The notes under the pieces are model-generated. The model was not told the DNA's origin and did no database searches. It saw only the letters and a list, made by a program, of their open reading frames with translations. From contig NZ_DS022276.1 in the NCBI RefSeq assembly GCF_000153725.1, positions 268,644 to 332,643 on the forward strand: a stretch of DNA of 64,000 nt, written 5' to 3'. Within the stretch, counting starts at the first letter, position 1. Each line of letters begins with the position of its first letter. Below, piece by piece: positions 1-64,000 of this stretch. This stretch comes from Salipiger bermudensis HTCC2601. Lineage in GTDB: Bacteria; Pseudomonadota; Alphaproteobacteria; Rhodobacterales; Rhodobacteraceae. Both the position numbers and the translations under genes were made by a program.

Positions 1-34
1 TTCTCTTCTTTCGAATGCGCGCCTCCGGAGCGAC

Positions 35-49
35 AGGGGCAGCGCCCCT
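35..49. repeat. GGGGC-AGC-GCCCC palindrome, copy 1
   Basis: This is a short perfect stem (AGGGGC / GCCCCT) around AGC, in the non-coding stretch before hisF. A pyrimidine-rich tract, TTCTCTTCTTTCG, starts at base 1. The same combination of a GGGGC palindrome and a CTTCTNTT tract recurs near 1234 and near 6090-6200, so it looks like a dispersed intergenic repeat. Bases 1-141 hold no gene that I can see. Confidence 0.45.
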
Positions 50-141
50 TCTGCCCGTCTGTCGTCCCTGATTCGCCGTCGCCGCAGCAATGCAACAGCA
101 GGCCCCTTTCCTCCCCCGCCGATCCGCGCCATAAGGCGGTC

Positions 142-900
142 ATGCTCAAGACCCGCATCATTCCCTGTCTCGATGTCGCCGATGGCCGTGTGGTCAAGGG
201 CGTCAATTTCGTCGACCTGCGCGATGCCGGCGACCCGGTCGACGCCGCCCGCGCCTATGACGCCGCAGGCGCCGACGAGATCACCTTTCTCGACATCCAC
301 GCCACGCATGAGAATCGCGGCACCATGTTCGACGTGGTGACCCGCACCGCCGAGCAGTGCTTCATCCCGCTGACCGTGGGTGGCGGCGTGCGCACGGTGG
401 CCGATGTGCGCAACCTTCTGCTCGCCGGGGCCGACAAGGTCAGCTTCAACTCGGCGGCGGTGGCCAATCCCGACGTGGTCGCCGAGGCGGCAGATCATTT
501 CGGCTCGCAATGCATCGTGGTGGCAATCGACGCCAAGACCGTGGAACCGGGGCGGTGGGAGATCTTCACCCATGGCGGCCGCAAGCCCACCGGCATCGAC
601 GCGGTGGAGTTCGCGCGCACGGTGACCGCCAAGGGCGCCGGTGAGATCCTGCTCACCTCGATGGATCGGGACGGCACCAAGGCCGGCTTCAACCTGCCGC
701 TGACCCGCGCCATCTCCGACGCGGTGGACATCCCCGTGATCGCCTCCGGCGGCGTCGGAACGCTCGACCATCTCGTGGAAGGCGTGACCGAGGGCCACGC
801 CTCGGCTGTGCTCGCCGCCTCGATCTTCCACTTCGGCGAGTTCACCATCGCGGAGGCCAAGGCCCACATGGCGCAGGCCGGCATTCCGGTGAGGCTCTGA
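142..900 (+). CDS. hisF: Imidazole glycerol phosphate synthase cyclase subunit HisF
   Basis: HisF is the (beta/alpha)8-barrel cyclase half of the HisH-HisF enzyme. It turns PRFAR plus ammonia into imidazole glycerol phosphate and AICAR in cytosolic histidine synthesis. The 252-residue length is standard. The first catalytic Asp is visible in [14 protein letters not shown] (Asp11) and the second in VVAIDAK (Asp130). The two phosphate-binding half-barrel motifs are VGGGVRT (residues 79-85) and the later IASGGVGT. The ATG at 142 follows a TAAGGCGG ribosome site. The stop codon overlaps the hisE start by one base (TGATG), so the two genes are translationally coupled as the tail of a his operon that begins left of the window. 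Confidence 0.97.
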
Positions 901-1211
901 TGACTCTGGAAGAACTCGAAGCCATCGTCGCCGCCCGCGCCTCCGCCTCGCCCGACGACAGCTGGACCGCCAAGCTGCTCGCCAAGGGCCCGGAGAAATG
1001 CGCCGAGAAATTCGGCGAAGAGGCCGTGGAGGCGATCATCGAAGCGGTCAAGGGCGACCGCGACAAGCTCGCCTCGGAAGGCGCGGACGTGCTGTTCCAT
1101 TTCCTCGTGATGCTCAAGGCGCGCGACCTGCCTCTTTCAGCAGTGATGGAAGAGCTCGCGCGGCGACAGGGGCAGTCCGGCATCGCAGAGAAGGCATCGC
1201 GCAAGGGCTGA
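900..1211 (+). CDS. hisE: Phosphoribosyl-ATP pyrophosphatase HisE
   Basis: HisE hydrolyses phosphoribosyl-ATP to phosphoribosyl-AMP and pyrophosphate, the second step of histidine synthesis. At 103 residues it is a stand-alone HisE, as in other Rhodobacterales, rather than a HisIE fusion. The all-alpha MazG-like fold is indicated by the acidic metal-binding helix [14 protein letters not shown] and a second acidic segment, [14 protein letters not shown]. The start overlaps the hisF stop by one base. No further his gene follows, so this is probably the 3' end of the operon. Confidence 0.95.
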
Positions 1212-1233
1212 GGCAGCGTTCGCGTGGCGGGAC

Positions 1234-1248
1234 GGGGCGCTGCGCCCC
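1234..1248. repeat. GGGGCGC-T-GCGCCCC palindrome, copy 2
   Basis: This perfect 7-bp stem lies just after hisE. It is followed by CTTCTCTTCGTCAAAAATACTCCCGCC in pieces (1251-1277), a pyrimidine/AAAATAC block that reappears near 6088-6110. It may end the his transcript or be a copy of a dispersed intergenic repeat, and the two readings are compatible. Confidence 0.45.
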
Positions 1249-1333
1249 TGGCTTCTCTTCGTCAAAAATACTCCCGCCGGAGGCGTCCGACGGGCTGCAG
1301 GCATCCCGAGGCCGGGCAGGCGCGCCCCGCCGG

Positions 1334-1801
1334 TCAAAGCTTTGACGAAATCACGCCGGTGTTGAAGCCGCCCATGCGCAGCTCGCCATGCAGGCGCTGG
1401 TACTCGATCTTGGGGCAGCGGTTCATCACCACATCGATTCCCCTGGCCTCCGCCGCCGCAGCAGCGGCCGCGTTCTCGACGCCGATCTGCATCCACACCG
1501 TCCTGAGCCCCGGCAGATGCGCCAGGGCGTCCTCGACGATTCCCGGCACCGCCTCGGAGCGACGGAAGATGTCGACCATGTCGACCTCTGCCGGAAGCTC
1601 TTCGATCGCCCCGCGCACCTCCTCGCCGAACAGCATCGCGCCCGCATGGCCGGGATTGACCCCGATCACCCGGTAGCCGCGCAGGCTCAGGTAGCGCGCC
1701 ACGTAGTAGCTCGGGCGCACCGGGTTCAGCGACACGCCGACCACGGCGATCACCTTGCTGCGGGCCAATACGGATTTCAGAAACGCGTCGGTATAGCTCA
1801 T
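1334..1801 (-). CDS. CoA-binding domain protein (CoA_binding_2 / YccU family)
   Basis: This is a single-domain 155-residue protein with a Rossmann-type CoA-binding fold, similar to the N-terminal part of succinyl-CoA synthetase alpha. An N-terminal strand-turn-helix, VIAVVGVSLNPVRPSYYVARYL, is seen in pieces, followed by GYRVIGVNPGHAG and the C-terminal Cys-containing segment DVVMNRCPKIEY. Family members of this size (E. coli YccU type) have no firmly assigned reaction. The gene is transcribed convergently to hisE. The upstream xanthine-dehydrogenase-like gene on the same strand is separated from it by a clear terminator, so it probably has its own promoter. Confidence 0.9.
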   Translation of the reverse strand: MSYTDAFLKSVLARSKVIAVVGVSLNPVRPSYYVARYLSLRGYRVIGVNPGHAGAMLFGEEVRGAIEELPAEVDMVDIFRRSEAVPGIVEDALAHLPGLRTVWMQIGVENAAAAAAAEARGIDVVMNRCPKIEYQRLHGELRMGGFNTGVISSKL

Positions 1802-1830
1802 GGCCTCACCTTACGGGGCAAGCGCGCAAA

Positions 1831-1860
1831 GAAAAAGCGCCCAAGGAAGACCTTGGGCGC
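1831..1860 (-). terminator. Rho-independent terminator after the CoxL-like gene
   Basis: Read on the minus strand, a perfect 10-bp stem GCGCCCAAGG / CCTTGGGCGC with a short loop is followed directly by TTTTTC. It sits 150 bp past the end of the CoxL-like gene and 30 bp before the CoA-binding gene, separating the two transcripts. Confidence 0.85.
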
Positions 1861-2010
1861 AAGTGCGGAACGAGGGACAGTGAAGGCGTCGCGAAGGTTC
1901 CGTCTCCGCGATCCTGTAAGGGATATGGGCACGAAAGCCACAATTGCAAACCCCCTCAAGGAAGCGTGAACAAAAACCTTGACGCCGCCTTTCCACACTT
2001 CCCCGCGCGA

Positions 2011-4302
2011 TCACTCCGCCGCCAGCGGCGCGCCCTGCAGCAGGCTCCAGACCCGCATCGGCGTGAAAGGCATGTCGACCTGCTTCACGCCTTTCTCCCA
2101 GAGCGCGTCCTGCATGGCGTTCGACACCGCCGCCAGCGCGCCCACCGTGCCCGCCTCGCCGCAGCCCTTCATCCCCATCGGATTGCCGGTCGAGGGTACC
2201 GGCTCGACGTCGAACTTGACCCAAGGCATGTCGTCGGCCCGCGGCATGGCGTAGTCCATGAAGCTGGCCGAGAGCAGCTGGCCGTCCTCGTCGAACACCG
2301 TGCGCTCGCACAGCGCCTGCCCAAGCCCCTGTGCGACCCCGCCATGCACCTGGCCCTCGGCCAGCATCGGATTGATGAGGTTGCCGAAATCGTCGACCAC
2401 GGTGTATTTCACCACCTCGGTCACACCGGTCTCGAGGTCGATCTCCACCTCGGCGAAATGCGCCCCGTTGGGATAGGAGCGGGCCTCGATCTGGTCACGC
2501 GCGGACCAGGTCAGCAGGTCCTCGCGGCCCTTGGCGCGGGCCATCTCGGCCACCTCGAGCATGGTCGGCGTCAGGTTCGAGCCCTCGGCCCGGAAGCGCT
2601 CGTCATCGAACCGCACCTCCGCCGCCTCGACGCCCATTTCCTCGGCGAGGAAGGCCGAGAATCCCTCGACCATCTGGCGCACGCAGGACAGCGTCACGTT
2701 GGCCTGCGTGGTCACCGAGCGCGACCCGCCAGTGCCGCCGCCACGGGCGATCAGGTCACTGTCGCCCTGCACGAAGGCGATCTTGTCGAAGGGAATGCCG
2801 GAGTGGTCGCTGAGGAACTTGGCGAACACCGTCTCGTGCCCCTGCCCGTTGGACTGGGTGCCGACATAGATCACCGCGCCGCCATCCTCGGTGAACTCGA
2901 CCCGCACATCCTCGGCCGGATCGCCGAGAATCGATTCGATGTAGAAGCACAGCCCCAGCCCGCGCAGCTTGCCCTGCGCCGCGCTCTCGTCCTTGCGCGC
3001 GGCAAAGCCCGCCACGTCGGCATCAAGGATGGCGTGATCCAGCACGCGGGGAAAATCGCCCACGTCATAGGTCTCTCCGGTCACGGTCTTGTAGGGGAAG
3101 TCCTTGATGAAGTTGATCTTGCGGAGCTCGATCGGGTCGAGCCCCAACTCGCGCGCCGCACGGTCCATCACCCGCTCGATGACATAGATCGCCTCGGGCC
3201 GGCCGGCGCCGCGATAGGCGTCAACCTGCGTGGTATTGGTGAAGAACCCTTCGACCCGCATGTAGGCGGTCGGGATATCGTAGGTCCCGGTCAGAACCTT
3301 GGAGAACAGCAGCGTCTGGATCGGCTGGCCGAAGCCCGAGTTGTAGGCCCCGAGGTTGCACATCGTGTGAATGCGGTAGCCGAGGATGCGATGATCCGCA
3401 TCGAAGGCCAGCTCCGCCATGGTCGTCAGGTCGCGCCCGGCATGGTCCGACAGCATCCCCTCGGTGCGTTCCGAGATCCAGCGCACCGGCTTGCCAAGCA
3501 CCCGCGCCGCCTGCGCCAGCACGAAGTATTCCGGATAGGAAGCCGCTTTCATACCGAAGCCGCCGCCCACGTCGGGGTTGGTGATGCGCACCGCCTCCGG
3601 GTCGAGTCCCATGGCTTCGGCCAGTTCGCCCTTGAGGCCCCAGACCCCCTGCCCGTTGAACGCCACGTGCAGCCGCGCGCCGTCCCACTCGGCATAGCAG
3701 CCGCGGCCCTCCATGGCGTTGACGATCACCCGGTTGTCGCCGACCTCGAGCCGCACCACGCGGGCCGCCTTGTCGAAGGCCTCCGCCGTCGCCGCCTCGT
3801 CGCCCATGCCCCAGTCGAAGGCGCGGTTGTCGGGCGCCTCGGGATGAATGGTCTCGCCACCGGCGCAGACCTCCACATGGGCGGGCAGATCGTCATAATC
3901 GAGCTCGATCAGCTCGGCCGCATCCCGGGCCTGCTGCAGCGTCTCGGCCACCACGAGCGCCACGGGCTCGCCGACATGTCGCAGCTTGCCGCGCGCCAGC
4001 ATCGGGCGCTCGGGCTCGGCCGCCTTCGAGCCGTCGCGGTTCGTGAGCACGGTGCCGCCCATGCGAATGTCCATCCCCGCCTCGAGCAGGTCATCGACGG
4101 TCAGCACCAATGCCACGCCCTCTGCCTCGCGCGCCGCCTCGACATCCAGCGAGGTGATGGTCGCATGGGCCACCGGCGAGCGCAGCAAAAAGCCGTGCAG
4201 CGCGCCATCGGGCGCGATGTCGTCGATATAGCGTCCATGCCCGGTGAGAAAGCGCACGTCCTCGCTGCGCTTGAATGACTGGCTCTTGCCGAACTTTTCC
4301 AT
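2011..4302 (-). CDS. Xanthine dehydrogenase-family molybdopterin-binding subunit, form-II CoxL-like
   Basis: This 763-residue protein is the large molybdenum-cofactor subunit of the xanthine oxidase / aerobic CO dehydrogenase family, which hydroxylates or oxidises its substrate at a Mo centre. The N-terminal a/b hammerhead domain (about 15-135) is followed by the two MoCo-binding domains. The loop AYRGAGR at residues 362-368 is the form-II signature. Form-I CO dehydrogenase has AYXCSFR there, so CO is unlikely to be the substrate. GGFGMK (248-252) and the catalytic Glu in GCGE (Glu716) are present. The family normally works with an FAD subunit (CoxM) and a 2Fe-2S subunit (CoxS), and neither gene is adjacent. 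Substrate unknown. It lies 84 bp downstream of the PLP decarboxylase on the same strand. Confidence 0.9.
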   Translation of the reverse strand: MEKFGKSQSFKRSEDVRFLTGHGRYIDDIAPDGALHGFLLRSPVAHATITSLDVEAAREAEGVALVLTVDDLLEAGMDIRMGGTVLTNRDGSKAAEPERPMLARGKLRHVGEPVALVVAETLQQARDAAELIELDYDDLPAHVEVCAGGETIHPEAPDNRAFDWGMGDEAATAEAFDKAARVVRLEVGDNRVIVNAMEGRGCYAEWDGARLHVAFNGQGVWGLKGELAEAMGLDPEAVRITNPDVGGGFGMKAASYPEYFVLAQAARVLGKPVRWISERTEGMLSDHAGRDLTTMAELAFDADHRILGYRIHTMCNLGAYNSGFGQPIQTLLFSKVLTGTYDIPTAYMRVEGFFTNTTQVDAYRGAGRPEAIYVIERVMDRAARELGLDPIELRKINFIKDFPYKTVTGETYDVGDFPRVLDHAILDADVAGFAARKDESAAQGKLRGLGLCFYIESILGDPAEDVRVEFTEDGGAVIYVGTQSNGQGHETVFAKFLSDHSGIPFDKIAFVQGDSDLIARGGGTGGSRSVTTQANVTLSCVRQMVEGFSAFLAEEMGVEAAEVRFDDERFRAEGSNLTPTMLEVAEMARAKGREDLLTWSARDQIEARSYPNGAHFAEVEIDLETGVTEVVKYTVVDDFGNLINPMLAEGQVHGGVAQGLGQALCERTVFDEDGQLLSASFMDYAMPRADDMPWVKFDVEPVPSTGNPMGMKGCGEAGTVGALAAVSNAMQDALWEKGVKQVDMPFTPMRVWSLLQGAPLAAE

Positions 4303-4386
4303 ATCCCGTCCTCGCGCTTGGCTGGTCTTCTGCGGCGCAGAGTGGCGCTCCGCCGAGCAAGTGTCCAGCGCGACGCCCGGGAATTC

Positions 4387-5514
4387 TCAGCAGGCCGCGG
4401 ACATCCGCACGACCCTGCGCGCTCCGTAGCCGTTGAACCCGGTGACCAGCGCCCGGGAATAGGCGCCCATGCCCTCGCAGATCACGAAGTCGCCTTCTTC
4501 GATGGCGGCGGGAAGCGCCATCGGCTCGGGCAGACGGTCGAGACTGTCGCAGGTCGGGCCGAAGACGATGCGCGGCTGCGCGCGCCCGCCCCGCCGCCGC
4601 CCCGCCGGATCGACCACCCGCACGCGTCCCGCCATCCCCAGATCGCGCCATTCGGCCATGCTGCCATAAATGCCGTCATTGACGAAGAGCGCCTCTGCCT
4701 CCACCGCCTTGACCTTCAGCGCCAGCAGGAAGGCCTCGGCGCAGAGCCCCCGGCCCGGCTCGCAAACCAGGTCCGGCGGTCTCGGGAAGGCCTCGCGCGT
4801 GGCACGCCCGATGGTGGCGAAGATGGTCTCGAGATCGGGTTCCCCCTCGCCCCTGTCGCTCGGGAAACCTCCGCCCACGTTCAGCCGGTGCAGCGTCACG
4901 CCCGCGTCTCGCGCCACCCCGGCCGCCGCGTGGATGTAGCGCGCCCAGGGCTCGGCACCGCGGCATTGCGTGCCGGGATGAAAGGTCAGCGACGGCGTGA
5001 GCCCCATCTCGGCCACCCGCCGCAAGAGCGTCACCGCGCCCGCCGGCTCGGCCCCGAACTTGGCTCCGAAATCATAGGCCGCACCGGCCACGGGCAGCTT
5101 CAGCCGCACCGCGATCTCGGTGCCCGCCGGCAGCGCGGCGAGCTTTTCAAGCTCGCTCATCCGGTCGACCGACCACGACACACAGCGATGCGCCAGACCT
5201 GCGCTGACCTCGGCCTGCGAGCGGACCGGATTGTGGTAATGCAGGACGGCCTCGGGGCACTGCGCCCGCACCAGCGCCATCTCCGCCGGAGAGGCCACGT
5301 CGAAGACCCGCAGGCCGGCGCGCCAGAGCCCCTCGATCATCTCCGGCAACGGGTTGGCCTTGACCGCGTAGCTCACCACCCCCGGGAACCCGTCCAGAAA
5401 CCGCCCGGCCACATCGCCCAGCCGCTGCGGGCAGAAGAAGAACACCGGCTCGTCGGGCCGCTCGCGCGCCAGCCACGTCTCGGGCGATGGAATCAGGGCC
5501 TGCTCGATCCCCAT
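4387..5514 (-). CDS. Type III PLP-dependent decarboxylase (ornithine/lysine decarboxylase family)
   Basis: This is an alanine-racemase-fold (fold type III) PLP enzyme of about 375 residues that decarboxylates ornithine or a related diamine amino acid to give a polyamine such as putrescine. The PLP-binding lysine is seen in SYAVKANP near the N-terminus. The glycine-rich phosphate-binding loop NVGGGFP, the EPGR motif and the C-terminal FGPTCDSLD with the interface Cys are all in the expected order. I chose the ATG at 5514 because an AGGAGGTG ribosome site lies 6-7 bases upstream; an in-frame ATG seven codons earlier lacks one. The gene is divergent from an Lrp/AsnC regulator with only 86 bp between the starts, which suggests control by that regulator. 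Ornithine versus lysine/arginine specificity cannot be settled by eye. Confidence 0.88.
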   Translation of the reverse strand: MGIEQALIPSPETWLARERPDEPVFFFCPQRLGDVAGRFLDGFPGVVSYAVKANPLPEMIEGLWRAGLRVFDVASPAEMALVRAQCPEAVLHYHNPVRSQAEVSAGLAHRCVSWSVDRMSELEKLAALPAGTEIAVRLKLPVAGAAYDFGAKFGAEPAGAVTLLRRVAEMGLTPSLTFHPGTQCRGAEPWARYIHAAAGVARDAGVTLHRLNVGGGFPSDRGEGEPDLETIFATIGRATREAFPRPPDLVCEPGRGLCAEAFLLALKVKAVEAEALFVNDGIYGSMAEWRDLGMAGRVRVVDPAGRRRGGRAQPRIVFGPTCDSLDRLPEPMALPAAIEEGDFVICEGMGAYSRALVTGFNGYGARRVVRMSAAC

Positions 5515-5540
5515 GAAGACACCTCCTGTTTGCACCTTTC

Positions 5541-5566
5541 TCGAGTATGCGCGTCAGGAGACTCGA
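5541..5566. promoter_or_regulatory. Inverted repeat between decarboxylase and Lrp-type regulator (candidate operator)
   Basis: TCGAGT and its complement ACTCGA are separated by 14 bases, inside the 86-bp divergent promoter region. Position and symmetry fit a binding site for the adjacent Lrp/AsnC-family protein. This is inference from layout only. Confidence 0.35.
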
Positions 5567-5600
5567 TTTCGCCCGGCAGAACTGTCATCCTGATCCCCAG

Positions 5601-6059
5601 ATGGAACAATTCGACCACAGATCTCAACATATCGACGAAACCGACCGCGCCCTCGTGTCGCTGCTCTCCACTGACGCGCGCATGCCGGTCTCCGATCTCG
5701 CGCGGCGGCTCGGGCTCGCGCGCACCACGGTGCAGGCCCGGATCGAGCGTCTGATCCAGCGCGGCGCCATTGCCGGCTTCACCATCCGCCGCGGCCCGGC
5801 ACTCAAGGAGGCGATCCGCGCCACGGTGCTGGTCTGCATCGAGCCGCGCGCCCAGGCCGACGTGCTGGCCCGGCTGCGCCAGATGCCCGAGGTGGAGACG
5901 GTGCACACCACCTCGGGCAGGGTCGACCTGATGGTGATCGTCTGCGCCAGCTCGACCGAGGCGCTCGACGCCGCCCTCGACCGCATCGCCGAGGCCCGCG
6001 GGGTGAAAAGCTCGGAAAGCCTGATCCACCTCACCACCAAGCTCGACCGCCGCGGCTGA
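5601..6059 (+). CDS. Lrp/AsnC family transcriptional regulator
   Basis: This 152-residue DNA-binding regulator has the usual two parts: an N-terminal winged helix-turn-helix (about residues 14-60, with RMPVSDLARRLGLARTTVQ in the recognition region) and a C-terminal RAM/AsnC ligand-binding domain (about 68-148). Family members form octamers and respond to amino acids. I placed the start at ATG 5601 (MEQFDHRSQ), because the in-frame extension upstream is unlike the family. The divergent decarboxylase gene is the obvious candidate target, with an amino-acid substrate as the likely effector; both are inferences. Confidence 0.9.
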   Translation: MEQFDHRSQHIDETDRALVSLLSTDARMPVSDLARRLGLARTTVQARIERLIQRGAIAGFTIRRGPALKEAIRATVLVCIEPRAQADVLARLRQMPEVETVHTTSGRVDLMVIVCASSTEALDAALDRIAEARGVKSSESLIHLTTKLDRRG

Positions 6060-6087
6060 GCCGGCCCGCCCCGCACCGGCCCCCGTC

Positions 6088-6200
6088 TTCTTTGGTTCAA
6101 AATACCTCGGGGGTGAATTGGCCGCAGGCCAAGAGGGGGCAGCGCCCCCTCCTTTCTTTAGAAGGCGCTCCTCCGGTACGACATGGGGGGCAGCGCCCCT
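6088..6200. repeat. Composite intergenic repeat with two GGGGC-AGC-GCCCC palindromes, copy 3
   Basis: The non-coding stretch 6060-6298 contains a pyrimidine/AAAATACC block (6088-6106) and then two palindromes, AGGGGGC-AGC-GCCCCCT at 6134-6150 and GGGGC-AGC-GCCCC at 6187-6199. Versions of the same parts occur at 1-49 and 1234-1277. It is a dispersed intergenic element of unknown role, with no coding potential visible. Confidence 0.5.
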
Positions 6201-6263
6201 CCCGGTGCGCCACCTCCGCTCGCACGGCGCCGGGAGCGCAGACCCTCCGGTCCCCGCATCCAG

Positions 6264-6291
6264 CGCATATATAAAGTGTCCCCGCGGGGAC
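6264..6291 (-). terminator. Probable terminator after mrp
   Basis: On the minus strand the palindrome GTCCCCGCGGGGAC (6278-6291) lies just past the mrp stop and is followed by the AT-rich run ACTTTATATATG. This is a plausible but weak intrinsic terminator. Confidence 0.5.
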
Positions 6292-6298
6292 CGCCGCC

Positions 6299-7363
<1,065 letters not shown>

Positions 7364-7609
7364 GGTCTATCCTTTCCATTTCTGCAGACCGACGTAGCGT
7401 CACGTTGCTCTGGGCGCAACGCTCGTACACAGCCCGCTTAATTGTTACGCTTAACGCGTTGCTTTCGCTTAGCTCTCCCTCAGCCGGCCCATGCAGATGC
7501 TGCATAGCGGCATTGAGATATGGCAGGATTGTGCAGTCGCAGCATTTGCCACATGTTAGGGCCAACACAGCGAAACACACAGATACTCGAACACAGGCTA
7601 GCAACGAAC
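7364..7609. other. Upstream region of the DUF1127-sRNA locus
   Basis: This 246-bp divergent non-coding stretch lies between the mrp start and the DUF1127 start. It must hold the promoter for the DUF1127/hairpin transcript. In Rhodobacter sphaeroides the equivalent locus is stress-induced through RpoH-type sigma factors; I could not pick a confident -35/-10 pair here. No other feature is visible. Confidence 0.4.
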
Positions 7610-7819
7610 ATGGCATACGCAACCGACACCAGCACCCAAGGCTCGAACGGCTTCTTCGCCGGCATGATCGCCTCGCTGCGCGAGCGCAATGCCCGTCGCC
7701 GTCTCTACCGCGAGACGCTGCGCGAGCTTGGCCATCTGAGCAACCGCGAGCTGAGCGATCTCGGGCTGCACCGCTCGATGATCCGCCGGATCGCCTACCA
7801 GGCCGCCTACGAGGCCTGA
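7610..7819 (+). CDS. Small DUF1127 protein, CcaF1-like
   Basis: This is a 69-residue basic protein whose C-terminal half is a DUF1127 (YjiS-like) domain, with RLYRETLRELGHLSNRELS followed by DLGLHRSMIRRIAYQ. I placed the start at ATG 7610, because the upstream in-frame extension has no family similarity. The ribosome site is weak. In R. sphaeroides a DUF1127 protein of this kind (CcaF1), encoded directly upstream of the CcsR sRNAs, binds RNA and helps in sRNA maturation and turnover. The same arrangement here, with eight CCTCC-loop hairpins starting 11 bp after the stop, strongly suggests an orthologous role and one shared transcript. Confidence 0.85.
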   Translation: MAYATDTSTQGSNGFFAGMIASLRERNARRRLYRETLRELGHLSNRELSDLGLHRSMIRRIAYQAAYEA

Positions 7820-7830
7820 CCACAGTTTCC

Positions 7831-7906
7831 TCGAGGCGCTCTCCTCCTCCTCCCTGAGCGCATCGAGCCCGGCGGCGACCTCACTCCTCCTCCCGAGGTC
7901 GCCGCC
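7831..7906 (+). ncRNA. CcsR-like sRNA unit 1 (hairpins 1 and 2)
   Basis: This unit has two adjacent stem-loops. Hairpin 1 (7831-7866) has the stem GCGCTC/GAGCGC, extended by TCGA/TCGA, with the loop TCCTCCTCCTCCC. Hairpin 2 (7871-7906) has a perfect 12-bp stem, GGCGGCGACCTC / GAGGTCGCCGCC, with the loop ACTCCTCCTCCC. The loops are complementary to GGAGG Shine-Dalgarno sequences. It begins 11 bp after the DUF1127 stop. The paired-hairpin design and position match the CcsR RNAs of Rhodobacter, which are cut from a common transcript. Confidence 0.85.
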
Positions 7907-7935
7907 GCAAAGACAAAAGGGCCAAGTGCCCGACA

Positions 7936-8009
7936 GTTCGGAGCCCCTCTCCTCCTCCCTGGGGCCTTCGATACGCGACGGTGCCTCTCCTCCTCCCTGG
8001 CACCGTCGC
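7936..8009 (+). ncRNA. CcsR-like sRNA unit 2 (hairpins 3 and 4)
   Basis: Hairpin 3 (about 7938-7972) pairs GCCCC with GGGGC plus an outer TCGGA/TTCGA helix with one bulge. Hairpin 4 (7975-8009) has a perfect 11-bp stem, GCGACGGTGCC / GGCACCGTCGC. Both loops are TCTCCTCCTCCCT. This unit is almost a copy of unit 3, including the flanking words CGACAGTT and TTCGATACGCG, so the array grew by tandem duplication. Confidence 0.87.
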
Positions 8010-8032
8010 ACCCCATATCCGGGCCACGCGCC

Positions 8033-8112
8033 CGACAGTTTCGGAGCCCCTCTCCTCCTCCCTGGGGCCTTCGATACGCGGCGGGATCTCTCCTCCTCCC
8101 TGATCCCGCCGC
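8033..8112 (+). ncRNA. CcsR-like sRNA unit 3 (hairpins 5 and 6)
   Basis: Hairpin 5 (about 8040-8075) repeats the sequence of hairpin 3 with one added T. Hairpin 6 (8078-8112) has a perfect 11-bp stem, GCGGCGGGATC / GATCCCGCCGC, unrelated in sequence to hairpin 4 while the loop TCTCCTCCTCCCT is unchanged. Stem divergence with an invariant loop is the signature of selection on the loop. Confidence 0.87.
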
Positions 8113-8144
8113 ACCTCCCATTCGGACCGCAATGGTCCAGCCGG

Positions 8145-8227
8145 TTTCCGAAGCCCTCTCCTCCTCCCTGGGCTGTCGGAATGATCAGACGGCGGTGCCC
8201 CTCCTCCTCCCGGGCACCGCCGTTTTT
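8145..8227 (+). ncRNA. CcsR-like sRNA unit 4 (hairpins 7 and 8) with terminator
   Basis: Hairpin 7 (about 8147-8180) pairs CCGA-AGCCC with GGGCT-TCGG and has the same TCTCCTCCTCCCT loop. Hairpin 8 (8189-8222) has a perfect 12-bp stem, ACGGCGGTGCCC / GGGCACCGCCGT, with the loop CTCCTCCTCCC, and runs into TTTTTCG. It therefore doubles as the intrinsic terminator of the whole DUF1127-sRNA transcript. Confidence 0.87.
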
Positions 8228-8430
8228 CGTTTTCGCCCCCTTGCCTCTGAGCCCCGCCCGCGTGGCGGGCGATTTCGGGGCTCTGCCCCGTCCGCGCGGG
8301 CGCGCGGACTCCCCGGGATACTTTCGGCCAGAAGAAACCCGGGCGCGGCGCGGGACGTGCAGCCTTTCCCTTTGCCCCGCCAGCGGGTAGACGAGGCGGG
8401 ACAATGCATGCAGGCACGGGAAGACGACCC

Positions 8431-11400
8431 ATGGCGATGGAAAAGACCTTTGACGCGGCCGCCGCCGAGGCGCGCATCTACGAAGCATGGGAGAAGGCGG
8501 GCGCCTTTGACGCCGGGGCAAATGCCTCGCGCGACGAGAGCTTCTGCATCATGATCCCGCCGCCCAACGTGACAGGCTCGCTGCACATGGGCCACGCCTT
8601 CAACAACACGCTGCAGGACATCCTCGTGCGCTGGCACCGGATGCGCGGCTTCGACACGCTGTGGCAGCCCGGGCAGGACCATGCGGGCATCGCCACGCAG
8701 ATGGTGGTCGAGCGTGAGCTGGCCAAGGATGCCAGCAACGCCACCCGCCGCGAAATGGGTCGCGAGGCCTTTACCGCGAAGATCTGGGAATGGAAGCAGC
8801 AGTCTGGCGGCACCATCATCAACCAGCTCAAGCGCCTCGGCGCGTCCTGCGACTGGTCGCGCAACGCCTTCACCATGTCCGGCGCCGAGGGCGCGCCCGC
8901 GGGTGAGGAGGGCAACTTCCACGACGCGGTGATCAAGGTCTTCGTCGACATGTACGAGAAGGGCCTGATCTACCGCGGCAAGCGGCTGGTGAACTGGGAC
9001 CCGCATTTCGAGACCGCGATCTCGGATCTCGAGGTCGAGAACATCGAGGTGCCGGGCCACATGTGGCACTTCAAGTACCCGCTCGCCGGCGGCGCCACCT
9101 ACACCTACGTGGAGAAGGACGAGGACGGCACCGTGCTCTTCGAGGAAGAGCGCGACTATATCTCCATCGCCACCACCCGTCCCGAGACCATGCTGGGCGA
9201 CGGCGCGGTCGCCGTGCACCCGTCGGACGACCGCTACGCGCCGATCGTCGGCCAGCTCTGCGAGATCCCGGTGGGGCCGAAGGAGCATCGCCGCCTGATC
9301 CCGATCATCACCGACGAGTATCCCGATCCGACCTTCGGTTCGGGCGCGGTGAAGATCACCGGCGCGCATGATTTCAACGACTACCAGGTCGCCAAGCGCG
9401 GCGGCATCCCGATGTACCGCCTGATGGACACCCGCGGCACCATGCGCGCCGACGGCACCGCCTATGCCGAGGCCGCCGAGACCGCGCAGAAGGTCGCCCG
9501 TGGCGAGCTTACGCTCACCGAGCACGAGGCCGACGCGCTGAACCTGGTCCCCGATCACCTGCGCGGGCTCGACCGGTTCGAGGCGCGCGAGGCGGTGGTG
9601 CGCGAGATCACCGATGAAGGCCTCGCGGTGATGACCGAGGTCACCGATCCGCGGCTCGGCCAGGCGGCGGCCAAGGCCCCCGTGGCGCCCGAAGAGGGCG
9701 GCGAGGCGCGTGACGAGGCGGCCCAGTGGGTGCCGCTCGTGGAGGCCAAGCCGATCATGCAGCCCTTCGGCGACCGCTCCAAGGTCGTCATCGAGCCGAT
9801 GCTCACCGACCAGTGGTTCGTCGACACCGCGCAGATCGTCGGGCCGGCGCTCGACGCCGTGCGCGAAGGGCGCGTGCGGATCATGCCCGAGAGCGGCGAG
9901 AAGACCTATTATCACTGGCTCGAGAACATCGAGCCCTGGTGCATCTCGCGCCAGCTCTGGTGGGGCCACCAGATCCCGGTCTGGCACACCCCGGGTCTCG
10001 GCGACGAGTGGCGTTCGTTCTGTGCCGCCACCGAGGAGGAGGCGCTGAAGAAGATGCACGACTTCTTCGGCGAGGATGCCGAGTTCCTGATGGTCGAGGA
10101 TGCGGCAGCGGCCGAGGATCACCTTGCCGCCCTTCTCGAGCAGGGCACCGATTTCACCGGCGTCGACCAGCGCCGCCGGCCGCAGGCGATCCCGGTGTTC
10201 CGCGATCCCGACGTTCTGGACACGTGGTTCTCGTCCGGGCTCTGGCCGATCGGCACGCTGGGCTGGCCGGAAAAGACGGCGGAGCTCGAGCGCTACTTCC
10301 CCACCAGCGTCCTGGTGACCGGGCAGGACATCCTGTTCTTCTGGGTCGCGCGGATGATGATGATGCAGCTCGCCGTGGTCGACGAGATCCCGTTCCGGGA
10401 TGTCTACCTGCACGGGCTCGTGCGCGACGCCAAGGGCAAGAAGATGTCCAAGTCGCTCGGCAACGTGGTCGACCCTCTCGAGATCATCGACGAGTACGGC
10501 GCCGACGCGCTGCGCTTCACCAACGCGGCCATGGCCTCGCTGGGCGGCGTGCTGAAGCTCGACATGCAGCGCATCGCGGGCTACCGCAATTTCGGCACCA
10601 AGCTGTGGAACGCCGCCCGTTTCGCCGAGATGAACGGCGCGGTGGGGCTGGGCGGTGACCGCCCGGTCCCGCAGGCCACGGTGAACAAGTGGATCCTCGG
10701 AGAGACCGCGCGGGTGCGCGAGACCGTCGATGCGGCGCTGGCCGACTACCGCTTTAACGACGCGGCGCTGTCGCTCTACGCCTTTGTCTGGGGCGTGGTC
10801 TGCGACTGGTATGTCGAGTTCTCGAAGCCCCTGTTGCAGGGCGAGGACGAGGCCGCCAAGGCCGAGACGCAGGCCACGATGTCCTGGGTCATCGACCAGT
10901 GCCTGATCCTGCTGCACCCGATCATGCCCTTCATCACCGAAGAGCTCTGGGGCACGCTGGGCGAGCGCTCGAAGATGCTCGTGCATGGCGACTGGCCGAG
11001 CTACACCACCGAGGAACTGCTCGACCCGGCGGCGGATGCCGAGATGCGCTGGGTGATCTCGCTGATCGAGGGCGTGCGCTCGGCGCGGGCGCAGATGGGC
11101 GTGCCGGTGGGGCTCTACGTGCCGGTACTCGTGACCGAGATCGACGCCGCAGGCAAAGCGGCCTGGGCCAACAACGAGACGCTGATCAAGCGTCTGGCGC
11201 GGCTCGAGAGCCTGACAGCGGTCGACAGCTTCCCCAAGGGCTGCGTGACCGTGCCGGTGGGCGGTGCGACCTTCGGTCTGCCGTTGGCCGACATCATCGA
11301 TGTCGAGGCCGAGAAGGCGCGGCTCGAGAAGAACATCGCCAAGCTCGGCAAGGAGCTGGGCGGCCTGCGCGGGCGTTTGAAGAACCCCAAGTTCGTCGAG

Positions 11401-11508
11401 AGCGCGCCCGAGGAGGTGGTCGAAGAAACCCGCGACAACCTCGCCGCACGCGAAGAGGAAGAGGCCAAGCTCAAGGAGGCGCTGGCGCGCCTGGCCGAGA
11501 TCGGCTGA
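8431..11508 (+). CDS. valS: Valyl-tRNA synthetase
   Basis: ValRS charges tRNA-Val with valine and edits mischarged threonine. It is a class I enzyme of about 1025 residues here. The HIGH-type motif is HMGH (residues 52-55) after [10 protein letters not shown] long CP1 editing insertion follows, the KMSKS motif is intact at about 671-675, and the C-terminal anticodon-binding and coiled-coil tRNA arms are present ([20 protein letters not shown], seen near the end). I preferred ATG 8431 (MAMEKTFD), which matches family N-termini. An upstream in-frame ATG at 8404 has a good GAGGCGGG ribosome site and could also be used. An inverted repeat with T-residues follows the gene. Confidence 0.97.
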
Positions 11509-11529
11509 GGATTTCCTCTGGAGCTTGAA

Positions 11530-11562
11530 CGACAACCGCCGCCCCTCGGGGCGGCGGTTTGC
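11530..11562 (+). terminator. Terminator after valS
   Basis: A strong stem AACCGCCGCCCC / GGGGCGGCGGTT around TC lies 20-50 bp after the valS stop and is followed by TGCGTTT. The stem is very stable but the T-tract is short. Confidence 0.6.
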
Positions 11563-11605
11563 GTTTGGAGGGAGTTGTGACTTGTCCCTCCGAGCCGGCC
11601 TCACT

Positions 11606-11784
11606 TCGTCATGCCGGTACGCCAGCGCGCCATCGCCGGCCCGCGGGATGGCGATCCGGTCTTGGAGCCTCTCGATTTATCCTGGCCAAGTCCGAAGGAC
11701 CTCGACACGTGGCTCCCAGCTTCACCAGATCGCCAGCCCGTCCGGGCGGGCCATGCCGGAGGCATGCTTTCAGCATGACGATGG
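11606..11784. repeat. Intergenic inverted-repeat element
   Basis: The 357-bp gap between valS and the SDR gene (11509-11865) has no plausible gene. It contains TTCGTCATGC near 11605 and the reverse GCATGACGA near 11772, about 170 bp apart, with smaller nested inverted repeats (CGCCATC/GATGGCG; GGCATGC/GCATGAC). This looks like a degenerate palindromic repeat element of the REP/MITE kind. I see no transposase or target duplication. Confidence 0.35.
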
Positions 11785-11865
11785 CGCGGCGGCCTTCGGC
11801 CTTGATTCCGCGCTTGGGACACGCTCGCCCCTTCCGAAATCCGCACAGCGCTCGCGCGCGCCGCC

Positions 11866-12633
11866 CTATTTCGGCGCCATCCGCAGCGCACCGTCGAGGC
11901 GGATCACCTCGCCGTTCAGCATCTGGTTCTCGATGATGTGCCGCGCCAGCGCCGCGTACTCCTGCGGATCGCCCAGCCGCGGCGGGAACGGCACCGACGC
12001 CCCGAGGCTGTCCTGCACCTCCTGCGGCAGGCCCGCCATCATCGGCGTGCCGAAAATGCCCGGCGCGATGGTCACAACGCGGATGCCGTGCCGCGCCAGC
12101 TCGCGCGCCGCGGGCAAGGTCAGCGAGGCCACGCCGCCCTTTGACGCCGCGTAGGCCGCCTGCCCGATCTGCCCGTCCATCGCAGCGATCGAGGCGGTGT
12201 TGATGATCACCCCGCGCTCGCCGCCCTCGCCCGGGTCCTGCTTCGAGATCGCATCCGCCGCCAGCCGCAGCATGTTGAACGTGCCCACGAGATTGATCGT
12301 CACCGCCCGCGCGAAGCTGTCGAGCCCGTGCGGTCCCTCGCGCCCGATGATCTTTTCGCCCGGCGCGACGCCCGCGCAGCTGACCAGACCGTCGAGCCGG
12401 CCGAAACGCTCCAGCGCCGCGGCCACCGCCGCCTCGCCCTGCGCTGCGTCGGTCACGTCGGTCTTCACGAAATGCGCCGCCTCACCGAGCGCGGCGGCCT
12501 TGGCCTCGCCGGCCTCGGCATTCACGTCGAGCAGAACGGCGCGGCCACCGGCGCCCACCAGCATCTCGGCCACCGCCGCGCCGAGGCCCGAGCCGCCGCC
12601 GGTCACGAGGAACACACGATCTTCGATTTTCAT
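11866..12633 (-). CDS. Short-chain dehydrogenase/reductase, HSD10-like (3-hydroxyacyl-CoA dehydrogenase type)
   Basis: This is a 255-residue classical SDR, an NAD-dependent oxidoreductase. The cofactor motif TGGGSGLG lies near residues 11-18, the structural NAG-equivalent is CAG in LVSCAGVAP, and the catalytic Ser is in [11 protein letters not shown], with Tyr and Lys in YAASKGG. The C-terminal half ([25 protein letters not shown]) resembles 17-beta-HSD type 10 / 2-methyl-3-hydroxybutyryl-CoA dehydrogenases, which suggests a role in branched-chain or fatty acyl-CoA breakdown. The ATG at 12633 follows a GGGAGG ribosome site; the longer in-frame extension is rejected. Confidence 0.88.
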
Positions 12634-12942
12634 CACAAATCCTCCCTTTTCCCGGCGGAGCATAGCCACGGCACCGGCGCTGACAATGGCGGGCGCGGCG
12701 TCACGAATGTGATTCAAATCTGCGCAAATTTCCGGCGTTCTTTCGGTGTTCAGGAGCGTTTCCGCCCGGATTGCCCGGCAGCCGCGACGCACCCGGCCCG
12801 CGCGGGCCGGGTCTCGTTGACAAGCAGAGGCCCGCTGCGCGTCAATCATGCAACGATCCGGTTCGGGGCTCTGCGGAGCCGGGGCCGCCGATACGGACCG
12901 CCGATCAAGGGTACGAAGCCAGTTTCGAAATCCGGGGGCGTC
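12634..12942. other. Divergent non-coding region with a 22-bp palindrome
   Basis: The 309 bp between the SDR and the isomerase starts contain a perfect 22-bp palindrome at 12791-12812 (core GGCCCGCGCGGGCC) and no gene I can defend. Promoters for both divergent genes should lie here. Confidence 0.4.
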
Positions 12943-13548
12943 ATGCGCAAGACCATCGACTATTTCTTCTCACCAGCCTCCGGGTTCACCTATCTCGGCC
13001 ATCAGGCGCTGATGTCGCTGGCCGCAGAGGCCGGCGCTATGGTGCGCTTTCACCCGATGGACATCCGCAAAGTCTATGCCGAAATGGGCACCACCCACCC
13101 GCTCGAACAATGCGAGGCGCGGCAGAGCTACCGCATCGAGGACCAGCGCCGCTGGGCGCGGCTGCGCGGCCTGCGCATGCCCCCGAACCCGGCGCATCAC
13201 CCGGTCGATGTGCGCCTGCCATGCCGGGTGATCCTTGCCACAGGCCGGCTCGGGCTTGATCAGGACGCGGTCACGCTGGCCTGCCTGCGCGGGGTCTGGG
13301 CCGAGGGGCGCAACATCTCGGATCCGGGCGACCTTGGCGAGGCGCTGCGCCAGATCGACCTGCCCGCCTACGACATCCTGCACGAGGCCGAGTCCGAGGA
13401 CGTGCGCGACGAGGCCGACGCGGTCACGCAATCCGCGATCGAGGCCGAGATCTTCGGGTCGCCGACCTACGTCGTTGATGGCGAACGGTTCTGGGGACAG
13501 GACCGGATCGAGTTCATGCGCGAAAAGCTTCTCAAGGCCGCTGCCTGA
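12943..13548 (+). CDS. 2-hydroxychromene-2-carboxylate isomerase family protein (DsbA/GST-kappa fold)
   Basis: This is a 201-residue thioredoxin-fold protein of the HCCA isomerase / GST-kappa group. The N-terminal [15 protein letters not shown] places Ser in the position of the usual active-site Ser/Cys of this family. The C-terminal [19 protein letters not shown] is the hallmark that closes the glutathione-binding thioredoxin fold. Members isomerise aromatic ring-cleavage intermediates or act as glutathione-dependent enzymes; the substrate here is unknown. The start at ATG 12943 is the first Met with family similarity, preceded by GGGGGCG. Confidence 0.85.
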
Positions 13549-13796
13549 TCCTCTGCCGCCTGAACGCGCTTTGCTCAAAACATCGCCCCGGCCTTGCGGC
13601 GAAACCCCGCCTTTCGCGTTGCAGACAGGTCTCAGCGCCTTAGGTTGACCGGAGGACAGGCGGGAGGGCCCGCCGGTTCCTCCGGGAGGGTGCGCCCGAT
13701 TGCGTCCTCTTCCCGCAGATCGCCAGACATTCCGCGCCGCGCGCCCCGAGGGACCGCGGTCGTGGCACATGAGCAACGAGACAGGACCGAGACGCC

Positions 13797-16205
13797 ATGA
13801 CAGACACGCCCGCCATCCTCGCCGACCTTTCCGCCGCCGAGGCCCGCGCCGAGTGGTGCCAGCAGGTGCTCAACACCGCCCCCGACCGCTTTGCCGCCGG
13901 CAAGCAGATCGCGCGGCAGCTGGGGGCTCTTGTCGATGGCGAACGCGTGGAGTTCGGCTTCTGGACCCCGGAGCTGCAGGATTGGCGCATCGCCGATGGC
14001 GACGTGTTCCTCGAGATCCTGCGCCCGCAGGAAGAGCTCGACCTCACCGCCAGCCAGGGCGACGTGAAGTTCGACCGTGTGCTGCTGCCGGTGTCACGTT
14101 GCGAGGCCTTCACCTTTGCCGCCGCCACCGGTCTCAAGGCCGGCAGCCGCGACCAGATCGGCGATTTCTACGCGCTGGTCTACCGCGACCAGGAGGGCGC
14201 CTATCATCGCATCCTCGATCCACTCGCCGCCTCCCTGCCCTATGGCGCCTTCTCCCCGGCCGAGATCTACGATCTGCCGGCAATGCAGGCGCGGCGACAG
14301 GACAAGGGCTATTTCGAGCAGGTCCGCAAAGCCGACGGCCCGTACAAGTTCGCACCGCCGACCTCGATCCTGCAGGTCCACGTGCCCACCGCGACGCCCG
14401 GCGGCACGCTGGCCTCGCTCACCCGCCAGTTCGAGCGCCTCGCGGTGCGCGTCGGCGCCGGCCTCGCGCTCGAGCCTGACGAAGAGCTCTTCGCCGGCTA
14501 CGATGCGGTGCAGCTGCTGCCGGTCGAGCCCACCACCGTCTACGAGGCGGGCCCGGATTTCTGGACCGATGTCGAAAGCGACGAGGAGACGGTGACCGCT
14601 CACCTGATGCGGCCCGACACCACCAACTGGGGCTATGACATCGTGATCTCGGGCATGGCCACGGTGAACCCGGTGCTGCTCGAGACGGCGCGGCCCGACG
14701 AGCTGGTCGACCTTGCGGCGGTGCTGCACAACTTCCCGCGCTGGCCCAAGATGCTGGTGCTCGACGTGGTGTTCGGACACTCCGACAACCAGGGGCTCAA
14801 CGCGCTCAACAGCCATTTCTTCGCCGGGCCGAACATGTACGGCCAGAACCTCGACTACAACAACCCGTTCGTGCGGGCGATCCTGCTCGAGCTGCAGCGC
14901 CGCAAGGTGGATTTCGGTGCCGACGGCGTGCGCGTGGACGGGGCGCAGGACTTCAAGTGGTGGGATGCCTCGACGCAGGAGATGCGCCACGACGACGACT
15001 ACCTGCAGGAAATGTCGGACGTGGTGCAGAACGTGGCCGGCGTCGATTACCGGCCGTGGTTCGTCTTCGAGGACGGCCGCCCGTGGCCGCAGGAAGACTG
15101 GGAGCTGAGCTCGGATTACCGCGCGGTGATCGAGAACCAGAAGGACACCGACCCGGACGTGTTCCAGTGGGGGCCGCTGACCTTCGCCCACAACACGCCG
15201 TTCATCTACACCTTCTGGCTGTCGAAATACTGGCGCCTGTGGGAGATCCTCACACGCGGCTCGAACTGGATTTCGGGCACCGCCAACCACGACACGCTGC
15301 GCCGGGGCACGCAGGTGAATCCCAAGCTCAACATCAACACCCGTCTCGGCGACACCAAGATGGAGATCCTCGACAAGGCCTATGACAACCCGGCGGTGTC
15401 CATCCTAACCTATGCCGCCCTGCCCGGCGTGCCGATGGATTTCCTCAACGCCACCGCACGTGCCAGCTGGGGCTTCATCCGAAATCAGGATGACAAGTAC
15501 GGCGTCAAGGTCGTGGCCGAAGAGGCGATTTCACTCAAGTGGCAGGTGGACGAGTACAGCTACTCGGTCCCTGGCGCCTTCCGCTGGCTCAAGGAGCTGG
15601 GTTTCGAGACTCGCGAAGACCTCGCCCGGTTCCTCGAGTTCCTGCCGGCGCTGGTCGAGGTGACCGATTACGACCTCAACACCATCGCCACGCTTCTGAA
15701 CGCGGTGGAGCCGCCGCTGGCGGGGCCGCGCCCGATCACCGTGGGCGGGCTGAAGCAGATCGCGCGGGCCTGGATGGACGACATGCACGAGTACTGCAAC
15801 GTCTCGCACTCGACCTCGAAGCTTGACCCGGTGCAGACCAACGCCATGCGCCGCCTGCGCATGTTCCGGCTCAACAACCCGTGGCTGCGCAAGAACTTCC
15901 GTGACGACGACCATTTCCGGTATCTCGAGCCGATCGACGGCCGCACGGTCTTTGTCTCGCTGCGCAACGCGCCGCAGGGCGGCGAGGTGTTCACCGTCTG
16001 TCACATGGAAGGCGGCGCGACCGAAGAGATCGATCCGCTCGACCTGCTGCCCGACAGCGTCAGCCGCAACGACTGGCACCTGACGATCCGGGGCCCCGGC
16101 ATCGGGCCGGACTATATCGGCGGTCCGCTCGTGCTGAGGGATTCGATGGGGCTGGTCTATACCCGCGGCCTCGACATCACCCACCTCGCCGGCGAGCCGC
16201 ACTGA
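13797..16205 (+). CDS. GH13-type glycoside hydrolase, probable glucosylglycerol hydrolase
   Basis: This 802-residue protein has the four alpha-amylase (GH13) regions: DVVFGHSDN (323-331), GVRVDGAQD with nucleophile Asp381, a VFED acid/base at Glu425, and ANHD at 496-499. The overall pattern, including the WWD after the nucleophile and a long N-terminal domain, resembles the glucosylglycerol hydrolase family known from cyanobacteria (GghA/Slr1670), which breaks down the compatible solute glucosylglycerol. No signal peptide is seen, so it acts in the cytosol. No ggpS/ggpP synthesis genes are in the window. A potassium uptake gene (trkH) lies convergently next to it, which fits osmotic adaptation. 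A trehalose- or sucrose-acting GH13 enzyme is the main alternative. Confidence 0.7.
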   Translation: MTDTPAILADLSAAEARAEWCQQVLNTAPDRFAAGKQIARQLGALVDGERVEFGFWTPELQDWRIADGDVFLEILRPQEELDLTASQGDVKFDRVLLPVSRCEAFTFAAATGLKAGSRDQIGDFYALVYRDQEGAYHRILDPLAASLPYGAFSPAEIYDLPAMQARRQDKGYFEQVRKADGPYKFAPPTSILQVHVPTATPGGTLASLTRQFERLAVRVGAGLALEPDEELFAGYDAVQLLPVEPTTVYEAGPDFWTDVESDEETVTAHLMRPDTTNWGYDIVISGMATVNPVLLETARPDELVDLAAVLHNFPRWPKMLVLDVVFGHSDNQGLNALNSHFFAGPNMYGQNLDYNNPFVRAILLELQRRKVDFGADGVRVDGAQDFKWWDASTQEMRHDDDYLQEMSDVVQNVAGVDYRPWFVFEDGRPWPQEDWELSSDYRAVIENQKDTDPDVFQWGPLTFAHNTPFIYTFWLSKYWRLWEILTRGSNWISGTANHDTLRRGTQVNPKLNINTRLGDTKMEILDKAYDNPAVSILTYAALPGVPMDFLNATARASWGFIRNQDDKYGVKVVAEEAISLKWQVDEYSYSVPGAFRWLKELGFETREDLARFLEFLPALVEVTDYDLNTIATLLNAVEPPLAGPRPITVGGLKQIARAWMDDMHEYCNVSHSTSKLDPVQTNAMRRLRMFRLNNPWLRKNFRDDDHFRYLEPIDGRTVFVSLRNAPQGGEVFTVCHMEGGATEEIDPLDLLPDSVSRNDWHLTIRGPGIGPDYIGGPLVLRDSMGLVYTRGLDITHLAGEPH

Positions 16206-16227
16206 GGCATGGGGCTGGCGCGCCGGC

Positions 16228-17676
16228 TCAGGCGCGCCAGAACCGCAGCGTGAAGAGGGTGAAGACTGCCATCACCTCGAGCCGTCCTGTGAGCATGGCG
16301 AAGGCCAGCATCCACTTGGCGGTGTCGTTGATGTCGGCGAAATTGCCCGCCGGGCCGATCTGATCTCCGAGGCCCGGGCCGACATTGGCCAGCGCCGTCG
16401 CCGCGCCCGAAAGCGAGGTGATGAAGTCGAGCCCGGTCATCCCGAGCCCCACCGACAGCACCCCCAGCGAGACCACGAAGAAGGCGAAGAAGCTGAGCAC
16501 CGAGGACAGCGTGTCGTCATCGACGGGGCGCCCCTGGAAGCGCGGGGTGAACACGCCGTGCGGGGCGCGGATGCGGCGCAGCTGCACCCGGATCGAGGCG
16601 AACAGGATCTGGTAGCGGAAGATCTTCACCGAGCAGGCAGTAGAGCCGGCGCAGCCGCCAATCAGCCCGATGAAGAAGAACATCGTGATGATGAACGAGC
16701 CCCACTGCATGTAATCCACCGAGGCATAGCCGGTGCCCGATATGATCGAGGTGATATTGAACAGCGCCTCGCGCACCGCCTGCTCGGGGTGGTGCGGAAA
16801 GATCGAGACCAGCGTCACCACCATCATCAGCACCAGCACCGCGATGACGCCGAAGAAGGCCAGCACCTGGGTGTCGCGCCAAAGCGCGGTGTAATGGCCG
16901 TTCATCATCTGCACATAGCGCACGAAGGGCAGCGCGGCGGCGATCATGAAGACCGAGGCCACGTATTCCGCCGGGCCTGAAAAGGTGCCGAAGCTGGCGT
17001 CGTAATTGGCGAAGCCGCCAGTCGAGATCGTGGTGAGCGCGTGCACCATCGCGTCGAAGGCGTTCATGCCGCAGAGCAGGTAGGCCACGGCGCAGGCCAG
17101 CGTCATGCCGACATAGATCGTCGAGATTGACGACGCGATCTCGGTGGCGCGTGGCAGGATCTTTCCCATCGTCTCGAAAGCCTCCGAGCGGAACACCTGC
17201 ATTCCGCCCACCCGCAGCTCGGGCAGGAACACCATGGCCACCACGATGATGCCGATGCCGCCCAGCCATTGCAGGATGCCGCGCCACAGGAGCAGCCCCT
17301 TGGGCAGGGTATCGAGCCCGCTGAACACGGTCGAGCCGGTGGTGGTCAGGCCCGACATGGCCTCGAAATAGGCGTCGGTAAAGCTTGCCTCGGTGGCGCC
17401 GAAAATGAAAGGCAGACCGCCGAACAGCGGCAGCGCGGCCCAGACCCCCACGGTGAGCAGGAAGGTCTGCTGCAGCGTCAGCCCCTCCTTCACGCCATTG
17501 GCACAGGCCAGCGCGATGAGCCCGCCGGTCAACATGCTGACGAGGCCGGTCTCGAGGAACACGTGCCACTCTCCCCGCCCCTCGGCGATGTCGACGAGCA
17601 TGGGCAGGAACATGGTCGCCCCCAAGGTGGCGACGAGAAGACCGATGACATAGGCGACGGGACGGAGGTCGAACAT
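16228..17676 (-). CDS. trkH: TrkH family potassium uptake protein
   Basis: This is a 482-residue inner-membrane K+ translocation subunit built of four M1-P-M2 repeats. Pore-loop signatures are visible, including MSGLTTTGSTVF, HALTTISTGGFAN, the ITSIISGTGYAS segment, and a last one around SGAATALANVGPGLG. It normally works with the cytosolic NAD-binding regulator TrkA, which is not in this window. It is transcribed towards the GH13 gene and ends 22 bp from it. Confidence 0.95.
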   Translation of the reverse strand: MFDLRPVAYVIGLLVATLGATMFLPMLVDIAEGRGEWHVFLETGLVSMLTGGLIALACANGVKEGLTLQQTFLLTVGVWAALPLFGGLPFIFGATEASFTDAYFEAMSGLTTTGSTVFSGLDTLPKGLLLWRGILQWLGGIGIIVVAMVFLPELRVGGMQVFRSEAFETMGKILPRATEIASSISTIYVGMTLACAVAYLLCGMNAFDAMVHALTTISTGGFANYDASFGTFSGPAEYVASVFMIAAALPFVRYVQMMNGHYTALWRDTQVLAFFGVIAVLVLMMVVTLVSIFPHHPEQAVREALFNITSIISGTGYASVDYMQWGSFIITMFFFIGLIGGCAGSTACSVKIFRYQILFASIRVQLRRIRAPHGVFTPRFQGRPVDDDTLSSVLSFFAFFVVSLGVLSVGLGMTGLDFITSLSGAATALANVGPGLGDQIGPAGNFADINDTAKWMLAFAMLTGRLEVMAVFTLFTLRFWRA

Positions 17677-17751
17677 GGCGCAGCGTTGTCCTGCCCCGCG
17701 AAATTAGTCAAGCAGCCCGGCGGGCAAATTCCCCGAGAGCGCCTGCGCCGC

Positions 17752-17979
17752 TCAGGCGGTCAGCAGATCGCGGAACACGTGCGGCAGGATCTCGTCGCGG
17801 CTGAGCCCCATGCGGGCGAGCTGGTCGTCGCTCTTCATCTCGAGGTGAATGATCTCGCGCATCCGGGCCTTGCGCAGACCGTAGGGGTTCAGCCCCAGCC
17901 CGAGATTTGCGAAATACAGGTCTATCTTCTGCTTCAGCGAGCCGCGGCCCATGGCGATCTGAACGGTATCGGCGTGCAT
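17752..17979 (-). CDS. Small DUF1127-type protein
   Basis: This 75-residue protein has a C-terminal DUF1127-like helix pair (MREIIHLEMKSDDQLARMG, then LSRDEILPHVF). Its start at ATG 17979 is preceded by the AGGAGG-type site AGAAGGAGGTTTCCGG. It is more divergent than the CcaF1-like protein at 7610 and has no CCTCC hairpins beside it. Function unknown. DUF1127 proteins are proposed RNA binders, and an RNA role is only an inference. Confidence 0.75.
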   Translation of the reverse strand: MHADTVQIAMGRGSLKQKIDLYFANLGLGLNPYGLRKARMREIIHLEMKSDDQLARMGLSRDEILPHVFRDLLTA

Positions 17980-18087
17980 CCGGAAACCTCCTTCTGTTGG
18001 TTTCCTCCCAACCCCATACTTAGGCCAAACCCTTGCGCATTCCCGAACCGGCCGATCACGAATTGCTGCAATGCAGCAAGCTGCATA

Positions 18088-18118
18088 AGAAATGCGCCAC
18101 CCCTCGGGGCGGCGCATC
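18088..18118 (-). terminator. Terminator after folE2
   Basis: On the minus strand the stem ATGCGCCGCCCC / GGGGTGGCGCAT is followed by TTCTTATG, 23 bp after the folE2 stop. Confidence 0.65.
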
Positions 18119-18140
18119 CTAATCCATCGCAGGGTGGGCC

Positions 18141-19232
18141 TCAGTGGCTGTGGATCAGCGTCGGAAACAGCTTCGGGCCAAGGCTATCATGAGCAAATGT
18201 GGTGCCTTCGGTCAGCACCGACACCGCATCATGCGAGTGCAGGCTTTCCTGATGGCTGGCCAGCACGCGGTAGTCCCCAATGCGCGGATCCGCCTGAAGC
18301 TGCGCGGCGAAGAGCCGCGCGGCATCCTCGACGAAGATCGGGTTGGCAGCGTTGAGCTCGGCGAAGGCCTGCTCGTCCTCGCGCTTGACCATGACCTGGG
18401 TCTCGGTCGGCACGGCGGCGCGGCAGAGGTCGATCAGATCCTCGAACCACAGGCACTCGCCCTCCTTGAGCTCCACCGAGACCCGCGCCACGGAGCGCTG
18501 CGAATGCGGGGTCGCGAGCTGGTTGCGCTCGCGCCGGGCGTGCTCGGACAGCTCGAGCGAGCACGGGCAGGTCGAGCTGTAGACATAGTCGAGATGCACG
18601 ATCTTGCGGCGCACGCCCGCGGTTTCCACCAGTTCGAGCGCAATGTCGTAATACTGAAAGCCCCACAGGCCCGAGCGCAGCGATTCCACCTTCACGGGGA
18701 AGGAAAAAGCCAACTCAATGCGGGCGTCAAAGCTCTCGAGATCGCTCTTGTAGTCGTCCAGCGCGGCCTCGATCACCTCGAAGGAGAAGGTCTTGTCGGC
18801 GTGGACATAGAAGCTGCGCATGATGCGCGACATGTTGATGCCCTTCTTGTCGGCATCGAGACTCACCGTGCCGGTGACCGAGGTCTCCAGCGTCAGATCG
18901 CCATTGTCGCGTGTGTGGAACTTAATCGGCAGCCGGAAGTTGGAAATCCCGACATGCTGGATTGCGCGGTTCGCTCCCCGGATCAGCGACGCCGGGCCAT
19001 TCTGCAGGTCCGGAAGCGTTTCGCGGTAGGCGGCATCTGCCTCGAAGTCTTGCGGAAAGATACGCGACAGGTCCGGGTAACCGGACCCGTCCCGAAGCAG
19101 GGCAAGCGCCGGATCGACCGCGTCGATCTCGGTATCTTGTGCCTTGTCGGCAAAACGGCGTAGCAGGTCGAGCGCGGCGCGCACCTGCTCTTCGCTGGGC
19201 TTGCTGTCGATTTCCGGCGTGTGGACGTTCAT
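18141..19232 (-). CDS. folE2: GTP cyclohydrolase FolE2 (type IB)
   Basis: FolE2 converts GTP to dihydroneopterin triphosphate, the first step of folate synthesis, and replaces zinc-dependent FolE in many alphaproteobacteria. The 363-residue tunnelling-fold protein has the conserved Cys in SSTCPCSLELSEHARRERNQ (seen as STCPCS) and the family segments MSRIMRSFYVHADKTF and TPHSQRSVARVSVELKEG in pieces. The start is ATG 19232. The gene lies 116 bp downstream of metZ and is probably transcribed separately. Confidence 0.95.
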   Translation of the reverse strand: MNVHTPEIDSKPSEEQVRAALDLLRRFADKAQDTEIDAVDPALALLRDGSGYPDLSRIFPQDFEADAAYRETLPDLQNGPASLIRGANRAIQHVGISNFRLPIKFHTRDNGDLTLETSVTGTVSLDADKKGINMSRIMRSFYVHADKTFSFEVIEAALDDYKSDLESFDARIELAFSFPVKVESLRSGLWGFQYYDIALELVETAGVRRKIVHLDYVYSSTCPCSLELSEHARRERNQLATPHSQRSVARVSVELKEGECLWFEDLIDLCRAAVPTETQVMVKREDEQAFAELNAANPIFVEDAARLFAAQLQADPRIGDYRVLASHQESLHSHDAVSVLTEGTTFAHDSLGPKLFPTLIHSH

Positions 19233-19308
19233 TCTGGTATTCCTCGGGCGTCTCTCCTACCGCCCCAGAGATAGGTCGCGCATGAAACGTTTTCCAACTT
19301 TTTCCTGC

Positions 19309-19331
19309 TTCCGGGCGAGTAACGCCCGGAA
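19309..19331 (-). terminator. Hairpin after metZ
   Basis: The perfect 9-bp stem TTCCGGGCG / CGCCCGGAA lies just past the metZ stop. The following sequence has AAAAA rather than a T-run on the transcript strand, so it may be a stabilising 3' hairpin rather than a true intrinsic terminator. A smaller ATCACA-CGTA-TGTGAT hairpin sits between it and the stop. Confidence 0.4.
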
Positions 19332-19348
19332 ATCACACGTATGTGATG

Positions 19349-20527
19349 CTATCCAGCATCAAGCGCCTGCAGCACGTCGGCGACCAGATCATCGGTATCC
19401 TCGATGCCGACCGACAGGCGGATAAGCCCGTCCGAAATGCCCAGATCCGCGCGCTGCTCGGGCGACAGGCGCTGGTGCGTGGTGGTCGCCGGATGCGTCG
19501 CGATGGACTTGGCATCGCCAAGGTTGTTCGAAATCAGGATGATCTGAAGAGCGTTGCAGAAGCGGAACGCCGCCTCCTTCCCGCCGTCGATCTCGAAGGC
19601 CACCATCGTGCCGCCCGCGCCGAGTTGACGCTGCGCCAGCGCGTGCTGCGTGTGGCTCTCGAGTCCCGGATAGCTGACCTTGGTGATCCTGGCATGTTTG
19701 CTCACCGCCTCGGCGATCGCCTTGGCCGACGCGGTCTGCGCCCGCACCCGCAGGTCGATGGTCTCAAGGCCCTTGAGCATGATCCACGCGGTGAACGGGC
19801 TCATCGAGCCGCCGGTGTGCTTCATGTAGGGCTCGACCGTGCCGCGAATGAACTCGCGGCTGCCGAGGACAACGCCTCCGAGCGCCCGCCCCTGGCCGTC
19901 GATGTGCTTCGTCGCGGAATAGACGACCACATCAGCACCTTGCGCGATGGCGTTGGAGTAGACCGGCGTGGAGAAGACATTGTCGACGATGACGATCGCG
20001 CCGGCCTCGTGGGCCAGCTTGGCCACGCCCTCGATATCGACGATCTCGAGCGTCGGGTTGGACATGCTCTCGAAGAACACCGCCGTGGCGCCGGGCTTCA
20101 GCGCCTCTTCCCAGGCTGCAAGGTCCGCCCCGTCAACGAACTCCACCTCGACGCCGTAGCGCGGCAGGATGCTCTCGAGGATGTAGAGGCAGGAGCCGAA
20201 CAACGCCTTCGCGGCCACCACACGGTCGCCGGCCTTGAGGCAGGACGTCAGCGCGCCGTTGACGGCGGCCATGCCGGAGGCGGTGGCAAAGGCATCCTCG
20301 GCGCCCTCGAGAAGCGCGATGCGCTCCTCGAACATGGCCACGGTCGGGTTGCCGTAGCGGGCATAGATGAACTCGTCCGGGCCGGACTTCAGAAAGCGCG
20401 CCTCGGCCTGCTCGGCACTGTCATAGGCGAAGCCCTGGGTGAGAAAAATCGCTTCGCTGAGCTCGCCCCACTGGCTGCGCTTGGTGCCGCCGTGAACCGC
20501 GTTCGTGCGAGATCCCTTGCTGGTCAT
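19349..20527 (-). CDS. metZ: O-succinylhomoserine sulfhydrylase
   Basis: MetZ makes homocysteine from O-succinylhomoserine and sulfide, giving direct sulfhydrylation in methionine synthesis. It is a 392-residue Cys/Met-metabolism PLP enzyme of fold type I. The PLP lysine is in YSATKHIDGQG, with YARYGNPT near the N-terminus and the C-terminal LIRLSVGIED. I chose ATG 20527 (MTSKGSRTN), with a GAAAGGA ribosome site; the longer reading frame would translate through the riboswitch and terminator. Expression is expected to fall when S-adenosylmethionine is high, through the SAM-II riboswitch upstream. Confidence 0.95.
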   Translation of the reverse strand: MTSKGSRTNAVHGGTKRSQWGELSEAIFLTQGFAYDSAEQAEARFLKSGPDEFIYARYGNPTVAMFEERIALLEGAEDAFATASGMAAVNGALTSCLKAGDRVVAAKALFGSCLYILESILPRYGVEVEFVDGADLAAWEEALKPGATAVFFESMSNPTLEIVDIEGVAKLAHEAGAIVIVDNVFSTPVYSNAIAQGADVVVYSATKHIDGQGRALGGVVLGSREFIRGTVEPYMKHTGGSMSPFTAWIMLKGLETIDLRVRAQTASAKAIAEAVSKHARITKVSYPGLESHTQHALAQRQLGAGGTMVAFEIDGGKEAAFRFCNALQIILISNNLGDAKSIATHPATTTHQRLSPEQRADLGISDGLIRLSVGIEDTDDLVADVLQALDAG

Positions 20528-20561
20528 GTCGTATCCTTTCGCGGCACCCCTCGCCGCAATT

Positions 20562-20600
20562 GAAAAAAGCCCCGTCGCGGTCAAGCGAAAGGGGCTTTCG
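20562..20600 (-). terminator. Attenuator terminator in the metZ leader
   Basis: On the minus strand, GAAAGCCCC pairs with GGGGCTTTTTTC across an 18-base loop, placed between the SAM-II aptamer and the metZ start. The stem runs directly into the T-tract, so it is a textbook intrinsic terminator. It is the likely expression platform of the riboswitch. Confidence 0.8.
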
Positions 20601-20605
20601 TCTGA

Positions 20606-20660
20606 CCTCTTTAGCGGCATGTTTAACGTGGCCCGCAATCCGGTAACAAAGCGCCACGGG
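20606..20660 (-). promoter_or_regulatory. SAM-II riboswitch upstream of metZ
   Basis: The minus-strand leader contains a P1 stem, CGTGGC / GCCACG, enclosing TTACCGGATTGCGGG, followed by TTAAACATGCC and then GCTAAAGAGG. These blocks match, in order, the SAM-II (metA-type) pseudoknot aptamer, including the ACCG-ATTGC loop and the conserved GCTAAA downstream strand. SAM-II is typical of alphaproteobacterial metA/metX/metZ leaders and represses on binding S-adenosylmethionine. Confidence 0.92.
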
Positions 20661-20846
20661 CCGCGCATTACGCCTCTCGCGCCGTTGCGTCAAGCTTTCC
20701 GGTTGTGACAGGCCGCGCCCGCCCGCCGGTCTTTACATCGAATGCGCTCGATTTGTGCAGCGATCCGCGCAGGCTGGCGCCGAGGGCGGTTGTCATTTCC
20801 GCCCGCCCTGCCCCATCATGTCGTGGGCAGAGGCAGCGGGACGACT

Positions 20847-22718
20847 ATGGACGGATTTCTCTTTCAGGCTTCGATCTACCTTCTGGCGGCGGTGATCGCG
20901 GTGCCGATCGCGGCACGGCTGGGGCTCGGCTCGGTGCTGGGATACCTCCTGGCCGGCATCGTCATCGGGCCGGTGCTGGACCTCGTCGCCGCCACCGAGG
21001 ATCTGCGCCATTTCGCAGAGTTCGGCGTGGTGATGATGCTCTTCATCATCGGGCTCGAGCTGGAACCGCGCGCGCTCTGGGACATGCGCCACCGGCTGGT
21101 GGGGCTGGGAGGCTCGCAGATCGCCATCACCATGCTGGCTGTGATGGGCTGCGCCATGGCGCTCGGGGTGAGCTGGGCGCCAGCTCTGGCCTGCGGCATG
21201 GTCTTTGCCCTCTCCTCAACCGCCATCGTGCTGCAGACGCTGAACGAGAAGGGGCTGATGCAGTCGACCGGCGGGCGCTCGGCCTTCTCGGTGCTGCTGA
21301 CGCAGGACATCGCCGTGATTCCGATGCTGGTGATGCTGCCACTGCTGGCGCTGCCGGGCGTGGCGCATCTCTCTCCCGATGGGTCCATCGAGCTCGGGCA
21401 TGGCAGCGAGGACGGGCACCACGGGTTGTCTCTGGTCGAGGGCCTGCCAGGCTGGGGCGTGGCGCTGGTGACGCTGGCCGCCATCGCGCTGATCATCGTG
21501 GCCGGCATCTACGGCGCGCGCCCGCTGTTCCGGCATATCCATTCCTCGCGCCTGCCCGAAATGTTCACCGCCGTGGCGCTGCTGATCGTGGTCGGCATCG
21601 CCTTCCTGATGGAGCTCGTGGGCCTGTCGCCGGCGCTCGGCACCTTCCTCGCCGGGGTGGTGCTGGCGAACTCTGAATTCCGCCACCAGCTCGAGTCGGA
21701 TATCGAGCCCTTCAAGGGGCTGCTGCTGGGGCTGTTCTTCATCACCGTGGGCGCGGGCATCGACATCCTCGCCTTCCTGCGCGAGCCCTTCGTGATCCTG
21801 GGTCTGGCGCTCGGACTGATGCTGCTGAAGGGCGCGATCCTGATGCTGCTGGCACGGGTCTTCAAGCTGCACACACGGGCGCGCTGGCTCTTTACCCTGT
21901 CGCTGGCGCAGGCCGGGGAGTTCGGCTTCGTCCTGATCTCCTTCGCACTGCAGCTCAACATCTTCAACACCGGACTGGGGCAGCGGCTGCTGCTCGTGGT
22001 GGCGCTGTCGATGCTGATCACCCCCCTGCTCTTCATCCTCTACGACTGGCTCTCGACCCGGCTCGAGGAGGCCCGCGAGGCGCAGCAGGAGGACAGCATC
22101 GAGGCGGATGGGCCGATCATCATCGCTGGCATCGGGCGCTTCGGCCAGATCGTGAACCGGCTGGTGGGCAGCTCGGGCTACCGCACGGTGGTGATCGATC
22201 ACGACATGAAGACCATCGAGCTCATGCGCCGTTTCGGCCATCGCGGCTTCTTCGGCGATCCGACCCGGCCCGAGCTGCTGCATGCCGCGGGCATCAAGGA
22301 CGCCAAGGTGCTTGTGGCCGGGCTCGACGATCCCAAGGCGACCACCAAGCTGGTGCGCTTCGCCCGCCGCATCCGAGAGGATGTCTTCATCATCGCCCGC
22401 GCCCATGACCGGACGCATGTCTACGAGCTCTACCAGGCCGGCGCCGACAAGATCGTGCGCGAGATGTTCGACAGCTCGCTGCGGGCCGGGCGCTACGTGC
22501 TCGAGGAGATCGGCATGAGCGAGTACGAAGCGGCGATCGCGCAGGAGACCTTCTACCACCACGACCGGCAAACGGTGCAGGAGTTGGCCCAGCTCTGGGA
22601 TCCCGACGTGCCCTCGGCCGAGAACGAGGCTTATATCAAGCGCGCCCGCGAGCTCGAGAAGGAGCTCGAGACGGCGCTTTACACGGCATTGATGGAGGGG
22701 CGCGAGGACGCGGCGTGA
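20847..22718 (+). CDS. KefB/KefC-type cation:proton antiporter (CPA2 family) with TrkA-N domain
   Basis: This is a 623-residue membrane protein. About twelve hydrophobic helices (residues 5-390) form the Na+/H+-exchanger-like domain, with conserved LGYLLAGIVIGP and LGTFLAGVVLANSEFRHQLE (seen in parts). A cytosolic NAD-binding TrkA-N/RCK domain begins about residue 422 with IIIAGIGRFGQIVNRL. E. coli KefC homologues are glutathione-gated K+ efflux systems protecting against electrophiles. The precise ion and ligand are unknown here. The start is ATG 20847, which removes a 35-codon extension lacking similarity. Confidence 0.9.
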   Translation: MDGFLFQASIYLLAAVIAVPIAARLGLGSVLGYLLAGIVIGPVLDLVAATEDLRHFAEFGVVMMLFIIGLELEPRALWDMRHRLVGLGGSQIAITMLAVMGCAMALGVSWAPALACGMVFALSSTAIVLQTLNEKGLMQSTGGRSAFSVLLTQDIAVIPMLVMLPLLALPGVAHLSPDGSIELGHGSEDGHHGLSLVEGLPGWGVALVTLAAIALIIVAGIYGARPLFRHIHSSRLPEMFTAVALLIVVGIAFLMELVGLSPALGTFLAGVVLANSEFRHQLESDIEPFKGLLLGLFFITVGAGIDILAFLREPFVILGLALGLMLLKGAILMLLARVFKLHTRARWLFTLSLAQAGEFGFVLISFALQLNIFNTGLGQRLLLVVALSMLITPLLFILYDWLSTRLEEAREAQQEDSIEADGPIIIAGIGRFGQIVNRLVGSSGYRTVVIDHDMKTIELMRRFGHRGFFGDPTRPELLHAAGIKDAKVLVAGLDDPKATTKLVRFARRIREDVFIIARAHDRTHVYELYQAGADKIVREMFDSSLRAGRYVLEEIGMSEYEAAIAQETFYHHDRQTVQELAQLWDPDVPSAENEAYIKRARELEKELETALYTALMEGREDAA

Positions 22719-22856
22719 GAGATCGGGCGTGTCGCAACCTCAGTCCCTCCTGTGCGTTTCGAGTGGACGCCGCCGCTCTATTACCGGCTTGCGGGATGGC
22801 GCGGCGGCCTGCGGCGCTGTTCCGCGTGGCAAGAGGTGCGCGCCGTCCCCAGACAA

Positions 22857-22887
22857 CGAAAAAAGCGGACCCGAAGGCCCGCTTTTC
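22857..22887. terminator. Bidirectional terminator between the antiporter and carD
   Basis: AAAAGCGG-CC pairs with GG-CCGCTTTT around CGAA. T-runs result on both strands, so it can stop the antiporter transcript from the left and the carD transcript from the right. Confidence 0.75.
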
Positions 22888-22911
22888 CCGAATGTTTGTG
22901 TCAGATGAGGA

Positions 22912-23421
22912 TCAGGCTGCGCGCAGCCCCAGGACCTCGTCGACCTGGCGCGCGGCGGCGACCTCGTCCCCACCTGAGACGGCAGCCACTTCGCGGGTCA
23001 GACGCTCGAGCGCGGCCTCGTACAGCTGACGCTCGGAGTAGCTCTGCTCGCGCTGGTCGTCGGCGCGGTGCAGGTCGCGCACCACTTCGGCAATAGCGAT
23101 CAGGTCGCCCGAGTTGATCTTCTGCTCATATTCCTGAGCGCGGCGCGACCACATCGCGCGCTTGACCTTGGCCTTGCCCTTCAGCGTCTTCATCGCCTGG
23201 CTCACCACGTCGGGCGAGGAGAGCGAGCGCATGCCGATCTCGGTTGCCTTGTGGGTCGGCACCCGTAGGGTCATCTTGTCCTTTTCGAAAGAAATCACAA
23301 ACAGTTCCAGCGTCATGCCGGCGACTTCCTGCTCCTCGATCGACATGATCTGACCCACGCCATGGGCGGGATAGACCACGTAATCGTTCGGCCGGAATTC
23401 GTTCTTCTTGCTCTTGGTCAT
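22912..23421 (-). CDS. carD: CarD/CdnL family transcription factor
   Basis: This 169-residue protein binds the RNA polymerase beta subunit and stabilises open promoter complexes, as known for CarD in Rhodobacter and mycobacteria. The N-terminal Tudor-like RNA-polymerase-interacting domain carries YVVYPAHGVGQIMSIEEQE. The C-terminal helical DNA-binding domain contains the conserved Trp in KRAMWSRRAQEYEQKI. It stands as a single gene closed by the terminator at 22857-22887. Confidence 0.95.
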   Translation of the reverse strand: MTKSKKNEFRPNDYVVYPAHGVGQIMSIEEQEVAGMTLELFVISFEKDKMTLRVPTHKATEIGMRSLSSPDVVSQAMKTLKGKAKVKRAMWSRRAQEYEQKINSGDLIAIAEVVRDLHRADDQREQSYSERQLYEAALERLTREVAAVSGGDEVAAARQVDEVLGLRAA

Positions 23422-23727
23422 ACAACAGGGTCCTTAGCAGCCAAGCCACGGCTCATCACGACAAGAATGACGCGGCGACAAAAAGACGGACGGATATGCA
23501 AAGCATCCCGTTCGCCTGAAAACGTCACGTCTTCGATTATTCCCCCGGCCGGTTCCCGACCTGATCATGTCAGCGTGGCTTCGTCATGTGTGCCACCTAG
23601 AATAGCACAAAAGCCCGCTCTTTCCCAGATTCTTGGCGGAAACAGAGATTTCACGCGAAATCAGGGATTTGCGCGGATTCAGTTACGCGTTTGCAACCGC
23701 TTTGGCTGCACAACGGCGAATCGCCGC
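23422..23727. other. Non-coding gap between carD and fdxA
   Basis: This is 306 bp with no defensible gene, less GC-rich than its surroundings. It lies between the carD start and the fdxA stop. It should hold the carD promoter and possibly the fdxA terminator, but I can identify neither with confidence. Confidence 0.4.
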
Positions 23728-24066
23728 TCAGCCGCCCTCGCCCGGCGCCTCGGAGAAGTACTTCTCCATCTTGCCTGGCTCGCCATCGCGCTCCTCGGCC
23801 TCGGGCATCGGATCCTTCTTGGAAATGATGACCGGCCACATCTCGGAGTACTTGCGGTTGAACTCGACCCACTTCTCCATGTCCGGCTCGGTGTCGGGCC
23901 GGATGGCGTCGGCGGGGCATTCCGGTTCGCAAACGCCGCAATCGATGCATTCATCGGGATGAATCACCAGCGTGTTCTCGCCCTCGTAGAAGCAATCCAC
24001 CGGACAGACTTCGACGCAGTCGGTGTATTTGCAGGCGATGCAGTTTTCAGTGACCACGTAAGTCAT
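23728..24066 (-). CDS. fdxA: Seven-iron ferredoxin FdxA
   Basis: This 112-residue bacterial ferredoxin carries a 3Fe-4S and a 4Fe-4S cluster for cytosolic electron transfer. The N-terminal [18 protein letters not shown] and the second [12 protein letters not shown] give the cysteine set of the FdxA type. The C-terminal extension ([17 protein letters not shown]) is typical of alphaproteobacterial FdxA. It follows the S4-protein/helicase pair in the same direction, with 57 bp between the fdxA start and the S4 stop, so read-through is possible. Confidence 0.96.
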
Positions 24067-24123
24067 GGCAAAATCATCCGTCAGAGTGTCACGATTTTCG
24101 TCTAGCTAGACCACGATGCGGGA

Positions 24124-24498
24124 TCATTCAAGCATATCCCGATGCCGGTCGAGCTGGCGGCGATCCCGTTTGGTTGGACGACCCCCGCCCTCGAAGCGAG
24201 GGGTCTGTGGCGCCGGCGCGCGCGGCGCCGGCGGATCCAAGTCTTCGTAAAGCGCCTGAGCCTCCGGTGCCGGTCCGCGCCGCGTGCCGAGGGCGACCAC
24301 CTTGATCACCCGCACGTCGCGGCCCTGCGAAAAGGTCAGTACGTCGCCAAGCCCCACCGAGAAGGCAGGCTTGGCGATGGGCTGTCCGTTGACGCGCAGC
24401 CCGCCCGACACGACCTTCGCGGCAAGGCTCCGCGTCTTGAAGAAGCGGGCCTGCCACAGCCACTTGTCGATGCGCAGCTTGGTCGCCGGCTCAGACAC
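24124..24498 (-). CDS. S4-domain RNA-binding protein (HslR-like)
   Basis: This 124-residue protein has an N-terminal S4 RNA-binding domain (LRIDKWLWQARFFKTR, then RVNGQPIAKP) and a basic tail. HslR-type proteins bind stalled 50S subunits carrying peptidyl-tRNA. The start is a GTG at 24498 placed immediately after the helicase stop (TAAGTG), so translation should be coupled to the helicase gene. Confidence 0.88.
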   Translation of the reverse strand: MSEPATKLRIDKWLWQARFFKTRSLAAKVVSGGLRVNGQPIAKPAFSVGLGDVLTFSQGRDVRVIKVVALGTRRGPAPEAQALYEDLDPPAPRAPAPQTPRFEGGGRPTKRDRRQLDRHRDMLE

Positions 24499-27468
24499 TT
24501 ACGACTTGCCCTTGAACCCCATGAGCGCCGCGGCGAAGGGGTTGTCGGGGTCGATCTTCTGCTCCTTGCGGGGGCGCGACTCGTAGGTCTTGGCGCCCTT
24601 GTCGCCCTGGGGCTTGCCGCCCTTGCCCTTCTTGCCGCCGGGGCCGCCCTTGCCGCGCGGCGCACCGCCCTTGCCGCGGGCGCCCTTCTGGCCGTCACGG
24701 CCGCCGCCGTCACGCTCGCGGTTGCCACCGACCTCGCGACGCGGGCCGCGATTGTTGCGGTTGCCGGCCCAGGTGAAGGTGTAGAACACCTCGGTCTCGG
24801 GGCCTGCCAGTGCCTCGTCGGGCGCAGTGCCGGGGAGGATCTCTTCCTCGGGGGTCTCGGCGATGTGATCGTCGACTTCGACCGGCGCGGGATCTTCGTT
24901 GACCGGCGCGAAGCCCTCGTCATCGATGGCCTCGGAGCCCGTCACCACGTCGGCAGCCGGCGGGGTCGCTGCGGGATCGGCCATCGCCGCGGGTGTCGCC
25001 TCTTCCTCGCGGGCCGCGTCGAAGACCGGCTCGTTCTCGCCGGGCTCGCCCGACGGCTCAGAGGTCTCGGCGACCACCTCGTCGGCGCGGCGCACCTTGT
25101 TGCGCTCACCCTTCTCGCCGCGATAGCCGAGGCCCTGCATCAGGTCGGCGAACTGCTCCAGCGTCATGCCGGTGATCGACAGCATGTCCGCGTTGGCCTC
25201 GAAACCGCCGCGGCTGTCCTGCCCGCGCAGCAGGTCGGCAAGCCGCTCGAGCATGTCGATCCGGATCGCGCGCTCACCGGCCGGGCGGTAGCCTGCCAGC
25301 GAATAGTGCTGCATCGGCACGTCGCGGATATTGGGCACGGTCACCAGACCCGGGGGCGGGGCCTCGGGGAAGGTGTCGAGATCGTTGAAGAGCGACCACA
25401 GCACCAGCCGCAGGCGCGTCGGCGCGGGCTTAAGCAGCAGCGGCATGAAGATGGTGTACTGGCCGAAGCGCATGCCGTGCTTGCGCAGGGCGCCACGGGC
25501 GTCCTGGTCGAGCTGCTTGACCTCGTCGGCCACCAGCTGGCGCGGCAGGATGCCCATCGCCTCGACCATGCGGAAGGCGAAGCCACGGGCGAGGCCGGTC
25601 AGGGTCTCGTCGCGCTGCATGTTGAGCAGCGGCTCGAACAGCGCCGCGATCTTGCGGTCGATGAAGTGCTGCAGACGGCGCTCGACCTTCTGGACCACGT
25701 CCGGTCCGGCGGTGTCGTCGACGAAGGCCACCACGCGCGGCTTGAGCGGGTCGTCGCCCTTGGCGAGCTTGCCCACCGCCTGGTCGCCCCACATGAGGCC
25801 GCCCTGCTCGGTGAAATCAATCTCGGTATCCGGCGCATTGTAGAACCGATCCGCCCGAAGGTGGAAATGCGGCGCGAGCGCCTGAAGCGACGCCTGCTTC
25901 AGCGTCTTGGCCTCTTGGCCCGTCGCCCCTTGGTCCTGACGGAACCGGAACCCTTCAAGACGACCGACGAATTCTCCTTCGACGGTCACCTCACCCTTGT
26001 CATTCACCTCGGCCAAAAGGGCCTCCTTCTGCTTCAACCGGCGAAGCAATACGCTTGTCCGCCGGTCAACAAATCTCTGAGTCAGACGCTCGTGCAGGGC
26101 GTCGGACAGTGCGTCTTCTACAGCGCGGGTCGCCTCGCGCCAATGGCTTTCGTCATCGACCCAGCCGCGGCGCTGCGCCACGTAGGTCCATGTGCGGATA
26201 AACGCCAATCGCTTCGACAATGTGTCGATATCGCCATCGGTGCGGTCGATCCGCTTGATCTGACGCGCGAGGAAGTCTCTCGGGATCTCGCCGCGCTCGT
26301 GCAGATGCTGGAAGATAACCTGCAACAGGCCAGCATGTTCCGCATGACTGATTCCCCGGAAATCCGGGATCCGGCAGACATCCCACAAAAGCTGCACCGA
26401 GCGCGGGTTCGTCGCGCGCGCCTGCACCTCAGCCTCCTGCCCCAGCGTCTTGAGCGCCATCAGGTCGTCGGCCTCGCGCGCCTTGGCGAGCCACTCGTCG
26501 TTGGGGCTGAGCTCGAGCGAATGCACCAGCCCCTGGATCGAGCCGAAATTGAGCTTCGGGTTGCGCCAGTTGAGCTTGCGCAGCGGGGTGAAGCTGTGGC
26601 TGGTGATCGCCTCGACCCAGTCGTCGGGGATCTGGCCGGCGTCCCCGGTGGTGCCGAATGTGCCGGGCTTCATGCCGCGCCCGGCCCGGCCGGCGATCTG
26701 CGCCAGCTCGTTGGGCTGCAGCGGCCGCATCCGGCGGCCGTCGAACTTGGTCAGGCTCGAGAAGGCGACGTGGTCGATATCGAGGTTGAGCCCCATGCCG
26801 ATGGCGTCGGTGGCGACGAGGTAGTCGACCTCGCCATTCTGGTAGAGATCGACCTGCGCGTTCCTCGTGCGCGGGCTCAGCGCCCCCATGACCACCGCGG
26901 CACCGCCCTTGGTGCGGCGGATCAGCTCGGCGATGGCATAGACATTATCGACCGAAAACCCGACAATCGCCGAGCGCGCCGGCATCCGGCTTATCTTTTT
27001 CGAACCAAGGTAGCCCAATTGGCTCATCCGCTCGCGGCGGATGAACTCGCAGCCCTTCACCAGCGCGTTGATCGGCCCGCGCATGGTGTCGGAGCCGAGA
27101 AACAGCGTCTCGTGCAGGCCCCGCATGCGCAGCAGCCGGTCGGTGAAGACATGGCCGCGCTCAGGATCGGCGCAGAGCTGGATCTCGTCGATGGCGACGA
27201 AGTCGCAGCCCATGCCTTCGGGCATCGCCTCGACGGTGCAGATCCAGTACTGCGCCCGCGGCGGCACGATGCGCTCCTCGCCGGTGACCAGCGCCACTGT
27301 GCCCGGGCCGCGCGCCGCCACGACCTTGTCGTAGACCTCGCGGGCCAGAAGCCGCAGTGGCAGGCCGATCATCCCGGTGCGGTGGCCGAGCATGCGTTCG
27401 ATTGCGTAATGGGTTTTGCCAGTGTTGGTCGGGCCGAGAACGGCCGCGATCCGTGCGCTCTGGGGCAT
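24499..27468 (-). CDS. SUV3-like superfamily 2 helicase with basic low-complexity tail
   Basis: This is a 989-residue DExH helicase related to mitochondrial SUV3, an RNA helicase of the degradosome. Walker A GPTNTGKT is at 12-19, DEIQ at 94-97, and the C-terminal helicase core ends with QIAGRAGRGMKPGTFG. The last 90 or so residues (about 900-989) are a Gly/Lys/Arg-rich low-complexity tail, likely an RNA-binding region. An acidic Ala/Glu/Pro stretch precedes it. The gene is coupled to the S4 RNA-binding gene at its 3' end, which supports an RNA or ribosome-related role. Confidence 0.92.
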   Translation of the reverse strand: MPQSARIAAVLGPTNTGKTHYAIERMLGHRTGMIGLPLRLLAREVYDKVVAARGPGTVALVTGEERIVPPRAQYWICTVEAMPEGMGCDFVAIDEIQLCADPERGHVFTDRLLRMRGLHETLFLGSDTMRGPINALVKGCEFIRRERMSQLGYLGSKKISRMPARSAIVGFSVDNVYAIAELIRRTKGGAAVVMGALSPRTRNAQVDLYQNGEVDYLVATDAIGMGLNLDIDHVAFSSLTKFDGRRMRPLQPNELAQIAGRAGRGMKPGTFGTTGDAGQIPDDWVEAITSHSFTPLRKLNWRNPKLNFGSIQGLVHSLELSPNDEWLAKAREADDLMALKTLGQEAEVQARATNPRSVQLLWDVCRIPDFRGISHAEHAGLLQVIFQHLHERGEIPRDFLARQIKRIDRTDGDIDTLSKRLAFIRTWTYVAQRRGWVDDESHWREATRAVEDALSDALHERLTQRFVDRRTSVLLRRLKQKEALLAEVNDKGEVTVEGEFVGRLEGFRFRQDQGATGQEAKTLKQASLQALAPHFHLRADRFYNAPDTEIDFTEQGGLMWGDQAVGKLAKGDDPLKPRVVAFVDDTAGPDVVQKVERRLQHFIDRKIAALFEPLLNMQRDETLTGLARGFAFRMVEAMGILPRQLVADEVKQLDQDARGALRKHGMRFGQYTIFMPLLLKPAPTRLRLVLWSLFNDLDTFPEAPPPGLVTVPNIRDVPMQHYSLAGYRPAGERAIRIDMLERLADLLRGQDSRGGFEANADMLSITGMTLEQFADLMQGLGYRGEKGERNKVRRADEVVAETSEPSGEPGENEPVFDAAREEEATPAAMADPAATPPAADVVTGSEAIDDEGFAPVNEDPAPVEVDDHIAETPEEEILPGTAPDEALAGPETEVFYTFTWAGNRNNRGPRREVGGNRERDGGGRDGQKGARGKGGAPRGKGGPGGKKGKGGKPQGDKGAKTYESRPRKEQKIDPDNPFAAALMGFKGKS

Positions 27469-27497
27469 GGTGACGCCCTGTTCCTTCCCTCAGAGGT

Positions 27498-28058
27498 TCA
27501 GATCTCGATGCCCTGGACCTGGCCCGCAAGCCGCTCCAGCGCGTCGGTGACCTCGTCGTCAAACGGTCTGAGTTCCAGTACCCGCGTGTAGGCGTCATAT
27601 GCAAGCGACTCGTTTCCAAGCTGCTCGTGGATCGCGGCAACGCCGCGCAAAGCACCGAAATGCTGAGGGTTCTCCGCAAGCGCATGCTCGAGCGCATCCA
27701 TCGCAGGGCCGAACATCTCGGCCTGGTAGTAGGCCAGCGCAAGCGCGTGCCAGCCTTCGGCGAATTGCGGGGCATGATCGGTGAGCGCGGTCAGGTGCTC
27801 GATGGCGGATGCGGTCTCGTTGACCTCGAGCGCGTCGCGCCCGCGCTTCAGGAGCAGGTCCATCGCCGCCGAGCCGGATTTCGACCACTCGAGATAGATC
27901 GCCTTCTCGATGCGGTCAGCCTCGGCGGCATTTTCCGCCGCGCCAAGCTCTTCCAGCAGATCTCCCGATGCCGCCTGCGCGAGTGCCGCGACGGGTAGGG
28001 AAAACATGACTGTGACGGAAAGTGCCGCCACGATACGTTTGCTCTTGCGTAGGCCCAT
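27498..28058 (-). CDS. Exported TPR-repeat protein
   Basis: This is a protein of about 186 residues with a Sec signal (RKSKRIVAALSVTVMFSLP, then AALAQA) and three to four TPR-like helix pairs (GWHALALAYYQAEMFGPAMD, FGALRGVAAIHEQLGNESLA, YTRVLELRPFDDEV). It is probably a periplasmic scaffold; its partner is unknown. ATG 28058 fits the GGAA ribosome site better than the ATG two codons upstream. It ends 30 bp upstream of the helicase start on the same strand. Confidence 0.82.
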   Translation of the reverse strand: MGLRKSKRIVAALSVTVMFSLPVAALAQAASGDLLEELGAAENAAEADRIEKAIYLEWSKSGSAAMDLLLKRGRDALEVNETASAIEHLTALTDHAPQFAEGWHALALAYYQAEMFGPAMDALEHALAENPQHFGALRGVAAIHEQLGNESLAYDAYTRVLELRPFDDEVTDALERLAGQVQGIEI

Positions 28059-28130
28059 GCTCATAGATTCCGAGTGTAACCCGAAGATGCTGGATTGCCA
28101 GCACAGGTTTTCGTGAAGGAAGGGATCAGA

Positions 28131-28421
28131 ATGAGCGAAGTCATCACCGCAGCGGTCGACGCGCTGAACAAGAAGCTGGACGGCGAGGGATTCGACGGCA
28201 CCGCCAAGTTCGTCATCGAGGACGAAGGCAGCATCATCATCGACGAGGCCGGGGTCCGGGCCGGGGACGACGACGCCGATGTGACGCTCTCCGCCGATAC
28301 CGAGACCTTCCAGCAAATTCTCGAGGGCGACCTCAACCCGACCACGGCCTTCATGTCGGGCAAGCTCGCAATCGACGGGGACATGGGCGCTGCGATGCGC
28401 CTCGGAGGAGTTCTGTCCTGA
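28131..28421 (+). CDS. SCP2 sterol-binding domain protein
   Basis: This 96-residue single-domain protein of the SCP2 superfamily has a hydrophobic lipid or acyl-CoA binding pocket. The family pattern is seen in AKFVIEDEGSIIIDEAG, then DVTLSADTETFQQILEGDLNPTTAFMSGKLAIDGDMG in parts. The ATG at 28131 follows AAGGAAGGG. One base separates its stop from the next gene, a lysophospholipase-like hydrolase, so the two form a probable lipid-related pair. Confidence 0.92.
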   Translation: MSEVITAAVDALNKKLDGEGFDGTAKFVIEDEGSIIIDEAGVRAGDDDADVTLSADTETFQQILEGDLNPTTAFMSGKLAIDGDMGAAMRLGGVLS

Positions 28422-28422
28422 C

Positions 28423-29394
28423 ATGATGCTCGACGCGCCCTTTCATGCCGAACTGGCCGAGGGTCCCGCAGGGGCCCGCGCCTATTGGCAGAAGACCGAA
28501 GACGACCTGCGCATCCGGCTGGCCCATTACCCGGGCCCCGAGGCGGCGCGGGGCACCGTGCTGCTGTTCCCCGGCCGCACGGAATATGTCGAGAAATACG
28601 GGCGCGTCGCCAGCGAGTTCGCCGATCTGGGCTACCACACGCTGACCATCGACTGGCGCGGACAGGGGCTTGCCGACCGCATGCACCGCGACCCCCGCGC
28701 CGGTCACGTCAACCTGTTCCAGGATTACCAGTTCGACGTCACCGCCATGCTCGAGGCCGCAGAAGAGCTGGGCCTGCCCCGGCCCTTCTACCTCTTGGGG
28801 CATTCCATGGGCGGCTGCATCGGTCTGCGCGCCCTGATCGAGGGGCTGCCGGTCACCGCCGCCGCCTTCACCGGGCCGATGTGGGGCATCCGCATGGCGG
28901 CCGCCCTGCGCCCCGCCGCCTGGGCGCTGGGATGGGGCAGCAGCCAGATGGGTATCGGCCATGTCTATGCGCCCTCCACCGGGCCCGAGAGCTACGTCGC
29001 CACGGTGGCGTTCGAGAACAACCTGCTGACACGCGACCGCGACGGCTGGAATTACATGCAGCGCCAGGTGCACGACATGCCCGAACTGCAGCTCGGCGGT
29101 CCGTCGCTGCGCTGGCTGCATCAGGCGCTCAACGAATGCCTGACCCTGGCCCGCCTACCCGCGCCGAAGATGCCCGCCATCGCCTTTGTCGGCAGCGACG
29201 AGCGCATCGTCGATGTGCCGCGCATCGCCGCGCGCATGGCGGCATGGCCCGGCGGCCAGCTCGAGACCATCGCCGGCGGCCGCCACGAGGTGCTGATGGA
29301 AGACGCCGTCACCCGCGGCCGGATCCTCACCCGCATGGTCGATGTCTTCGCCAGCGCGGGCGAGCACGGCAGTTCGGCCAGCCGCTCGGCCTGA
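28423..29394 (+). CDS. Alpha/beta hydrolase, lysophospholipase L2 (PldB)-like
   Basis: This 323-residue alpha/beta-hydrolase-fold protein is of the monoacylglycerol lipase / lysophospholipase type. The nucleophile elbow is LLGHSMGG, the early oxyanion-hole strand is VLLFPGRTEYVEKYGRV, and the late His lies in AGGRHEVLMED. It is expected to deacylate lysolipids. It is tightly linked to the SCP2 gene upstream, which suggests a lipid-handling operon. An ATG one codon downstream (28426) is an equally possible start. Confidence 0.86.
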   Translation: MMLDAPFHAELAEGPAGARAYWQKTEDDLRIRLAHYPGPEAARGTVLLFPGRTEYVEKYGRVASEFADLGYHTLTIDWRGQGLADRMHRDPRAGHVNLFQDYQFDVTAMLEAAEELGLPRPFYLLGHSMGGCIGLRALIEGLPVTAAAFTGPMWGIRMAAALRPAAWALGWGSSQMGIGHVYAPSTGPESYVATVAFENNLLTRDRDGWNYMQRQVHDMPELQLGGPSLRWLHQALNECLTLARLPAPKMPAIAFVGSDERIVDVPRIAARMAAWPGGQLETIAGGRHEVLMEDAVTRGRILTRMVDVFASAGEHGSSASRSA

Positions 29395-29431
29395 TCTGGC
29401 CCGCGGCCTGCGCCGCGCTACCCTCTCGCGC

Positions 29432-30451
29432 ATGACAGAGCCGGTCCTCATCTTCACCGAACGGGGCATCTACTGCCCGGCGGGCGATTTCCACATCGAC
29501 CCGTGGCGCCCGGTGGCGCGCGCCTTGATCACGCATGGTCATTCCGATCACGCCCGCCCCGGTCACGGCGCCTACCTCTCGACCGAGGCCGCCGCCCCGG
29601 TGATCCGGCATCGGCTGGGCGAGATCACCCTCGAGACCATCCGCTTCGACGAGCGCCGCCAGATCGGCCGCGCCACGGTCAGTTTCCATCCCGCCGGCCA
29701 CATTCCCGGCTCGGCGCAGATCCGCGTCGAGGTGGGGGGCGAGGTCTGGGTTGTGTCGGGCGACTACAAGCTCGCCGCGGACGGGCTCTGCGAGACGTTC
29801 GAGCCGGTGCGCTGCCATGCCTTCATCACCGAATGCACCTTCGGCCTGCCGGTCTTCACGTGGCGCCCGCAGCAGGAGATTGCCGCCGAGATCAACGACT
29901 GGTGGGCCCGGACCGCCGCCGAGGGGCGGCACTGCCTTCTTGGCGCGTACTCGCTTGGGAAGGCACAGCGCCTGCTGGCGCTGCTCGACCCCGAGATCGG
30001 CCCGATCCTCACCCATGGCGCGGTGGAAAACACCAACGCGGTGCTGCGCGCGCAGGGCTATGCGCTGCCCGACACCCACCACGTGACGCCCGATCTGGAC
30101 GTGAAGGCGCATCCCGGCGCGCTGGTCATCGCACCGCCCTCGGCGCTCGGCAGCACATGGGCGCGGCGTTTCGGGCGCGCCTCGACGGGCATGGCCTCTG
30201 GCTGGATGCGGATGCGCGGGGTGCGGCGGCGGCGCGGCGCCGACCGGGGCTTCGTGCTCTCCGATCATGCCGACTGGCCCGAGCTGCACGAGGCCATCCG
30301 GCAGACCGGCGCCGAGCGCATCTTCGCCACCCACGGCTATACCGAGATCTTTGCCCGCTGGCTCAACACCCAGGGCTATCAGGCCGAGGTGGTGCCGACC
30401 GAGTTCGGCGGCGAGGACGACGCGGCCGAGGGCACGGAGGATGCCGCATGA
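29432..30451 (+). CDS. Ligase-associated DNA exonuclease (metallo-beta-lactamase / beta-CASP fold)
   Basis: This 339-residue protein belongs to the MBL-fold exonucleases that accompany a bacterial ATP-dependent DNA ligase. The metal-binding HGHSDH is at residues 35-40, with further His in FHPAGHIPGSAQI and VLSDHADW. Its stop overlaps the ligase start (ATGA), so the two are translated together. The family is proposed to process DNA ends before ligation. The gene pair usually belongs to a four-gene set with an Lhr-like helicase and a phosphoesterase, which do not follow here. Confidence 0.88.
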   Translation: MTEPVLIFTERGIYCPAGDFHIDPWRPVARALITHGHSDHARPGHGAYLSTEAAAPVIRHRLGEITLETIRFDERRQIGRATVSFHPAGHIPGSAQIRVEVGGEVWVVSGDYKLAADGLCETFEPVRCHAFITECTFGLPVFTWRPQQEIAAEINDWWARTAAEGRHCLLGAYSLGKAQRLLALLDPEIGPILTHGAVENTNAVLRAQGYALPDTHHVTPDLDVKAHPGALVIAPPSALGSTWARRFGRASTGMASGWMRMRGVRRRRGADRGFVLSDHADWPELHEAIRQTGAERIFATHGYTEIFARWLNTQGYQAEVVPTEFGGEDDAAEGTEDAA

Positions 30452-32040
30452 AGGCCTTTGCCGCGCTGTTCACCGCCGTCGACCAGAGCACCAAGACCAC
30501 GGTCAAGACCGCCGCGCTGGCGGAGTATTTCCGCACCGCGCCCGACGAGGACCGGCTCTGGACCATCGCGCTGTTCTCGGGCCGCCGCCCGAAGCGCGCC
30601 GTCACCACCACGCAGCTGCGCGAATGGGCCGCCGAGCGCGCCGGCCTGCCGCTCTGGCTGCTGGAAGAAAGCTATCCCATCGTCGGCGACCTTGCCGAAA
30701 CCATCGCCCTGCTTTTGCCGCCTGCCACGCGGGAGGCGGATCACAGCCTGGCAAGCTGGCTCGAGGCGCTGGCGGACATGCCCAAGCGCGACCTCGAGGC
30801 GCGCAAGGCCTTCATCCTCGACGCTTGGGACCAGCTCGACGAGACCGGGCGCTTCCTGTTCAACAAGCTGATCACCGGCGGCTTCCGCATCGGTGTAAGC
30901 CGAAAGCTGATGACCCGCGCGCTGGCGCAGGCCACCGGGCAGGACGAGGCGGCGCTGGCGCTGCGGCTGATGGGCGACTGGACGCCGCAGAGCACCAGCT
31001 GGCACGCGCTGGTCGAATCCCCCGACCCGGAGGAGAATGAAAGCCGCCCCTACCCGTTCTACCTCGCCTACCAACTCGACGACGGGCCCGAGAGCCTCGG
31101 CCCGACGGAGGACTGGCTGGCGGAATGGAAATGGGACGGCATCCGCGGGCAGCTCATCCTGCGCGGCGGATCGCACCACGTCTGGTCGCGCGGCGAGGAG
31201 CTGATGACCGACCGCTTCCCCGAGCTTGCCCGGGCGGCGGATTTCATCGCGCCGGGCCACGTGTTCGACGGCGAGATCGTGGCGTGGGACGGCACCCAGC
31301 CCCTGCCCTTCAACACGTTGCAACAGCGCATCGGGCGCAAGACGGTGCCAAAGAAGCTGCTCAAGGAGGCCCCGGTCATCCTGCTGGCCTACGACCTGCT
31401 CGAAGCGGACGGGCAGGATCTGCGCGACACGCCCTTGGCCCAGCGCCGCGCCCGGCTCGACGCGCTGCTCTCGGACCTGCCGCCAGATGCGCCGATCCGC
31501 CCCTCGCCGCGCCTTGGCTTCGACACATGGGAAGGGCTGGCCGAGACCCGCGCCACCGCCCGCGAGCGCCGCGCCGAGGGGCTGATGCTGAAGCGGCTCG
31601 GCGCGCCCTACCTTGCGGGGCGCAAGAAGGGCGACTGGTGGAAGTGGAAGCTCGACCCGCTCAGCGTCGACGCGGTGATGATCTACGCCCAGCAGGGCCA
31701 CGGGCGGCGCGCCAACCTGTTCACCGATTTCACCTTCGCGGCATGGAACGGCAACGACCTGGTGCCCTTCACCAAGGCCTATTCCGGCCTGACGGATGCG
31801 GAGTTCAACAAGATCACCGCCTGGGTGCGCCGCAACACTCTGCAGCGCTTTGGCCCGGTGCGGCAGGTCAAGCCCGAGCTGGTCTTCGAGATCGCCTTCG
31901 AGGGCATCCAGCCGAGCCCGCGCCACAAGTCGGGCCTTGCCCTGCGGTTTCCACGCATGGCGCGCTGGCGCCACGACAAGCCGGTGCAGGAGGCCAACAC
32001 GCTGGCCGACCTGCAGGCGCTTCTGGCGGCCTACGGGTAA
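30448..32040 (+). CDS. ATP-dependent DNA ligase (LigC/LigB-like, exonuclease-associated)
   Basis: This 530-residue ATP-dependent ligase seals DNA nicks. An N-terminal DNA-binding domain (about 1-200) precedes the adenylation domain with the AMP-accepting Lys228 in EWKWDGIRG (KxDG motif). Further motifs are FDGEIVAWDG, EGLMLKRLG and WWKWKLDP. A C-terminal OB-fold follows. The ATG at 30448 overlaps the stop of the exonuclease gene by four bases. It is an accessory repair enzyme; the essential replicative ligase in these bacteria is NAD-dependent LigA. Confidence 0.92.
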   Translation: MKAFAALFTAVDQSTKTTVKTAALAEYFRTAPDEDRLWTIALFSGRRPKRAVTTTQLREWAAERAGLPLWLLEESYPIVGDLAETIALLLPPATREADHSLASWLEALADMPKRDLEARKAFILDAWDQLDETGRFLFNKLITGGFRIGVSRKLMTRALAQATGQDEAALALRLMGDWTPQSTSWHALVESPDPEENESRPYPFYLAYQLDDGPESLGPTEDWLAEWKWDGIRGQLILRGGSHHVWSRGEELMTDRFPELARAADFIAPGHVFDGEIVAWDGTQPLPFNTLQQRIGRKTVPKKLLKEAPVILLAYDLLEADGQDLRDTPLAQRRARLDALLSDLPPDAPIRPSPRLGFDTWEGLAETRATARERRAEGLMLKRLGAPYLAGRKKGDWWKWKLDPLSVDAVMIYAQQGHGRRANLFTDFTFAAWNGNDLVPFTKAYSGLTDAEFNKITAWVRRNTLQRFGPVRQVKPELVFEIAFEGIQPSPRHKSGLALRFPRMARWRHDKPVQEANTLADLQALLAAYG

Positions 32041-32128
32041 GCCGAGCCAGAACCGCCCCAGACCGTGCGGAATGGCCGCGAACCTCCCACGGCCATCCCC
32101 CGTTGCACCGGTTTGAGGGCCTGCGCCC

Positions 32129-33121
32129 TCAGCCGCAGGAGGCCTCCAGCCCGACCATGCCGTTGCCGACGCCGGTCACGGTGACCGTGCAGGCGCCTTC
32201 GCCGGTCTCGACCTCGACGCTCTCTCCTGCGTTGACCAATTGGGTCTGCACACCGTTGACCGCGATGCGCGCTGCCGAGCCGTCATCCGCGAGGCCCGAG
32301 ACGAAGACCCGCAGCTTACCGTCGGCAAGCGACGCCACCTCGCCGGCGCGATGGCCATCCTCGGGGGCCTCGGCCGGTGCAGCCGCGGCCTCGCTTTCAC
32401 CGCCCTCTTCAGAGCCGCCCGATGCCGCCACGCCGCAGTCCGAGCCCAGCGTCGCCTTGCCGTCGTCCAGCCCCATCACCGCCACGGTGCAGGCCCCGTC
32501 GCCCAGAGCGACCCGCGTGGTCCCGCCGGAGCCCAGCGCCGTCGCCTCGCCATTGACCATCAGCCGCACCGAGCCGCCCGCCGGGTCCACCCGCGAAACG
32601 AAGGCCCGCACCTGTCCGTCGGCGAACTGCGCCGTCTCGCCCACGCCGAGAGGATCGGTCACGGTCATACCCTCGGCGCTGGCACCCTCACCGCCTCCGG
32701 CAGCCCGTGCGGCGACCGCCGCCGCGGCCATCTGCGCCGCCTCCTGCATGCCGCCCGACAGCTCCGAGAGCGCGCCCTGCACTGCCTCGGCCTGAGTTCT
32801 TGTGCGCGCCGACAGGTCCTCGAGCCGGGTCTGCATCTCGGATTTCATCGCATCGAGCCGCTCACCCAGCGCTGCGGTGATATCCTCGCCGCCATCGTCC
32901 TCGGACATCGCCGCCTCGAGCGCCGCGATGCGCTCGGACAGCCCGTCGAGGGCTGCCTGCTGGCTCGAGGCTGCCTGGCTCGCGGCCTCCTGTGCCGGCC
33001 CCATGGCACGGCCCACAGCATCGGTGATCTTGCTGCCGTTGATGGCGCTGCCGGCGGCGACGCCACCGAGAAAGCCGAGCACGATCCCCACCGCGCCGTA
33101 AATGATTGGTTTCTGTGACAT
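32129..33121 (-). CDS. Membrane-anchored coiled-coil protein with duplicated C-terminal domain
   Basis: This is a 330-residue protein I do not recognise. Residues about 4-26 are a transmembrane or signal-anchor segment (YGAVGIVLGFLGGVAAG). Residues about 35-150 are Ala/Glu/Gln-rich with heptad character, including LSERIAALEAAM and TRLEDLSARTRTQAEAV, so probably coiled coil. Residues 160-229 and 259-330 are two copies of one beta-rich domain. Each copy has an FADGQVRAFVS or LADGKLRVFVS strand, a VNG turn, a GDGACTVAV or GEGACTVTV segment and a final Cys, so each may hold a disulfide. The copies are joined by an acidic linker. It is likely periplasmic. The ATG at 33121 follows GGGAGGG. Confidence 0.72.
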   Translation of the reverse strand: MSQKPIIYGAVGIVLGFLGGVAAGSAINGSKITDAVGRAMGPAQEAASQAASSQQAALDGLSERIAALEAAMSEDDGGEDITAALGERLDAMKSEMQTRLEDLSARTRTQAEAVQGALSELSGGMQEAAQMAAAAVAARAAGGGEGASAEGMTVTDPLGVGETAQFADGQVRAFVSRVDPAGGSVRLMVNGEATALGSGGTTRVALGDGACTVAVMGLDDGKATLGSDCGVAASGGSEEGGESEAAAAPAEAPEDGHRAGEVASLADGKLRVFVSGLADDGSAARIAVNGVQTQLVNAGESVEVETGEGACTVTVTGVGNGMVGLEASCG

Positions 33122-33579
33122 ACGTAAATTCCCTCCCATGCTCTGAAATGCAGGTTCGCCCCCTCCAAGGCGCACCCGTCTTCGACCTTAGACCAATACA
33201 GGCCGCAATCTACGGATTTCCGACCGCCGGTGGCGATACATAAGTCGCAATGTCTTCAAGAATTGCGAACGGCGGGCCTCGAACCGTCCGCTGTGCCGCC
33301 CGAGGCGAGACACCCAGCCAGGCAGCACGCTACGCCAGGGCCCGCTGCGCCGATCCCGCCTCCGACCTCAGCCGCTTCAGAATGTCCGCAGGGGCACCGT
33401 CCACACCGGGGGCGCCTCGGATCACCGGCAGCCTCGTTGGCCGAGTGACCGACGGGCTCGCGCTCCACTCCGGTCGCCGCGGCCGGATCTGATCCCCCCG
33501 GCACGCTTTCCCGCCGGCGACCATTGCCATCGCCCCACCCGCGCCCCTATGTCAGAGGGAAACTTCTGATGAGGACTCC
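33122..33579. other. Non-coding region between coiled-coil gene and pepF
   Basis: This is 458 bp of divergent spacer. Short open frames exist on both strands but none has a ribosome site or recognisable protein character. No repeats or terminators stand out. Confidence 0.4.
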
Positions 33580-35406
33580 ATGACGAACGCCATTTCCCAT
33601 CCCCGCCCCGTCTTCGACGCCAACGCTTCCGGGGGCCGCGACCTCGGCAAGCTGCCGGAATGGGACCTGAGCGATCTCTACGAAGGGCAGGACGCGCCCG
33701 AGCTGAAGCGCGATCTCGACTGGCTGGAAGATGCCTGCGCCCGCTTCGCGCAGGATTTCGAAGGCAAGATCGCCGGCCTCGATGCCGCGGGCTTCCTCGA
33801 GATGGTCCAGCGCCACGAGAAGATCGAGGCCGTTGGCGGCCGGCTGATGTCCTTCGCCGGGCTGCGCTACTACCAGAACACCATGGACAGCGAGCGCGCC
33901 AAGTTCCTCTCCGACCTGCAGGAGAAGGTGACGATCTACACCACGCCGCTGGTGTTCTTCTCGCTCGAGCTCAACACCGTCGAGGATGACGCCTATAGCG
34001 CGCTCTTCGAGGCCAATGACGAGCTTGCGCGCTACAAGCCCGCCTTCGACCGCATCCGCGCCATGAAGCCCTACCAGCTCTCCGACGAGCTCGAGCGCTT
34101 CCTGCACGACATGGGCGTGGTGGGCGACGCGTGGATGAAGCTCTTTGACGAGACCATCGCGGGGCTGACCTTCACCATCGACGGCGAAGAGATGTCGATC
34201 GAGGCGGCGCTCAACTTCCTCACCGAGCAGGACCGCTCCAAGCGCGAGGCCGCCGCCCGCGAACTGGCCCGCGTCTTCGGCGAGAACATCCGCACCTTCG
34301 CCCGCGTGCACAATACGCAGGCCAAGGAGAAGGAGGTCATGGACCGCTGGCGCGGCATGCCTTCGGCGCAGATGGGCCGCCACCTGAGCAACGATGTCGA
34401 GCCCGAGGTGGTCGAGGCGCTGCGTGACGCGGTGGTCGCCGCCTATCCGCGCCTGTCGCACCGCTACTACGAGCTCAAGCGCAAGTGGCTGGGTCTCGAG
34501 ACCATGCAGGTCTGGGACCGCAATGCGCCGCTGCCGATGGAGAGCACCCGCATCGTCGGCTGGGACGAGGCGCGCGACACCGTCATGCAGGCCTATGCCG
34601 GGTTCGACCCGCGCATGGCCGAGATCGCCGCGCCGTTCTTCGACAAGGGCTGGATCGATGCCGGCGTGAAGCCCGGCAAGGCGCCGGGCGCCTTCGCCCA
34701 CCCCACGGTGACGGATGTGCACCCCTACGTGATGCTGAATTACCTCGGCAAACCGCGCGACGTGATGACGCTGGCGCACGAGCTCGGCCACGGCGTGCAC
34801 CAGGTGCTGGCCGCGGGCCAGGGCGAGATGCTGGCCTCGACCCCGCTGACGCTGGCCGAGACCGCCTCGGTCTTCGGCGAGATGCTGACCTTCCGCGCCA
34901 TGCTCGACAAGGCCACCGACCCGAAAGAGCGCAAGGTGCTGCTCGCCGGCAAAGTCGAGGACATGATCAACACCGTGGTGCGGCAGATCGCGTTCTACGA
35001 TTTCGAGTGCAAGCTGCACGAAGCACGCCGCGGTGGCGAGCTGACACCGGACGACATCAACGCGCTGTGGATGTCGGTGCAGGCCGAGAGCCTCGGGCCG
35101 TGCTTCGAGTTCATGGAAGGCTACGAGAGCTTCTGGGCCTATATCCCCCACTTCGTGCATTCGCCCTTCTACGTCTACGCCTATGCCTTCGGCGACGGGC
35201 TGGTGAACGCGCTCTACGCGGTCTACCAGGAGGATCCCGCGGGCTTCGAAGACAAGTATTTCGACATGCTCAAGGCGGGCGGCTCGAAGCACCACAAGGC
35301 GCTGCTGGCGCCCTTCGGCCTCGACGCGTCGGATCCCAGGTTCTGGGACAAGGGCCTGTCGATGATCGAGGGGTTCATCGACGAGCTGGAGGCGATGGAG
35401 GGCTGA
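33580..35406 (+). CDS. pepF: M3-family oligoendopeptidase F
   Basis: This is a 608-residue cytosolic zinc metallopeptidase that cuts short peptides. The zinc motif HELGH is at residues 400-404, and the third ligand Glu is in SVFGEML about 25 residues later. The PepF-specific C-terminal histidine/tyrosine region, FVHSPFYVYAYAFGDGLVNA, is intact. It fits the pepF/M3 clan in length and order. The ATG at 33580 is preceded by GATGAGGAC. Confidence 0.94.
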   Translation: MTNAISHPRPVFDANASGGRDLGKLPEWDLSDLYEGQDAPELKRDLDWLEDACARFAQDFEGKIAGLDAAGFLEMVQRHEKIEAVGGRLMSFAGLRYYQNTMDSERAKFLSDLQEKVTIYTTPLVFFSLELNTVEDDAYSALFEANDELARYKPAFDRIRAMKPYQLSDELERFLHDMGVVGDAWMKLFDETIAGLTFTIDGEEMSIEAALNFLTEQDRSKREAAARELARVFGENIRTFARVHNTQAKEKEVMDRWRGMPSAQMGRHLSNDVEPEVVEALRDAVVAAYPRLSHRYYELKRKWLGLETMQVWDRNAPLPMESTRIVGWDEARDTVMQAYAGFDPRMAEIAAPFFDKGWIDAGVKPGKAPGAFAHPTVTDVHPYVMLNYLGKPRDVMTLAHELGHGVHQVLAAGQGEMLASTPLTLAETASVFGEMLTFRAMLDKATDPKERKVLLAGKVEDMINTVVRQIAFYDFECKLHEARRGGELTPDDINALWMSVQAESLGPCFEFMEGYESFWAYIPHFVHSPFYVYAYAFGDGLVNALYAVYQEDPAGFEDKYFDMLKAGGSKHHKALLAPFGLDASDPRFWDKGLSMIEGFIDELEAMEG

Positions 35407-35424
35407 ACGCCCGCACGGCCGCCG

Positions 35425-35751
35425 ATGCAAACACCGCAGCCCCGACGCCAGAGACGCTCTCTCAAGGGCCGGACACGCCGCTTCCAGGTGCATGTCCGGC
35501 GCCGCGTGCCACCCGGACTACGGCTGGTGTTGGGGCTGCTGCTGATCATTGGCGGCATCCTCGGCTTCCTTCCGATCCTGGGCTTCTGGATGATCCCGCT
35601 GGGCTTCGCGGTGGCGATGCTAGACCTGGTGCCGCTCTACCGCGCCGGCCTGCGCCGCGCCGGGCTGGACACGCCCACCGACACCGATCAACGTCGGCCA
35701 ACGGATACAGATCCGCCGCCCCAAACCGACTCCGATCATGACCCCCGGTGA
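35425..35751 (+). CDS. Small membrane protein (PGPGW-like)
   Basis: This 108-residue protein has a basic N-terminus, then one or two hydrophobic helices (LRLVLGLLLIIGGILGFLP and FWMIPLGFAVAMLDLVPLY), and a Pro/Asp/Thr-rich polar tail. The GFLPILGFWMIPLG segment resembles small PGPGW-type membrane proteins of unknown role. It lies 18 bp after pepF. No clear ribosome site is visible, so translation may depend on coupling to pepF. Confidence 0.65.
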   Translation: MQTPQPRRQRRSLKGRTRRFQVHVRRRVPPGLRLVLGLLLIIGGILGFLPILGFWMIPLGFAVAMLDLVPLYRAGLRRAGLDTPTDTDQRRPTDTDPPPQTDSDHDPR

Positions 35752-36039
35752 GTCTCCGGCGGGTCAAGGATGGCCGCAGGCCACCGCGCCTGCGCGGCGC
35801 CACAGGCGTCCTTGAGGCGACGGCGACTCGCCTCATGATCGCGATGGCGCTCTGAGGGCAGACCTGCCCCTCAGACGCCTCTCGGCAGACAACCGGGCGG
35901 CCCCATGCGCGCCACACCGACATGGTCACCGAAACACAGCCACCCGTGCCAACCCGAGCCCGCGGCCCACAGGGCCGGGTGCGAGACGACCTGCGCGGGC
36001 GCCCAGCGCCCGCTCCTTCAGGTCACGCCCACCGCGAGA
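35752..36039. other. Non-coding region after the PGPGW-like gene
   Basis: This is a 288-bp convergent spacer with no supported gene. Short overlapping frames on both strands are compositional shadows. I see no clear terminator. Confidence 0.35.
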
Positions 36040-36309
36040 TCACTTGAGCTGGGAATCCTTCGAGCCGCGCCGGTTGATGCCGCCGCGCGCCCGCTGAGCG
36101 CCGTCGCGCTCCTGCTGGCAATCGATGCAAAGCTTCACCCCCGGCAGCGCCAGCCGGCGCTTCTCGGGAATCTCCTCGCCGCACTCGGCACATTCGCTCA
36201 GGCTCTCGCCCACCGGCGCGCGCCGCGCCCGCATGCGCTCCAGCTCTTCCGAGATCGACGCCTCGATCTGTTCGCTCACCGCCCCGTCGCGGCTCCAGCC
36301 TCCGGCCAT
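36040..36309 (-). CDS. DksA/TraR-family C4 zinc-finger protein (YbiI-like)
   Basis: This 89-residue protein carries the C-terminal DksA/TraR zinc finger: two Cys pairs (CAECGEEIP and LCIDCQQE) about 20 residues apart, ending in GGINRRGSKDSQLK. The N-terminal MAGGWSRDGAVSEQI is close to the E. coli YbiI pattern, which fixes the start at 36309, with a GAGGAG ribosome site seven bases upstream. It lacks the long coiled coil of DksA, so it is unlikely to be the stringent-response factor itself. Confidence 0.9.
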   Translation of the reverse strand: MAGGWSRDGAVSEQIEASISEELERMRARRAPVGESLSECAECGEEIPEKRRLALPGVKLCIDCQQERDGAQRARGGINRRGSKDSQLK

Positions 36310-36416
36310 GGCACTCTCCTCTTTCGACAAAAAAGATAGGCCCGTCCGGGGCCTCTGACCAGACCCGTTGACTTTGCCGGCACCGCTCTATCTTGCCTGC
36401 TCAAAGGAGTGCCCGC

Positions 36417-36932
36417 ATGTTCCGCGTTCTCGCCACCCTCACCGCCCTGATCCTCGCCCTGCCCGCGCTGGCCGCGCAGGCCTTCAGCTTTGGCAGCATA
36501 GATGGCGGCGATCTCAACCTCGAGAGCTATCGCGGACAGCCGGTGCTGGTGGTCAACACCGCATCGCGCTGCGGCTTCACCCCGCAATACGATGGCCTGC
36601 AAGAGCTCTACGACACCTACCGCGACCGCGGTCTCGTCGTGCTCGCGGTGCCGTCGAACGACTTTCGGCAGGAACTCGGCAGCGAGGCCGAGGTCAAGGA
36701 TTTCTGCGAGCTGAATTTCGACCTCGACCTGCCGATGACCACCATCACTCACGTGACAGGCTCACAGGCGCATCCGTTCTACCGCTGGTTGGCGGATCAG
36801 GGGTTTTCACCGTCCTGGAATTTCAACAAGGCGCTGATTGCTCCCGACGGCAGTTTCGTCGAGGGCTGGGGCGCGACCACGCGCCCCATGTCGGCGGCGA
36901 TCACCTCGCAGGTGGAAACGCTGCTCGAGTGA
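36417..36932 (+). CDS. Exported glutathione-peroxidase-like protein
   Basis: This 171-residue thioredoxin-fold peroxidase has a Sec signal (FRVLATLTALILALPALAA). The peroxidatic Cys52 is in NTASRCGFTPQYDGL, replacing the selenocysteine of animal enzymes, and the WNFNKALI tryptophan region is conserved. The usual Asn-Gln-Phe after the second strand is Asn-Asp-Phe (PSNDFRQELG), so one residue of the classic catalytic set differs. It probably reduces hydroperoxides in the periplasm using a thioredoxin-like donor. ATG 36417 follows AAAGGAG. Confidence 0.87.
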   Translation: MFRVLATLTALILALPALAAQAFSFGSIDGGDLNLESYRGQPVLVVNTASRCGFTPQYDGLQELYDTYRDRGLVVLAVPSNDFRQELGSEAEVKDFCELNFDLDLPMTTITHVTGSQAHPFYRWLADQGFSPSWNFNKALIAPDGSFVEGWGATTRPMSAAITSQVETLLE

Positions 36933-36936
36933 CCGC

Positions 36937-37182
36937 TCAGGCGGTCTCTCGGGTCAGCAGCGCATAGAGCTCGTCCTTGAGCAGGGCGCGCTGCTTGCGC
37001 AGGTCGTTCTCGGCCAGGGTGTCCATCGGCTGCAGAGAGGTCTCGACCCGGTGCACCTCGCGATTGATGTCGTGGTAGCGCTCCGCCAGATGCGCAAAGC
37101 GCTTGTCGGAGGCTTTCAGCTCCGAGATCCGCTCGGCATAGTCGGGAAAGTCGCGGGCGAGGTCGTGCGGGACGTGGGACAT
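36937..37182 (-). CDS. DUF465 (YdcH family) protein
   Basis: This 81-residue helical protein of the YdcH/DUF465 family has ISELKASDKRFAHLAERYHD then DINREVHRVE and LRKQRALLKDELYALL. It is a small predicted coiled-coil hairpin of unknown role. The start at ATG 37182 is preceded by a GGAGGAG-rich leader. It ends four bases from the GPx-like gene, with which it is convergent. Confidence 0.88.
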   Translation of the reverse strand: MSHVPHDLARDFPDYAERISELKASDKRFAHLAERYHDINREVHRVETSLQPMDTLAENDLRKQRALLKDELYALLTRETA

Positions 37183-37321
37183 GCTCTGTCTCCTCCTTCT
37201 TCGGGTCGTCGGCCCGCCCGGGACCGTGGTGGGACCGGCGCGGGAGGACAGGCTGACATGACGGCGGACGCGCCGGCCTTGACCCGGATCAAACCGCCCG
37301 GATTTTCCCGCGTCCGTCTCC

Positions 37322-37990
37322 CTAGCGCTTGGCGCGGCGCCAGCCGGCGGCGCGGGCCTCGGCCTCGGAGCAGAACCAGCGCTCGCCCTTTCCGGTGCTG
37401 ATCCGCGTGGCGCCGTAATGCTCCTGTCCCGGAACGTGGTAGATCCGTTCGCCCTTGCGCGAGATGTTGCCCTTGATCGCGCAGCCCTGCGGCGCGCCGG
37501 CGCTGTTGGCCACCTCTCGGCCCTTGCGGGCATCGGCCCGGAACGCCGCCGGCGCCTGCACGCCGGTGCTGTGCAGTCCAATCTCGCGCACGGCAGCGCG
37601 CTTCTCGTCGAGATCGTAGGCCATCGAATAGCGGCGGTAGGCGAAGGCCAGCCCGTCACGCACCATCTCGCGCCCGATGTCGCGCCCGCCGATCTCGCAG
37701 CGCGCCACCGCACGGCCGTAGCGGTCGGTGTCGAGGGTCTCGCAGCGGGCCTGCCGGCCCTCGTAGCGCGTCCTCACCTCCTGCGACACCCAGGCCCCGC
37801 AGGACCACATCGGCGCGCCCTCACCGCCACACATCTGCTTGACCTCGGGCGCGTCGATGCCGTGCAGCCGCACCCGCGTGCCGCCCACGTCGAGCGTATC
37901 GCCGTCGACCACATGCACCCGGCCCGAAGGTTCGGCCATCGCCGAAGCCCCGGCCAGAACTATGATAAAGCTGAAAAATATCTGTCTCAT
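37322..37990 (-). CDS. Secreted thermonuclease (SNase) family protein
   Basis: This 222-residue protein has a signal peptide (IFFSFIIVLAGASAMA) and a staphylococcal-nuclease OB-fold domain. Calcium- and phosphate-binding positions are visible in HVVDGDTLDVGG, RLHGIDAPE and RYGRAVARC. The C-terminal part (GNISRKGERIYHVPG, then GERWFCSEAEARAAGWRRA) is the excalibur-like tail found in many alphaproteobacterial members. It should degrade DNA or RNA outside the cytosol. Confidence 0.9.
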   Translation of the reverse strand: MRQIFFSFIIVLAGASAMAEPSGRVHVVDGDTLDVGGTRVRLHGIDAPEVKQMCGGEGAPMWSCGAWVSQEVRTRYEGRQARCETLDTDRYGRAVARCEIGGRDIGREMVRDGLAFAYRRYSMAYDLDEKRAAVREIGLHSTGVQAPAAFRADARKGREVANSAGAPQGCAIKGNISRKGERIYHVPGQEHYGATRISTGKGERWFCSEAEARAAGWRRAKR

Positions 37991-38162
37991 CGCGCCGACC
38001 TAGCGGGCGATTCAGGCGAAACTCGGGCAGCGACCTCACACTCCCGAGAGACCGCGGCGGCACAGGCCGATCGCCGCTGCAAGCGCCCCCGGCATCCCGG
38101 CTTGCACCCCCCTGCCCCGGCACGATAAAGCAGGCGACACTGCAATCCGCTTCGGAGCCCGC

Positions 38163-38840
38163 GTGACCCGCTACCTCGCCCCCCTGCTCTTCGGCCTGAT
38201 CGGTGCCGGCATTCTTGTCGGTCTCGGCCTGTGGCAGTTGCAGCGGCTGGACTGGAAACTGGGTGTTCTGGCCGATATCGAGGCCCGCATCGCCGCCGAT
38301 CCCGAGCCGCTGCCGGTGATGGTCTCGCCCACCGAGCAGCGCTACCAGCCGGTGTCGCTGAGCGGCGAGATCCTGCCGGGAGAGGCCCGCGTGCTGGTCA
38401 GCCGCAAGATGATCGGCGCCGGCTACCGCATCGTCTCGCCCTACCGCACCGACGAGGGCCGGCTGATCCTGCTCGACCGCGGCTTCACCACCGACGACAA
38501 CAAGGATGCCACGCGCACCACGGGCTCGGCCGAGGTGCGGGGCAACCTGCACTGGCCCGACGACCGCAATTCCTCGACCCCCGAGAACGACGTCGCCGGC
38601 AATATCTGGTTCGCCCGCGACATCGGTCAGATGGCCGAAGCGTTGCAGACCGAGCCGCTTCTCGTCATCGCCCGGGAGATTTCGCCCGGCGACCCGCAAA
38701 TCGAGCCGCTGCCGGTGGACACCAGCGGCATTCCCAACGATCACCTGCAATATGCCCTGACATGGTTCTCGCTCGCCGTGGTGTGGCTGTTCATGACCGC
38801 CTATTACATCGTGCGGCTGAGAAAGACCGGAGAGACCTGA
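38163..38840 (+). CDS. surf1: SURF1 family cytochrome c oxidase assembly protein
   Basis: This 225-residue inner-membrane protein has two transmembrane helices, one at each end (about 6-24 and 196-216), and a periplasmic domain with RYQPVSLSGEIL and LLDRGFT. SURF1 helps insert haem a into cytochrome aa3 oxidase. The start is GTG 38163. The stop overlaps thrC (TGATG). The same adjacency to thrC and an M16 peptidase is common in Rhodobacterales. Confidence 0.92.
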   Translation: MTRYLAPLLFGLIGAGILVGLGLWQLQRLDWKLGVLADIEARIAADPEPLPVMVSPTEQRYQPVSLSGEILPGEARVLVSRKMIGAGYRIVSPYRTDEGRLILLDRGFTTDDNKDATRTTGSAEVRGNLHWPDDRNSSTPENDVAGNIWFARDIGQMAEALQTEPLLVIAREISPGDPQIEPLPVDTSGIPNDHLQYALTWFSLAVVWLFMTAYYIVRLRKTGET

Positions 38841-40231
38841 TGCGCTACATCTCGACCCGCGGACAGGCGCCCGCGCTGAGTTTCGAAGAAGCCATGCTGT
38901 CGGGCCTCGCCCGCGATGGCGGGCTCTACGTGCCCGAGACCATCCCGACCATGTCTCCGGATGACATCCGCGCGTTGCATGGTCTGAGCTACGAGGAGAC
39001 CGCCTTTCGCGTCATGCGGCCCTTCGTCGGCGACGGCTTCACCGACGAGACCTTCGGCGACCTGATCTCCAAGGCCTACGCGGGCTTCGGCCACAACGCC
39101 CGTGCGCCGATGGTGCAGCTGGCGCCAGGGCATTTCCTCCTCGAGCTGTTCCACGGGCCGACGCTGGCCTTCAAGGACTTCGCGATGCAGCTCATCGGGC
39201 AGCTCTTCGAGGAGGCGCTGACCCGCCGCGGCGAGCGTGTCACCATCGTGGGCGCCACCTCGGGCGATACCGGCTCGGCCGCCATCGAGGCGTTCAAGGG
39301 GCTCGACGCGGTCGACGTGTTCATCCTGTTCCCGCATGGCCGCGTCTCGGAGGTGCAGCGCCGCCAGATGACCACGCCGACCGAGGCCAATGTGCACGCC
39401 CTCGCGCTCGACGGACATTTCGACGACTGCCAGGCTAAGCTCAAGGACATGTTCAACGATTTCGCCTTCCGCGACGAGGTGCGGCTGGCGGGCGTGAACT
39501 CGATCAACTGGGCGCGGGTGCTGGCGCAGGTGGTCTACTACTTCTCTGCCGCCGTCTCGCTCGGCGCGCCCGACCGCAAGGTGAGCTTCACCGTCCCCAC
39601 CGGCAATTTCGGCGATATTTTCGCCGGCTACATCGCCAAGCGCATGGGCCTGCCGATCGACCGGCTGGTGGTCGCCACCAACCAGAACGACATCCTGCAC
39701 CGCTGCCTGTCCTCGGGCGACTACAAGACCTCCGAGGTCTTTCCGTCGATCTCGCCCTCGATGGACATCCAGGTCAGCTCGAACTTCGAGCGCGCGCTGT
39801 TCGATGCCTATGGCCGCGACGGCAGCGCCGTGGCGCAACTGATGGACGAGCTGAAATCCGGCGGCGGCTTCCATGTCAGCCAGGGCGCGCTGCAGGGCCT
39901 GCGCGAGCATTTCGAAAGCGGCCGCGCCTCCGAGGACGAGACGCTGGCGACGATCCGGAAGGCGCATGACAGCATGGGCGAGCTGCTCTGCCCGCACTCC
40001 GCCATCGGCGTGAAGGTGGCCGACGAGCACCGCGACCCGGCGACGCCGATGGTCACGCTGGCCACCGCCCACCCGGCGAAATTCCCCGACGCCGTCGAGC
40101 AGGCCAGCGGCCTTCGTCCGCCCCTGCCCGAGCGGATGGCCGATCTCTTCGACCGGCCCGAGCGCGTCACCCGCGTGGAAAACGATCTTTCCGCCCTCGA
40201 AACCCTGATCCGGGAGCGTATCAACAAGTGA
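38840..40231 (+). CDS. thrC: Threonine synthase
   Basis: ThrC converts O-phosphohomoserine to threonine. It is a 463-residue fold-type II PLP enzyme. The PLP lysine is in PTLAFKDFAMQ and the glycine-rich phosphate loop in GATSGDTGSAA. The N-terminal YISTRGQAPALSFEEAML is typical. The start overlaps the surf1 stop by one base and the stop overlaps the M16 peptidase start, which gives one compact transcription unit. Confidence 0.96.
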   Translation: MRYISTRGQAPALSFEEAMLSGLARDGGLYVPETIPTMSPDDIRALHGLSYEETAFRVMRPFVGDGFTDETFGDLISKAYAGFGHNARAPMVQLAPGHFLLELFHGPTLAFKDFAMQLIGQLFEEALTRRGERVTIVGATSGDTGSAAIEAFKGLDAVDVFILFPHGRVSEVQRRQMTTPTEANVHALALDGHFDDCQAKLKDMFNDFAFRDEVRLAGVNSINWARVLAQVVYYFSAAVSLGAPDRKVSFTVPTGNFGDIFAGYIAKRMGLPIDRLVVATNQNDILHRCLSSGDYKTSEVFPSISPSMDIQVSSNFERALFDAYGRDGSAVAQLMDELKSGGGFHVSQGALQGLREHFESGRASEDETLATIRKAHDSMGELLCPHSAIGVKVADEHRDPATPMVTLATAHPAKFPDAVEQASGLRPPLPERMADLFDRPERVTRVENDLSALETLIRERINK

Positions 40232-41490
40232 CTGTCGAACTGACCACCCTGAAGAACGGCCTGCGCATCGTCAGCGAACGCATGGACGGGCTGCAATCCG
40301 CCTCGATCGGCGTCTGGGTCACCGCCGGTGGCCGCAACGAGCGCATCGAGCAGAACGGCGTGGCGCATTTCCTCGAGCACATGGCCTTCAAGGGCACCAA
40401 GACCCGCTCGGCGCTGCAGATCGCCGAAGCGATCGAGGATGTGGGCGGCTATATCAACGCCTACACCTCGCGCGAGGTCACGGCCTACTATGCCCGCGTG
40501 CTCGAGAACGACACCAAGCTGGCGCTCGACGTGATCGCCGACATCCTGCGCAACCCGGTCTTCGACGAGCGCGAGATCGAGACCGAGCGCCATGTCATCC
40601 TGCAGGAGATCGGCCAGGCGCTCGACACGCCCGACGACGTGATCTTCGACTGGCTGCAGGAGCGCGCCTACCAGAAGCAGCCGCTGGGCCGCACCATCCT
40701 CGGCGAAGAGGCCAACGTGCGCGGCTTCGGCAAGGGCGATCTCGAGACCTTCGTCGACGAGCATTACGGCCCCGAGCAGCTGATCATCTCGGCCGCGGGC
40801 TCGGTCGATCACGAGGCGCTGGTCAGCCAGGCCGAGGCGCTGTTCGGCGACATGGGCTCGCGCAAGGCCGCAGGCCCCGAGACCGCGCGCTTCACCGGTG
40901 GCGAGATCCGCCGCGAGAAGCAGCTCGAGCAGGCGCATTTCGCGCTCGCCTTCGAGGGTCCCGGCTATCGTGATCCCGGTTTCTACACCTCGCAGATCTA
41001 TTCCATCGCGCTTGGCGGCGGCATGTCTTCGCGGCTGTTCCAGGAGATCCGCGAGAAGCGCGGCCTGTGCTACACGATCTTCGCCCAGAGCGGCGCCTAC
41101 GAGGATACCGGGCTGATGACGGTCTACGCCGGCACCAGCGGCGACGAGCTTGCCGATCTCGCCCATCTCACCATCGACGAGATGAAGCGCGCCGCCGAGG
41201 ACATGTCCCCGGAAGAGATCGCCCGCGCCCGCGCCCAGATGAAGGCCGGGCTTCTCATGGGGCTGGAAAGCTCGTCGTCGCGCGCCGAGCGCATGGCGCG
41301 CATGGTGCAGATCTGGGGCAAGGTGCCGCCGATCGAGGACACGGTCGCCAAGATCGACAACGTCACCACGGGCGACGTGCGCCTCTTCGCCGAGCAGATG
41401 GCAGCCTCTGCGCCGGCGGCGCTGGCGCTCTACGGCCCGGTCGGCAAGGCGCCCGACCTCGCCGCGCTGCAGGCACGTCGAGCCGCCTGA
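40228..41490 (+). CDS. M16 family zinc peptidase (processing-peptidase-like)
   Basis: This 420-residue peptidase has the inverted zinc motif HFLEH (about 47-51) and a distal Glu in ETERHVILQEI. The C-terminal inactive half follows as in mitochondrial processing peptidase beta. The start is GTG 40228, overlapping the thrC stop. Family members degrade or process small peptides. The bacterial version in this surf1-thrC context has no established substrate. Confidence 0.93.
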   Translation: MTVELTTLKNGLRIVSERMDGLQSASIGVWVTAGGRNERIEQNGVAHFLEHMAFKGTKTRSALQIAEAIEDVGGYINAYTSREVTAYYARVLENDTKLALDVIADILRNPVFDEREIETERHVILQEIGQALDTPDDVIFDWLQERAYQKQPLGRTILGEEANVRGFGKGDLETFVDEHYGPEQLIISAAGSVDHEALVSQAEALFGDMGSRKAAGPETARFTGGEIRREKQLEQAHFALAFEGPGYRDPGFYTSQIYSIALGGGMSSRLFQEIREKRGLCYTIFAQSGAYEDTGLMTVYAGTSGDELADLAHLTIDEMKRAAEDMSPEEIARARAQMKAGLLMGLESSSSRAERMARMVQIWGKVPPIEDTVAKIDNVTTGDVRLFAEQMAASAPAALALYGPVGKAPDLAALQARRAA

Positions 41491-42074
41491 TGCTCGGGCG
41501 GCGGCGCAGGTTCCGGCTCGACACCGAGCGTCTGGTGCTGCGGCCGCCGCAGCACGGCGACTTCAACGCCTGGGTCTCGCTGCGCGTCGAGAGCCAGGCC
41601 TACCTGACGCCCTGGGAGCCGTCCTGGGCGCAGGATCACCTCACCCGTCGGGCCTTCACCAACCGGGTCTATTGGGCCAACCGCTCGATCGCCGCGGGCA
41701 CCGCGGTGCCATTGTTCCTGTTTCGCCGTGAGGACGAGCAGCTGCTGGGCGCCATCACCCTCGACAACATCCGCCGCGGGCCGGCGCAATCGGGGGTGTT
41801 GGGCTACTGGACCGGTCAGCCCTTCGCCCGCCATGGCTACATGCGCGAGACCATCGCGGCGCTGGTGCACCACGCGTTCGAGCGGCTCGACCTGAGCCGC
41901 ATCGAGGCGGCCTGCCTGCCCGAGAACGTCGCCTCGCGCGGGCTTCTGGAGCGCTCGGGCTTCAAGTACGAGGGCGTGGCGCAGAGCTACCTTCAGATCA
42001 ACGGGCGCTGGCGCACCCATGTGCTCTACGCCGCGCTGCGCGGCGACCGGCGCGGCAAGACGCAGGTGGGCTGA
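41490..42074 (+). CDS. GNAT acetyltransferase, RimJ-like
   Basis: This 194-residue GNAT-fold protein resembles ribosomal-protein-alanine N-acetyltransferases (RimJ/RimL). Visible elements are TERLVLRPPQHGDF, GYWTGQPFARHGYMRETI (acetyl-CoA loop region), LSRIEAACLPENVASRGLL and the GFKYEG turn. Its ATG overlaps the M16 peptidase stop by one base, so it is the last gene of the surf1-thrC chain. Confidence 0.9.
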   Translation: MLGRRRRFRLDTERLVLRPPQHGDFNAWVSLRVESQAYLTPWEPSWAQDHLTRRAFTNRVYWANRSIAAGTAVPLFLFRREDEQLLGAITLDNIRRGPAQSGVLGYWTGQPFARHGYMRETIAALVHHAFERLDLSRIEAACLPENVASRGLLERSGFKYEGVAQSYLQINGRWRTHVLYAALRGDRRGKTQVG

Positions 42075-42205
42075 CCGCGCCCGTCCTGCCCGCGCTTTGG
42101 GCGATCCTGCGTCAGACCGCTGGTGCAGGCTGACCCAACGGAAATGTCAGATGGAAGGGCGGCGTTCCCTGCTAGGCTGGTCTCACGCATCAAGGAGACC
42201 CGCCC

Positions 42206-43033
42206 ATGCTGCGCCATGCGCTCGCCCTCGGACTTGCCCTTTTCGCCACCGCCCCGGCCCTGCAGGCCCAGCAGGCCCGCCAGCCTTCGCATTGCATCGC
42301 CATTGCCGACGCCGCGCCGGGGCTGCAATACCTTCACAAGGCGGCCTGGACCGACCCTGTACCGGAATACTCGGTGCGCATCCGCTACCTGTCACATGCC
42401 AGCTTCCTGATCCAGACCCGCGGCGGGCTCGAGGCGGTCACCGATTACACTGGCTTCATCGGCAACACCGATCTGGTGCCCGACATCGTCACGATGAACC
42501 ACGCGCATTCCTCGCACTGGACGTCGACCCCCGACCCCGCGATCCCGCATGTGCTGCCCGGCTGGGGCCCGTTCGGCGAGGGCATCGAGCATCACCTCGA
42601 CCTTGGCGAGATGCTGGTGCGCAACGTCTCGACCGACATCCGCTCGGCCATGGGCGGCACCGAGGAGCGCGGCAACTCGATCTTCGTCTTCGAGGTCGAG
42701 GGCCTCTGCATCGGTCATCTCGGCCACCTGCATCACGAGCCCAACGATGCGCAATATGCGGCCCTCGGGCGGCTCGACGTGCTGATGGTGCCGGTGGATG
42801 GCGGCTACACCATGGCGCTCGACACGATGATCGACGTGGTCGACCGGGTGAAGAGCTCGATCATTATCCCGATGCACTGGTTCTCGGGCTATTCGCTCAA
42901 TGCCTTCATCGAGGGGGTCTCGGACCGCTTCATGATCGACCGCCGCACGGGCCCGGAGATGGTCGTGAGCCTGCGCGACCTGCCCTCACGCCCGACCGTG
43001 GTGGTGCTGCAACCGATGCCCTTGCGGGAGTAG
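42206..43033 (+). CDS. Exported MBL-fold protein with altered metal motif
   Basis: This 275-residue protein has a Sec signal (LRHALALGLALFATAPALQA) and a metallo-beta-lactamase fold of the UlaG/RomA type. The motif that normally reads HxHxDH is HAHSSH here (His99, His101, Ser103, His104), so the metal-binding or catalytic Asp is replaced by Ser. Later His positions are present in GHLGHLHHEP and PMHWFSGY. It may bind metal differently or have a non-hydrolytic role. The ATG follows AAGGAG. Confidence 0.8.
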   Translation: MLRHALALGLALFATAPALQAQQARQPSHCIAIADAAPGLQYLHKAAWTDPVPEYSVRIRYLSHASFLIQTRGGLEAVTDYTGFIGNTDLVPDIVTMNHAHSSHWTSTPDPAIPHVLPGWGPFGEGIEHHLDLGEMLVRNVSTDIRSAMGGTEERGNSIFVFEVEGLCIGHLGHLHHEPNDAQYAALGRLDVLMVPVDGGYTMALDTMIDVVDRVKSSIIIPMHWFSGYSLNAFIEGVSDRFMIDRRTGPEMVVSLRDLPSRPTVVVLQPMPLRE

Positions 43034-43058
43034 CGGCGCGCCCCCTGACCATGGGGCC

Positions 43059-43081
43059 CAAATCTTTCTGCGAAAGATTTG
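43059..43081. repeat. CAAATCTTTC-TGC-GAAAGATTTG palindrome
   Basis: This perfect 10-bp inverted repeat lies in the 121-bp gap before the flavoprotein gene. A similar AT-rich palindrome with a GATTTTTCG core lies just after that gene (44600). It may be a terminator for the MBL gene or a copy of a dispersed palindrome. Confidence 0.55.
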
Positions 43082-43154
43082 CCCGGCGCCCGACCGGTCC
43101 GCCCCTTGGCTTCGCGCGGAAAATCGGCACAGTCGGCGCCGAAAGGACCCTCCC

Positions 43155-44570
43155 ATGCCGCTTATACCCGCCGACGATACCTTCGCCGAGACCCTCGCAG
43201 CCCGCCTGCCCGAAAACACCCTGCACCGCGCCGAGCCGCGCTATCTCGAGGAGCCGCGCGGCCGCTGGCAAGGCAGCTCGCGCTGGGTCGCCCTGCCGCG
43301 CAGCACCGAGGAGGCGGCCACCATCGTGCGCGCCTGCAACGCAGCGCGCGTGGGCGTGGTACCCTATGGCGGCGGCACCGGGCTGGTGGGTGGCCAGGTG
43401 GCGCAGGACGGTGCCGCGCCGCTGCTCGTCTCGATGGAGCGCATGGCTGCCGTGCGGGCGCTTTACCCTCGGGAGAACGTGCTGATCGCGGAGGCCGGCG
43501 CGGTGCTGGCCGACGTTCAGGCGGCGGCGCTGGCGGAGAACCGGCTTTTCGCCCTGTCGCTGGCCTCGGAGGGCACCGCGCGCATCGGGGGCCTGCTCTC
43601 GACCAACGCCGGCGGGGTGAACGTGCTGCGCTACGGCAATGCCCGCGAGCAGGTGCTGGGGCTCGAGGCAGTGCTGCCCGACGGCACGATCTGGCACGGG
43701 CTCAAGCGGCTGCGCAAGGACAACACCGGCTACGACCTGCGTCACCTGCTGATGGGCGCCGAGGGCACCTTGGGGCTGATCACCGCTGCTGCCCTCAAGC
43801 TCTCGCCGGTGCCCGCCGTTACCGGCACCGCGCTCTTCACCGTCGAGAGCCCCGCCGCGGCGCTCGACCTGCTGGCCATCGCCCGCGACCAGCTTGGCGA
43901 GGGCATCAGCGCCTTCGAACTGATCTCGCGGCAGGGGCTGGACTTCCTGACCGAGAAACTGCCCGACGTGCGCCAGCCCTGGCCCCAGCCGCCGGAGTGG
44001 TGCGTGCTGGTGGAGCTTGGCCTGTCGCGCGGGCTCGACCCCGAGGCCGCGCTCGAGACGCTCTTCGGCACCGCGCTGGAGGCCGGGCTGGTCAGCGACG
44101 GGCTGGTGGCCCAGTCCGAGCAGCAGCGCGCCGAGTTCTGGGCCATCCGGGAGCGCATCCCCGAGGGCAACAAGGCGATCGGCGCAATCTCGTCGCATGA
44201 CATCTCGCTGCCGCTCGGGCTGGTTCCGGAGTTCATCGAGCGCAGCGCGCCGCGGCTGGCCGAGGTGGGCGCCTTCCGGATCAACTGCTTCGGACATCTC
44301 GGCGACGGCAACCTGCATTACAACGTCTTCCCCCTGCCCGGGCGCAGCAAGGAGCAGCACGTCCATCAGCGCGAGGAGATCAAGCGGACGGTGCATGATC
44401 TGGTGCATGAGATGGGCGGCTCGGTCAGCGCCGAGCACGGAATCGGGAGGCTCAAGGTCGACGATCTGGAGCGCTACGGCGATCCCGCGAAACTCGCCGC
44501 GATGCGGGCGATCAAGGCGGCGCTCGACCCCAACGGCATCATGAACCCCGGCGCCGTGCTGAGGGGCTGA
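43155..44570 (+). CDS. FAD-linked oxidoreductase (GlcD / D-2-hydroxyglutarate dehydrogenase-like)
   Basis: This 471-residue flavoprotein of the VAO/PCMH type oxidises a D-2-hydroxyacid. The FAD-binding motif is VPYGGGTGLVGG and the second FAD segment is STNAGGVNVLRYGNAREQVLG, seen in parts. The C-terminal FAD-oxidase domain has CFGHLGDGNLHYNV and SVSAEHGIGRLK, the substrate-binding region shared by D-lactate and D-2-hydroxyglutarate dehydrogenases. The lack of GlcE/GlcF partners beside it argues for a D2HGDH- or D-lactate-type enzyme rather than glycolate oxidase. Confidence 0.87.
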   Translation: MPLIPADDTFAETLAARLPENTLHRAEPRYLEEPRGRWQGSSRWVALPRSTEEAATIVRACNAARVGVVPYGGGTGLVGGQVAQDGAAPLLVSMERMAAVRALYPRENVLIAEAGAVLADVQAAALAENRLFALSLASEGTARIGGLLSTNAGGVNVLRYGNAREQVLGLEAVLPDGTIWHGLKRLRKDNTGYDLRHLLMGAEGTLGLITAAALKLSPVPAVTGTALFTVESPAAALDLLAIARDQLGEGISAFELISRQGLDFLTEKLPDVRQPWPQPPEWCVLVELGLSRGLDPEAALETLFGTALEAGLVSDGLVAQSEQQRAEFWAIRERIPEGNKAIGAISSHDISLPLGLVPEFIERSAPRLAEVGAFRINCFGHLGDGNLHYNVFPLPGRSKEQHVHQREEIKRTVHDLVHEMGGSVSAEHGIGRLKVDDLERYGDPAKLAAMRAIKAALDPNGIMNPGAVLRG

Positions 44571-44599
44571 AGACCGCTTTGGAAAGCTGGGGGCCGCCA

Positions 44600-44623
44600 A
44601 AGATTTTTCGTACGAAAAATCTT
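44600..44623. terminator. AT-rich palindrome between convergent genes
   Basis: AAGATTTTTCG-TA-CGAAAAATCTT is a perfect 24-bp palindrome lying 30 bp after the flavoprotein stop and 9 bp before the end of the lytic transglycosylase on the other strand. It gives hairpins with T-rich 3' arms on both strands and probably serves as a bidirectional terminator. Confidence 0.55.
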
Positions 44624-44631
44624 GTGCCGCG

Positions 44632-45456
44632 TCAGTTGGCGGAGACCCGGAAGACGCAGCCATCCGAGAGCAGTTCAGGGGGCGTCAGGCACAGACCGCG
44701 CGCCACGCTAAACGCTGCCAGCACCTTGGGCACGTAGTCACGGGTCTCGGCATAGGGGGGCACCCCCTCGTGCCTCGGGATCGAGTTCTCGCCGGCATTG
44801 TAGCCCGCCAGCACCATGATCGGGTCGCCGTCGAAAGTCTCCATCAGGAAATCGAGGAAGGCCACGCCGCCCTGTATGTTCTGCGCCGGGTTGAGGGAAT
44901 CCGCGACCCCGAAGCGCGCCGCGGTCGCCGGCATGAGCTGCATCAGCCCCTGCGCGCCGGCCCCGCTCACCGCATCCGCCCGACCGGAGGATTCCACCGC
45001 CATCACCGCCAGCGCCAGTGCCGGCGACACACGGGTCCCCACGGTCGCCTTGAGAAGCTCGACACCCCAGGACGACGCCATGCTCTGCAGATCCTGAAGG
45101 CGCGGCGCGGCCACGCCGTATCCCTGCGGCGGGGTCGACAGCTTGATCAGCGTGGGTTCGAGCCGCCCCGGGCCACTATCGGCCAGTGCCGGCGAGACCG
45201 CATCCCAGAACCAGCCATAGGAGCCTGACCCGCCGGCGCGCCCCGACGACGCCACCACGGCCGCCTCCGGGGCCGGCAGCGGCTTGGGCTTCATCGGGGC
45301 GGGCGCGATCTGAACGGTGATGCGGCGCTTGGCGCCGGCCTTCGGCGGCGTGACCCGCTTGGCGGAGAATTCCGGAAACGGCGCCGGCTGCTCTGCCGGA
45401 ACCGCACCTGCGCTCATCAGGGCCACGAGAACGGTGGCTGTCATCATGCGAAACAT
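44632..45456 (-). CDS. Lytic transglycosylase (SLT domain protein)
   Basis: This 274-residue exported protein has a signal (MFRMMTATVLVALMSAGAV) and a Pro/Ala/Lys-rich linker. The C-terminal soluble-lytic-transglycosylase domain carries the catalytic Glu in VESSGRADAVSGAGAQGLMQ (Glu of VESSG) with LMPATAARFG and VLAGYNAGE. It cuts peptidoglycan glycan strands. Its position, divergent from the tad pilus genes, suggests a role in opening the wall for the pilus, as is common beside secretion systems. This is an inference. Confidence 0.88.
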   Translation of the reverse strand: MFRMMTATVLVALMSAGAVPAEQPAPFPEFSAKRVTPPKAGAKRRITVQIAPAPMKPKPLPAPEAAVVASSGRAGGSGSYGWFWDAVSPALADSGPGRLEPTLIKLSTPPQGYGVAAPRLQDLQSMASSWGVELLKATVGTRVSPALALAVMAVESSGRADAVSGAGAQGLMQLMPATAARFGVADSLNPAQNIQGGVAFLDFLMETFDGDPIMVLAGYNAGENSIPRHEGVPPYAETRDYVPKVLAAFSVARGLCLTPPELLSDGCVFRVSAN

Positions 45457-45812
45457 TGTCGGACCTGCCTCTGGTCTCTGCGCTTTTGTGGCAGTGTCTC
45501 ATGCCGCGGGCCACCGACCAAGACGGGCGCCGGGATTCGGCGCCGGGCCGTGCCTTTTTCGCCGGCCTGCCCCGCGGCTCCCGCAAAACGGGAACTCGCC
45601 GACCACGTATTTCCTTTTGATTTCATTAAGATGAACTTGCCAGATTGTTTCCATCTCCCTCCTGAAAACAAACCAATTGCGCCAAATTCGTGCCCGATTC
45701 CGGGGGCTATATACCCTCATACCGCAACGGACGGGGCCGTGAGAGAAACCCCGAGGCACCGGCGCGGTGAGTAAGTAACCTGAGACCAGTACATTATACT
45801 TTGGAGAGAGAC
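45457..45812. other. Divergent promoter region of the tad locus
   Basis: This 356-bp gap between the transglycosylase and the first pilin gene is noticeably AT-richer (for example around 45608-45720) than the coding DNA. It must carry the promoters of both. I found no convincing sigma-54, CtrA or other operator motif, and no gene. Confidence 0.45.
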
Positions 45813-45998
45813 ATGCTGAACTTCATCAAAAACTTCCGCGCAGACGAAGACGGTGCCGTGACGGTTGACTGGGTCGTGCTGACTGCGGCCGTGGTTGCAA
45901 TGGCGATCGGCGCTTACACCACCATCAAGGACAACTCCGACAACATGATCAGCGCCGCGGGCAACGCGATCGCGTCCGAGCAGGGCAACCTGTTCTAA
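45813..45998 (+). CDS. Flp-type (type IVb) pilin 1
   Basis: This 61-residue prepilin has a short charged leader (MLNFIKNFRADEDG), a predicted CpaA cleavage after Gly14, and a hydrophobic helix, AVTVDWVVLTAAVVAMAIGA, then a short polar tail. Position +5 after cleavage is Asp and +6 is Trp, where most Flp pilins have Glu-Tyr; a VDWVVLTA motif appears common in roseobacter Flp proteins. The ATG at 45813 follows GGAGAG. It is the likely major subunit of the pilus. Confidence 0.85.
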   Translation: MLNFIKNFRADEDGAVTVDWVVLTAAVVAMAIGAYTTIKDNSDNMISAAGNAIASEQGNLF

Positions 45999-46022
45999 TC
46001 ACGTCGGAAGATCCGGATTTCT

Positions 46023-46054
46023 CGCCCACCGGTCGGTCTGACGGCCGGTGGGCG
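46023..46054 (+). other. Hairpin between the two pilin genes
   Basis: The perfect 10-bp stem CGCCCACCGG / CCGGTGGGCG lies 25 bp after the first pilin stop, with no T-tract. Such a hairpin could protect the 3' end of the first pilin mRNA and raise its level over the second; this is inference. Confidence 0.5.
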
Positions 46055-46105
46055 GATCCACCCCGATTTCCTGCTTTGACGAGTTTTTCCCTGCGGAAGG
46101 TCCAG

Positions 46106-46297
46106 ATGATCCAACAGCTCAAGGGTTTTCTGAGCGACGAAACCGGCGCAATTACCGTCGACTGGGTCGTTCTCACTGCGTCGGTCGTGGCGATGGCGGC
46201 GATCTCGTTCTACCAGATCCGCGACAACAGCGCGAACCTCGAAGCCGCGGCGGGCAACGCCGTCGCCCAGGAACAGACGCGGCTCTTTCCGGACTGA
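46106..46297 (+). CDS. Flp-type (type IVb) pilin 2
   Basis: This 63-residue prepilin is a paralogue of the first. The leader is MIQQLKGFLSDETG, cleavage is predicted after Gly14, and the helix is AITVDWVVLTASVVAMAAIS. The same Asp at +5 and Trp at +6 are seen. The ATG at 46106 follows GCGGAAGG. It may be a minor or alternative pilin. Confidence 0.83.
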   Translation: MIQQLKGFLSDETGAITVDWVVLTASVVAMAAISFYQIRDNSANLEAAAGNAVAQEQTRLFPD

Positions 46298-46323
46298 TCC
46301 CGCGCGGACAGCCCTAGCATTCC

Positions 46324-46358
46324 AGCCGCTTCGCCCCGAAGCGGCTTTCGTCTTTTTT
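46324..46358 (+). terminator. Terminator closing the pilin transcript
   Basis: AGCCGCTTC pairs with GAAGCGGCT across GCCCC and is followed by TTCGTCTTTTTT. This is a strong intrinsic terminator between the pilins and cpaB, so the abundant pilin mRNA is separated from the assembly genes. Confidence 0.85.
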
Positions 46359-46517
46359 GCGCCCCTCCTTGCCCCCCTCCCCGTCGACGCCCGCAAAGCG
46401 CTGCGAGGACGGCAAGAATTGGCCACATTCCCCCGGTATGTGTCGGGAGCAGGATCAGAGATCGCCCCCGGTCCACGAGCGGACCGAGCACAGGCGACAA
46501 CCCGAGAGGTAACACGT

Positions 46518-47378
46518 ATGCGACTGGTATTCGGACTTGTACTTCTGGCAGGCCTTGCCCTTGCAGGCTTCGCCGTGCACCTCGCCCAGAAGCAGTTCGG
46601 CGCGTATCAGAACGCGCTTCAGGAAGAGCGCCAGAAGGCTGTCGAAGCGGTTCCGACCGGACGCATCTATGTCATGACCCGGCCTATCGCCCGCGGCGAG
46701 ATCCTGACCCCCGACGCGGTCAAGCTGGCCCCCTGGCCGATGGAGATCATGCCCGAGGGCATCTTCACCGAGAAGCGGCCGCTCTTCGTGGAGGGCGACG
46801 CGCCGCGCGTCGTGGTCAACGCGATGGACAAGTTCGACGCCGTCCTCGACGGGCGCGTCAGCGAACCGGGCGGCGATGCCGGCCTGACCTCGCGGCTTGA
46901 GCGCGGCGAGCGCGCCTTTGCCATCAAGGTCGACGTGGCGACCGGCGTCTCCGGCTTCCTGCGCCCGGGCGACCGGGTCGACGTCTACTGGACCGGCCGC
47001 GTTCCGGGCAACGACCCCAACCTGCCGCAGGGCGATGTGACCAAGCTGATCGAGACCGGGATCCGTCTGATCGCCGTCGACCAGACCGCGGAATCGGAAA
47101 CCGCGAACCCGACGACCATCGCACGCACCGTCACAGTCGCCATCACGCCGCAACAGGTTGCCGGCCTTGCACAGGCGCAAAGCACCGGTCGGCTGTCGCT
47201 GTCGCTGATGGCCGCGAACGACGAGACCGTCGCCGACGCGATCGAGGTCGACCAGCGCGCCCTTCTCGGGCTCACGAAGCGCGAGCAGCAGGTCGAGAAG
47301 AAATCCATTCAGGTCTGCACCACCCGGGTGCGCCGCGGATCGGAAGTTGTCGAGATCCCGATCCCCTGCACGAACTGA
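46518..47378 (+). CDS. cpaB: Flp pilus assembly protein CpaB (RcpC)
   Basis: CpaB/RcpC is a periplasmic protein anchored by an N-terminal helix (LVFGLVLLAGLALAGFAVHL). It contains a SAF domain (about 50-115, with GRIYVMTRPIARGEILTPDA in parts) and the RcpC domain with GERAFAIKVDVATGVSGFL and PGDRVDVYWTG. It interacts with the CpaC secretin. The 286-residue length is usual. ATG 46518 follows CGAGAGG. A GGGGGCGC/GCGCCCCC hairpin lies at 47400-47421 after the stop. Confidence 0.92.
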   Translation: MRLVFGLVLLAGLALAGFAVHLAQKQFGAYQNALQEERQKAVEAVPTGRIYVMTRPIARGEILTPDAVKLAPWPMEIMPEGIFTEKRPLFVEGDAPRVVVNAMDKFDAVLDGRVSEPGGDAGLTSRLERGERAFAIKVDVATGVSGFLRPGDRVDVYWTGRVPGNDPNLPQGDVTKLIETGIRLIAVDQTAESETANPTTIARTVTVAITPQQVAGLAQAQSTGRLSLSLMAANDETVADAIEVDQRALLGLTKREQQVEKKSIQVCTTRVRRGSEVVEIPIPCTN

Positions 47379-47399
47379 GCTTTTTCAACCGCTTGAACC

Positions 47400-47421
47400 G
47401 GGGGCGCCAGAGGGCGCCCCC
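47400..47421 (+). other. Hairpin between cpaB and cpaC
   Basis: This perfect 8-bp GC-rich stem has a six-base loop and is followed by GCTTGCGTT, without a real T-run. It could be a weak or partial terminator or an mRNA-stability element inside the 206-bp cpaB-cpaC gap. Confidence 0.4.
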
Positions 47422-47584
47422 GCTTGCGTTCCACGCCCAAAGACAAGGCGCTGTTGCCCGCACCCCACATCAGCGACGCGCCTGAAACCATTGATTCTTG
47501 CAAAGAAACCCAAACTGTCGCACAGTCGCCCGCAAAGTGGGCAGAAAAGACCCGCACCCGAGGCGTGATCGAAAGGCAGGTCAC

Positions 47585-49000
47585 ATGACATTCGAGAAGA
47601 CCCTCAAGGCGGCCCTGCTCGGGCTGACCCTGGCCGCGAGTCCGGTCGCCCACTCAAGCTGGGCCGACAGTCTGCGCGTTGTGCGGACCGGCACCGAAAG
47701 CGTGCTCAGCGTTCCGATGAATCGCGCCGTGGTGGTCGAAAGCGACCGGCCCTTCGCCGAACTCTCCATCGCGAACCCCGCCATCGCCGACATTTCCTCG
47801 CTGTCCGACCGCACGATCTATGTGCTGGGCAAGACCCCCGGCACTACCACGCTGACCATTCTCGACGCCAACGGCCGGCTGATCACCAATGTCGACGTGC
47901 GGGTCGCCGCGGACGTCACCGAGTTCAAGGAACGCCTGCGCCAGATCCTTCCCAACGAGCCCATCGAGGTGCGCACCGCCAATGACGGCATCGTGCTATC
48001 GGGTACGATCTCGAGCGCCCAGAAGCTGCAGCGCGCGCTCGATCTTGCCGAGCGCTATGCCCCCGAGCGGGTCTCGAACCTGATGACCGTGGGCGGCGTG
48101 CAGCAGGTGATGCTGAAGGTGCGCTTCGCCGAGATGCAGCGCTCGGTCGCCAAGAACCTGCGCTCGTCGCTGTCGGTGACCGGCACCCTGTTCGGCAACG
48201 ATGAAACCACGCTCGCGAGCGAGACCGGCACCCTGATCGGCCAGTCGGGCAACACCAGCATCAACGTGAATGACGACGCCGAAGGGGCCTTTCTCCTGGG
48301 CTTCAACAGTGGCGCACTTCAGGTTGGCATCCTGCTGGAAGCGCTTGAATCGAAAGGCATTTCGCGCACCCTCGCCGAGCCGAACCTGACCGCCCTGTCG
48401 GGACAGGAAGCACGCTTCCTCGCCGGCGGCGAATATCCGGTTCCGGTGTCGCAGGACGATGGCACCACGATCGTCAGCTACAAGCCCTTCGGCGTCGAGC
48501 TGAACTTCGTGCCGCGCGTCGTCGATGGCGACCTGATCAACCTCGAGCTCGAGGCGGCGGTGTCGTCCATCGACTCGTCGAACGGCATCACCACCGGCGA
48601 GATCACCATCGATGCCTTCCGGCGCCGCGAGACCTCGACCACGGTCGAGATGCGCGACGGCGAAAGCTTTGCCATCGCCGGCCTGCTGCAGGACGATTTC
48701 CGGGACCTCAACGGCCAGGTGCCGTGGCTCGGCGACATCCCGGTTCTCGGGGCGCTGTTCCGTAGCGCCGAATACGAGCGCGAGCAGTCCGAGCTGGTGA
48801 TCATCGTCACCCCGCATCTCGTGACCCCGACCCGGGGCGAGGTGCTGGCTCTGCCCACCGACCGCGTGCGCCCGCCCACCGAGAAGGACCTGTTCCTCTA
48901 CGGCCGGACCGCCTCCGACACCCGGCGGCCGCAATCCGGCGGCGCGGCAGAAGTCGCGAAGCAGGATTTCACCGGCTCCTACGGCTATGTGATGGACTGA
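47585..49000 (+). CDS. cpaC: Flp pilus secretin CpaC (RcpA)
   Basis: This is a 471-residue outer-membrane secretin with a signal peptide (TLKAALLGLTLAASPVAHSS). The N-terminal BON/pilus-assembly N domain has ADISSLSDRTIYVLGKTPGT in parts. The secretin domain includes EPNLTALSGQEARFLAGGEYPVPV and the C-terminal GDIPVLGALFRS and LVIIVTPHLV. It forms the exit ring for the pilus. ATG 47585 follows AAAGGCAGG. Confidence 0.94.
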   Translation: MTFEKTLKAALLGLTLAASPVAHSSWADSLRVVRTGTESVLSVPMNRAVVVESDRPFAELSIANPAIADISSLSDRTIYVLGKTPGTTTLTILDANGRLITNVDVRVAADVTEFKERLRQILPNEPIEVRTANDGIVLSGTISSAQKLQRALDLAERYAPERVSNLMTVGGVQQVMLKVRFAEMQRSVAKNLRSSLSVTGTLFGNDETTLASETGTLIGQSGNTSINVNDDAEGAFLLGFNSGALQVGILLEALESKGISRTLAEPNLTALSGQEARFLAGGEYPVPVSQDDGTTIVSYKPFGVELNFVPRVVDGDLINLELEAAVSSIDSSNGITTGEITIDAFRRRETSTTVEMRDGESFAIAGLLQDDFRDLNGQVPWLGDIPVLGALFRSAEYEREQSELVIIVTPHLVTPTRGEVLALPTDRVRPPTEKDLFLYGRTASDTRRPQSGGAAEVAKQDFTGSYGYVMD

Positions 49001-49016
49001 GATGAGGACTGGTGAG

Positions 49017-49682
49017 ATGACCGGGCGCAGCAAGATGATCAGGATCGGCCTCGCGGGCCTCGGACTCTCCCTCCTCGCCGCCTGCGGCGCCTCGAGCCAG
49101 TGGGGCCAGGAAGCCGGCCGCGTGGTCGACAATGGCAGCTTCGGCAACGCCACGATGAACAACACCCAGATCCAGAACGGCGATCGCCGCTACGTGATCG
49201 ACCTTGGCGAGCGCTTCGCCGAGGAGGTGCCGACCATGGTCACCTTCGCCTTCAACAGCGCACAGCTCGACAATGGCGCCCGCGCCACCCTGCGGGAGCA
49301 GGCCAACTGGATCCGCCAGTTCCCCGAAGTGCGCTTCCGCGTCTACGGCCATACCGATCTCGTCGGCTCGCCCGCCTACAACAAGCGCCTCGGCATGGCC
49401 CGCGCGCAGGCGGTGGTCTCCTACCTTGCCGCGCAGGGCATCTCTCGCGAGCGTCTCGAGGCGGTGGTCTCCTACGGCGAAACCCAGCCGCTGATCGTCA
49501 CCAGCGAACGCGAGCGCCGGAACCGGCGAACGGTGACCGAGGTTTCGGGCTTCGTCGGCTCGCATCCGACGGTGCTCGACGGCAAGTATGCCGAGGTGAT
49601 CTACCGCGAGTACATCCGCAGTGCCGAGCCGGCCAGCGGCCTCACCGGCATCACCGGCGCCGAGCTCTCGACCGACAGCTAA
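49017..49682 (+). CDS. OmpA-domain lipoprotein in the cpaD position
   Basis: This is a lipoprotein of about 221 residues with a signal ending in the lipobox LLAAC. The C-terminal OmpA-like peptidoglycan-binding domain has MVTFAFNSAQLDNGAR, FRVYGHTDLVGSPAYNKRLG and RNRRTVTEVSG. Many tad loci have the unrelated CpaD/RcpB lipoprotein at this point; here an OmpA protein may tether the secretin to the wall instead. ATG 49017 has a GAGG site; starts at 49002 and 49035 are possible. Confidence 0.85.
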   Translation: MTGRSKMIRIGLAGLGLSLLAACGASSQWGQEAGRVVDNGSFGNATMNNTQIQNGDRRYVIDLGERFAEEVPTMVTFAFNSAQLDNGARATLREQANWIRQFPEVRFRVYGHTDLVGSPAYNKRLGMARAQAVVSYLAAQGISRERLEAVVSYGETQPLIVTSERERRNRRTVTEVSGFVGSHPTVLDGKYAEVIYREYIRSAEPASGLTGITGAELSTDS

Positions 49683-49889
49683 TCGTCCCGAACGACGACT
49701 GATCGTCCAGCATTACCGTACAATTTCGGTTTTTCGGCCCAAATGTCGCCCACATTCTGAGTGAATTTACCGTCAGCGGGACAGCTGCGCCGACCGAGTC
49801 GGAGCCGCATCCCGGCGACGGGAACAGGTGTGTGCGCTGTCTTCCCTGCCTCGCCGGGTGTCTCCAAGAAGGCAAAGGATGACAGGCAA

Positions 49890-51122
49890 ATGACGAGTAT
49901 GACCGCTGTACAAAGTGACCCGAGCCCGATCGTCGCCTGCACGATCAGCCGGAACGTGCAAAATTTCGATCTGCTCATCGAGGATATGGAAGCGCTGCTC
50001 GGCGAAGGCTGGGGCGATCTCGGCTTCGGCGAGGCGCTGGCCTTTCTCGGACAGCCGGACTCGCAGGATCTTGAATTCGTCGCCATGGCGATCGACGAGG
50101 AGGACGAGGAGGATCTCGGCCTGATATCGGAGGTCATCGGCGCCGCGAAGGCGCGTGACATCAAGGTGGTCCTGATCGCCGAAGACGTCACCCCGGCGGC
50201 GCTGCACCAGCTGCTGCGCCGGGGCGCGGACGAGTTCGTCCCCTACCCGCTGCCCGAGGGCGAGCTGGCCGCCGCGGTCGACCGGATGCGCCGCGCCTCG
50301 GTGGTGGCCGACGCCGCCGAACCGCCGGTCAAGCTGTCGGGCGATGGCGACGGGGTGCTGATTGCGGTGCAAGGCATGTGTGGCGGCTGCGGTGCCACCA
50401 ATTTCGCGGTCAATCTCGCCTGGGAGCTCGCCAATATCAGCAAGGGGCGCGCCCCACGCGTCTGCCTGCTCGATTTCAGCCTGCAGTTCGGCTCCGTCGC
50501 CACCTATCTCGACCTGCCCCGCCGCGAGGCGGTGCTCGAGATGCTGGGCGACGTGGAATCGATGGATGGCGAGAGCTTCGCTCAGGCGCTGGTGAGCTTC
50601 GAGGACAAGCTCCAGGTCCTGACCTCGCCCGCCGACCTCGTCCCGCTCGACCTGATCGGCCCCGAAGATGTGAAGCAGGTTCTCGACGTGGCGCGCGAGC
50701 ATTTCGATTACGTCGTGGTCGACATGCCGACCACGCTGGTGCAGTGGACCGACACCGTGCTGACCGAGGCGCAGGTCTATTTCGCCCTGCTCGAGCTCGA
50801 CATGCGCTCGGCCCAGAACACGCTGCGCCTGAAGCGCGCCATGCAGGCCGAGGAGTTGCCCTTCGACAAGCTGCGCTTCACGCTCAACCGGGCGCCAAAA
50901 TTCACCGACCTGCAGGGCAAGAGCCGGGTGCGGCGCATGGCCGAGAGCCTCGGCATCCGCATCAACGTGCAGCTTTCCGATGGCGGCCGCCTTGTCGGCC
51001 AGGCCAACGATCACGGGCTGCCGCTGGCGCAGCACGCCCAGAAGAACCCGTTGCGCAAGGAAATCGCGAAGCTGGCGGTCGAGCTGCACAGCATCGGTCA
51101 ATCCGACGCCGAAGCAGCCTGA
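49890..51122 (+). CDS. cpaE: CpaE-like pilus assembly ATPase with degenerate P-loop
   Basis: This 410-residue protein has an N-terminal atypical receiver-like domain (about 15-140, with VVLIAEDVTPAALHQLLRRG in parts) and a MinD/ParA-type domain. The deviant Walker A is GMCGGCGATN at 162-171 and lacks the lysines of KGGxGKT. The rest of the domain is retained (VCLLDFSLQFGSVATYLDLP, VVVDMPTTL). CpaE localises the Tad machinery in Caulobacter. The loss of P-loop lysines suggests a scaffold without ordinary ATP hydrolysis. ATG 49890 follows AAGGATGACAGG. Confidence 0.9.
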   Translation: MTSMTAVQSDPSPIVACTISRNVQNFDLLIEDMEALLGEGWGDLGFGEALAFLGQPDSQDLEFVAMAIDEEDEEDLGLISEVIGAAKARDIKVVLIAEDVTPAALHQLLRRGADEFVPYPLPEGELAAAVDRMRRASVVADAAEPPVKLSGDGDGVLIAVQGMCGGCGATNFAVNLAWELANISKGRAPRVCLLDFSLQFGSVATYLDLPRREAVLEMLGDVESMDGESFAQALVSFEDKLQVLTSPADLVPLDLIGPEDVKQVLDVAREHFDYVVVDMPTTLVQWTDTVLTEAQVYFALLELDMRSAQNTLRLKRAMQAEELPFDKLRFTLNRAPKFTDLQGKSRVRRMAESLGIRINVQLSDGGRLVGQANDHGLPLAQHAQKNPLRKEIAKLAVELHSIGQSDAEAA

Positions 51123-51137
51123 GAGGGGGTCTGAAGG

Positions 51138-52607
<1,470 letters not shown>

Positions 52608-52613
52608 CCAGTC

Positions 52614-53579
52614 ATGTTTTCGGCAGAACTGATCATCTATGGCCTGATCTTCGTCGGCGTGCTCGTGCTGGTCGAAGGCGTCTATCTCGTGGCCTTCGGA
52701 AAGTCGATCAGCCTCAACAGCAAGGTCAACCGCCGGCTCGAGATGCTCGACAAGCACAGCAACCGCGAGGAGGTGCTCGCCAAGCTCCGCAAGGAGATGG
52801 ACCAGCACATGAAGAGCCGCGGCCTGCCGCTCTATTCGCTGCTTGCGGATCGCGCCCAGAAGGCCGCGCTGGCCTTCACCCCGAACCAGCTTATCCTGAT
52901 GATGGCTGGCGTCAGCGTCTTTGCCTTCTTCGGTCTGACCGCCGGCACCGAGGCCGGGCTTGGCGTGCGGGTGATGATCGCCATCGGCATGGGCGTGGGC
53001 GGCGTGTTCATGTGGGTCAACGGCAAGGCCAAGAAACGCCTCGCGCTGATCGAGGAGCAGCTTCCCGACGCGGTGGAGTTGATGGTGCGCTCGCTGCGCG
53101 TCGGGCACCCGTTCAGCTCGGCCATCGCGGTGGTCTCGAAGGAGATCAAGGACCCGCTCGCCACCGAGTTCGGCGTGATCGCCGATGAGAGCACCTATGG
53201 CCGCGACATCGGTGAGAGCCTCAAGCACATGGCCGAGCGCCTCGACATGCAGGATCTGCGCTTCCTCGCCGTGGCGGTGTCGATCCAGCAGCAATCGGGC
53301 GGCAACCTCGCCGAGATCCTAGAGGGCCTCGCCAAGGTCATCCGCGCCCGCTTCCGGCTGTTCCGCCGGGTCAAGGCGATCACCGCCGAGGCGCAATGGT
53401 CGGGCAAGTTCCTGTCGGGCTTCCCGGTGGGCGTGCTGCTGGTGATCCAGCTTACCGATCCGCATTACTACGATGAGGTTCTCGACCACCCGTGGTTCGT
53501 CCCGGCCTGCTTCATCGTCGCGGTGTTCCTGGCGCTGAACCTGATGGTCATGCGCATGCTCGTGAACATCAAGGTCTGA
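52614..53579 (+). CDS. tadB: Tad inner-membrane platform protein TadB
   Basis: This 321-residue T2SSF/GspF-like platform protein has hydrophobic helices near residues 3-25, about 85-130, and two at the C-terminus (about 270-320). The T2SSF cytosolic domain contains EEQLPDAVELMVRSLRVGHP, seen in parts. With TadC it forms the rotary platform moved by CpaF. It begins six bases after cpaF. Confidence 0.94.
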   Translation: MFSAELIIYGLIFVGVLVLVEGVYLVAFGKSISLNSKVNRRLEMLDKHSNREEVLAKLRKEMDQHMKSRGLPLYSLLADRAQKAALAFTPNQLILMMAGVSVFAFFGLTAGTEAGLGVRVMIAIGMGVGGVFMWVNGKAKKRLALIEEQLPDAVELMVRSLRVGHPFSSAIAVVSKEIKDPLATEFGVIADESTYGRDIGESLKHMAERLDMQDLRFLAVAVSIQQQSGGNLAEILEGLAKVIRARFRLFRRVKAITAEAQWSGKFLSGFPVGVLLVIQLTDPHYYDEVLDHPWFVPACFIVAVFLALNLMVMRMLVNIKV

Positions 53580-53592
53580 GAGGGCTGTCAAA

Positions 53593-54564
53593 ATGATCGA
53601 AACGCTCAACACCATGATCACCGACATGCTTGGTCCGGCGGGCCCGCTGATGGTGGTCGCCGGCCTCGCCTTCCTGCTGATCGTCGCGGCCATCCCGCTG
53701 ATGCTGGCCGGCAAGCCCGACCCGATGGACAAGCTCGCCAAGTCCGGTCGCGACCGGGTCGATGCCGAGACCAAGGCGATCCTGCGCGACAAGCGCAAGA
53801 ACGCCAAGCTGAACAAATACGCCCAGTATCTCGAGCCCAAGAGCGCCGAGGAGCTTGGCGAGGTGCGCATGAAGCTGCTGCAGGCGGGCTACCGCACCCG
53901 CGACGCGGTGCGGCTCTACTACCTTGCGCAGATGGTGCTGGGGCTCGGCCTGCTGGTGGCGGGCCTGACCTATTACCTGATGTTCATCGATGGCCCCGAA
54001 AGCACGATGCAGCAGAAGCTGATGTACATCATCCTGCCCGGCGCGCTCGGCTATCTCGCCCCGAAATACTGGATCACCAAGCGTGTCGAGGAGCGCAAGA
54101 AGCAGATCGAGGAGGGCTTCCCCGATGCGCTCGACATGATGCTGGTCTGCGTCGAGGCCGGCCAGTCGCTTGACCAGTCGATCGTGCGTGTCTCCAAGGA
54201 GATCCGGGCCTCCTACGCGGCGCTTGCGGACGAGTTCGAGATCATCAGTCACGAGATGAAGGCCGGCAAGGACAAGGCCTCGGTGCTCAACGACATGGGC
54301 GAGCGCTGCGGCGTGGCCGATGTGTCGTCGTTCGTCACCGTCCTGAACCAGGCTTCGACCTTCGGCACCTCGATCGCCGACGCGCTGCGCATCTATGCCA
54401 GCGAGATGCGTGACAAAAGAGTCATGCGTGCCGAGGAAAAGGCGAACAAGCTGCCGACAAAGATGACGCTGACGACTATGATGCTCACCGTGCCGCCGCT
54501 TCTGATCATTCTGGTCGGGCCGTCGGTCGTGAACATCACCAAGCTCGGGAGCCTCGGCTTCTAA
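53593..54564 (+). CDS. tadC: Tad inner-membrane platform protein TadC
   Basis: This 323-residue second platform protein is paralogous to TadB. N-terminal helix LMVVAGLAFLLIVAAIPLML, a central pair of helices (about 112-155), and the T2SSF domain with EEGFPDALDMMLVCVEAGQS are visible. The C-terminal helix has LTTMMLTVPPLLIILVGPSV. It is separated from tadB by 13 bp. Confidence 0.94.
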   Translation: MIETLNTMITDMLGPAGPLMVVAGLAFLLIVAAIPLMLAGKPDPMDKLAKSGRDRVDAETKAILRDKRKNAKLNKYAQYLEPKSAEELGEVRMKLLQAGYRTRDAVRLYYLAQMVLGLGLLVAGLTYYLMFIDGPESTMQQKLMYIILPGALGYLAPKYWITKRVEERKKQIEEGFPDALDMMLVCVEAGQSLDQSIVRVSKEIRASYAALADEFEIISHEMKAGKDKASVLNDMGERCGVADVSSFVTVLNQASTFGTSIADALRIYASEMRDKRVMRAEEKANKLPTKMTLTTMMLTVPPLLIILVGPSVVNITKLGSLGF

Positions 54565-54584
54565 GACCGCGCAACGGGGTCGCC

Positions 54585-55142
54585 ATGCGCCAAGGCCTGA
54601 TCGCCTGCCTGACATTTCTGATGCTGGCCGCCTGTTCTTCGGGCGGCCGTGTCATTCCCGAGGACCAGATCTACGCCCCCGCCCTCGATCCGGGGGGCGA
54701 GGCGGTGGATGGGCTGATCGTCGGTCACCGGCTGATGGAGGCGGGGCAGTACGAGCTCGCGCTCGAGGCCTTCACCCGCGCCGCCGCCACCCATGGCCTG
54801 ACCGGAGAGGTGCTGACCTCGCTCGGCACCGCCAATCTCGGACTCGGCCGCCTCAACCAGTCGGAAACCCTGCTGCGGCAGGCCGTCGAGGAGGAGCCGG
54901 ACTGGGCCGAGGCCTGGAACAACCTTGGCGTCGTGTTGATGGAGCGCGGAGAGACCGCCGAGGCCTCCGAGGTGTTCCGCCGGGCCTACGCGCTCGACAA
55001 TGGCGAAAGTGACGCAATCCGCGACAATCTGCGCTTGGCGCTCGCAAAAATGGAAACTGCGAGCTATGGTGAGCCCAGGCAAGAAGACTACAAGTTGGTC
55101 CGCCGGGGCAGCGGCAGCTACCTCATCCGGTCGATCGACTGA
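54585..55142 (+). CDS. tadD: TPR lipoprotein TadD-like 1
   Basis: This is a 185-residue lipoprotein with signal and lipobox (LIACLTFLMLAACSSGG) and three TPR motifs (YELALEAFTRAAATHG, then EVLTSLGTANLGLGRLNQSE and AEAWNNLGVVLMERGETAEA). TadD proteins are needed for pilus assembly, probably as pilotins or scaffolds for the secretin. It lies 20 bp after tadC. Confidence 0.88.
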   Translation: MRQGLIACLTFLMLAACSSGGRVIPEDQIYAPALDPGGEAVDGLIVGHRLMEAGQYELALEAFTRAAATHGLTGEVLTSLGTANLGLGRLNQSETLLRQAVEEEPDWAEAWNNLGVVLMERGETAEASEVFRRAYALDNGESDAIRDNLRLALAKMETASYGEPRQEDYKLVRRGSGSYLIRSID

Positions 55143-55172
55143 CGAGGCAAAAGCAGCAAAAAGGACGCAACA

Positions 55173-56033
55173 ATGCGCCACCCCATCCTTGCGACCCTCT
55201 GCGCGGCAGGGGTGTTCGGACTCTCCGCATGTGACAAGACCATCGACAAGGACGCCGTCGACCGCGAGTTCACCGGTGTGAACGCCATCGACGGGACCGG
55301 CCTCAACGATGTCATGCTCAAGGCCGCGGACCCGTCCGAGGCGGTGACCTATTTCCAGCGCGCCGACGGCATCGACCCGGGCCGCATCGACCTGATGCGC
55401 GGTCTCGCCGCCTCGCTGGTCCGCGCCAAGCGCAACCAGGAGGCCAGCATCGCCTGGGCCAAGGTCGTCGACCATGCCGACAGCACCAACGATGACCGCG
55501 TGGCGCTGGCCGACGCGCTGATCCGCAACAACGACTGGGAGCGCGCCGAGCAAACGCTGAACTCGATCCCGCCGACCCACGAGAGCTACAAGCGCTACCG
55601 GCTCGAGGCGATGATCGCCGATGCCAACCAGAACTGGGACAAGGCCGACAGCTTCTACGAGACCGCGGTGGGCCTGACCACCAAGCCGGCCTCGGTGCTG
55701 AACAACTGGGGCTATTCCAAGCTGTCGCGCGGCGACTATTCCGGCGCCGAAAAGCTGTTCTACGAGACTCTGCGCCACGATCCGGCGATGTTCACCGCCA
55801 AGAACAACCTCGTGCTCGCCCGCGGCGCGCAGGGCAACTACACCCTGCCAGTCCTGCAGATGACCCAGGTCGAGCGCGCCGAGCTGCTGCACACCATGGG
55901 GCTCTCGGCGGTCAAGCGCGGCGACGTGCGCATCGGCAAGGGCCTTCTCGAAGACGCGATCGAGACCCACCCGCAGCATTTCGACGCCGCCGCCACGGCG
56001 CTCGCGGCGCTCGAACCGACGGTCACGAACTGA
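55173..56033 (+). CDS. TPR lipoprotein TadD-like 2
   Basis: This is a 286-residue lipoprotein (lipobox LSAC after AAGVFG) with several TPR units (YFQRADGIDPGRIDLMRGLA, WDKADSFYETAVGLT, VLNNWGYSKLSRGDYSGAEK). It is the second TPR protein of the locus, 30 bp after the first and five bases before cpaA. Its precise role is unknown; a periplasmic scaffold is likely. Confidence 0.85.
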   Translation: MRHPILATLCAAGVFGLSACDKTIDKDAVDREFTGVNAIDGTGLNDVMLKAADPSEAVTYFQRADGIDPGRIDLMRGLAASLVRAKRNQEASIAWAKVVDHADSTNDDRVALADALIRNNDWERAEQTLNSIPPTHESYKRYRLEAMIADANQNWDKADSFYETAVGLTTKPASVLNNWGYSKLSRGDYSGAEKLFYETLRHDPAMFTAKNNLVLARGAQGNYTLPVLQMTQVERAELLHTMGLSAVKRGDVRIGKGLLEDAIETHPQHFDAAATALAALEPTVTN

Positions 56034-56037
56034 GCCG

Positions 56038-56535
56038 ATGCTGTCGATTTCCGCCGCCGCCGCGACCTGGTTCGCGCCGTTCGTGCTGCCCATCTGTCTC
56101 TATGTCTGCTTCACCGACATGCGTGAGATGCGGATCACCAACCAGGCCAACCTGGCGCTGCTGCTGGTCTATGCGGTGGTGGGAGTCTTCGTGCTGCCGC
56201 TCGACGCCTATCTCTGGCGCTACGCGCATTTCGGCGTGGCGCTGGTTGCGGGCATCGCGCTCAACGCCGGCGGCGTCATGGGTGCCGGTGACGCCAAGTT
56301 CATCGCCGCAGCGGCCCCCTTCATCCACGTCGGCGACCTGCGCTTCCTGATGGCTCTGGGGGCCGCGGTGACGCTGGCCGCCTTCCTCGCCCACCGCATC
56401 GCCAAGATGACCCCGCTGCGCCGCCTCGCCCCCGACTGGAAGAGCTGGTCGAGCGGCAAGCGCTTCCCGATGGGCGTTGCGCTTGGCGGAACTCTGGCGA
56501 TCTACCTCGTGCTCGGCATACTCTACGGCAAGTAA
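56038..56535 (+). CDS. cpaA: Prepilin peptidase CpaA (TadV, A24 family)
   Basis: This 165-residue membrane aspartyl protease removes the leader of Flp pilins. The first catalytic Asp is in CFTDMREMRITN and the second in the GAGDAKFIAA motif (GxGD). Several transmembrane helices are evident. It is the short, non-methylating form usual in tad loci. Its placement at the end of the assembly cluster rather than next to flp is a local arrangement. Confidence 0.93.
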   Translation: MLSISAAAATWFAPFVLPICLYVCFTDMREMRITNQANLALLLVYAVVGVFVLPLDAYLWRYAHFGVALVAGIALNAGGVMGAGDAKFIAAAAPFIHVGDLRFLMALGAAVTLAAFLAHRIAKMTPLRRLAPDWKSWSSGKRFPMGVALGGTLAIYLVLGILYGK

Positions 56536-56577
56536 CGGGCGCCGGGTCGGCCGGCGCTCCCAGCGAGATCCGACGCC

Positions 56578-57279
56578 ATGCGCCTGCGCCTCCTCTGCCT
56601 CATCAGCCTTGCCTTCCTGGCCGCCTGCGGCGAGCGCGTCTCGCCCGACAGCGACGCCCGCATCCTGATGATGGGCGACTCGATGCTCGCCACCCATCGC
56701 GGCACCGGCCAGTCGGTGGGCGACGGGCTCGAGGACCTTCTCGGCGAGGAGGTCATCGACCGCTCGGTGCCCGGCGCGCGGATGATCTATGTCTTTCCCC
56801 TCAGCGGCAGCGCAGGGATGCGCATCGCAGCGCAGTACCGCGCCCACCCGTGGGACTGGGTGGTGCTGAACGGAGGCGGCAACGACCTGCTCTTCGGGTG
56901 TGCCTGCGCGCTCTGCGAGACCCGCCTCGAGCGGATGATCTCGGAGGATGGCCGCACCGGCGTGATTCCCGAGCTGGTGGCCGCGCTGAGGGCCAGCGGC
57001 GCCGGCGTCGTCTATCCCGGCTACCTGCGCAGCCCCGGCCGCTGGTCATTGATCGACGGCTGCCGCGACATCGGCGACCGCTTCGAGCGCCGCCTCGCCC
57101 GGCTCGCCGATCACGACCCCGGCGTGACCCATGTCTCGCTTTCCGACCTCGTGCCGGAGGGCGATCGCTCGTACCACGGCCCAGACCTCATTCATCCCTC
57201 CCCCAAGGGCAGCCGCGCCATCGCCGAACGGATCGCTTCGGTGATCGGCGCCGAGACCGTGGCCGTACCGCGCCCCTGA
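56578..57279 (+). CDS. SGNH/GDSL hydrolase lipoprotein
   Basis: This 233-residue lipoprotein (LISLAFLAACGE lipobox) has an SGNH-hydrolase domain. Block I is MMGDSMLA with the nucleophile Ser, block III is NGGGNDLLFG and block V is GPDLIHPSPKG with the Asp-His pair. Such enzymes remove acetyl or acyl groups from polysaccharides, lipids or peptidoglycan. Its place between cpaA and the last ATPase suggests it may serve the pilus or the envelope, but the substrate is unknown. Confidence 0.85.
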   Translation: MRLRLLCLISLAFLAACGERVSPDSDARILMMGDSMLATHRGTGQSVGDGLEDLLGEEVIDRSVPGARMIYVFPLSGSAGMRIAAQYRAHPWDWVVLNGGGNDLLFGCACALCETRLERMISEDGRTGVIPELVAALRASGAGVVYPGYLRSPGRWSLIDGCRDIGDRFERRLARLADHDPGVTHVSLSDLVPEGDRSYHGPDLIHPSPKGSRAIAERIASVIGAETVAVPRP

Positions 57280-57402
57280 GCCTGCAGCGCGCCAGTCGCG
57301 CGCCCTTTCACGACGCGCCGCTGCATTTCCCAAGCCCGGCCAAGCTGTTGCCACAAAGCTACCGTTTCCTCCTCGGCAACACTTCCTACGGGGCACCCGC
57401 AA

Positions 57403-58713
57403 ATGAACATGGAATCGAGCGCCGTTCTGGCACCGCCCGCGCCCAAGCGGCTGGACGAGATGAGCCTGTCTCAGATCTTCATGCGCGACATCGCGCTGAA
57501 GACCCTGTTCCGCAAGAACACCAATACCGTCTCCGCCCTTGCCAAGGCGCTGTGCCTGCCGATCGGCATCACGCAGGAGCTAATCGACCTCGGCCGCTCT
57601 CAGAGCCTGATCGAGGCGATGGGCACCCTGAGCGCCAGCACCACCGGCAACGAGATGGGCTACCAGCTGACCGATTCCGGCAAGGCACGCGCGCTCGATG
57701 CGCTGTCGCAGTCGGAATATTTCGGCGCCATGCCGGTGCCGCTCGAGATCTACCGCGAGCAGGTCAAGCGCCAGTCGATCCGCAACGTCCAGATCACCCG
57801 CGACCAGCTGTTGGGTGCCATGGGCCACCTCGTGCTTCCCGAGCAGCTGATCTCGCATCTCGGCCCGGCGGTCAGCTCGGGCCGTTCGATCCTGATGTAC
57901 GGCCCGCCGGGCAACGGCAAATCGTCGATCTCGAACGGCATCCGCGACGCCATGGGCGACAAGATCTACGTGCCCCGCGCCATCGAGTATTCCGGGCAGG
58001 TCATCTCGGTCTATGACCCGATCGTGCACAGCGCTGCCGAGACGGCCGAGGACGCCCCCACCCAGCTACGCCGCACCAACCGCTTCGACAGCCGCTACGT
58101 GCTCTGCGAGCGCCCCACGGTGATCACCGGCGGCGAGCTGTCGCTGAACATGCTCGACCTCGTCTACAACCCCACCGCCCGCACCTACCAGGCGCCGCTG
58201 CAGCTCAAGTCCACTGGCGGCATCTTCATCGTCGACGACCTCGGACGTCAGGCCGAGCCGCCGCAGGCGCTGGTCAACCGCTGGATCGTGCCGCTCGAGG
58301 AATCCAAGGACATCCTCGCGCTGCAATCGGGTGAGAAGTTCGAGGTCCCCTTCGACACGCTGGTGATCTTCTCGACCAATTTTCATCCCAATGAGATCTT
58401 CGACCAGGCGGCCCTGCGCCGGATCTTCTTCAAGATCAAGATCGACGGACCGAACCAGCAGGACTTCCTGAAGATTTTTGCGCTTGTGGCCCGCAAGAAG
58501 AAGCTCGAGCTCGATGAGGCCGCGCTGGTTTACCTTCTGAAGACCAAGTACCCGACGATCGACAACGTCTATGCCAACTACCAGCCGGTATTTCTGATCG
58601 ACCAGATGCTCGCGGTCTGCGACTTCGAAGGCTGGCCCTATCGCATGACCAAGGAACTGGTAGACCGCGCCTGGTCCAATATGTTCGTCCGGGACGAGAC
58701 CATCGTGAAGTGA
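57403..58713 (+). CDS. AAA-type ATPase linked to the tad locus
   Basis: This 436-residue ATPase has an N-terminal region of about 140 residues with a winged-helix-like stretch (TVSALAKALCLPIGITQELI, then GYQLTDSGKARA). The AAA domain follows: Walker A GPPGNGKS at 167-174 and Walker B GIFIVDDLG at about 273-281, with FDTLVIFSTNFHP (sensor 1) and QAALRRIFFKIKI (Arg finger region). I know of no assigned function. It is not the CpaF motor. An intrinsic terminator follows it. Confidence 0.82.
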   Translation: MNMESSAVLAPPAPKRLDEMSLSQIFMRDIALKTLFRKNTNTVSALAKALCLPIGITQELIDLGRSQSLIEAMGTLSASTTGNEMGYQLTDSGKARALDALSQSEYFGAMPVPLEIYREQVKRQSIRNVQITRDQLLGAMGHLVLPEQLISHLGPAVSSGRSILMYGPPGNGKSSISNGIRDAMGDKIYVPRAIEYSGQVISVYDPIVHSAAETAEDAPTQLRRTNRFDSRYVLCERPTVITGGELSLNMLDLVYNPTARTYQAPLQLKSTGGIFIVDDLGRQAEPPQALVNRWIVPLEESKDILALQSGEKFEVPFDTLVIFSTNFHPNEIFDQAALRRIFFKIKIDGPNQQDFLKIFALVARKKKLELDEAALVYLLKTKYPTIDNVYANYQPVFLIDQMLAVCDFEGWPYRMTKELVDRAWSNMFVRDETIVK

Positions 58714-58754
58714 GCGCGGCCCCGACTGTCCGCAGCAGCTCCAGCCGTGATCAG

Positions 58755-58783
58755 CGCCGCCCTTGGGGCGGCGTTTTTCATCT
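58755..58783 (+). terminator. Terminator at the end of the tad region
   Basis: GCCGCCC pairs with GGGCGGC around TTGG and is followed by GTTTTTCATC. It lies 45 bp after the ATPase stop and closes the pilus region. Confidence 0.8.
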
Positions 58784-58904
58784 TGCACCGCCCTTCGAGG
58801 GAGCCGCCGCCGCGCCGCGGCAAACATTTTCCGAAACGGTGAAAAAACCTGTCTTTTCCGCTTGACGAGTCAGCCCCCCTGTCATACCCACCGCTCCACG
58901 GTTT

Positions 58905-58981
58905 GGCGGAGTAGCTCAGTTGGTTAGAGCAGCGGAATCATAATCCGCGTGTCGGGGGTTCAAGTCCCTCCTCCGCTACCA
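58905..58981 (+). tRNA. tRNA with CAT anticodon (probable elongator tRNA-Met)
   Basis: This is a complete 77-nt cloverleaf. The acceptor GGCGGAG pairs with CTCCGCT, the D arm is GCTC-AGTTGGTTA-GAGC, and the anticodon stem GCGGA/TCCGC encloses ATCATAA with anticodon CAT. The T arm is GGGGG-TTCAAGT-CCCTC, with an encoded CCA. CAT could also belong to a lysidine-modified tRNA-Ile, but the body looks like elongator Met. Its 3' part is the left attachment copy of an integrated element. Confidence 0.9.
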
Positions 58982-58983
58982 AA
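58937..58983 (+). repeat. attL-like direct repeat within the tRNA
   Basis: These 47 bases, from the anticodon loop to AAA just past the tRNA 3' end, are repeated at 60038-60084 with one mismatch. A tRNA 3' half copied at the far side of a short accessory segment is the usual mark of tyrosine-recombinase integration, in which the element restores the tRNA. Confidence 0.88.
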
Positions 58984-59037
58984 CTTTCCAATGACTTCGG
59001 TGACGTGACGGCTGGAAGAGAGACTATTAGTCTCGCT

Positions 59038-59550
59038 TTAGTCTCTGGCATTGAGCCTTGATTCTATCGACTTCAGCATGTTGACCGGCCCAGGCGGAAG
59101 CACCGGACGGCGTGTTACCCCACTGCCTTCATACGCTTTCGGGCCAATCTCCGCGTGAAGGCGGTAGCAGGTCTCGTGAAGCACGTCGAAGGGGAGCCGA
59201 CTGTGAACGCCGAGCTTGATGTACCGCGACGTCATTATGTTGTCGCTCTCTGATAGGTGAAGAACAACGTGCCTGTCTGTGTCAGCTAGGGTGAGCCCGT
59301 GACCCTCCGCTTCGTTCGCAAGGCAGCAAATGTTGTGACCGTACTTCCGCTTCCGGAGCTGACCTTCTGTGAAGCCGAACGCCATGAGGTATGACTTCAG
59401 GTAAAGCTCGATGGCATGGAAATATAGAAAGTACACTGGACCGTCAGGATGCGTAGCATCGACATCGGCACCACGGAGTGCCCTCGCTGAACTGGCGTAT
59501 GAATGAGCGTAATTGAAAAATGAGATTGATGTCTTGTGCTGCTCGTTCAC
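59038..59550 (-). CDS. HEPN-like domain protein in a tRNA-bounded mini-island
   Basis: This 170-residue protein is mainly helical. YFLYFHAIELYLKSYLMAFG is followed by RKRKYGHN, an RX4-6H arrangement, then ICCLANEAEGHGL. This is the pattern of HEPN domains, many of which are RNases in defence, toxin or abortive-infection systems. The GTG at 59550 is my chosen start because a CGGAG site lies six bases upstream; a TTG at 59586 would add twelve residues. No antitoxin-like partner gene is visible beside it. Codon use is less GC-biased than in the core genes, consistent with transfer. Function is inferred only from the motif. Confidence 0.6.
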   Translation of the reverse strand: MNEQHKTSISFFNYAHSYASSARALRGADVDATHPDGPVYFLYFHAIELYLKSYLMAFGFTEGQLRKRKYGHNICCLANEAEGHGLTLADTDRHVVLHLSESDNIMTSRYIKLGVHSRLPFDVLHETCYRLHAEIGPKAYEGSGVTRRPVLPPGPVNMLKSIESRLNARD

Positions 59551-59725
59551 GATTTGCTCCGATGGTGTGCTTTGTGCAGGAGGCAAGGATTTGCCGAGAG
59601 GCTTTCATATCGCTTCAGCCACAGTGGAATTGCGCCACCTGTTGATACTCGTATAGTCACCTTGCATGTTCCTCAGGTTACGGGCTCACCTTTCCTGGCC
59701 CCGGGAGAACTTAGGTGAGCCAATA

Positions 59726-59751
59726 GCGTCTACCTATTCCGCCACTCCTGC
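59726..59751 (-). pseudogene. tRNA-Leu-like 5' fragment
   Basis: On the minus strand GCAGGAG-TG-GCGG followed by AATAGGTAGACGC looks like the acceptor and D arm of a tRNA-Leu. The expected anticodon stem, T arm and matching 3' acceptor are not found, so it is a broken piece. Confidence 0.45.
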
Positions 59752-59787
59752 ACAAAGAACACCACCTCTGATGTACTTGAGAGGACG

Positions 59788-59812
59788 GCTCTACCGACTG
59801 AGCTACGCGGTT
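59788..59812 (-). pseudogene. tRNA-like D-arm fragment
   Basis: The minus strand reads CCGCG-TA-GCTC-AGTCGGTA-GAGC, a canonical D arm with its 5' neighbour. It is followed by an imperfect CCTCT/AGAGG stem but no T arm or 3' acceptor. Together with the tRNA-Leu-like piece downstream it suggests a decayed mobile-element tRNA cluster. Confidence 0.45.
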
Positions 59813-59973
59813 TCCCACGACCTCGCCCCCTCAAATTCACCAACTACCAGCATATTAATGCGCGATAGAACATTTGCCGAACATGGGCTGTGATTTAGCC
59901 TCTTTTCTAGTCTCAGAACGTCACTCGTTGGAGAGACTGAAATTTTTCTATGAACAGCCAGACACATTCCGTC

Positions 59974-60006
59974 AACGACACGGGGACGACTACCCCCCGT
60001 GTCGTT
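59974..60006 (+). terminator. Perfect 12-bp hairpin near the right repeat
   Basis: AACGACACGGGG and CCCCGTGTCGTT form a 12-bp perfect stem with a nine-base loop, ending in GTTTAAAC. It may be a terminator or a recombinase-related site. It is 32 bp from the right direct repeat. Confidence 0.5.
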
Positions 60007-60037
60007 TAAACTATTGAAATATATAAAGGAACTTAAC

Positions 60038-60084
60038 ATCATAATCCGCGTGTCGGGGGGTCAAGTCCCTCCTCCGCTACCAAA
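60038..60084 (+). repeat. attR-like direct repeat of the tRNA 3' half
   Basis: This 47-bp copy of the tRNA sequence runs from the anticodon loop through CCA-AA and differs from 58937-58983 by a single T-to-G change in the T stem/loop border. It marks the far end of the 1.1-kb segment. Confidence 0.88.
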
Positions 60085-60152
60085 TCCCAATCATTTTCGT
60101 GCATCCAGCTCCAAGAGCAGAGTTGAGTTGTTAGGCGTTGAGTTGGGAAAGT

Positions 60153-60310
60153 TCAGCCTCCCTTCGTGCAGTCCAAGCGTTCGGTTGGCAGGCTGACCTG
60201 CTCTAGCCAGACCCTGATGTCCCACGGGTGTTTGGGCTTGAACGCTCGTTTCTGGCCTGTGATCCGACCTTTGCTCCAAGCCGTGCGAAGCGCGTGAATA
60301 GCGGGTCGTC
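60153..60310 (-). pseudogene. Truncated tyrosine recombinase/integrase remnant
   Basis: The minus strand encodes AWSKGRITGQKRAFKPKH then PWDIRVWLEQ (from about 60275 down to 60190). This resembles the N-terminal region of a family of small alphaproteobacterial tyrosine recombinases (consensus-like KGRxTGQKxPLKPKxVWxIRxRL). It breaks off within about 50 residues into unrelated sequence, and no catalytic R-H-R-Y core is present. It lies between the right att copy and the IS element, so it may be what is left of the integrase that moved this segment. Confidence 0.5.
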
Positions 60311-60334
60311 TTGGTGTTGCAGGACTGATCGAAG

Positions 60335-61701
60335 GAGGTGAGGTCCCAGGTCGTGGTGTAGCTTTCGGTGGCCATCGGGTTTCTCGGTAGGGTCGGGTTG
60401 CTGACACCAACCTGAACCGAGGGATGCCCCCGATGACCAAACCCATGATGGACCTGCGTGCGCTGGTAGAGAAGAGCGCCGATGCCGACCTGCTTCGCGA
60501 GATGATCGGCTTTGCTGCCGAACGGCTGATGGAGTTGGAGGTCGGCGCCAAGACCGGTGCTGACTATGGTGAGAAGACCAGCGAGCGCCTGGCGCAGCGC
60601 AACGGGTATCGCGATCGGGACTGGCAGACCCGGGCCGGCAGCGTCGAACTGCGCATCCCGCGCCTGCGCACCGGCTCCTATTTCCCCTCGTTCCTCGAGC
60701 CGCGGCGCTCTGTTGAGAAGGCCCTGACGGCCGTGATCCAGGAGGCCTATGTCCACGGCGTCTCAACGCGATCGATGGACGACCTGGTGCAGGCCATGGG
60801 TGGCACCGGGGTGTCGAAGAGCCAGGTCAGCCGACTGTGCGAGGAGATCGACGAGCGCGTGGATGCCTTTCTGACACGGCCGATCGAGGGCGAATGGCCC
60901 TACCTCTGGATCGATGCCACCTATCTCAAGGTGCGCCAGGGCGGCCGGATCGTATCGGTTGCGGTCACGCTCGCGGTGGGCGTCAACACCGACGGCAGGC
61001 GCGAAGTGCTGGGCATGGCGATCGGGGCCTCCGAGGCCGAACCCTTTTGGACCGAGTTCCTGCGTGATCTCGTCCGCCGTGGCCTCAGCGGCGTGAAGCT
61101 TGTGATCAGCGATGCGCATGAGGGCATCAAGGCCGCCACCGCCCGGGTCCTGTCCACGACCTGGCAGCGCTGCCGCGTCCACTTCCAGCGCAATGCGCTC
61201 GCCCATGCCGGCAAGAACAGCCGCCGGGTGGTCTCGGCATTCATCGCCACGGCCTTTGCCCAGCCCGACCACGCGGCGGCGAAGGCCCAGTGGCGTCTCG
61301 TGGCGGACCAGATGCGCGGCAAGCTCCCCAAGCTGGCCACGCTCATGGACACGGCCGAGGAGGACGTCCTGGCCTATATGACCTTCCCGGCCCAGCATCG
61401 CACCAAGCTGCACAGCACCAATCCGATCGAGCGGCTGAACGGCGAGATCAAGCGACGCACGGACGTCGTCGGCATCTTTCCGAACGAGGCTTCGATCCGG
61501 CGCCTCGTCGGCGCGATCCTCATGGAGCAGACCGAGGAATGGACAGTCCAGCGCGCCAGATACATGACGCTGGAAACGCTCGCGCCCGTCTGCGATGATC
61601 TCGGTGTCAGTCTGCCTGCAGCGCAGAGCGACTGACCAGCTCGGCCCGCTCGAAAGCGCGAGGCCCATGAGGAGCTACACCACTTCCCGGGACATCATCT
61701 C
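60335..61701 (+). mobile_element. IS256-family insertion sequence
   Basis: This is an element of about 1.37 kb with one transposase gene and imperfect terminal inverted repeats. The left end reads GAGGTGAGGTCCC through GTGGTGTAGCT (to 60363) and the right end is its complement, AGCTACACCAC through GGGACATCATCTC (61673-61701), with about six mismatches. The shared inner core is GTGGTGTAGCT. No clear 8-9 bp target duplication is visible, so the flanks may have been rearranged after insertion. Confidence 0.8.
60424..61635 (+). CDS. IS256-family transposase
   Basis: This 403-residue DDE transposase of the Mutator/IS256 group moves the element by cut-and-paste or copy-paste. The first Asp is in [12 protein letters not shown], the second in [13 protein letters not shown], followed by the Cys-His block [13 protein letters not shown], and the Glu is in [20 protein letters not shown] (NPIERLN). 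The frame is intact, so the enzyme may be active. ATG 60424 or the ATG at 60433 (MTKPMMD) could be the start. Confidence 0.95.
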
Positions 61702-61796
61702 GAAGAGGATCGGGCATGCTATGTGTGACGTGGGTTCCCTCGTCCGTTCAACGCAACGCGCGGGCTCGTGCTGCTACGCCCGGACCACTGGACTGC

Positions 61797-61825
61797 AAAA
61801 GGGTGCGGCCCGGCAGGCCGCACCC
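61797..61825 (-). terminator. Terminator after the Tat-exported hydrolase
   Basis: On the minus strand GGGTGCGGCC / GGCCGCACCC, a perfect 10-bp stem with a five-base loop, is followed by TTTTGC, 21 bp past the hydrolase stop. Confidence 0.8.
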
Positions 61826-61845
61826 TGTCATGCGTCACCGCCCTT

Positions 61846-62934
61846 TCAGGCGAGGTTCTGGCTGAAGAACGCCTCGAGCTTGTCGAAGGGGATGATATCG
61901 ACCTGATCATACAGATCGACGTGATCGGCCCCGTCGATGATCACCAGCTCTTTCGGCTCGGCGGCGTTGGCCACTGCATCCTCGCTGAAGTAGCGCGAGT
62001 GCGCCTCGGACCCTGCGATCACCAGCATCGGGCGCGGTGAGATCTCGTCGATATAGGTCAGGAGCGGCATGTTCATGAAAGACAGCGGGGTCGTCACCGT
62101 CCAGCCGTCATTCGAATTCACCGACCGGGGGTGATAGCCGCGCTCGGGGTCCTTGTAATAGGCGAAATACATCTGGATCACCGGGTCGTCGATCCCGTCA
62201 AGGCTGTCCGGCAGGCCGCCCGCAAGCGCGGGGCTGTCCGAGGCGGCGTCTTCCCAGCGTTGACGGCTCATCGCGGCGAGACCTTCGGCGCGCTGCTCGT
62301 CGGTGAGCCTGTCGTAGTAGCCCTTCGCCATCACGCGGGACATGTCATACATCGAAGTCGTCGCGACGGCCTTCACCCGCTTGTCGGCGGCCACCGCGTT
62401 CAGGGCCATGCCGCCGAAACCGCAGATGCCGATGATGCCGATCCGCTCGCGGTCGACCGCGTCATGCAGGCCGAGGAAGTCGATGGCGGCCATGAAGTCC
62501 TCGGTGTTGATGTCCGGCGAGGCGACCGAGCGCGGCTGGCCGCCGCTTTCACCCACGTAGGACGGATCGAAGGCCAGCGTGACGAAGCCGCGCTCGGCCA
62601 TCTCCTGCGCGTAAAGACCGGCGGCCTGTTCCTTGACGGCGCCGAAGGGGCCGGCCACGGCAAGCGCGGGCATCGGGCCGTCGGCGCGCTCGACGGGCAT
62701 GTAAAGATCGCCGACCAGCGTGATGCCGTAGCGGTTGGTGAACTCGACCTTGGCATGCTCGACCGCGTCGCTTTGCGGGAAGGTCTTGTCCCAGTCGCTG
62801 GTCTGGGCGCGCAGCGGGCTGCCAAAGGAGGCTGCGGCGATGGTGGCGGCGCTCACGCCGGCCATCTTCAGCAGGTTGCGGCGGCCCTCATTGGTTACAT
62901 CGGTTTCGGCGGGGGTTTGCGGTGTCTCGGTCAT
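61846..62934 (-). CDS. Tat-exported alpha/beta hydrolase, dienelactone-hydrolase-like, Cys nucleophile
   Basis: This 362-residue protein begins with a twin-arginine signal (GRRNLLKMAGVSAATIAAAS), so it is exported folded. The alpha/beta-hydrolase domain has the nucleophile elbow IGICGFGG with Cys171 in place of Ser, as in dienelactone hydrolases. The putative late His is in IDGADHVDLYDQ. Substrate unknown. ATG 62934 follows AGGGATCACTG. It is divergent from the MFS exporter gene, with 223 bp between the starts. Confidence 0.82.
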   Translation of the reverse strand: MTETPQTPAETDVTNEGRRNLLKMAGVSAATIAAASFGSPLRAQTSDWDKTFPQSDAVEHAKVEFTNRYGITLVGDLYMPVERADGPMPALAVAGPFGAVKEQAAGLYAQEMAERGFVTLAFDPSYVGESGGQPRSVASPDINTEDFMAAIDFLGLHDAVDRERIGIIGICGFGGMALNAVAADKRVKAVATTSMYDMSRVMAKGYYDRLTDEQRAEGLAAMSRQRWEDAASDSPALAGGLPDSLDGIDDPVIQMYFAYYKDPERGYHPRSVNSNDGWTVTTPLSFMNMPLLTYIDEISPRPMLVIAGSEAHSRYFSEDAVANAAEPKELVIIDGADHVDLYDQVDIIPFDKLEAFFSQNLA

Positions 62935-63157
62935 CAGTGATCCCTGTGGTTGCCTTGTCTGCACTCAAGATGGGACGGCAGGAACGTGCGATTAAGGCCA
63001 TAAATCCGCATGTCGTGATGAGAGACCTTCATGAATAGAGACCGCGCCGGAACCACGCTTTGACCCGTCTCGCACATCACTGCATGCGAAAATCGCGCAT
63101 AAACGCCCGCTTGCCGAACGGATAGAACGGGCCGGAGACAGACGGACGGAGCAGAGC

Positions 63158-64000
63158 GTGACCGATACCCCCTTCGAAAAGACCAAAATTGCAGAAGGCG
63201 GCGCCTGGGGCGCGGTGTGGTCCATGTCGCTCTGCGTGGCGATGCTGATCGCGTCCGAGTTCATGCCGGTCAGCCTGCTGACGCCCATGGCCGAGGGGCT
63301 TGGCGCGACGACCGGGCAGACCGGTCAAGCGATCTCGATCAGCGGGCTGTTCGCGGTGGCCACCAGCCTTGCCATCACCACGGTCGCGGGACGGATCAAC
63401 CGCAAGACCGTGCTGGTGGTGCTGACCGCGCTGATGCTGATCTCGCTCGTGGTGGTGGCGCTGGCGCCGTCCTTTGCGGTGCTGATGGCGGGGCGGGCGC
63501 TGCTGGGTGTCTGCGTCGGCGGGTTCTGGTCGCTGGCGACCTCGATCCTCATGCGGCTGGTGCCGGAGCGCGACGTCCCGCGCGCGCTTGGCCTGATGTA
63601 TGGCGGGCAGGCGATCGCGGCGGCCTTTGCCGCGCCGCTTGGCAGCTACCTTGGCGACATCGTCGGCTGGCGCGGCGTGTTCTGGGCGCTGACCCCTGTG
63701 GTGGCGCTGAACCTCGTCTGGCACCTCGTGGCGCTGCCTTCGCTGCCGGTGACGACGCGGGCCAGCTTTGCCACCTTCGGCACGCTCCTGCGGCGGCGCC
63801 ATTTCCGACGGGGGCTGATCGCGATCACCTTCACCTGGGGCTCGGCCTTTACCATGTTCACCTACCTGCGGCCGTTCCTGGAGCAGATCACCGGCGTCGG
63901 GGTCGATCTGCTGTCGGTGCTGCTGCTGGTGCTGGGCGGGGCTGGGTTCATCGGCTCGTCGCTGTCGGGCCGCATGGTCGGGGGCCGGATCGAGCGGATG
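63158..64000 (+). CDS. MFS exporter, NepI-like (partial, runs off the window)
   Basis: The reading frame opens at GTG 63158 (VTDTPFEKTKIAEGG) and is still open at the right edge, giving 281 codons of an incomplete gene. It encodes a DHA1-type major facilitator with helices such as CVAMLIASEFMPVSLLTPMA and AGRALLGVCVGGFWSLATSI. The text SEFMPVSLLTPMAEGLG, GGFWSLATSILMRLVPER and APLGSYLGDIVGWRGVFWAL (in parts) is close to E. coli NepI, the purine ribonucleoside efflux pump. Another drug or metabolite exporter of the same family is possible. The ATGs after 63158 lie inside the first helices, so GTG is the best start. Confidence 0.85.
   Translation, partial: MTDTPFEKTKIAEGGAWGAVWSMSLCVAMLIASEFMPVSLLTPMAEGLGATTGQTGQAISISGLFAVATSLAITTVAGRINRKTVLVVLTALMLISLVVVALAPSFAVLMAGRALLGVCVGGFWSLATSILMRLVPERDVPRALGLMYGGQAIAAAFAAPLGSYLGDIVGWRGVFWALTPVVALNLVWHLVALPSLPVTTRASFATFGTLLRRRHFRRGLIAITFTWGSAFTMFTYLRPFLEQITGVGVDLLSVLLLVLGGAGFIGSSLSGRMVGGRIERM

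Follow-up and report, generated by a model that had tools for sequence, protein, structure and literature searches.

In R. sphaeroides, the DUF1127 gene ccaF1 shares one transcript with four CcsR RNAs, which lie in the 3' UTR of the gene, and the parts available of the two reports on this operon describe an RpoHI/HII promoter, processing by RNase E and a terminator (PMC10253847, PMC8625941). In the sections of this literature that were covered, CcaF1 (RSP_6037) influences CcsR levels and maturation, and CcsR interacts with Hfq. The cuckoo RNA family, also CIN1 (Reinkensmeier and Giegerich 2015), is characterised in the portion of its definition compared here by adjacent CCUCCUCCC-loop hairpins with variable stems and by the association with a short DUF1127 gene. 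More distant relatives occur in Sinorhizobium meliloti, for which the available text of PMC3927594 describes families of RNAs that carry three or four hairpins of this type. NfeR1/ar14, SmelA075 and SmelA099 likewise present anti-Shine-Dalgarno loops on variable stems according to the portions available, and the loops of NfeR1 silence ntrB by pairing at its translation start.

The locus analysed here is a further member of the known ccaF1-CcsR kind of stress-sRNA operon, which it extends to another genus. As in R. sphaeroides, four tandem two-hairpin RNAs with CCUCCUCCC loops lie in the 3' UTR of a DUF1127 gene behind one putative promoter (Table 1), and a terminator-like hairpin stands where R. 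sphaeroides has its terminator. The layout also agrees with cuckoo/CIN1, from which no difference was found in the compared portion of the definition. The S. meliloti relatives differ in carrying three hairpins per RNA, and four in SmelA099, as far as the available descriptions go.

Table 1. Features of the array locus and its flanks, in positions of the window
Feature	Position	Strand	Basis and remarks
Mrp/ApbC-type P-loop ATPase, conserved upstream neighbour	6299..7363	-	Pfam; synteny
Box 1 TGCAGATGCTGCAT	7492..7505	+	TGCA-N6-GCAT, LysR-type T-N11-A form; exact in window
Promoter core GCATAGCGGCATTG-N12-ATTGTGC	7502..7534	+	Conserved; pattern in 137/295 family genomes
Box 2 TGCAGTCGCAGCAT	7532..7545	+	Second TGCA-N6-GCAT; overlaps -35-like TTGTGC (7529-7534)
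-10-like CATGTT	7552..7557	+	23 nt after TTG
DUF1127 protein, 69 aa, CcaF1-like	7610..7819	+	Pfam PF06568, 2.4e-11
Unit 1	7830..7907	+	Hairpins 7830-7867, 7870-7907; CcsR1 43.7 bits
Unit 2	7936..8009	+	Hairpins 7936-7974, 7975-8009; CcsR1 44.1 bits
Unit 3	8038..8112	+	Hairpins 8038-8077, 8078-8112; CcsR1 52.2 bits
Unit 4	8146..8223	+	Hairpins 8146-8181, 8189-8223; CcsR1 45.1 bits
Terminator-like last hairpin + TTTTT (8223-8227)	8189..8227	+	CCUCCUCCC loop; inverted repeat and sequence inspection
Valyl-tRNA synthetase (valS), conserved downstream neighbour in genus	8404..11508	+	Pfam; 16/18 same-genus loci

The window, the whole 64-kb stretch of DNA that was analysed, contains CCTCCTCCC eight times on the + strand (starts at 7846, 7886, 7951, 7989, 8054, 8092, 8160 and 8203; sites spanning 7846-8211), and a search of both strands found none on the - strand. 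Each site lies in a hairpin loop: the region 7830-8223 (+) forms eight hairpins with CCUCCUCCC in every loop, and the rest of the 64 kb lacks the motif. The first stem begins 10 nt after the DUF1127 stop codon. Folding of 7820-8235 as a single strand, a check proposed in the first-pass annotation, gave -202.1 kcal/mol compared with -142.6 +/- 5.9 for shuffled sequences (z = -10.07), and 0 of 100 shuffles matched the stability of the array. The hairpins are grouped as four pairs with loop-to-loop distances of 40, 38, 38 and 43 nt within the pairs. That annotation had described eight hairpins with a common loop, perfectly paired stems and four paired units of about 75 nt separated by about 30 nt. 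The array itself is confirmed, and by our folds the units measure 74-78 nt and the spacers 28-33 nt. Perfect pairing holds for the even hairpins, with stems of 13, 11, 11 and 12-14 bp and energies from -23.9 to -28.8 kcal/mol. In the odd hairpins, one or two minor bulges or mismatches interrupt the stem and the fold is weaker, at -15.2 to -17.7 kcal/mol, and the loop of hairpin 1 is longer than the others by an extra CTC. By inspection, the strong last hairpin leads into TTTTT; the consensus terminator scan reported none because it accepts loops of 8 nt at most, and the loop here has 11 nt.

In the 5.48-Mb genome, CTCCTCCTCCC occurs at 16 sites, eight of which make up the array. Among the other eight, one pair and one single site form hairpins with the motif in the loop (C6:1526461-1527295, all three within 0.85 kb on the fetched locus L044), and the remaining five (on L001, L002 and L084, and two on L085) fold without the motif as a clean loop. 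The single hairpin (L044 at about 2449-2485, - strand, around G000:C6:1526461) is strong, with -26.8 kcal/mol and a CTCCTCCTCCC loop, and lies about 0.8 kb downstream of a dispersed two-hairpin copy. The genome has four other DUF1127 genes, and the roughly 3.1 kb fetched around each contained no CTCCTCCTCC.

Searches with Rfam models returned no family above its threshold at the array locus. At a permissive threshold all four units matched CcsR1 (RF02791), the best match by E-value (about 1e-9 to 1e-11), with scores below its gathering cut-off of 65.3 bits; three array stretches matched ar14 (RF02344) with 44.9-54.5 bits, the best of 54.5 lying below the cut-off of 58.8 bits. The CcsR1 model is narrow, because 243 of 295 genomes drawn evenly across the family match it at E <= 0.001 and only 10 of the 295 pass the cut-off, and a score below the cut-off therefore says little. 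A small number of the 243 matches could be spurious, since one of 14 control genomes, Thermus composti, matched at the same E-value. The covariance-model check that had been suggested for the array thus succeeded for all four units as a match and for none as a score above cut-off; together with the common layout, this supports the earlier interpretation as CcsR/cuckoo RNAs. The loops here read CUCCUCCUCCC, in contrast to ACCUCCUCCC and UAUCCUCCUCCC in the Rfam CcsR1 consensus. Elsewhere in the window, 20590-20667 (-) matched the Alphaproteobacterial SAM riboswitch (RF00521, 61.4 bits).

Over 70 aa, the DUF1127 protein of the array is 52.9% identical to the one encoded next to the locus that matches Rfam CcsR1 best; identity to the Cereibacter johrii and Luteovulum azotoformans counterparts is 51.4%. 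That best match (L134, G094:C4; 106.2 bits) has 14 loops in 7 units, of which units 3-7 are nearly identical by eye; the literature has four CcsR RNAs. A contig search with a pattern made from the Rfam CcsR1 consensus gave 0 matches, and one made from the best-matching locus gave three stretches from two named species.

A pattern of two adjacent loops was found in 26 of 61 sampled genomes, comprising 20/20 of the genus, 6/17 from other genera of the family and 0/24 from other families of the class; the reversed control pattern also matched in one of the six other-genus genomes (G031) and in G002, G029 and G035. The CcaF1-like ORF and mrp flank the array in all 18 fetched same-genus loci and valS does so in 16; one more array at a contig end (L038) is too cut to judge and stands outside the 18. 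Among 17 further loci, chosen from the CcsR1 matches listed, 16 have the CcaF1-like ORF, 16 mrp and one valS. Two named species of the Cereibacter group, Luteovulum azotoformans (L154) and Cereibacter johrii (L155), share the CcaF1-like ORF, mrp, eight loops and the two-box promoter described below. In contrast to our locus, no valS turned up in the Cereibacter-group sequence that was fetched. Photosynthesis-linked roles of CcsR cannot be assumed for this array.

Related units also occur outside the arrays. In 21 dispersed single units fetched from same-genus genomes the upstream sides align and the downstream sides do not, and a [CT]ATGN-N8-CA element lies 109-118 nt before the first loop in 21/21. 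Within the array's own genome, the long GGTCTGCA-type pattern derived from dispersed copies had no exact match, and a palindrome pattern had 6 matches, all with 3 mismatches, compared with 2 in the control. Large plasmids match the array as well, with no listed gene beneath the match: five Thioclava plasmids and the Salipiger sp. CCB-MM3 plasmid NZ_CP014598.1 (79786-79868), where the match is a dispersed two-hairpin copy.

Loops and stems of the same-genus arrays evolve differently. Across 19 such arrays we counted 192 CCTCCTCCC sites compared with 13 variant-loop hairpins, which agrees with the earlier expectation that the loops do not vary freely between close relatives. The variants came from 15 array gaps of more than 90 nt. 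Two gaps were excluded because of N runs; each of the other 13 holds an extra hairpin with 1-2 changed loop bases and the motif still unpaired. The loop constancy rests on these gap variants, because the loop columns of the covariation set are invariant by selection. An uninterrupted stem of at least 11 bp was present at 103/192 sites and at 1/192 with shuffled flanks; since hairpins with stems of at least 8 had been preselected before pairing was counted, we prefer the covariation analysis of the even hairpins. In 36 distinct even same-genus hairpins 86.3% of the cells were paired. Column shuffling lowered this to 66.9% (at most 70.2%) and sliding the partners to 41-44%; double changes were present in 81 cells, compared with a shuffle mean of 24 (maximum 34). 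A wider set with other genera (77 distinct even hairpins) showed 65.6% paired cells compared with 54.5%, and 61.6% when slid by +1; we attribute this smaller excess to stem registers that vary from genus to genus.

The number of recognisable units per same-genus array ranges from 3 to 7. In L050 and L062, the two relatives whose DUF1127 protein is closest to that of the window, the first and last units share 97-98% identity with the window's units 1 and 4; to the remaining units of the window's array, units 1 and 4 show 63-71%. Over the genus as a whole, the identity of first units is 77% across species compared with 68-69% to the other units beside them in the array; last units give a less clear picture, with 78% both across species and to the middle units of their array. 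Among middle units, identity is 88% within species compared with 81% between species. From this pattern it follows that at least the first unit is orthologous, and that the middle of the array expands, contracts and is homogenised. Both the copy number and the similarity of units 2 and 3 (88% identity, spacers excluded) had been put forward as potentially new. Neither is a novelty, because same-genus arrays vary in number and middle units resemble each other within species throughout the genus. Judged from these identities, the four units of the window with their similar units 2 and 3 are one state of middle-unit turnover, and this counts as ordinary variation, since the loops are almost fixed while the stems covary.

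The promoter upstream of the DUF1127 gene is conserved together with the array. We compared 40 loci, namely the window and the same-genus and further loci with a located DUF1127 start, and all 40 share a promoter anchored on ATTGTGCA-N3-GCAGCA. Box 1 is present as TGCR-N6-GCAT in 37/40 loci, 36 nt (34 loci) or 35 nt (3 loci) from ATTGTGC, and in the strict form TGCA-N6-GCAT in 21/40; in mononucleotide-shuffled upstream regions it appeared in 1% of cases. Box 2 reads TGCA-N6-GCA in 40/40 loci and TGCA-N6-GCAT in 25/40, and the two boxes of the window are 40 bp apart. Both boxes are found in L154 and L155, with box 1 in its strict form. A CATNTW sequence follows 23 nt after TTG in 27/40 loci. 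A sigma-70 scan gave no match.

Searched as GCATRGCRGCATTG-N8-14-ATTGTGC, the promoter core occurs in 137/295 family genomes and its reversed control in 0. It is present as one site in 132 of the 137, with a spacer of 11 or 12 among the matches listed. When further CcsR1 matches per genome were left out and genomes without a listed CcsR1 match excluded, 49/56 core sites had a CcsR1 match at most 1.5 kb downstream on the same strand; the exact core is present in 52 of the 96 genomes with a listed CcsR1 match and absent in 44. Each of the 30 core loci listed is followed by at least one of the operon's features, a DUF1127 ORF in 27 and at least two CCTCCTCC in 28. At three loci (L264, L273, L283) no DUF1127 ORF was detected downstream of the core, and the CCTCCTCC loops follow directly.

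The available part of PMC10746234 reports that the rhizobial NfeR1 promoter has TGCA-N6-GCAT as its box for LsrB, a LysR-type regulator. Box 1 of the window (7492-7505) fits this published motif exactly, so that array and NfeR1 promoters share it; NfeR1 differs in being described, in the portion available, with a sigma-70 promoter of its own. In S. meliloti pSymA, the GCATGCTGCATGGCTGGGTTG upstream of SmelA099 (L290) resembles by eye the Rhodobacteraceae box region TGCTGCATGGCAGCATTG, a single case. We do not put LsrB itself forward as the activator. The GCAT-N3-TG-N3-T proposed as Brucella/Agrobacterium LsrB/VtlR consensus in the sections available of PMC8844928 and PMC7486931 has no fit in the conserved array promoter when read by eye, and PMC11975290 (section 31, as far as available) holds that LsrB is confined to Rhizobiales. 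In addition, an lsrB gene would be expected in an operon with trxB; the single complete trxB in this genome has no LysR gene beside it, its neighbours being an Lrp/AsnC-type gene on one side and a gene for ATP-sulfurylase/APS kinase on the other. Because of these points we propose from the boxes a LysR-type regulator class for the array operon without naming the protein; TGCA-N6-GCAT could alternatively be the site of another regulator class. The parts covered of the CcaF1, DUF1127 and LsrB literature contain no report of LysR-type control of ccaF1-CcsR, which other papers may discuss.

The loop sequence points to GGGAGGAG leaders as targets. Searching for GGGAGGAG-N3-10-ATG gave 70 genome sites compared with 8 for the reversed pattern; the control leader AAAGGAGA gave 27 compared with 2, so that the excess is that of any Shine-Dalgarno sequence. 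Removal of one nested start from the 63 ORFs of 80 aa or more left a candidate set of 62, with 8 DctP, 2 Peripla_BP_4 and 2 DctQ; 3 more solute-binding proteins were found among 20 ORFs scanned singly, a subset of the 62 picked by eye. At least 13 of the 62 candidates are thus solute-binding proteins, compared with none in the families listed for 22 control ORFs (one-sided p 0.013; the AAAGGAGA control is small, with 25 of 27 families listed). DctP, with 39 rows genome-wide or 38 genes if two adjacent fragments are one, is enriched among the candidates with p of about 1e-8, assuming 4,500-5,500 genes. This transporter bias may reflect strong leaders on highly expressed uptake genes, unrelated to the sRNAs. 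Among individual genes, an acyl-CoA synthetase-like gene (G000:C6:1142099) is the best candidate, since its leader GGGAGGAGGAG complements the loop without a mismatch over 11 nt. A clustering of target leaders on the secondary replicon C5 was dropped as an idea because control leaders lie there too (7/27).

Taken together, the locus is very probably a ccaF1-CcsR (cuckoo/CIN1) operon, in which a stress promoter would drive a DUF1127 protein and four 3' UTR sRNAs predicted to silence GGGAGGAG leaders. The sequences themselves establish the anatomy, stem covariation, synteny, conserved promoter and relation to CcsR1. We infer that the array is expressed from one stress-responsive promoter as a transcript with the DUF1127 ORF and the four two-hairpin sRNAs in its 3' UTR. 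An endonuclease, RNase E in R. sphaeroides, would cut the single-stranded spacers and release RNAs of about 75 nt, each holding two C-rich CUCCUCCUCCC loops on rigid stems. The loops would pair with the purine-rich GGGAGGAG Shine-Dalgarno leaders, block translation and promote decay, and their redundancy would raise the dose of one anti-Shine-Dalgarno seed. As scaffolds, the stems could drift in sequence with their pairing kept. The predicted targets include many uptake genes for TRAP and ABC solute-binding proteins. An RNA-related role of the array's DUF1127 copy is not a given, because DUF1127 proteins can work through protein contact, as with PhoR in the available part of PMC12501420.

The array might instead act as a decoy of the 16S rRNA 3' end, slowing translation generally under stress by titrating strong Shine-Dalgarno leaders without choosing among them; the loop core CCUCC is common to the generic anti-Shine-Dalgarno, and each transcript carries many loops, all alike. 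We regard this as unlikely. In plain duplex energies that ignore accessibility, the loop prefers GGGAGGAG over AAAGGAGA leaders with medians of -20.9 and -11.1 kcal/mol, a difference partly built in by leader choice, whereas the generic 16S 3' end discriminates little (-12.9 compared with -10.8 kcal/mol). The candidates are also rich in one functional class. Sequestration, with the loops binding a G-rich sRNA or the array titrating the DUF1127 protein or Hfq, would suit multi-copy sites, and the reported effect of CcaF1 on CcsR levels and maturation and the CcsR-Hfq interaction speak for it; we consider it very unlikely, as the related NfeR1 silences mRNA directly via its loops in the portion of the literature available. 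We give almost no credence to a small proline/serine/leucine-rich peptide or to DNA-level palindromes and rejected both on the conserved pairing and the loop periods out of frame (4/6 loop-to-loop periods are not multiples of 3), for although 7820-8235 can be read in two + frames without a stop codon, spacing differs among relatives and every copy lies on one strand, after the gene.

Returning to the probable CcsR operon, its predicted target list, rich in solute uptake, ties the array to the predicted transport-gene role of its rhizobial relatives. What most deserves further attention is the promoter, since it implies a class of regulator that the portions of the literature covered do not link to CcsR; the promoter signature marks such operons in about half of the family's sampled genera (137/295 genomes). 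Tentatively, the DUF1127-cuckoo operons of Rhodobacteraceae may form one conserved regulon with a LysR-type activator on two TGCA-N6-GCAT boxes, and rhizobial NfeR1 with its LsrB box would be a distant counterpart. If so, the activator would bind at two places separated by about four turns of the helix, with box 2 covering the -35 element, and a related promoter would serve the dispersed one-unit copies found elsewhere in the genome and on plasmids. In that case the array would work as a dose device whose output is set by one regulator, and the gain and loss of middle units would tune the count of identical anti-Shine-Dalgarno loops per transcript.
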